A stretch of DNA of 19,425 nucleotides, from NCBI GenBank assembly GCA_947306025.1, contig CAMZFJ010000007.1:1-19425 (forward strand). The letters are read 5' to 3'. Position numbers and translations under genes: made by a program. Below the pieces are notes generated by a model. It saw only the letters and a list, made by a program, of their open reading frames with translations. It made no database searches and was not told the DNA's origin. Positions 1 through 19,425 of this stretch are shown piece by piece. Every line of letters begins with the position of its first letter. Within the stretch, counting starts at the first letter, position 1. The DNA comes from an uncultured Fibrobacter sp. Its GTDB lineage: Bacteria > Fibrobacterota > Fibrobacteria > Fibrobacterales > Fibrobacteraceae.

Positions 1-25
1 CTAGAGTAAATTAGCGCAATAAATT

Positions 26-52
26 ATTTTAAATTTCTTATTTAAGTGTCAA
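26..52 (-). promoter_or_regulatory. possible leftward promoter for a gene beyond the left edge
   Basis: Read on the minus strand there is a perfect TTGACA (47-52). It is followed by AT-rich sequence containing TAAAAT after a 15-base spacer (26-31), or AATAAT after 18 bases. Neither spacer is ideal. The region is AT-rich enough to give such matches by chance, and the gene it would drive is outside the window. Confidence 0.3.
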
Positions 53-116
53 AAAAAGCCACCAAAATACAAAAAAACATGCAAATTTATGACACCCTAA
101 AAAAAAGAATTTTAGA

Positions 117-132
117 TGTGATGGACATCACA
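117..132. promoter_or_regulatory. CRP/FNR-type palindromic operator candidate
   Basis: TGTGATGGACATCACA is a perfect inverted repeat (7+2+7). It matches TGTGA-N6-TCACA, the consensus of E. coli CRP sites, at all ten defined positions. It sits downstream of hisB and about 65 bases behind the TTGACA of the possible leftward promoter, so an upstream activator site for that promoter is conceivable. Its last base touches the T-tract of the hisB terminator. The regulator is inferred from the site alone. Confidence 0.4.
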
Positions 133-165
133 AAAAAAAAGAGCAGAACCTCAGTCCTGCCCTTT
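132..165 (-). terminator. rho-independent terminator after hisB
   Basis: On the minus strand an 11-bp stem (155-165 with 138-148, including two G-U pairs) closes a 6-base loop and runs into nine consecutive T (132-140). It begins about 24 bases after the hisB stop codon, as expected for the end of the maf-rodZ-hisB unit. Confidence 0.85.
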
Positions 166-188
166 ATTAAAAATTTCGTGACTTTTTC

Positions 189-773
189 TTACAGCACGCC
201 TTTGCTGCTAGGAATGCCTTTTACGTTACGCGAAGGAGCCACAGCCATTGCAACAGCACGTGCAAACGCCTTGAAAATCGATTCCAGGCAATGATGGTTA
301 TCATTACCGTAGAAGAGTTCCACATGCAAGTTCATGCGGGCATTTTCGCAAAGACTCTTGAAGAAATGTTCGAACATGCTGGCTTCGATTCCGCCTGCAG
401 TTGCAGCAGGGAGTTTCACGTTCCAGACAAATCCGATGCGGTTGCTAAAGTCTATGCAAACGCGGCTCAGCGCCTCGTCCATCGGAACAAAATAAAAACC
501 ATAGCGTTCGATACCTTTCTTGTCGCCAAGAGCTTCAACGAGCGCCTGACCGAGCACAATCGCAATATCTTCCATGCTGTGGTGCATATCGACTTCAGTA
601 TCGCCCTTGCAAGTCAAATCAAGGTGGAAACCGCCGTGCACTTGGAACAAGTTAAGCATATGATCCAAGAAGCCCGAACCCGAACTGATTTGGCCTCTAG
701 AGCAATCATCCAAGTTCAAGTAAAGTTGGATATCGGTTTCACCCGTCTTGCGAGAAATCTTAGAAGAACGCAT
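189..773 (-). CDS. hisB: imidazoleglycerol-phosphate dehydratase
   Basis: Dehydrates imidazole glycerol phosphate to imidazole acetol phosphate in cytoplasmic histidine biosynthesis. The 194 residues fit the monofunctional enzyme, with no HAD phosphatase domain attached. The manganese-binding motifs are present: SGFLDHML near the N-terminus, MHHSMEDIAIVLGQAL, then DEALSRVCIDFSNR, and NDNHHCLESIFKAFARA near the C-terminus. The ATG at 773 is chosen because an AGAGG-type ribosome site lies 5-7 bases before it. An in-frame GTG two codons earlier (779) would overlap that site. The gene begins 9 bases after the rodZ stop and is followed by a strong terminator, so it is probably the last gene of the maf-rodZ-hisB unit. 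No other his gene is in the window. Confidence 0.96.
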   Translation of the reverse strand: MRSSKISRKTGETDIQLYLNLDDCSRGQISSGSGFLDHMLNLFQVHGGFHLDLTCKGDTEVDMHHSMEDIAIVLGQALVEALGDKKGIERYGFYFVPMDEALSRVCIDFSNRIGFVWNVKLPAATAGGIEASMFEHFFKSLCENARMNLHVELFYGNDNHHCLESIFKAFARAVAMAVAPSRNVKGIPSSKGVL

Positions 774-782
774 AAACACCTC

Positions 783-1718
783 TTATTTAAGCACACGACC
801 GTCAAACACGCTAAAGCGAGCCACACGGCCAAACTTCGGCACAGGAACCGGAGTTTCAACGCCGTTCAAGTACATTTTGCTAATAGCGCGCGGTTCACCA
901 ATAACGATATACAACGTGCCATTGGCGGTATAAACAAGCTTGTTATCGACGGTAGCAATGTTTGCTTCTTTCACGAATTCGTCATCGTCTTCGTCACGCT
1001 TGATACCCACCCAGGAACGCATTTCGCCAGAGCCCACAAGTTCAATCTTCGTGCGACCATTGTCAGAAACCGGACCTGTTACAGTATCTTTCTTAGAGGA
1101 TGCCGAAATGAAAATCGTTGCAGAAGCCGGGAGATTTTCAGCTTTTTTTACAGCCTTATCAACATCAGCCTGCGTCACAGTCTCATTCTTTTCGTCCTTG
1201 ATGGAATCCGCGGGAACAGCTTCGGCACCTTCAGGCATGTCCTGGCTAATTTCGGAAGAATCTTCAGCAGCAACCACCGCCGGCGGATTGGCATTATTAT
1301 CTGCGGCATCGCCCTTCGTTACAAAATGGAGCCCAACAATGAAAAGCGCCACGATAACCACGATTGCAATAGGCACGGCCTTACTGCGCGGCTGCTTTTC
1401 TTCATCCGTCATCGGAGCGATATTCTTCATCGGTTCCATGTCGGGCGTGGCAAAATTCGAGCCGACTTCTTCAGCATACAGTTTGAGAACACCCTTGGGA
1501 TCCAAGCCGAGCTTAGTACTTACAGAATTCAGGTAACTACGGACATAAGCTTCTACCGGCAAAGACTTCCAGTCGCTAGCTTCAATAAAGTGAAGCATCT
1601 TCACCGAAATTTTCGTACGATCCGAAAGATCATCAATAGAAAGTCCTTGAGATTCGCGAACGCGGGCCAAGAATTCACCAAGGCGTTCGTTGGGATTCTT
1701 CTCATCCAATTGAATCAT
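783..1718 (-). CDS. rodZ: RodZ-like helix-turn-helix membrane protein
   Basis: Probable cell-shape protein of the RodZ family, which links the MreB cytoskeleton to the wall-elongation machinery at the inner membrane. The 311 residues show the family layout. A cytoplasmic Xre-like helix-turn-helix lies at about 10-85 (LGEFLARVRESQGLSIDDLS, then FIEASDWKSLPVEAYVRSYL). A basic stretch (about 110-113) and one membrane helix (about 114-133) follow. Next comes an acidic, low-complexity periplasmic linker (about 135-200) and a beta-rich C-terminal domain resembling DUF4115 (about 225-311). The ATG lies 3 bases after the maf stop, in the order TAG-CAA-ATG, with an AAGG-type ribosome site inside the end of maf, so translation is probably coupled to maf. 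The family call rests on layout and N-terminal similarity. Binding to MreB is inferred. Confidence 0.85.
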   Translation of the reverse strand: MIQLDEKNPNERLGEFLARVRESQGLSIDDLSDRTKISVKMLHFIEASDWKSLPVEAYVRSYLNSVSTKLGLDPKGVLKLYAEEVGSNFATPDMEPMKNIAPMTDEEKQPRSKAVPIAIVVIVALFIVGLHFVTKGDAADNNANPPAVVAAEDSSEISQDMPEGAEAVPADSIKDEKNETVTQADVDKAVKKAENLPASATIFISASSKKDTVTGPVSDNGRTKIELVGSGEMRSWVGIKRDEDDDEFVKEANIATVDNKLVYTANGTLYIVIGEPRAISKMYLNGVETPVPVPKFGRVARFSVFDGRVLK

Positions 1719-1721
1719 TTG

Positions 1722-2291
1722 CTATACCTTAACTTGTAAGCTATCCAACATTTCCAGTGTACGTGCAACCGGTAAGCCAACCACGTTGTAGTAACATCCA
1801 TTGATAGATTTTATCAGGCGCGCTCCATTCGTTTGAATGCCATAGGCACCTGCTTTATCCATCGGGTCCTTAGAATTTACATAATCTTTAAGTTCTTGTA
1901 AGGAACAGTTTCTAAAAATGACCTCTGTTTTCTCTTCGGATGCACAAAGAATTTCGCCATTGCGAGCTATTGCCACACCGGTAATCACAAAATGCGAGCG
2001 ATTATTCAGTTTGTTCAGCATTTCGAAGGCGTTTTCTTCGGATTTTGGCTTTCCAAGTGGCATGTTATCCAGAAAAACGAGCGTATCAAAGCCGAGCACG
2101 TAGGCATCGCGTTCCGTGCGGGATACAGACAAAGCCTTGATGCATGCGTTTTCGCGCGGGAATTCCATCGGGTTTGTGCTTGTAGGCTTTTCGTCTTCAC
2201 CGGAGACAACTACGCGGAAATTGACACCTAACTGTTTTAAGATTTCAGAACGACGCGGCGAACCGCTGGCAAGAATGATTTCGTTATTCAT
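1722..2291 (-). CDS. maf: Maf-family nucleoside triphosphate pyrophosphatase
   Basis: Cytoplasmic house-cleaning pyrophosphatase that hydrolyses non-canonical or modified nucleoside triphosphates. The details fit the dTTP/UTP-specific (YhdE-like) branch more than YceF, but specificity is not proven. The 189 residues show ASGSPRRSEIL at the N-terminus, GFDTLV (the family's catalytic-loop GxDT), GKP, DPMDKAGAYGIQ and YNVVGLP. The ATG at 2291 places ASGSPRR at residues 8-14, as in the family. An open frame continues upstream to 2393, but only through a repetitive intergenic tract that would encode LLIT-type junk, so it is excluded. No clear Shine-Dalgarno site precedes the ATG. It is first of the maf-rodZ-hisB group and ends in TAG. 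Confidence 0.94.
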   Translation of the reverse strand: MNNEIILASGSPRRSEILKQLGVNFRVVVSGEDEKPTSTNPMEFPRENACIKALSVSRTERDAYVLGFDTLVFLDNMPLGKPKSEENAFEMLNKLNNRSHFVITGVAIARNGEILCASEEKTEVIFRNCSLQELKDYVNSKDPMDKAGAYGIQTNGARLIKSINGCYYNVVGLPVARTLEMLDSLQVKV

Positions 2292-2393
2292 TGGTTGTTG
2301 GTCTATGGTGATTAGTAAACAGTAGTTAGTGGTTAGGGATGTGATTAGTAGGAAGTAGTCGGTAGGAAGTAGGAAGTTATATAATTGCGGCAT
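2292..2393. repeat. degenerate tract with about 7-base periodicity
   Basis: The plus strand repeats variants of gTTAGtg, tAGTAGG and aAGTAGG at roughly seven-base spacing (for example TAGTAGG AAGTAGT CGGTAGG AAGTAGG). The tract directly precedes maf. A related tract lies at 17611-17700. It carries no coding signal, although stop codons are absent in one minus frame. Confidence 0.55.
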
Positions 2394-2395
2394 GG

Positions 2396-2439
2396 TTCGG
2401 CAAGCTCACCAACCTAGTCAGGTCCCTGAGCCTGTCGAA
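2396..2439. repeat. inverted-repeat hairpin of a dispersed intergenic type
   Basis: The arms TTCGGCAAGCTCA (2396-2408) and TGAGCCTGTCGAA (2427-2439) pair at 12 of 13 positions, counting one G-U pair, around an 18-base loop. No T-tract follows on either strand. The sequence resembles the CTGAGCTTGTCGAAGG-type repeats scattered through many bacterial genomes. It lies between the end of lptD and maf. Confidence 0.5.
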
Positions 2440-2585
2440 GGGCTGCCTACTGCTTACTGTCTACCTCTCTCGTCTTTGGACAAGTCCCAAATGCTAGGCT
2501 CAATCATGCCCAAGCAAGCTTGGTCGCGATATTCGCCGGACGCATTTGTCGTCTATAGCCGCGCAGCGGCGTTCTTTCGTCTAAT
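2440..2585. other. non-coding spacer between lptD and maf with small hairpins
   Basis: No gene was recognised here. CGTCT occurs three times (around 2469, 2549 and 2578), and there are short inverted repeats (CCAAG/CTTGG near 2510, GCCGC/GCGGC near 2560). It reads as a patchwork of dispersed repeat fragments rather than a terminator, since no stem is followed by a T-run on the minus strand. Confidence 0.4.
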
Positions 2586-3431
2586 TTAATCATAACTCTT
2601 CGTATCGGTGCTACCGGCATTCAGCTTGATATCCGGCAAATCACGGACATAAACAGAGAAACTCCAGCCCGCCGCAGGGCCAGTCGGAGTCCACGTAAAA
2701 TCGAGCTGCCAGCAGTGCAACACGCGCTTGAACGTAAATTCATGCGAGACAAACTTACCTTCATTATAATCGTAACGAGTGCTATAAGAAACATCCCAGT
2801 TGACGGTCGGCTGGAACGATGCCGAAATACCCGTCGAATGCGAGATATTGTCTTTGAACAAATTCTTAGCAACGCGGGTACTGCTGAACGAATAGCGGTA
2901 ATCTAAACTCAGTGACCAATTCAGCATTTCATACTTTTCCAATTGCGACGGAAGTCCGCCATTAAACGTACCGCTCCAATGGAAGTTCTTTGAAAGTTCA
3001 TAGCCCCAGTACGTGAGTTCCGGGAATTTTACCTTATTCGGATTCGAATCGTACTTGTGGTAGAAGCTATGGCGAGTGTTGATGGTAAACATGTAGTCCG
3101 GCAATATTTGCAAACCGAACGAAGAAGAAATATCCGAGAAGTTGAGCGAATCCGCCGCAAAGTTGTAAGAGAAACTATGCCTTGTCGTAAGCAAGCGGCG
3201 TGTTCCATACTGGTCTTCGACTGCCTTAGCCTTCTTTGTCGAATCGCCACGAGTTGTATCGACTTTTGCCGCCACCTTGAGGTACTTGATATCAAAGTCG
3301 TTATTCAAGCTAAAGCCAATCGTCTGCTGTTTTTGCTGATACGGAGATTGCCCCAAAAGCGGGTGCGGTGCAAACGTCTTGACCGTATCAATTTCAGGTG
3401 CGTACGTATAAGAAACACTCGGAGAAAGCAC
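2586..3431 (-). CDS. lptD: LptD C-terminal part, downstream of an in-frame stop
   Basis: Second part of the LPS-assembly outer-membrane protein whose first part ends at 3459. It is in exactly the same reading frame, separated only by TAA (3459-3461) and nine sense codons that read IGRFTGIRH. The junction WVP-stop-IGRFTGIRHVLSPSVSYTY matches the conserved LptD stretch in which a lysine-like position precedes the IGR..IRH.L.PS.S..Y sequence, so the stop is internal to the family domain. The part shown begins at a GTG (3431) that is an ordinary valine codon in the full protein. No ribosome site supports independent translation. The sequence is beta-strand-rich with alternating aromatic residues, typical of the LptD barrel, and shows no other lesion. 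Confidence 0.75.
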   Translation of the reverse strand: MLSPSVSYTYAPEIDTVKTFAPHPLLGQSPYQQKQQTIGFSLNNDFDIKYLKVAAKVDTTRGDSTKKAKAVEDQYGTRRLLTTRHSFSYNFAADSLNFSDISSSFGLQILPDYMFTINTRHSFYHKYDSNPNKVKFPELTYWGYELSKNFHWSGTFNGGLPSQLEKYEMLNWSLSLDYRYSFSSTRVAKNLFKDNISHSTGISASFQPTVNWDVSYSTRYDYNEGKFVSHEFTFKRVLHCWQLDFTWTPTGPAAGWSFSVYVRDLPDIKLNAGSTDTKSYD

Positions 3432-3458
3432 ATGGCGGATACCGGTGAACCGACCAAT

Positions 3459-5066
3459 TTACGGGACCCAAATACCATAGAGTTTTGTATCGGCCGTCAA
3501 GCTATAGCTGTGGTTATATGCCACATTGCCATAAGTCCCTTCTTCGGGATTAAAGCTCATATAGCGTTTTCTTTTGTACAAAGAATCATTCGGATTGCGC
3601 CAGTTCGTACCGGTCCAATAACCGGTAAAAGTGGCGCGCGGCGTGATGTTGATAACGTCAAAAAGGCGACCGGAATAATCAAGGGTGTAAGTACCCGTGT
3701 AACCCAAGTAATGTGCGGTCGTATCCTTATCCAACGTCAAGTCTCTATCGCGGCGCATGTTGTAGTTGAATCGGTTCGTAAAGCTGTAGTTGAACTTTTC
3801 AAGAATCGACTGGAACGAGCCGTCTTCTGCGGCCACCTCGCCTTCTTCCAATTCAAAATTGAAAAGGTTTCCGCTCATGCGGTACTGGATATCGGGCAAA
3901 TTGCGTTCGAGCATTCCCGTCGTAAGGTTGTGGCTCTGCGAAACCTTAACCGTCAAGCTCTTGTTGTTACCGAACTTACCGGAATAAGCAAGGGATGCGT
4001 TCGCTTGCTGGTTCAAAATCGTACTCGACTCTAGCGAGTTGTTCTTACGGATGCCCCTGTCGCTCACAAAGGAACCCTGGCCGCTCAACGTGTGCTTCGC
4101 GTCGGGAGTCAAGTTCTGGTTGTGCGAAAATGCAATATCGTAACCACTATTGCTAAAATCGAATTCTTCGAGATAACTCGTGTACTTCAGGTAACCATCT
4201 AACAGATAACGTTTCTTATAGCGGATTTCACCAGAAAGCGTAGAGCGTTCAAAACGCGCTTCGTCACCTTCGATCACATCCGCAGAAATCGTAGCATCCC
4301 AGTAATCATTGGCTGCATAATAGAAGCCGATATTGCGCAAGTAATAGCCCTGCTTCTGGTCACCACCGAACTTAGGTGTTAAAATACCGGACTTGCGACC
4401 GCTCTTAAGCGGCGCCACAATCATCGGGAGAACCGCCACAGGCACATCGGCAATATTCAAAACCACCGGTCTTGCGGTAATCGTCTCCTTGGGCTTCACC
4501 ACCATGCGGCGGCCATAAAAATAAAAGTGCTGGTGAGTCGTATCGTTACACGTACTAAAGTCACCACGGGCAATCTGGATTCGCGTATCCGGCAAACGGC
4601 GGACTTCCATACCGTTCAACTGCTGGTTGTCCTGGAACGTCGTCGCGTAATAGACCTCGCCTATTTTAGACTTGAGGTTGTACTTGAGACGCATGCCCGA
4701 AAGCGACGGATTCTTGGTTTCGCGAAGCACCGGATTACCCGACGCCGCCAAAATCTGATTCTTTTGGTCCATCCAAATCGTGTCGGATTCTAGCGTTGCA
4801 GTGCGGTACTTGAGTTGCGCCGACTTGTTCAAATTGAACGTCGAAGTTTCGACATCGTAAACCAGGTCCACGGCACGGTATTCAATCGTATCCACGCCGG
4901 TCGTATCGTTCATCCAGTCGACCTCGGTCGTGTCTTCTACAGGCTGTTCGCGCTCTTCGAGTTCAAAGCGGGTCATGTCCTCGCCATAAGAGCAAGGAGC
5001 AAAGACCGCAGCAATTAGAAAAGCAAAAACGGCCCACAGGGATCGATGGGTTTTGGACAAAATCAC
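3459..5066 (-). CDS. lptD: LptD (OstA) N-terminal part, ends at an internal TAA
   Basis: Outer-membrane protein that receives lipopolysaccharide from the periplasmic Lpt bridge and inserts it into the outer leaflet. A signal peptide (about residues 1-28, hydrophobic core AVFAFLIAAVFA) is followed by an OstA/LptA-like N-domain (about 50-190) and the start of the LptD barrel (PLKSGRKSGILTPKFGG, then repeated aromatic beta strands). Start choice is uncertain. GTG 5066 gives a compact signal peptide but has no clear ribosome site. ATG 5117 lies next to the upstream terminator stem and adds an unlikely leader. Translation ends at TAA 3459-3461, although the same frame continues for 291 further codons of LptD-like protein to 2586. 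The whole frame of about 826 codons fits the family, so this gene is either recently broken or affected by a sequence error. Confidence 0.8.
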   Translation of the reverse strand: MILSKTHRSLWAVFAFLIAAVFAPCSYGEDMTRFELEEREQPVEDTTEVDWMNDTTGVDTIEYRAVDLVYDVETSTFNLNKSAQLKYRTATLESDTIWMDQKNQILAASGNPVLRETKNPSLSGMRLKYNLKSKIGEVYYATTFQDNQQLNGMEVRRLPDTRIQIARGDFSTCNDTTHQHFYFYGRRMVVKPKETITARPVVLNIADVPVAVLPMIVAPLKSGRKSGILTPKFGGDQKQGYYLRNIGFYYAANDYWDATISADVIEGDEARFERSTLSGEIRYKKRYLLDGYLKYTSYLEEFDFSNSGYDIAFSHNQNLTPDAKHTLSGQGSFVSDRGIRKNNSLESSTILNQQANASLAYSGKFGNNKSLTVKVSQSHNLTTGMLERNLPDIQYRMSGNLFNFELEEGEVAAEDGSFQSILEKFNYSFTNRFNYNMRRDRDLTLDKDTTAHYLGYTGTYTLDYSGRLFDVINITPRATFTGYWTGTNWRNPNDSLYKRKRYMSFNPEEGTYGNVAYNHSYSLTADTKLYGIWVP

Positions 5067-5081
5067 GGTGCAACAAGATAG

Positions 5082-5112
5082 AAAAAAAGAACGCTCCAAA
5101 TACGAAGCGTTC
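5082..5112 (-). terminator. rho-independent terminator after the PDZ-protein gene
   Basis: On the minus strand GAACGCT (5106-5112) pairs with AGCGTTC (5089-5095) around a 10-base loop, followed by seven T (5082-5088). It starts 26 bases past the PDZ gene's stop and ends only 15 bases before the proposed lptD GTG. Transcription of lptD must therefore rely on read-through or on a promoter this close. Confidence 0.8.
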
Positions 5113-5138
5113 CACAAATTTTTGTTTATAGCGGAATA

Positions 5139-5948
5139 TTACTTCAGCACGGCGTTGGCACCGCTTACGGCACCATTGTGGTCAATGGAAATAACATAGC
5201 GGCCGCTCGGGAGCTGAGAGCCATTCCAGTTGATCGTATTCACGCCAGCGACAGCATCATCAAGGCCAAGCTTTGCCACCTGTTCACCATCAGCGTTCAT
5301 GATTGTCACAGCAACACGTCCTCTAGACTTGACTGCGAACGAAAGAGCCTTGCGGTTGAAAAGGCGGAGGCTTGCATCACCCTTGCGGATCGGAGTTGTC
5401 TTGGAGAATTTCGGAGAGGTCTGAACCTTTTCCACATAAACACCATTGACATCTGCAGAAGCAAGAGAAACATCGTTCTTGACGAGGTTTCCGCGGCTGA
5501 GCACAGCAACGAACTGCTTGTCATTTTCGGTAGCGCTAGCAAACGTTTCGAGTTCCTGAACGTTCACGCGATCCTTGTCGCCATACCAGTTCTTGACAGC
5601 CTTGTTGTCCAAGTCCTTCACGGTAATCTGAGCGCGACGGATGACCGTAGAATAGGTTTCGCCATTGCTCGTGTACGTGATTTCGAGCGGCTTATTGACC
5701 TGGCCGCGGAGCTTAGACTTCGAAAATTCAATGTTCTGGCCCTTGAGGCTTACACCATCAACAGCGGTAATAACATCACCAGCGCGGAGATTGGTTTCTG
5801 CAGCCGGAGTGCCCGGAATGACTTCGGCCACATGGACGCCTTCGTTCACCTGATAAATGGTGATGCCAACGCCCCCAAAGGATTCGTCAGCCATAAGCGG
5901 AGCTGTCATCATAGCAGCAATCAAAGAAGCCTTAACAAAACTATTCAT
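5139..5948 (-). CDS. exported PDZ-domain protein with C-terminal Ig-like sorting-type domain
   Basis: A 269-residue exported protein. The start at ATG 5948 is fixed by AAGGAG 6-7 bases upstream and by a signal peptide directly after it (1-20, cleavage likely after PLMA). A PDZ domain follows (about 25-108: GVGITIYQVNEGVHV, then GTPAA, LRAGDVITAVDG). PDZ domains bind C-terminal or exposed peptide ends. There is no trypsin-like or tail-protease domain, so it is not a complete DegP or Ctp protease. A middle region (about 110-190) is not recognised. The C-terminal segment (about 193-269, with FAVKSRGRVAVTIMNADGEQ and LPSGRYVISI) resembles FlgD Ig-like or type IX secretion sorting domains. It is monocistronic, with its own promoter (5974-6002) and terminator. 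Its substrate is unknown. Confidence 0.8.
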   Translation of the reverse strand: MNSFVKASLIAAMMTAPLMADESFGGVGITIYQVNEGVHVAEVIPGTPAAETNLRAGDVITAVDGVSLKGQNIEFSKSKLRGQVNKPLEITYTSNGETYSTVIRRAQITVKDLDNKAVKNWYGDKDRVNVQELETFASATENDKQFVAVLSRGNLVKNDVSLASADVNGVYVEKVQTSPKFSKTTPIRKGDASLRLFNRKALSFAVKSRGRVAVTIMNADGEQVAKLGLDDAVAGVNTINWNGSQLPSGRYVISIDHNGAVSGANAVLK

Positions 5949-5973
5949 AATAATCTCCTTAAATTTCACCTTT

Positions 5974-6002
5974 AATATATAATAAAAATATTCTTTTATC
6001 AA
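5974..6002 (-). promoter_or_regulatory. promoter of the PDZ-protein gene
   Basis: On the minus strand TTGATA (5997-6002), a spacer of exactly 17 bases and TATATT (5974-5979) form a near-consensus sigma-70-type promoter. It is correctly placed, with the -10 about 26 bases before the ATG at 5948 and an AAGGAG site in between. Confidence 0.7.
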
Positions 6003-6097
6003 ACGGGTTGAAGCCGAAATATACTGAATAATACTGCGAAAACACCCCGAATAGCAACGGATGGGCATATAAGCGGTCTTTTCAGGCTTGTGCAAAC

Positions 6098-8188
6098 TTA
6101 CTTTTTAATGCAACGGACGGACATATACGTGCGGGAACTTAAAAGAGAAGCCAGTCTATCGTCCTTTTTGACATCTGCACCAACTTGAATGGATTCAAAC
6201 CAAAACATTTCCGCTTTTCCCGTGCCCAAGTCAAGAGCAAGGCGTTTTCTGTCTTTAGTCGGGTTCATCCACAAGAAAGTCGCATAGCCCTGCCACGCCA
6301 ATTCATAGGGATCGACGCCAGCCGGGATTCTTCCAGAAAGAATAAAGCTCATGCCGTAAGTATCCGGAGCGGAGTAAGAACTCCCCGTGCCGCCCAGTTG
6401 AGAATAAAGTTCCATAAACTCAGCAGGATTGTATCCGAGATCCTTGACATCGCTCGAATCGGGCAATCTCCAGCCATCAGGACAAACTTCGCCAGCGACA
6501 TCGAAACTGTAGAAGCGGCCTACATTTTTGCAATCGTCTTCCAAGCAAGCAGTCGGCTTGTCATAATCAGCAACAAATGGGCCTTCGTACTTCATATTCT
6601 CGGCCATCCAAGTTTTGCCCTTGAACACGACGGTTCGGTAAACATGATGGTCGCGCGGGTCTTCGAATCGTCCATACTCAATATCGGGATTGAAATAGTA
6701 TTCAGCTGGATAATCCGTATGCCACTCGTATGTGGGGCGCCAAGTTTTATTATAGCAGATATATTCGGTAAACTTCGTACTAACTTTTTCATTAATGAGC
6801 TTGACGCGTTCATTGTCCGTTTCGCAGGGCATATTGAAAAATTCGGTCCATTTTCCATCATGGCACACATAATATAAGTTCGGGTCCTTGGGACTTTGGT
6901 ATGTAGCGCCTTCAGCATCGCAATCGGCTTTAGCAGTTTCGAAATCCTTTTGCTGCGCATAGTCCCAGCCTTTGTCAAAGCAAGGAGCGTTATGCGTGTA
7001 CACATCGTAATGCCTACAGAAAGATTCCGTTCGGCATACGTACGTGACATTCGGCCTGTTCGGGCTTTCGAAGAGTTTGCCGTGCTTATCGCAAGGGACA
7101 TCGAAAGTTTCGGCATCAATCGTTTCTACTTTACGCCAACCCCAACGCAAGCTGCACACGAATGAACTGTCAACTCGCTTCGAATAAACAACATACTTGC
7201 CTTCGCGATCACACGGAGTTCCGTATGTTTCGATTTCCATGTGCGTCGGGGCGGCCCAGCCATCGATCCTGCAAATAAACGGAGACAAATCCATTTCGCC
7301 GTAAATCGTCTTCGACCAGATTATCGTATCGCGAATGGAAATATCGCAAATCGGGAGATTCATGCACCTGCGCTTTGTCTCGTTGACGAGATCACGAGGG
7401 ATTGGGCGACCAGGGCCTAGCATACAACCCGTCGATACATAAGCACTGTTGTCGTACAAGGCATAGTCAGGGAAATCGCTGTTTTCGCCATACAACGAAA
7501 TGCCATCAATTCTTTTTTCTCTAAAGTAAACCAGCCCAGAGAAATTGCAGTAATGCTTCGGCTGAAGCGCGCCATTTTCTGTAAAGTAATTCTTCACGTC
7601 CTTGAAGAATTCGCTCTTGGTCGTTCCGCCAAAAATATCATCAAGTGCATAGTTGATTGCTTCGGTCGAATTTTCCGGTTTTGCACGGAGAACGGAATCG
7701 ATGCCAAGAGCAACAAAGAGTTCAGACTTCGCCTTAGCCTCGGCCTGCTCCGGTGTATTCCCGAATTCCGTAAGCTTTTTTATTCGACCTTCAAGGACGC
7801 TGTCGAGGGTAATCAGACTCGGCGGATTCCGGACAATCTCAGTTGTATCGGAAGTGAAATCATTCCTAGCATACCTAGACCAACTGCTAGCACCGTCCCC
7901 AACACAACCACCGCCATAATTCTGGAATCCGGCATTTTCACCAGCACTTGAACTAGAACCAGCGTTTATTATCAAGTTGCTAGAACTCGACACAACAAAA
8001 TTTGAATTTGAAGAAGGATTATCTTTTATAGCGGACTCGCCGTTCATACTATCCGACGACTGTCCATCAAAACTCAAAGAGCTCCCCTCCTGAGCAATAA
8101 CATCATCGCCGTTCACATCCGCAATGTTTTCTGACTCGGAGCAAGCAAATAACGCAGCCACCGAAAGCAGAAACGCAAATTTCCTCAT
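6098..8188 (-). CDS. FISUMP-domain lipoprotein (first copy)
   Basis: Predicted surface or periplasmic lipoprotein of 696 residues. ATG 8188 has a strong AAGGAGG site and opens a lipoprotein signal (LLSVAALFAC, lipid-modified Cys at 17). A Ser/Asn-rich linker (about 20-100) and an unrecognised helical region (about 110-290) follow. Next come about five Cys-containing repeats (about 320-500) of pattern C-[DE]-x-x-G/N-K ... Y-[VI]-C-x4-W. The C-terminal FISUMP domain (about 508-696) shows YRTVVFKGKTWMAENMKY, GRFYSFDVAGEVCPDGWRLP and the closing SVRCIKK. FISUMP domains are abundant in Fibrobacter and their function is unknown. The even Cys spacing suggests disulphides. A paralogue lies at 10263-12368, and an upstream element is shared with it. 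Confidence 0.88.
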   Translation of the reverse strand: MRKFAFLLSVAALFACSESENIADVNGDDVIAQEGSSLSFDGQSSDSMNGESAIKDNPSSNSNFVVSSSSNLIINAGSSSSAGENAGFQNYGGGCVGDGASSWSRYARNDFTSDTTEIVRNPPSLITLDSVLEGRIKKLTEFGNTPEQAEAKAKSELFVALGIDSVLRAKPENSTEAINYALDDIFGGTTKSEFFKDVKNYFTENGALQPKHYCNFSGLVYFREKRIDGISLYGENSDFPDYALYDNSAYVSTGCMLGPGRPIPRDLVNETKRRCMNLPICDISIRDTIIWSKTIYGEMDLSPFICRIDGWAAPTHMEIETYGTPCDREGKYVVYSKRVDSSFVCSLRWGWRKVETIDAETFDVPCDKHGKLFESPNRPNVTYVCRTESFCRHYDVYTHNAPCFDKGWDYAQQKDFETAKADCDAEGATYQSPKDPNLYYVCHDGKWTEFFNMPCETDNERVKLINEKVSTKFTEYICYNKTWRPTYEWHTDYPAEYYFNPDIEYGRFEDPRDHHVYRTVVFKGKTWMAENMKYEGPFVADYDKPTACLEDDCKNVGRFYSFDVAGEVCPDGWRLPDSSDVKDLGYNPAEFMELYSQLGGTGSSYSAPDTYGMSFILSGRIPAGVDPYELAWQGYATFLWMNPTKDRKRLALDLGTGKAEMFWFESIQVGADVKKDDRLASLLSSRTYMSVRCIKK

Positions 8189-8233
8189 CAATCCTCCTTC
8201 TACGCCACAGCACCCCAAAACAAACTCGTTGCT

Positions 8234-8254
8234 AAAATACATTCTTACAATTTG
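8234..8254 (-). promoter_or_regulatory. upstream element shared with the second FISUMP gene
   Basis: Minus strand: CCAAAT, eight bases, then TGTATTTT (an extended -10-like TG-TATTTT), ending 45 bases before the ATG at 8188. The same CCAAAT-N8-TGTATTTT occurs 50 bases before the paralogue's ATG. No good -35 was seen at either gene. Confidence 0.45.
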
Positions 8255-8375
8255 GCAAAATCAAAAAAAAACATAGTTACCAAAATAACCGTTGTGAACA
8301 ACACATTTTATACAAAAAGAGCGCGCCCCCAAAATAAACACCCCCAAGGCCCATATAAACAAGCAACCAAGCAGC

Positions 8376-8404
8376 TTGACACACTGCACAAATGTATCTA
8401 AATT
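8376..8404 (+). promoter_or_regulatory. recQ promoter
   Basis: A perfect TTGACA (8376-8381), a 17-base spacer and TAAATT (8399-8404) lie about 28 bases before the recQ ATG. This is the only plus-strand gene and the region is divergent with the FISUMP gene at 8188. The TTG inside this TTGACA can be misread as the start of recQ. Confidence 0.65.
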
Positions 8405-8432
8405 CTATAAAAATAAAATACAAAAGTACCCA

Positions 8433-10259
8433 ATGCAGACTCCGCTCCAAATATTAAAATCCATTTTCGGCTATAATTCTTTCCGACCGCAGCAAGAAGA
8501 AATCATCAACCACATTCTTTCACGGAAAGACGCGCTCGTACTAATGCCCACAGGTGGCGGCAAGTCGCTTTGCTACCAAATCCCCGCATTGGTCTTTGAA
8601 GGAACAACGGTAGTCATATCACCGCTCATCTCGTTAATGAAAGACCAAGTCGATGCGCTCAACGCCAGCGGAATCGCGGCGGCAGCCCTCAACAGCACCA
8701 ATTCCGAAGACGAAAACTTCGATATTCGAGCAAGGGCTCAATCCGGTGAATTGAAGATTCTCTACATTTCGCCGGAACGCCTGCAAAGAGAAATTCCATG
8801 GTTGCAACGGATAAACATCCCCTTGTTCGCCATCGACGAAGCGCACTGCATATCGCAATGGGGCCACGATTTTCGCCCAGAATACACGCAACTCGGTTGT
8901 TTGCACCAGAAGTTTCCTAAAGCCACCATCATGGCCTTAACGGCAACAGCAGACAAGATAACAAAAGAAGATATCATTAATCAACTAGGATTGATTTCGC
9001 ACAAAGTCTTTATCAGTTCGTTCGACAGGCCGAACTTAAGTCTCGATGTCAAGCGCGGCTATTCCGGGCAAGAAAAAATAAAGGCTATTTTATCCATAAT
9101 ATCAAAGCACAAAGGCGATTCCGGCATTGTTTATTGCCTATCGCGAAAGAACACCGAAAAAGTCGCCGACGAGTTATGCGCCAATAGAGTATTGGCAAGA
9201 GCGTACCATGCGGGAATGACCGCAGAAGAACGCAACGCCGTCCAGGAAGATTTTATCAACGATAAAATCGATGTCGTTTGTGCCACCATCGCATTCGGCA
9301 TGGGCATCGACAAAAGCAACGTTCGTTACGTTATCCACTACAATCTTCCCAAGAGCATTGAAAGCTTTTACCAAGAAATCGGCCGTGCGGGGCGCGACGG
9401 GCTCGCCTCAGAAACAGTGCTGTTCTACAATTTTCAGGACATCATCACACTGCGCAATTTTGTAAACGAAAGCGGGCAAAAAGAAATCAATTCCGAAAAG
9501 CTCGACCGCATGCAAGAATACGCCGAATCGCTAATTTGCCGCCGTCGAATTTTGCTCAATTACTTTGGCGAAAGCAGCAATGGCAATTGCGGGAACTGCG
9601 ACATTTGCCGAAAACCGCCCCAACGTTTTAACGGAACTATCCTCGTGCAAAAAGCGCTCTCGGCCATAAAGAGAACGAATGAGAAAATCGGATTTTCGAT
9701 GACCGCACAAATCCTCAAAGGCTTTAGCAGCGAAGAGATTGTGCAAAACGGTTACGACAAAATCAAAACTTTCGGAGTCGGCGCAGGCACCACGCTAAAG
9801 CATTGGCACGACTACCTTTTGCAAATGCTGCATTTGGGGTATATCGAAATTGCCTACAACGAAGGGAACCACTTAAAAATCACGCCGAGCGGAAACGCCG
9901 TACTATTCGGGAAAGAACGTGCCGAATTAGCCATTCCCGTTGAAAAAGAAACGGAAAAAGCAACCCGAACCACAAAAGCCAAAAGCAAACAAAAATACGA
10001 CAACAGCAAAAACTTCACGATTGAATCTGATGACAATAACGATTTATTTGAAGTTCTACGCAAAGTGCGCAGGCAAATTGCCGAAGAGAACAACTGGCCC
10101 GCATACGTCGTACTTTCTGACAAGACCTTAAGAGAAATAGTTTCAACGCCTCCCCTATCTATCGACGACCTGCACTACATTTACGGATTCGGCGAAAAGA
10201 AAATCGAATTGTTCGGGCAACGTTTCGTCGACGCCGTGAGGGATTATTTGAGGCAGTAA
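8433..10259 (+). CDS. recQ: ATP-dependent DNA helicase RecQ
   Basis: 3'-5' DNA helicase used in recombinational repair and restart of stalled forks. The 608 residues carry every domain of the classic enzyme. These are the Q/FRPQQ motif (17-21), Walker A MPTGGGKS (38-45), DEAH (135-138) within DEAHCISQWGHDFRPEY, and TATAD. Motifs V and VI follow (ATIAFGMGIDKSNVRYVIH and QEIGRAGRDG). The zinc site uses C369, C386, C389 and C392, followed by the winged-helix RQC region (about 400-495), a Lys-rich linker (about 503-525) and an HRDC domain (about 536-608). ATG 8433 is chosen because the family begins just before the helicase motifs and the promoter lies immediately upstream. There is no clear Shine-Dalgarno site. 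It ends 3 bases from the convergent FISUMP gene with no terminator between. Confidence 0.97.
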   Translation: MQTPLQILKSIFGYNSFRPQQEEIINHILSRKDALVLMPTGGGKSLCYQIPALVFEGTTVVISPLISLMKDQVDALNASGIAAAALNSTNSEDENFDIRARAQSGELKILYISPERLQREIPWLQRINIPLFAIDEAHCISQWGHDFRPEYTQLGCLHQKFPKATIMALTATADKITKEDIINQLGLISHKVFISSFDRPNLSLDVKRGYSGQEKIKAILSIISKHKGDSGIVYCLSRKNTEKVADELCANRVLARAYHAGMTAEERNAVQEDFINDKIDVVCATIAFGMGIDKSNVRYVIHYNLPKSIESFYQEIGRAGRDGLASETVLFYNFQDIITLRNFVNESGQKEINSEKLDRMQEYAESLICRRRILLNYFGESSNGNCGNCDICRKPPQRFNGTILVQKALSAIKRTNEKIGFSMTAQILKGFSSEEIVQNGYDKIKTFGVGAGTTLKHWHDYLLQMLHLGYIEIAYNEGNHLKITPSGNAVLFGKERAELAIPVEKETEKATRTTKAKSKQKYDNSKNFTIESDDNNDLFEVLRKVRRQIAEENNWPAYVVLSDKTLREIVSTPPLSIDDLHYIYGFGEKKIELFGQRFVDAVRDYLRQ

Positions 10260-10262
10260 TCT

Positions 10263-12368
10263 TTACTCCTTAACGCAACGAATTGGGACTAGCTCATCCA
10301 AGTCCACATAATAGAAGCCCTTGTCATTTGGGCCAAATCCAAAAGCCCAAATGTCTCCGGGATTTCGATAATCATAAGCCCAATACCTAGTATTTGTCGG
10401 ACCGCTTTCCGTGTTCGGCTTTTTGCTAGTGCCTAAAGGCAAGAATGAAGTTCCCTTCTCATTGCATTCAAACCCACTACAGATAGAGCCTATATGAGAC
10501 ACGAATTGTTCATAATAGCAGTTTTGCAAAAACATGGACAGACGGTCGTATTCACGAGTTTCCAAAGAATTGACATCGGCAGAATCAGGTAATTTCCAGC
10601 CAGCAGGGCAAGCGGTTTTAGCGGCATCCATCGAATAGAATCGTCCTGCAATTTCGCAGCCTTCTTCGACAGGAATACTTTGTGCAGGATCAGGCGTTAC
10701 GTATCTCAGGTTTTCAGCCATCCAAGTGACGCCATTGAATTCTACCGTCCTATAAACTTCACCATCGCGTTCATCTTTCAACGTTCCATAATCAATATCT
10801 GGATTTAAGTAATACTCCTTCGGGAAATCGCAACTCCATTTGCTGGATTGATGCCACTTGCCGTTATAGCAGATATAGTCATACAATCCACCTTTCCAAT
10901 CCTTGATTCTCTTGTTGTCCGTATCGCAAGGAGCATCGTAAAAATCTGCCCAGGCATTTTGATAGCACACATAAGACATATTCGTATCAAGGATACCCTT
11001 GATCGTTTTGCCCTCCACATCGCAAGTTCTGTCGCCAATGTCGGATTCCCTCTGGGTTGCGGTATCCCAGCCCGTATCGCGACAGATATAAAAGATTTTC
11101 CCCTTATAATCTCTGGTTTCGCTATCGATCATTTTGCCGATGCGGTCACAAGGAACATTCGTTGTCTTGATTTCAAACTGAGTTGCAATTTTCCATTTTG
11201 AATCTTTGCACAAATAAAACCTGGTAGAATCCGTCGGGCTCGGCAATAGCATTGTTGAATCGCCACAGGGAATGTCCTGCGTTTCATAATCCAACTTTGT
11301 CGCAATATTCCAGCCATCCGTTTTGCAAATGTAGTACCGTTCTTTTAAAGACGAACTCTTGAACACTTTACCGATTTTATCACAGGGAACATCCTTGGTA
11401 TCATCCTCATAATTCACTAGAAGCGTCCATCCCATTGTACCGCAGTAATAAAGCGAATCGCTAATGACATTCGCTAAACCGGCGCGCCTCACAGAACCGA
11501 ACAAGTCCGCATTGCAATAAGGGAGCCCGATGCATCTTCGATAGACATTGCCAATGATAAGCGTAGGAGCAACTTCTTCGTTACCACTGTGGAAACATCC
11601 TCGCGAAGCAAGATCCCTCACCCACACTCTTAATTTTTCATAAGGAGTGTAATATTTTTCTTCATTGCTCGCGCCCCAGCCCCGATTCATATTCCAAGTC
11701 GCATTCCAAATTCCGCAATATTCAGAACGATCGAGCGTTCCTTTTTCAGAAAACAATTGAGCAACGCTATAAAGCGTGACCGTATCATAACTAAAGATCA
11801 GGTTTAACGCATCTTCGACTTCGGCTCTTACAAAAGTGAATTCGCTAAACAAGGAATCCAGCCCCAAGACTGTGATAAATTCCCTCTTGGCTGTCTTTTC
11901 GGCCTCCTCCGCAGGGACCCCATCCGAGACGAGTTTTGCAGTTCGACCTTCAACAATCAACCTGTAAGGATAAATGTAATTTCCAGGAAGGGGTTGATCA
12001 GAAGGACGGAAACCGCCACCCCCATCAGAAGCCGCAACCGCACTAAATGCAGCACCGCATCCACCGCCAGAGCCAGGCGCACCAATATCTAGAAAGTCTA
12101 AATAATACGAGCTAGAGGAAGTTTGCGTTTCTTTGCCGCTGGACAAAACCGCCGTAACGGAAGAACTAGACGAAACGTTTTCTGTTGAACCACTGGATTC
12201 GCCCACACTTGAAGAAAGAGCTTCACCCGTCACCGAAGAACTTTCATCTATGCTCGACGAGCTCTCTTCTATGGCAACAACGTCCCCGTTATCAACATCC
12301 GCGATTTTTTCCGATTCCGAGCAAGCAATCAACGCCACAGCCAACAACGGAAATGCAAAATTTTTCAT
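10263..12368 (-). CDS. FISUMP-domain lipoprotein (second copy)
   Basis: A 701-residue paralogue of the lipoprotein at 6098-8188. ATG 12368 is preceded by AAGGGGG. The lipoprotein signal FPLLAVALIAC matches that of the first copy, as do the next residues (SESE.IADV). A longer Ser/Glu linker (about 30-90) is followed by an unrecognised region with RTAKLVSDGVPAEEAEKTAK, also paralleled in copy one. Five Cys repeats (about 345-520) follow, for example CDKIGKVFKSS...YYICKTDGW and CDRIGKMIDSE...FYICRDTGW. The FISUMP domain (about 532-701) shows YRTVEFNGVTWMAENLRY, GRFYSMDAAKTACPAGWKLP and the closing PIRCVKE. Function is unknown. It is probably displayed on the cell surface or in the periplasm. It runs towards recQ with a 3-base gap. 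Confidence 0.88.
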   Translation of the reverse strand: MKNFAFPLLAVALIACSESEKIADVDNGDVVAIEESSSSIDESSSVTGEALSSSVGESSGSTENVSSSSSVTAVLSSGKETQTSSSSYYLDFLDIGAPGSGGGCGAAFSAVAASDGGGGFRPSDQPLPGNYIYPYRLIVEGRTAKLVSDGVPAEEAEKTAKREFITVLGLDSLFSEFTFVRAEVEDALNLIFSYDTVTLYSVAQLFSEKGTLDRSEYCGIWNATWNMNRGWGASNEEKYYTPYEKLRVWVRDLASRGCFHSGNEEVAPTLIIGNVYRRCIGLPYCNADLFGSVRRAGLANVISDSLYYCGTMGWTLLVNYEDDTKDVPCDKIGKVFKSSSLKERYYICKTDGWNIATKLDYETQDIPCGDSTMLLPSPTDSTRFYLCKDSKWKIATQFEIKTTNVPCDRIGKMIDSETRDYKGKIFYICRDTGWDTATQRESDIGDRTCDVEGKTIKGILDTNMSYVCYQNAWADFYDAPCDTDNKRIKDWKGGLYDYICYNGKWHQSSKWSCDFPKEYYLNPDIDYGTLKDERDGEVYRTVEFNGVTWMAENLRYVTPDPAQSIPVEEGCEIAGRFYSMDAAKTACPAGWKLPDSADVNSLETREYDRLSMFLQNCYYEQFVSHIGSICSGFECNEKGTSFLPLGTSKKPNTESGPTNTRYWAYDYRNPGDIWAFGFGPNDKGFYYVDLDELVPIRCVKE

Positions 12369-12418
12369 TTATCCCCCTTCTTATCCCAACACTCCAAAAA
12401 CTCTGATGCTCACCTTTA

Positions 12419-12439
12419 AAAATACACTCAAATTATTTG
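12419..12439 (-). promoter_or_regulatory. upstream element shared with the first FISUMP gene
   Basis: Minus strand CCAAAT-N8-TGTATTTT, ending 50 bases before the ATG at 12368. It has the same spacing as at 8234-8254 while most of the surrounding spacer differs. It lies just downstream of the terminator at 12450-12481, as expected for an independent promoter. Confidence 0.45.
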
Positions 12440-12449
12440 GAATATTTGC

Positions 12450-12481
12450 AAAAAATCTCAACGCCCTGAATAAACGTTGAG
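12450..12481 (-). terminator. rho-independent terminator after the cold-shock/barnase gene
   Basis: Minus strand: CTCAACG (12475-12481) pairs perfectly with CGTTGAG (12457-12463) around an 11-base loop and is followed by ATTTTTT. It lies 50 bases after the stop at 12532 and separates the 15335-12532 cassette from the FISUMP gene. Confidence 0.85.
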
Positions 12482-12531
12482 AGTTACGCATTTTCACAAA
12501 GCGGCGAAACCAGCTAAAAAAAGGCAAATTT

Positions 12532-13275
12532 TTAAAAGTTCAACTTCACAAAAGACTCGTAATGATCGCTTGTGTAGTAAATGTTGCAACCGCTAGTATA
12601 AACTAAACGTCTGGGACCTCGGTTCGTTTCAAAATAGTCTACATCAGCTTCGCGATAATCGCCCGAAGGCAATTTTCCCTCGCGGTTGCTAAAACGATCA
12701 CCGCCAATCATCACGCCGAGAGTCCTCAACGGATTGAAATTCCAGCGTTCAAAACGTTTTCCCGTCTTGGATTCGTACATGCGGATACCTTCGCTCTTGC
12801 TGACGTAATTCGACGGCAAATAGCCATTATCGCAAATGTAACAAGCCACTTCATCTTTCGACGTGTACTTTGAATCGCTCACGCTCGTCCGTGTTGCGAT
12901 AACACTCGGCTGCGAAGAAGACGAACCCTGTTTACCGATAAGGGTGTAAGCGCCAGCAATCAAAGCAAGTACAACACACAAAGCTCTCATGAAATCGCGC
13001 ACAAGCCTTTGCTTGCGAGGGCGAGCAAAATGCGTTTGACGAGGACGCGAATTTTCAAGAGTCGAGACGCCTTCGATTAGTCCCTTCTCGATTCGAGGCC
13101 CCTTTTCACCCTTTCCAAACGAAGAAACGACAATCGTATCGCCAACGCGAGGAGCTCGAGACGGACGCCCAAGCGCACTCACATGCACAAAATACTTGAT
13201 TCCGTTTGCCGTTGCAAAACCGAACCCCTTTTCGTTATTCCACTGTATTATCGTCGCTTTATTTGTAATAGTCAT
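12532..13275 (-). CDS. cold-shock domain - membrane helix - barnase-type ribonuclease fusion
   Basis: A 247-residue fusion. Residues 1-70 form a cold-shock nucleic-acid-binding domain, with RNP1 KGFGFAT (16-22) and RNP2 YFVHVSA (28-34). A strongly basic stretch (about 84-97) leads into one membrane helix (about 97-114), then a Ser-rich linker. Residues 141-247 are a barnase/RNase Sa-type guanyl-preferring ribonuclease. NYVSKSE, GGDRFSNREGKLP, YREADVDY, RRLVYTS and TSDHYESF align with barnase blocks. The equivalents of Lys27, Arg59, Glu73, Arg87 and His102 appear as K160, R198, E209, R222/R223 and H238, so it should be active. Basic residues before the helix place the cold-shock domain in the cytoplasm and the RNase in the periplasm. 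No barstar is visible nearby. ATG 13275 lacks a clear ribosome site. It lies 27 bases after the NERD gene. GC content is much higher than in its upstream neighbours. Confidence 0.87.
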   Translation of the reverse strand: MTITNKATIIQWNNEKGFGFATANGIKYFVHVSALGRPSRAPRVGDTIVVSSFGKGEKGPRIEKGLIEGVSTLENSRPRQTHFARPRKQRLVRDFMRALCVVLALIAGAYTLIGKQGSSSSQPSVIATRTSVSDSKYTSKDEVACYICDNGYLPSNYVSKSEGIRMYESKTGKRFERWNFNPLRTLGVMIGGDRFSNREGKLPSGDYREADVDYFETNRGPRRLVYTSGCNIYYTSDHYESFVKLNF

Positions 13276-13302
13276 GTTAGAAAGATAGGTAATGTTTAAA
13301 AT

Positions 13303-14052
13303 TTAATCTACCGACACCTTAAGCCATTCTGTCACTTGATTGGCAATAGAACGCACTTCTTCAATAGAAATAGATTCTTTAGAATTTTCAAAAAACTTTG
13401 GGAAACCACTCTCATTCAAAATCCAATATTTCGAAAAATCTCTTGCAGGATTTTCTATATAAGCACCAATAATGATTGCAACTTTTTGAATTGGATATGT
13501 TCGACCACACAATGATTCTAGTTTTTCAGAAATAAAACTAGCCTCACCATCCATTTGATTTAAAATCGTTTTACAAGGTCTACCATTAAACAAAAGTTTT
13601 CCATCTTGGTATAAAAATTTATATCCCCTTTTCCGATCATAATGTTTTGTTTCTATAGTAAATATTCCTCGAGTACTAATAATCACATGATCTACGTTAA
13701 AGCAGTCGCCACATACATCATGAAAGACTCTAATAGAATCAGAACTCATTTTATTTAGCATTTCACCAACAAGACGCTCTCCTTCCATTCCTTTATAGCA
13801 ATTTCTCATGTGCTTTATAAGCCTGCGCGATTTGCGAAATCCATAAATAAAAATTCCAATCGTAACTACAGAAAGAGTTATCGCAAACGTAAGATTTAAA
13901 TCTAAAACGCCAAAGTAGAACAGCCATACATAAAGCGTCAATAAGAAAAAAGCAAGGAAAAAACACCAAATACCCCAATAGCTCTCAGAATCGGCATCTA
14001 TTTTCTTTTGAAGCGATTCACCCTGAACATGCGTACGAAATTTCTTACCCAT
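13303..14052 (-). CDS. membrane-anchored NERD (nuclease-related) domain protein
   Basis: A 249-residue protein with two N-terminal membrane helices (about 26-48 and 53-71), then a NERD domain facing the cytoplasm (about 85-200). NERD is a PD-(D/E)XK-like fold. Visible candidate catalytic residues are the Glu of EGERLVGE (about 91-97), D121 of NVDHVIIS, and E134 with K136 of GIFTIETKHY. The C-terminal 50 residues are not recognised. NERD proteins are suspected to act on nucleic acids, and some occur in defence islands, but most are uncharacterised. The ATG lies 2 bases after the stop of the TM2/OB gene, so it is co-translated. Sampled 60-base stretches are 27-28% GC, far below neighbours such as the barnase fusion (57% in one stretch), which suggests acquisition. 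The next gene is the barnase fusion. Confidence 0.82.
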   Translation of the reverse strand: MGKKFRTHVQGESLQKKIDADSESYWGIWCFFLAFFLLTLYVWLFYFGVLDLNLTFAITLSVVTIGIFIYGFRKSRRLIKHMRNCYKGMEGERLVGEMLNKMSSDSIRVFHDVCGDCFNVDHVIISTRGIFTIETKHYDRKRGYKFLYQDGKLLFNGRPCKTILNQMDGEASFISEKLESLCGRTYPIQKVAIIIGAYIENPARDFSKYWILNESGFPKFFENSKESISIEEVRSIANQVTEWLKVSVD

Positions 14053-14054
14053 AA

Positions 14055-14918
14055 CTACTTATCCTTTTGTTGCCTTTTATAAATTTGTTTTACGCTGCAT
14101 TTATCAGCAGAATATGTACCACGGGAAAGGCCTCGACCTATACAATTCGCGACAATTCCATCACCTTTACGTACTTCATTTAATTTTCCTGCTTGTTTTT
14201 TAGGGAAAGTCAATTCTATTTCAGTAACTTTACTACCCAAATTGAAAATATTTATTCCTCCAAGCCCTTCAAATTTAACAACATAATCGCCCCAAAGATC
14301 TTTTTCAACACCCCTAACAGGTCCTACTATAGAAAATCGTTTTCCCTCAAAGGTTTCTTCAGCAACAGCCTCATTCTGATTATACGTATCAACAATTTCT
14401 CTTGCACTAGCAAGTTTTCCAGTATCCTTTTTTCGTTCATCAAAAAAGTCAAACCCCGCCGAAACAAGAAGTTTAATCGCAACAACAAAATATATAAGAG
14501 CGAAAAAATCATTCAATCCTTTGGCTACAGGAGAAGACTCCTTATTCTTAAAAAAACTCCCATTTTCAATAGCAATCAAATCGGAAAGTACCCAAAAGCT
14601 CAACACAGCCAATATCAAGGAAGAAATAACATAATGATCATTTTTATTCAATAGAAATGTAAACGCAAACAAGCCCCATTTAGCAAAACCACGGCCATTC
14701 TCACCCCAATTAAAATCATGTATACCAACTACCCCAAACAATCCTGCAACAATCGTTGCTGAAGTTCTACTTATCTTGGGTACATCTGCTATTGGAGGAT
14801 TAACTCGTTCATGGAAATCTGTTTTATTTTCTTTTGAATTAGATTCTTCAGCATATTCTTTCGGCGGAACAAAACCATTTTCCTTTTCCCTCAACCATTT
14901 ATTTGCCAAATCAGCCAT
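14055..14918 (-). CDS. TM2-domain / OB-fold membrane protein, C-terminal part of a PH-TM2-OB protein
   Basis: A 287-residue piece, in frame with the PH-domain piece at 14958-15335 and separated from it by TAG plus 13 sense codons. Residues 1-12 (MADLANKWLREK), together with IVVDNCEKEAVKV just upstream, complete the last strand and helix of that PH domain, so this Met is probably internal. A TM2 domain follows (about 50-115), with GLFGVVGIHDF and the small-loop motif GENGRGFAKWG. A further membrane helix lies at about 137-154. The C-terminal OB-fold resembles the tRNA_anti-like family (about 168-278: YNQNEAVAEETFEGKRFSIV, then VRKGDGIVANCIGRG and a closing Cys). Function is unknown. The gene is AT-rich (28% GC in a sampled stretch) and adjoins the NERD gene by 2 bases. 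Confidence 0.75.
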   Translation of the reverse strand: MADLANKWLREKENGFVPPKEYAEESNSKENKTDFHERVNPPIADVPKISRTSATIVAGLFGVVGIHDFNWGENGRGFAKWGLFAFTFLLNKNDHYVISSLILAVLSFWVLSDLIAIENGSFFKNKESSPVAKGLNDFFALIYFVVAIKLLVSAGFDFFDERKKDTGKLASAREIVDTYNQNEAVAEETFEGKRFSIVGPVRGVEKDLWGDYVVKFEGLGGINIFNLGSKVTEIELTFPKKQAGKLNEVRKGDGIVANCIGRGLSRGTYSADKCSVKQIYKRQQKDK

Positions 14919-14957
14919 AACCTTAACAGCTTCTTTTTCGCAATTGTCAACAACAAT

Positions 14958-15335
14958 CTATCGACTACCCAAATCGATTGATATTTTCCCTAATAGAAAT
15001 CCTTGCGAAGCAGAAATAGCCTGAACTTTACCTAATCGAACTGACTGTGTATCTATAGACGAAGTCAGCAAAGCTGCATCCATAAATAAAAAACGTTCGG
15101 AAGTCAAAACAACAAGCCATGTATTTACACCAGAGTCTGAAAAATTTGACGTTCCCGTTTGTTTCATCAAACCGGATGCTAAGGCAAAAACAACCTCACC
15201 AGATTCAAGATATTTTGGTAAAGCCTCGAATTCTTTATTTGTACCGAAAGAATCAAAATGTACTCCATTCAATTCGCAAATACCACGCCAATCCGCTTTT
15301 TCAGTCAATAATCTATAACGAGCGTAATCAAACAT
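14958..15335 (-). CDS. PH-like domain protein, N-terminal part cut by in-frame TAG
   Basis: 125 residues before a TAG. The segment from about residue 35 (LPKYLESGEVVFALASG, then WLVVLTSERFLFMD, then GFLLGKISIDLG) is a bacterial pleckstrin-homology-like domain of the YokE type, used for membrane or protein contacts. It lacks the final strand and C-terminal helix of the fold. Exactly those elements follow in the same frame after the stop (IVVDN, then a helix ending KWLREKE). The intact gene therefore probably encoded a 426-codon PH-TM2-OB protein ending at 14055. The start at 15335 is supported by GGAG about 7 bases upstream. It is first in the cassette that continues with the NERD and barnase genes. 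Confidence 0.7.
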   Translation of the reverse strand: MFDYARYRLLTEKADWRGICELNGVHFDSFGTNKEFEALPKYLESGEVVFALASGLMKQTGTSNFSDSGVNTWLVVLTSERFLFMDAALLTSSIDTQSVRLGKVQAISASQGFLLGKISIDLGSR

Positions 15336-15362
15336 GTCTATCTCCGTTCTTTTTCTTTTGTA

Positions 15363-15391
15363 AAGATATACTTTACCATAAAGTAAAGCAA
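15363..15391 (-). promoter_or_regulatory. possible promoter of the PH/NERD/barnase cassette with a small palindrome
   Basis: Minus strand TTGCTT (15386-15391), 17 bases, TATCTT (15363-15368). The inverted repeat ACTTTA-CCA-TAAAGT (15370-15384) fills the spacer, a place where a repressor would block polymerase. It lies 28 bases before the ATG at 15335. The -35 and -10 are imperfect in AT-rich DNA. Confidence 0.4.
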
Positions 15392-15402
15392 CTTTTTAAT
15401 AC

Positions 15403-15431
15403 AAAAAAGCGTTCCAAAAAGGAACGTTTTT
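15403..15431 (-). terminator. terminator (bidirectional form) after the exported-protein gene
   Basis: CGTTCC (15410-15415), AAAAA, GGAACG (15421-15426), with A-runs on the left and T-runs on the right, so it can work in both directions. No plus-strand gene reaches it, so its likely role is to stop minus-strand transcription coming from 15639. It ends just upstream of the cassette promoter. Confidence 0.7.
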
Positions 15432-15638
15432 GAGCATTAGACGGCATGGATTCCCTCCGCTTCGCTTCGAGAATGACTGCAGAGAAACCCTTCGGCCTCA
15501 AGAATGCTTAAGCACCAGTCACGTGAATGACGAAAAAAATTCCCCGGTCACAGGGCCGGGAATGACACGCTATAAGTCTTGCACAAGTTCCTTCGCGATG
15601 CGCAGGATGACATGTTACGCTTTACGCGCGGTACTCAA
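15432..15638. repeat. cluster of dispersed GTCATTC-type hairpin repeats
   Basis: No gene was recognised. Read on the minus strand, three divergent units begin GTCATTC or GTCATCC. One near 15475 runs GTCATTCTCGAAGCG...GGGAATCC. One near 15565 reads TTCCCGG...CCGGGGAA and is a hairpin (15540-15562). One near 15610 begins GTCATCCTGCGCATCGCGAAGG. Such units are typical of the intergenic repeat families with GTCATTCC...GGAATC ends found in many bacterial genomes. Confidence 0.5.
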
Positions 15639-16751
15639 TTATTCCATCATTTCTCGGGATTCTTCGTAAGACGGGCGGTCGTCTTCGTAATCCTTGAGGC
15701 TCTTGTCGCCAGGAACAACGATAAGGCCAAGCGTCACAGGTTCACCCTTCAGGTTGATGTAAGCTTCCAGATAAAGTGTCGTGGAGAGACGAATCAGGCG
15801 AAGGTCCATCATCGTGCCGCCCTTATGAATGCTCATCGGATTGCGATTGAAGAAGAGGAACTTTTTGTTGATGTATTCAAAGCGGTCTTTTTCGTAGTTG
15901 ATAGACCATTCGGTATCGCCATCGTTTTCCTGACGATAGGTGCAACGATCATTATCGATATCGCATTCGAAGCTGGCGCTTTCTTGATAGCGTTTGTTCC
16001 ATTCGCGGCTGAAGGCGCACGACTGCACGCGGGAACCGCCATTACGATTCTTGTTCAACTGGTCATTGATAACAACGTAGTCCATCTTCAAGTTCTTGAC
16101 TTGATTATAGACGTTCATGAGGATGATGTAGGCTTCGATATCTTTAGGGCATTTACCGGTGAGGTTCACGTCTTCGTGGGCCTTCAAGAGAGTTTGTTGC
16201 AAATCAATATCGATTGCGTCCGGAATTTCGCTCTTCTTGATTTTTTCAAGAGTTTCCTTGGGCGGGACATGGATAATTTTGTCGCCTTTCTTGATGGCAT
16301 AACCGAGCTGGTCACGAACGTAATCCAAGCACTGTTGCACGTGAATATGCACGGTATTCGAGCCTGCCGAAACAAAGTCCGCACCGATGCGCACGTTCCA
16401 TTCATCAGCTGTATTTTTTGCATCCTTATCAAGTTCGCAGAACGGATCTTCGCGAGTACCGTCCACAAAAACCAAGCTAACATGGAGCTTTGTTACGAGA
16501 GATTCTTCCTTGTTGATGGCGCTGCCCAAACTCCAAAAATTCGGATTCAGGCGGAGCACTTCGGCAAAGGCCTTGTCGCCATCGAAAGCGGGTAACAAAG
16601 AATCGTTTCGAGCATTTTTCTCTTGCAACAGTTCAGAATAAGACGTTTTAACATCCATATTGTCGAACGAATTGCGGGCAACAGCCGAAAAAGCATTTGT
16701 CGCCAACATCGAACACGCAAAAAACACCGTCAAGTGCAATTTTGAAAACAT
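15639..16751 (-). CDS. exported protein of unknown function
   Basis: 370 residues with a signal peptide (about 1-23, hydrophobic core LTVFFACSMLATNAF). No domain was recognised. The mature part is mixed alpha/beta and soluble, with several Cys (in DPFCELD, VQQCLDY, GKCPKD, QSCAFS and FECDIDNDRC) that could form disulphides. There is a conspicuous WNVRIGADFVSAGSNTVHIH stretch and an acidic C-terminal tail (about the last 20 residues). The ATG is well supported by AGGAG, which overlaps the TAG stop of the permease gene 9 bases upstream, so the two are almost certainly co-translated. That makes a periplasmic role alongside the permease plausible, but it does not look like a ZnuA-type metal-binding protein (no His-rich loop). 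Function is unknown. Confidence 0.85.
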   Translation of the reverse strand: MFSKLHLTVFFACSMLATNAFSAVARNSFDNMDVKTSYSELLQEKNARNDSLLPAFDGDKAFAEVLRLNPNFWSLGSAINKEESLVTKLHVSLVFVDGTREDPFCELDKDAKNTADEWNVRIGADFVSAGSNTVHIHVQQCLDYVRDQLGYAIKKGDKIIHVPPKETLEKIKKSEIPDAIDIDLQQTLLKAHEDVNLTGKCPKDIEAYIILMNVYNQVKNLKMDYVVINDQLNKNRNGGSRVQSCAFSREWNKRYQESASFECDIDNDRCTYRQENDGDTEWSINYEKDRFEYINKKFLFFNRNPMSIHKGGTMMDLRLIRLSTTLYLEAYINLKGEPVTLGLIVVPGDKSLKDYEDDRPSYEESREMME

Positions 16752-16760
16752 TTCCCTCTC

Positions 16761-17567
16761 CTATTTTTTAATAATCTTTTTTACAGCAAAATTGAGCAGA
16801 TACAGAACGACTCCGCCTGCAATAATCGTCGGCCCCACAACAAAATTAAACTGGCACGCGACCAAAAGCCCGAGCACCACAAGCACAAGCGATACAAAGA
16901 CCGAGATTACCATCATCTGCAGCAAATTTTTGGCGTAGCATTCCGCAATATACGCAGGAATTGTCAAAAGTGCAATCACGAGAATCATGCCCACCGCCTG
17001 CACGGCAATCACAACCGTAAGGGCGATGAGCGCAATCAAAAGCATGTAGTAATTCAGCACAGGAATGCCACGGACGCGCGCAAATTCCGGGTCATACGAA
17101 ATCGAAAGAAAGTTGCGGTAGCAAATGGAAACCGACGTAAGGATAAACACGAGCAATGCGCCCATCCACCAAAGAAGTTCCGTCGGCACTGTCAACAGAC
17201 TACCGAACAAAAAGCTCATCATTTCGCCACTGTAGCCCGGAGTCAAATCCGTGAGAATCACGCCAAGCGCCATGCCTGCGGCCCAGATAATCCCGATAAA
17301 CGTGTCGGCATGTTTGCGGTCGCGCCACGTGAGCATTCCCATGAGCATCGCGCAGGCCAAAGCAAATCCAAGCGCGCCAAGCATCGGCGAAAAACCTATA
17401 AAGCAGGCCAGCCCCACCCCACCAAACGAAGCATGCGCCACGCCGCCCGAAAGCGAAACAAGGCGATTTACGACGACGTACGTTCCCATAACACCGCAAG
17501 CAATGGCCACAAGCACCGCTGCAATCAGGGCGTTCTGCATAAAATCCATGGAAAGTAAATCGAGCAT
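16761..17567 (-). CDS. ABC-3 family metal (Zn/Mn-type) transporter permease
   Basis: Inner-membrane permease of the ZnuB/MntB type, which moves zinc, manganese or iron with a partner ATPase and binding protein. The 268 residues show about eight hydrophobic segments. They carry the family signature region LVSLSGGVAHASFGGVGLAC (about 40-60), FLFGSLLTV and SYDPEFARVRGIPV, the stretch that contacts the ATPase. The C-terminus FAVKKIIKK is basic. No znuC or znuA homologue is in the window, so the partners must be encoded elsewhere. The substrate metal cannot be read from the sequence. ATG 17567 is preferred. ATG 17549 and GTG 17600 are alternatives, and none has a clear ribosome site. It ends in TAG, overlapping the ribosome site of the next gene. 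Confidence 0.9.
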   Translation of the reverse strand: MLDLLSMDFMQNALIAAVLVAIACGVMGTYVVVNRLVSLSGGVAHASFGGVGLACFIGFSPMLGALGFALACAMLMGMLTWRDRKHADTFIGIIWAAGMALGVILTDLTPGYSGEMMSFLFGSLLTVPTELLWWMGALLVFILTSVSICYRNFLSISYDPEFARVRGIPVLNYYMLLIALIALTVVIAVQAVGMILVIALLTIPAYIAECYAKNLLQMMVISVFVSLVLVVLGLLVACQFNFVVGPTIIAGGVVLYLLNFAVKKIIKK

Positions 17568-17591
17568 ATTAGAGGTATGAGCAGTGAGGTC

Positions 17592-17607
17592 GCCCGCCAC
17601 GGCGGGC
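17592..17607. repeat. GC-rich perfect hairpin before the permease gene
   Basis: GCCCGCC-AC-GGCGGGC, a seven-base perfect inverted repeat, lies 25 bases before the permease ATG. No T-run follows on either strand, so it is not a clear terminator. On the minus strand it would fold in the permease mRNA leader. Confidence 0.45.
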
Positions 17608-17610
17608 TTT

Positions 17611-17700
17611 GAGGTTAATGGTTTAGTGAGTGGTCAATGGTTATCGGTTGTTAGTCATTAGAAAAATTCTAATGACCACGGGCTAATGACTATTGACTAA
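17611..17700. repeat. degenerate heptamer-like tract with a perfect inverted repeat
   Basis: Plus-strand sequence runs as about seven-base units (TGAGTGG TCAATGG TTATCGG TTGTTAG TCATTAG). Inside it GTCATTAGAA-AAA-TTCTAATGAC (17654-17676) is a perfect 10+3+10 palindrome. ATGACTATTGACTAA continues the pattern into the last codons of the HAD gene, whose stop is at 17683. It resembles the tract upstream of maf (2292-2393). Confidence 0.5.
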
Positions 17701-18384
17701 TTTCTCTTTTAAATTTAGTAAATGCGGGATATGAAAATCCACCCAATCGGGCGCTTGTACGTTCGGATTCACAAGAATCGTCGTCCAACCGCGTTCATGA
17801 GCGGGTTCCAAATTGCGGAGCGAGTCTTCTAGCAGCACAATTTGAGACATATCCTTAGCGTCTTTTTCCAAAACGCCTCGCGCCACAAGCCAATTTTCAA
17901 TTTTTTCGTAGGCGCTTGCGTGCGGTTTTCCTTCCCAATCCATTAGCTTGAGGTCAAAAACATCTTCAATTGCAGGCGCAATTTCCATGCGGGCCATACC
18001 GGCGCGGCTCCAATCCCCTCGCCCATTCGTAAATACAAAGCGATGCCCCGTAAGCGATTTGAGCAAAGCAAATTTTTCAGGCGAGACTTTTGGGTAAACT
18101 AAGTACTCCGGTTCATGGATAAAGTCAAAGAAATCATCGGGCGCGGTTCCGTTCATCGCCATGAGTCCCGAAAGAGTCGTACCAAAACGGTGCAGATAAT
18201 CCTTGCGGATTTCTGTTGCACTTTCGAACGTTCCGCCCACAGTCTTTTGGACAAATTCTGCAATACGATGGTCCAATGAATTTAAAACAAAACGTTCCTC
18301 TTCGCCATAAAGCGTGAGGTCGTAATCGAACAACCAAATTTTTGAAGAATCGTTTTGTATGCCGTCGTTCAACGCACGTACCAT
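17683..18384 (-). CDS. HAD-family pyrimidine 5'-nucleotidase-like phosphatase
   Basis: Cytoplasmic HAD-superfamily hydrolase of 233 residues, closest by eye to the SDT1/PynA pyrimidine 5'-nucleotidase group, which dephosphorylates UMP and CMP. Motif I is FDYDLTLYG (nucleophile D20, acid D22). Motif II is FTNGRGDW. The motif III lysine is in GKPHASAYEKI. Motif IV is VLLEDSLRNLEPAHERGW. A helical cap (about 30-100) fits subfamily IA. Its ATG shares one base with the dgt stop (TAATG), so translation is coupled. A nucleotidase next to a dGTPase and a Maf pyrophosphatase in one window suggests nucleotide-pool maintenance. The last codons run into a repeat tract, so the C-terminus may have been altered by it. 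The exact substrate is inferred. Confidence 0.85.
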   Translation of the reverse strand: MVRALNDGIQNDSSKIWLFDYDLTLYGEEERFVLNSLDHRIAEFVQKTVGGTFESATEIRKDYLHRFGTTLSGLMAMNGTAPDDFFDFIHEPEYLVYPKVSPEKFALLKSLTGHRFVFTNGRGDWSRAGMARMEIAPAIEDVFDLKLMDWEGKPHASAYEKIENWLVARGVLEKDAKDMSQIVLLEDSLRNLEPAHERGWTTILVNPNVQAPDWVDFHIPHLLNLKEKLVNSH

Positions 18385-19425
18385 TAGTAGCCCATTGCAA
18401 GGCCGCCAATTTGGCGAGCCAAATACGTGGCATAATTGTCCGTCATACCGCTCACAAAGTCGAGCACCTGGTGGTAAGCTTCGGCGGTCGTCACACTTTG
18501 ACCAATTTTTGCCTGCCCAATCAGGCGCACAATTCTATTCGCGCGGTACGAGTTACGACCATTTTGGCGGTAATCGTAAACACCGTTGATAAACGCATCG
18601 AGCACTGTGCTCAGCGTCGTATAGCTACCGACTTCGAGTTCGGTCTTGCGGCGGTCCGGGTAAATGCGTTCAACGCCCAAGCGCTTTGCAATGCGGATGC
18701 CTTCCATCGTATCGGAACGGGAAAGGTCAATCAAGTGCTTGTCAAGCGAGCCTTCCATAATGCGGTCGTAATGCTTCACGAAAAGCACAGCCACGTCATC
18801 AATCAAGTTCTGGATAGCGCGCCCGCGAATGCTGCTGAGGAAGTCTCTAAAGTTCTGGCCGTTTTCTTCGAATTCACGGTCGATATCCACCTCCGGGCCG
18901 CACAAGAAACTGAACATGTTGCGCACATCGCCGAACGTGAGAATGCCAAGTTCAATCGCATCTTCGACATCGAGAATCGAATAGCAAATATCGTCAGCGG
19001 CTTCCATCAAGTACACCAGCGGATGACGCGCCCACACGCCGTTTTCAATTTCCGGAATGCCAAGGATTTCCGCCGTTTCGCGGTAAAGTTCCGCTTCGGT
19101 GCGGAACAAGCTCGTCGGGCAACCGTAATAAGCAAGGCGCGGGTACTTGATCATCGAGCCAATCGTCGCATACGTGAGGCGCATGCCGCCATCGAGAAAG
19201 TGGTATTCCAACTTGCTCAAAATACGATGGCCTTGAGCGTTGCCATCAAAGTTTTCGAAGTCCGCAATTTCCTTGTCGTTCATTTCGGACATCGGTGCGG
19301 AATGGCGATTCTTACGGAACCATTCGCGGATAGCAGCTTCGCCCGCATGGCCAAACGGCGGGTTTCCAATATCGTGCGCAAGGCATGCCGACTGCACAAT
19401 CGTACCGAACTGGTATTCGTTCACG
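18384..19425 (-). CDS. dgt: deoxyguanosinetriphosphate triphosphohydrolase, 5' end outside window
   Basis: HD-domain enzyme that cleaves dGTP (some relatives other dNTPs) to the deoxynucleoside and tripolyphosphate. About 347 codons are present. The gene runs off the right edge, so the start and the first HD-domain histidine are missing. The visible part begins NEYQFGTIVQSACLAHDIGNPPFGHAGEAA, which contains the metal-binding HD pair and the Dgt signature. MEAADDICYSILDVEDAIE supplies the later HD-domain aspartate region. The closing DFVSGMTDNYATYLARQIGG matches the typical Dgt C-terminus. An in-frame GTG at 19424 is an internal valine codon, not a start. It is followed with a one-base overlap by the HAD gene. 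Confidence 0.94.
   Translation of the reverse strand, partial: VNEYQFGTIVQSACLAHDIGNPPFGHAGEAAIREWFRKNRHSAPMSEMNDKEIADFENFDGNAQGHRILSKLEYHFLDGGMRLTYATIGSMIKYPRLAYYGCPTSLFRTEAELYRETAEILGIPEIENGVWARHPLVYLMEAADDICYSILDVEDAIELGILTFGDVRNMFSFLCGPEVDIDREFEENGQNFRDFLSSIRGRAIQNLIDDVAVLFVKHYDRIMEGSLDKHLIDLSRSDTMEGIRIAKRLGVERIYPDRRKTELEVGSYTTLSTVLDAFINGVYDYRQNGRNSYRANRIVRLIGQAKIGQSVTTAEAYHQVLDFVSGMTDNYATYLARQIGGLAMGY

Follow-up and report, generated by a model that had tools for sequence, protein, structure and literature searches.

A conserved Fibrobacter protein that joins a cold-shock-type domain, a predicted membrane helix and a barnase-type ribonuclease domain

The window analyzed here is a 19,425-nucleotide stretch of DNA from an uncultured Fibrobacter sp. 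(contig CAMZFJ010000007.1). On its minus strand, positions 12532..13275 hold a gene for a protein of 247 amino acids. A cold-shock-type OB domain (CSD) at residues 4-70 (13066..13266, minus) is followed by a membrane helix at residues 91-113 (12937..13005, minus), which is predicted to be a signal anchor with the N terminus inside. A Ser-rich, low-confidence linker under relaxed selection (residues 114-135; 12871..12936, minus) then leads to a barnase-type ribonuclease domain (residues 136-247; 12535..12870, minus). Residues 112-134 fall below a pLDDT of 50 in the structure model. This three-part architecture had been read from the sequence in a preliminary description of the DNA and is confirmed. 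Computationally, a cold-shock fold, a single predicted membrane helix and a full barnase domain are combined in the protein, and they are conserved and jointly under selection.

The only Pfam domain called in the open reading frame at an E value of ≤0.001 is the microbial ribonuclease domain PF00545, at 52.6 bits against a cut-off of 24. In a sequence search of solved structures, barnase was matched at an E value of 3.7e-15, and the C-terminal domain has the barnase fold. Residues K160, R198, E209, R219, R223 and H238 align with barnase K27, R59, E73, R83, R87 and H102, which we take, with this numbering, to be the catalytic set. An intact set had been claimed beforehand; K160, R198, E209, R223 and H238 stand as named, but R222 does not, because the equivalent of R83 is R219. 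Across 99 fusions (the window protein and 98 homologues), K160 (12796..12798, minus), the catalytic base E209 (12649..12651, minus) and the catalytic acid H238 (12562..12564, minus) are invariant, as are R219, R223 and Y239. R198 is Arg in 95, His in two, Ser in one and Lys in one, and the R59 position is Arg in only 7 of 44 loci without a CSD. The C-terminal domain is therefore a predicted, active-looking RNase with the full barnase catalytic set. Barnase itself is a free secreted enzyme partnered by barstar. The fold and catalytic residues are common to barnase/binase (PF00545) and the fusion's domain; the latter differs in being joined to a membrane helix, in having a conserved cysteine pair and in the lack of a barstar over the cut-off in 20 of the 21 fusion genomes.

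The N-terminal half scores 15.5 bits against PF00313, for which the cut-off is 27, and the match is limited to residues 8-36. It is therefore labeled cold-shock-type here and not counted as a PF00313 member. A cold-shock protein was matched at an E value of 0.0048 in the search of solved structures, and the domain has the five-strand OB fold of cold-shock proteins. Five positions that we take to play the roles of the RNP1/RNP2 aromatic and His residues are kept in 96 to 99 of the 99 fusions: W12 and F20 in all, F18 in 96 (Tyr in three), F29 in 98 (Ile in one) and H31 in 98 (Cys in one). A canonical cold-shock protein over the Pfam cut-off is present in 42 of 167 members of the phylum and in none of the 21 fusion genomes, many of which are drafts, so the fusion may be the main recognizable cold-shock-type domain of the genomes that carry it.

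Upstream of the fusion gene, at a distance of 27 bases, lies a gene for a NERD-domain membrane protein (13303..14052, minus). Beyond it is a gene that we call PH/OB, present in two halves: the second encodes a membrane protein with a tRNA_anti-like OB domain (14055..14918, minus), and the first, a bacterial PH domain (14958..15335, minus), is ended by an in-frame stop. In three other loci (L001, L002 and L015) the gene corresponding to 14055-15335 (minus) is a single frame of 416 to 454 amino acids, and both window halves otherwise align with that of L001. A terminator-like hairpin follows the fusion gene (12456..12482, minus), as a consensus match only. Terminator-like sites in the window number 6, against 3.2 (SD, 2.0) in shuffled sequences, and promoter-like sites number 5, against 7.4 expected; neither count is significant. 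No Rfam match was found in the window. The Fib_succ_major domain occurs in two window genes, and the flanks show synteny with L001, from a Fibrobacter succinogenes metagenome genome (HisB, 99.5% identical; HD protein, 100% identical).

Among 18 neighborhoods, four (the window, L001, L002 and L015) have the PH/OB gene upstream of the fusion, and L015 alone has it directly adjacent. In the remaining 14 loci it did not appear; five of these (L005, L006, L008, L009 and L010) show less than 1.6 kb upstream. Neighbors elsewhere vary, and a function based on an operon was rejected. Between the PH/OB gene and the fusion, L001 has two different NERD genes (7639-8631 and 8628-9773), and the window has yet another; this position may be a variable slot for NERD proteins. 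In Fibrobacter intestinalis ATCC 43854 (L012, 9135-11907), the fusion is flanked by genes for an ABC-2-type permease and an ABC ATPase, and an antitoxin-like gene lies next to it; by eye, it looks as if it had been inserted into an export operon.

A survey of homologues returned the same fusion, as the preliminary description had proposed to check. Of 204 homologues, the best 120 form the basis of the counts given here, and 98 of these are full-length, covering at least 98% of the query, which rules out an assembly artifact joining separate genes. The few named homologues are called either "ribonuclease domain-containing protein" or "cold shock CspA family protein," so existing database names already reflect one of the two halves. 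Scanning genome contigs yielded 60 loci, of which 16 (L001 to L015 and L017) hold the whole fusion and one (L016) a helix-anchored barnase without the CSD. Among L018 to L060, a lipobox-like N terminus is present in 35 of the 39 checkable loci, and three of the four misses (L018, L020 and L038) have, by eye, a Cys after a hydrophobic stretch. All loci are labeled as Fibrobacter or other Fibrobacterota groups, except for the lipoprotein locus L029, which comes from a bin labeled Bacteroidales. Across 167 Fibrobacterota genomes, 75 contain some match and 21 a near-full fusion (22 loci). The CSD-helix-barnase protein is a conserved protein of gut bacteria of the genus Fibrobacter, carried by much of the genus.

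Between the window and L001, dN/dS equals 0.061 for the CSD, 0.055 for the helix and 0.055 for the barnase domain, compared to 0.54 and 0.275 for the two linkers. Residues 115-135 give the latter value in this pair and 0.53 against L002. Over 11 pairs, the CSD ranges from 0.024 to 0.144 and the barnase domain from 0.022 to 0.111. Linker values range from 0.12 to 0.82 in the computable pairs and do not exceed those of the domains in every pair: in L011/L013, linker 71-93 gives 0.117 and the CSD 0.144. Three other origins or routes of spread were considered. No viral or phage relative was found in two scans of viral contigs (3 and 43 pattern matches) or in a phage collection (0 matches), and a viral or phage origin was rejected. 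Four plasmid records match; as these matches cover at most 61% of the query, no plasmid record shows the whole fusion, and plasmid spread was likewise discarded. Against L001, the fusion gene has a dS of 0.75, which lies above that of flanking genes (0.20 to 0.69) yet is not clearly out of range, and recombination of the locus was not retained.

The preliminary description had placed the CSD in the cytoplasm and the RNase in the periplasm. This predicted sidedness is supported indirectly, by charge bias, the lipoprotein branch, cysteine pairing and the sibling proteins described below. Of the two 15-residue flanks of the helix, the N-terminal one is the more positive in 96 of 97 homologues, and the remaining homologue shows a tie. 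The other large branch of Fibrobacter barnases consists of the lipoproteins. C148 (12832..12834, minus) and C230 (12586..12588, minus), putative disulfide partners, are both present in all 99 fusions. Of the 62 other scorable barnases (lipoproteins, CSD-less barnases and truncated fusions), 57 have both cysteines, five have neither and none has a single one. The two cysteines thus occur together or not at all in each of the 161 scorable sequences; four entries (L050, L059, P0098 and P0113) were left out of cysteine and residue scoring, and certain P and L entries may represent one protein twice. The five sequences with neither cysteine (L051, L053, L056, L057 and L058) form one clade (100/98), so the pattern is in effect one event. 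Disulfides usually form outside the cytoplasm, and the all-or-none pattern fits such a putative bond.

A cytoplasmic barnase would need barstar. None was called by Pfam beside the fusion among the window neighbors at 10263-12368 and 13303-15335. Over the whole set of 167 Fibrobacterota genomes, barstar exceeds the cut-off in one (G081), a fusion-carrying genome in which it lies on a different contig from the fusion; a second fusion genome (G003) has two matches below the cut-off (19.9 and 17.5 bits). An Aerococcus barnase gene, in contrast, is followed directly by one for barstar. Finally, the sibling proteins bear Excalibur as an alternative outer domain. In the sections available, PMC4679880 warns that Excalibur proteins need not be extracellular, and by analogy the siblings are therefore only suggestive of an outer location for the C-terminal domain.

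These siblings emerged from the phylum search, among proteins matching only the first half of the fusion; ten such places were read. Three (L097 to L099) have a C-terminal Excalibur domain over the cut-off and represent CSD-helix-Excalibur proteins in Fibrobacterota, whereas the window protein itself has no Excalibur call, only PF00545 and the subthreshold CSD being found by Pfam. Three others (L100, L101 and L103) are short CSD-helix proteins that end soon after the helix, with no outer domain; their RNP motifs appear eroded by eye. L105 is an ordinary cold-shock protein, and L102 and L104 gave no usable match. L106 (G090) is a copy of the fusion in which an internal deletion links the CSD to the end of the barnase domain, and it is probably decayed.

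With L097 as the query, 433 homologues were found. The best 120 comprise 22 proteins termed Fibrobacterota-type from their tree position (P0121 to P0142), three Excalibur proteins without the cold-shock half and 95 that combine PF00313 and PF05901. Eight of the 95 carry organism names, all Pseudomonadota, including Shewanella, Agarivorans, Stenotrophomonas and Ideonella. An hhalign comparison of 27 barnase fusions with L097 and 24 of those 95 CSD-Excalibur homologues gave a probability of 99.7 and an E value of 1.5e-26; the sibling alignment contains one Fibrobacterota sequence, and the aligned span extends past the helix. By this profile comparison, barnase fusions and CSD-Excalibur proteins are homologous over the CSD, linker and helix. 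The result supports the cold-shock assignment and indicates that the layout is not unique.

Outer domains on the CSD-helix half (hereafter, the chassis) were surveyed as well. The best 120 of 177 chassis proteins, which are close to the query, carry Excalibur, in one case DUF1294, or in a few cases nothing beyond the CSD; no nuclease outer domain occurs among them. P0349 is a CSD-DUF1294 protein (PF00313 and PF06961). In deep Fibrobacterota, 10 of 20 long-frame CSD candidates were resolved, nine of them as short proteins and one (L120, from G151) as CSD-DUF1294-like, the latter assigned by eye.

The order of events was approached with two trees. The first-half tree (76 rows, 124 columns) includes the window, 24 of the 98 full-length homologues, 21 of the 22 Fibrobacterota-type Excalibur proteins, three loci, three CSD-only loci and 24 of the 95 other CSD-Excalibur proteins. 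A single clade (100/100) holds all Fibrobacterota rows, and within it the barnase fusions make up another (95/85), inside which the CSD-only proteins are nested on a long branch that was flagged. Support for a clade of Fibrobacterota Excalibur proteins is weak (85/31). The barnase-domain tree (80 rows, 112 columns), whose bootstrap had not settled, includes 28 fusions and the window. It leaves out P0105, P0110 and P0120, which start inside the helix, and L037, L042, L050 and L059, which have a cut or displaced start; P0102 to P0120 are helix-anchored CSD-less barnases or truncated fusions. A branch with 100/98 support sets the lipoproteins apart, and the helix-anchored barnases that lack a CSD are interspersed with the fusions. 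On short alignments, and with the other CSD-Excalibur proteins assumed as the outgroup, the simplest story is that CSD-helix-Excalibur is older, that Excalibur was swapped for barnase once and that either half was later lost in some lineages. In that exchange, the outer domain would have been replaced by a barnase domain akin to the exported lipoprotein RNases of the genus.

Taken at a probability of roughly 0.6, our preferred reading is that the protein is a signal-anchored, N-in/C-out inner-membrane RNase of Fibrobacter that faces the periplasm, with a CSD that would bind cellular RNA as a tether or tuner. The uncleaved helix would move the barnase domain across the inner membrane, where a C148-C230 disulfide would close it and the flexible Ser-rich linker would hold it near the membrane. 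The periplasmic domain could then cut incoming single-stranded RNA from lysed neighbors, vesicles, phage or transfer debris. Because cutting is placed in the periplasm, no cytoplasmic barstar would be needed. The CSD would stay in the cytoplasm and keep its nucleic-acid-binding face; its most likely ligand is cellular RNA (perhaps membrane-associated transcripts or the mRNA of the protein itself), through which it might tether or tune the enzyme. Since CSD-only forms and CSD-less membrane barnases both exist, neither half strictly needs the other. The preliminary description had offered three candidate functions: a sensor linked to RNA, a barrier in the envelope to RNA from outside, and a precursor freed by cleavage.

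In the main rival explanation, which we consider possible but unlikely, the helix and CSD half act as a carrier, and a protease cuts the linker to release a free periplasmic or secreted RNase. In its favor, the linker after the helix is Ser-rich, of low confidence in the model and fast-evolving, and the lipoprotein relatives show the enzyme domain off the chassis. A released enzyme, however, has no obvious need for a CSD kept at a dN/dS of 0.06, and the membrane helix is retained in the CSD-less versions. An improbable alternative is a trans-membrane regulator, in which nucleic acid on the cytoplasmic CSD alters the periplasmic domain (here an RNase, elsewhere the calcium-binding Excalibur) or the reverse. 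The same cytoplasmic half indeed occurs with barnase, Excalibur or no outer domain, like modular signaling proteins, but a lone helix flanked by low-confidence linkers would be a poor conformational conduit, and the 18 neighborhoods examined reveal no conserved partner operon.

Still less probable is a toxin used against other bacteria, with the barnase domain delivered to rivals and the membrane half as a producer-side anchor. Barnase domains are known toxin tips, and the gene neighborhoods vary, as by eye in the ABC-transporter operon of F. intestinalis; yet Pfam calls no toxin-delivery domain in the protein, barstar exceeds its cut-off in 1 of 167 genomes and is not called beside the window gene, unlike in Aerococcus, and the N-terminal half is homologous to CSD-Excalibur proteins, for which we know of no toxin role. 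A chance or annotation fusion of functionally unlinked halves would accommodate the CSD-only and barnase-only versions, but it is very improbable given the full-length homologues, the purifying selection on both halves and L106 as the one clearly deleted copy among those read.

The preferred reading, a periplasm-facing membrane RNase, can be set against described systems. The lipoprotein barnases of Fibrobacter (most of L018 to L060) are the sister branch of its RNase domain but have a lipobox and a Ser-rich linker instead of a CSD and helix. RNase Y and EndA-type nucleases are likewise tied to the membrane by an N-terminal helix; RNase Y, however, works in the cytoplasm, unlike the predicted RNase side of the fusion, and EndA lacks an RNA-binding domain across the membrane from its nuclease. 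CoCoNuT systems also bring together cold-shock-like OB and RNase-toxin-like domains, but they are McrBC-type with coiled coils, and the available part of PMC11090510 gives no sign of the two domains being split across a membrane.

The claim that no described system has this layout does not hold. As far as the accessible text of PMC4679880 goes, CSD-Excalibur is in print as an architecture of 301 proteins, 298 of them proteobacterial, next to a second CSD architecture written there as DUF1264; L097 to L099 fall outside the Proteobacteria that supply those 298. CSD-Excalibur proteins share with the fusion an N-terminal CSD, a linker, a single helix and a small C-terminal domain, but this domain is the calcium-binding Excalibur and not an enzyme, and its membrane side is not established in the same portion of PMC4679880. 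CSD-DUF1294 membrane proteins (P0349 and, by eye, L120) also place an N-terminal CSD before membrane helices; they differ in having several helices and no enzyme domain and are likened to the fusion by layout. No description of a CSD-barnase fusion was found in an open-licence library of papers, including the parts available of PMC4679880, PMC11090510 and PMC13163355, and only the barnase version of the CSD-helix layout appears to be undescribed.

Neither the standard roles of a CSD nor those of an RNase readily explain why a protein should have both, the RNase active-looking, on predicted opposite faces of a membrane. The chassis could in principle be a general trans-envelope device for handling nucleic acid, a long shot in our estimate, in which an exchangeable outer domain acts at the cell surface, processing or sensing nucleic acid or its cations, and the inner CSD captures single-stranded fragments or reads RNA state. 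If so, the barnase version would be a two-sided RNA salvage or sensing device that cuts on one side and binds on the other. The same N-terminal half recurs in hundreds of CSD-Excalibur proteins, mostly from Proteobacteria (301 in the available part of PMC4679880; 433 homologues of L097), for which no function was found in the open-licence library. The enzyme on the chassis offers a handle, as the role of the cold-shock half can be probed through RNase activity.

Plasmids also hold matches to a CSD-Excalibur protein. The Shewanella protein P0228 is matched by 94 plasmid records, 60 of them from Acinetobacter, and 67 of the matches span at least 80% of P0228. An Aeromonas plasmid has its match close to a gene for a MobH relaxase.
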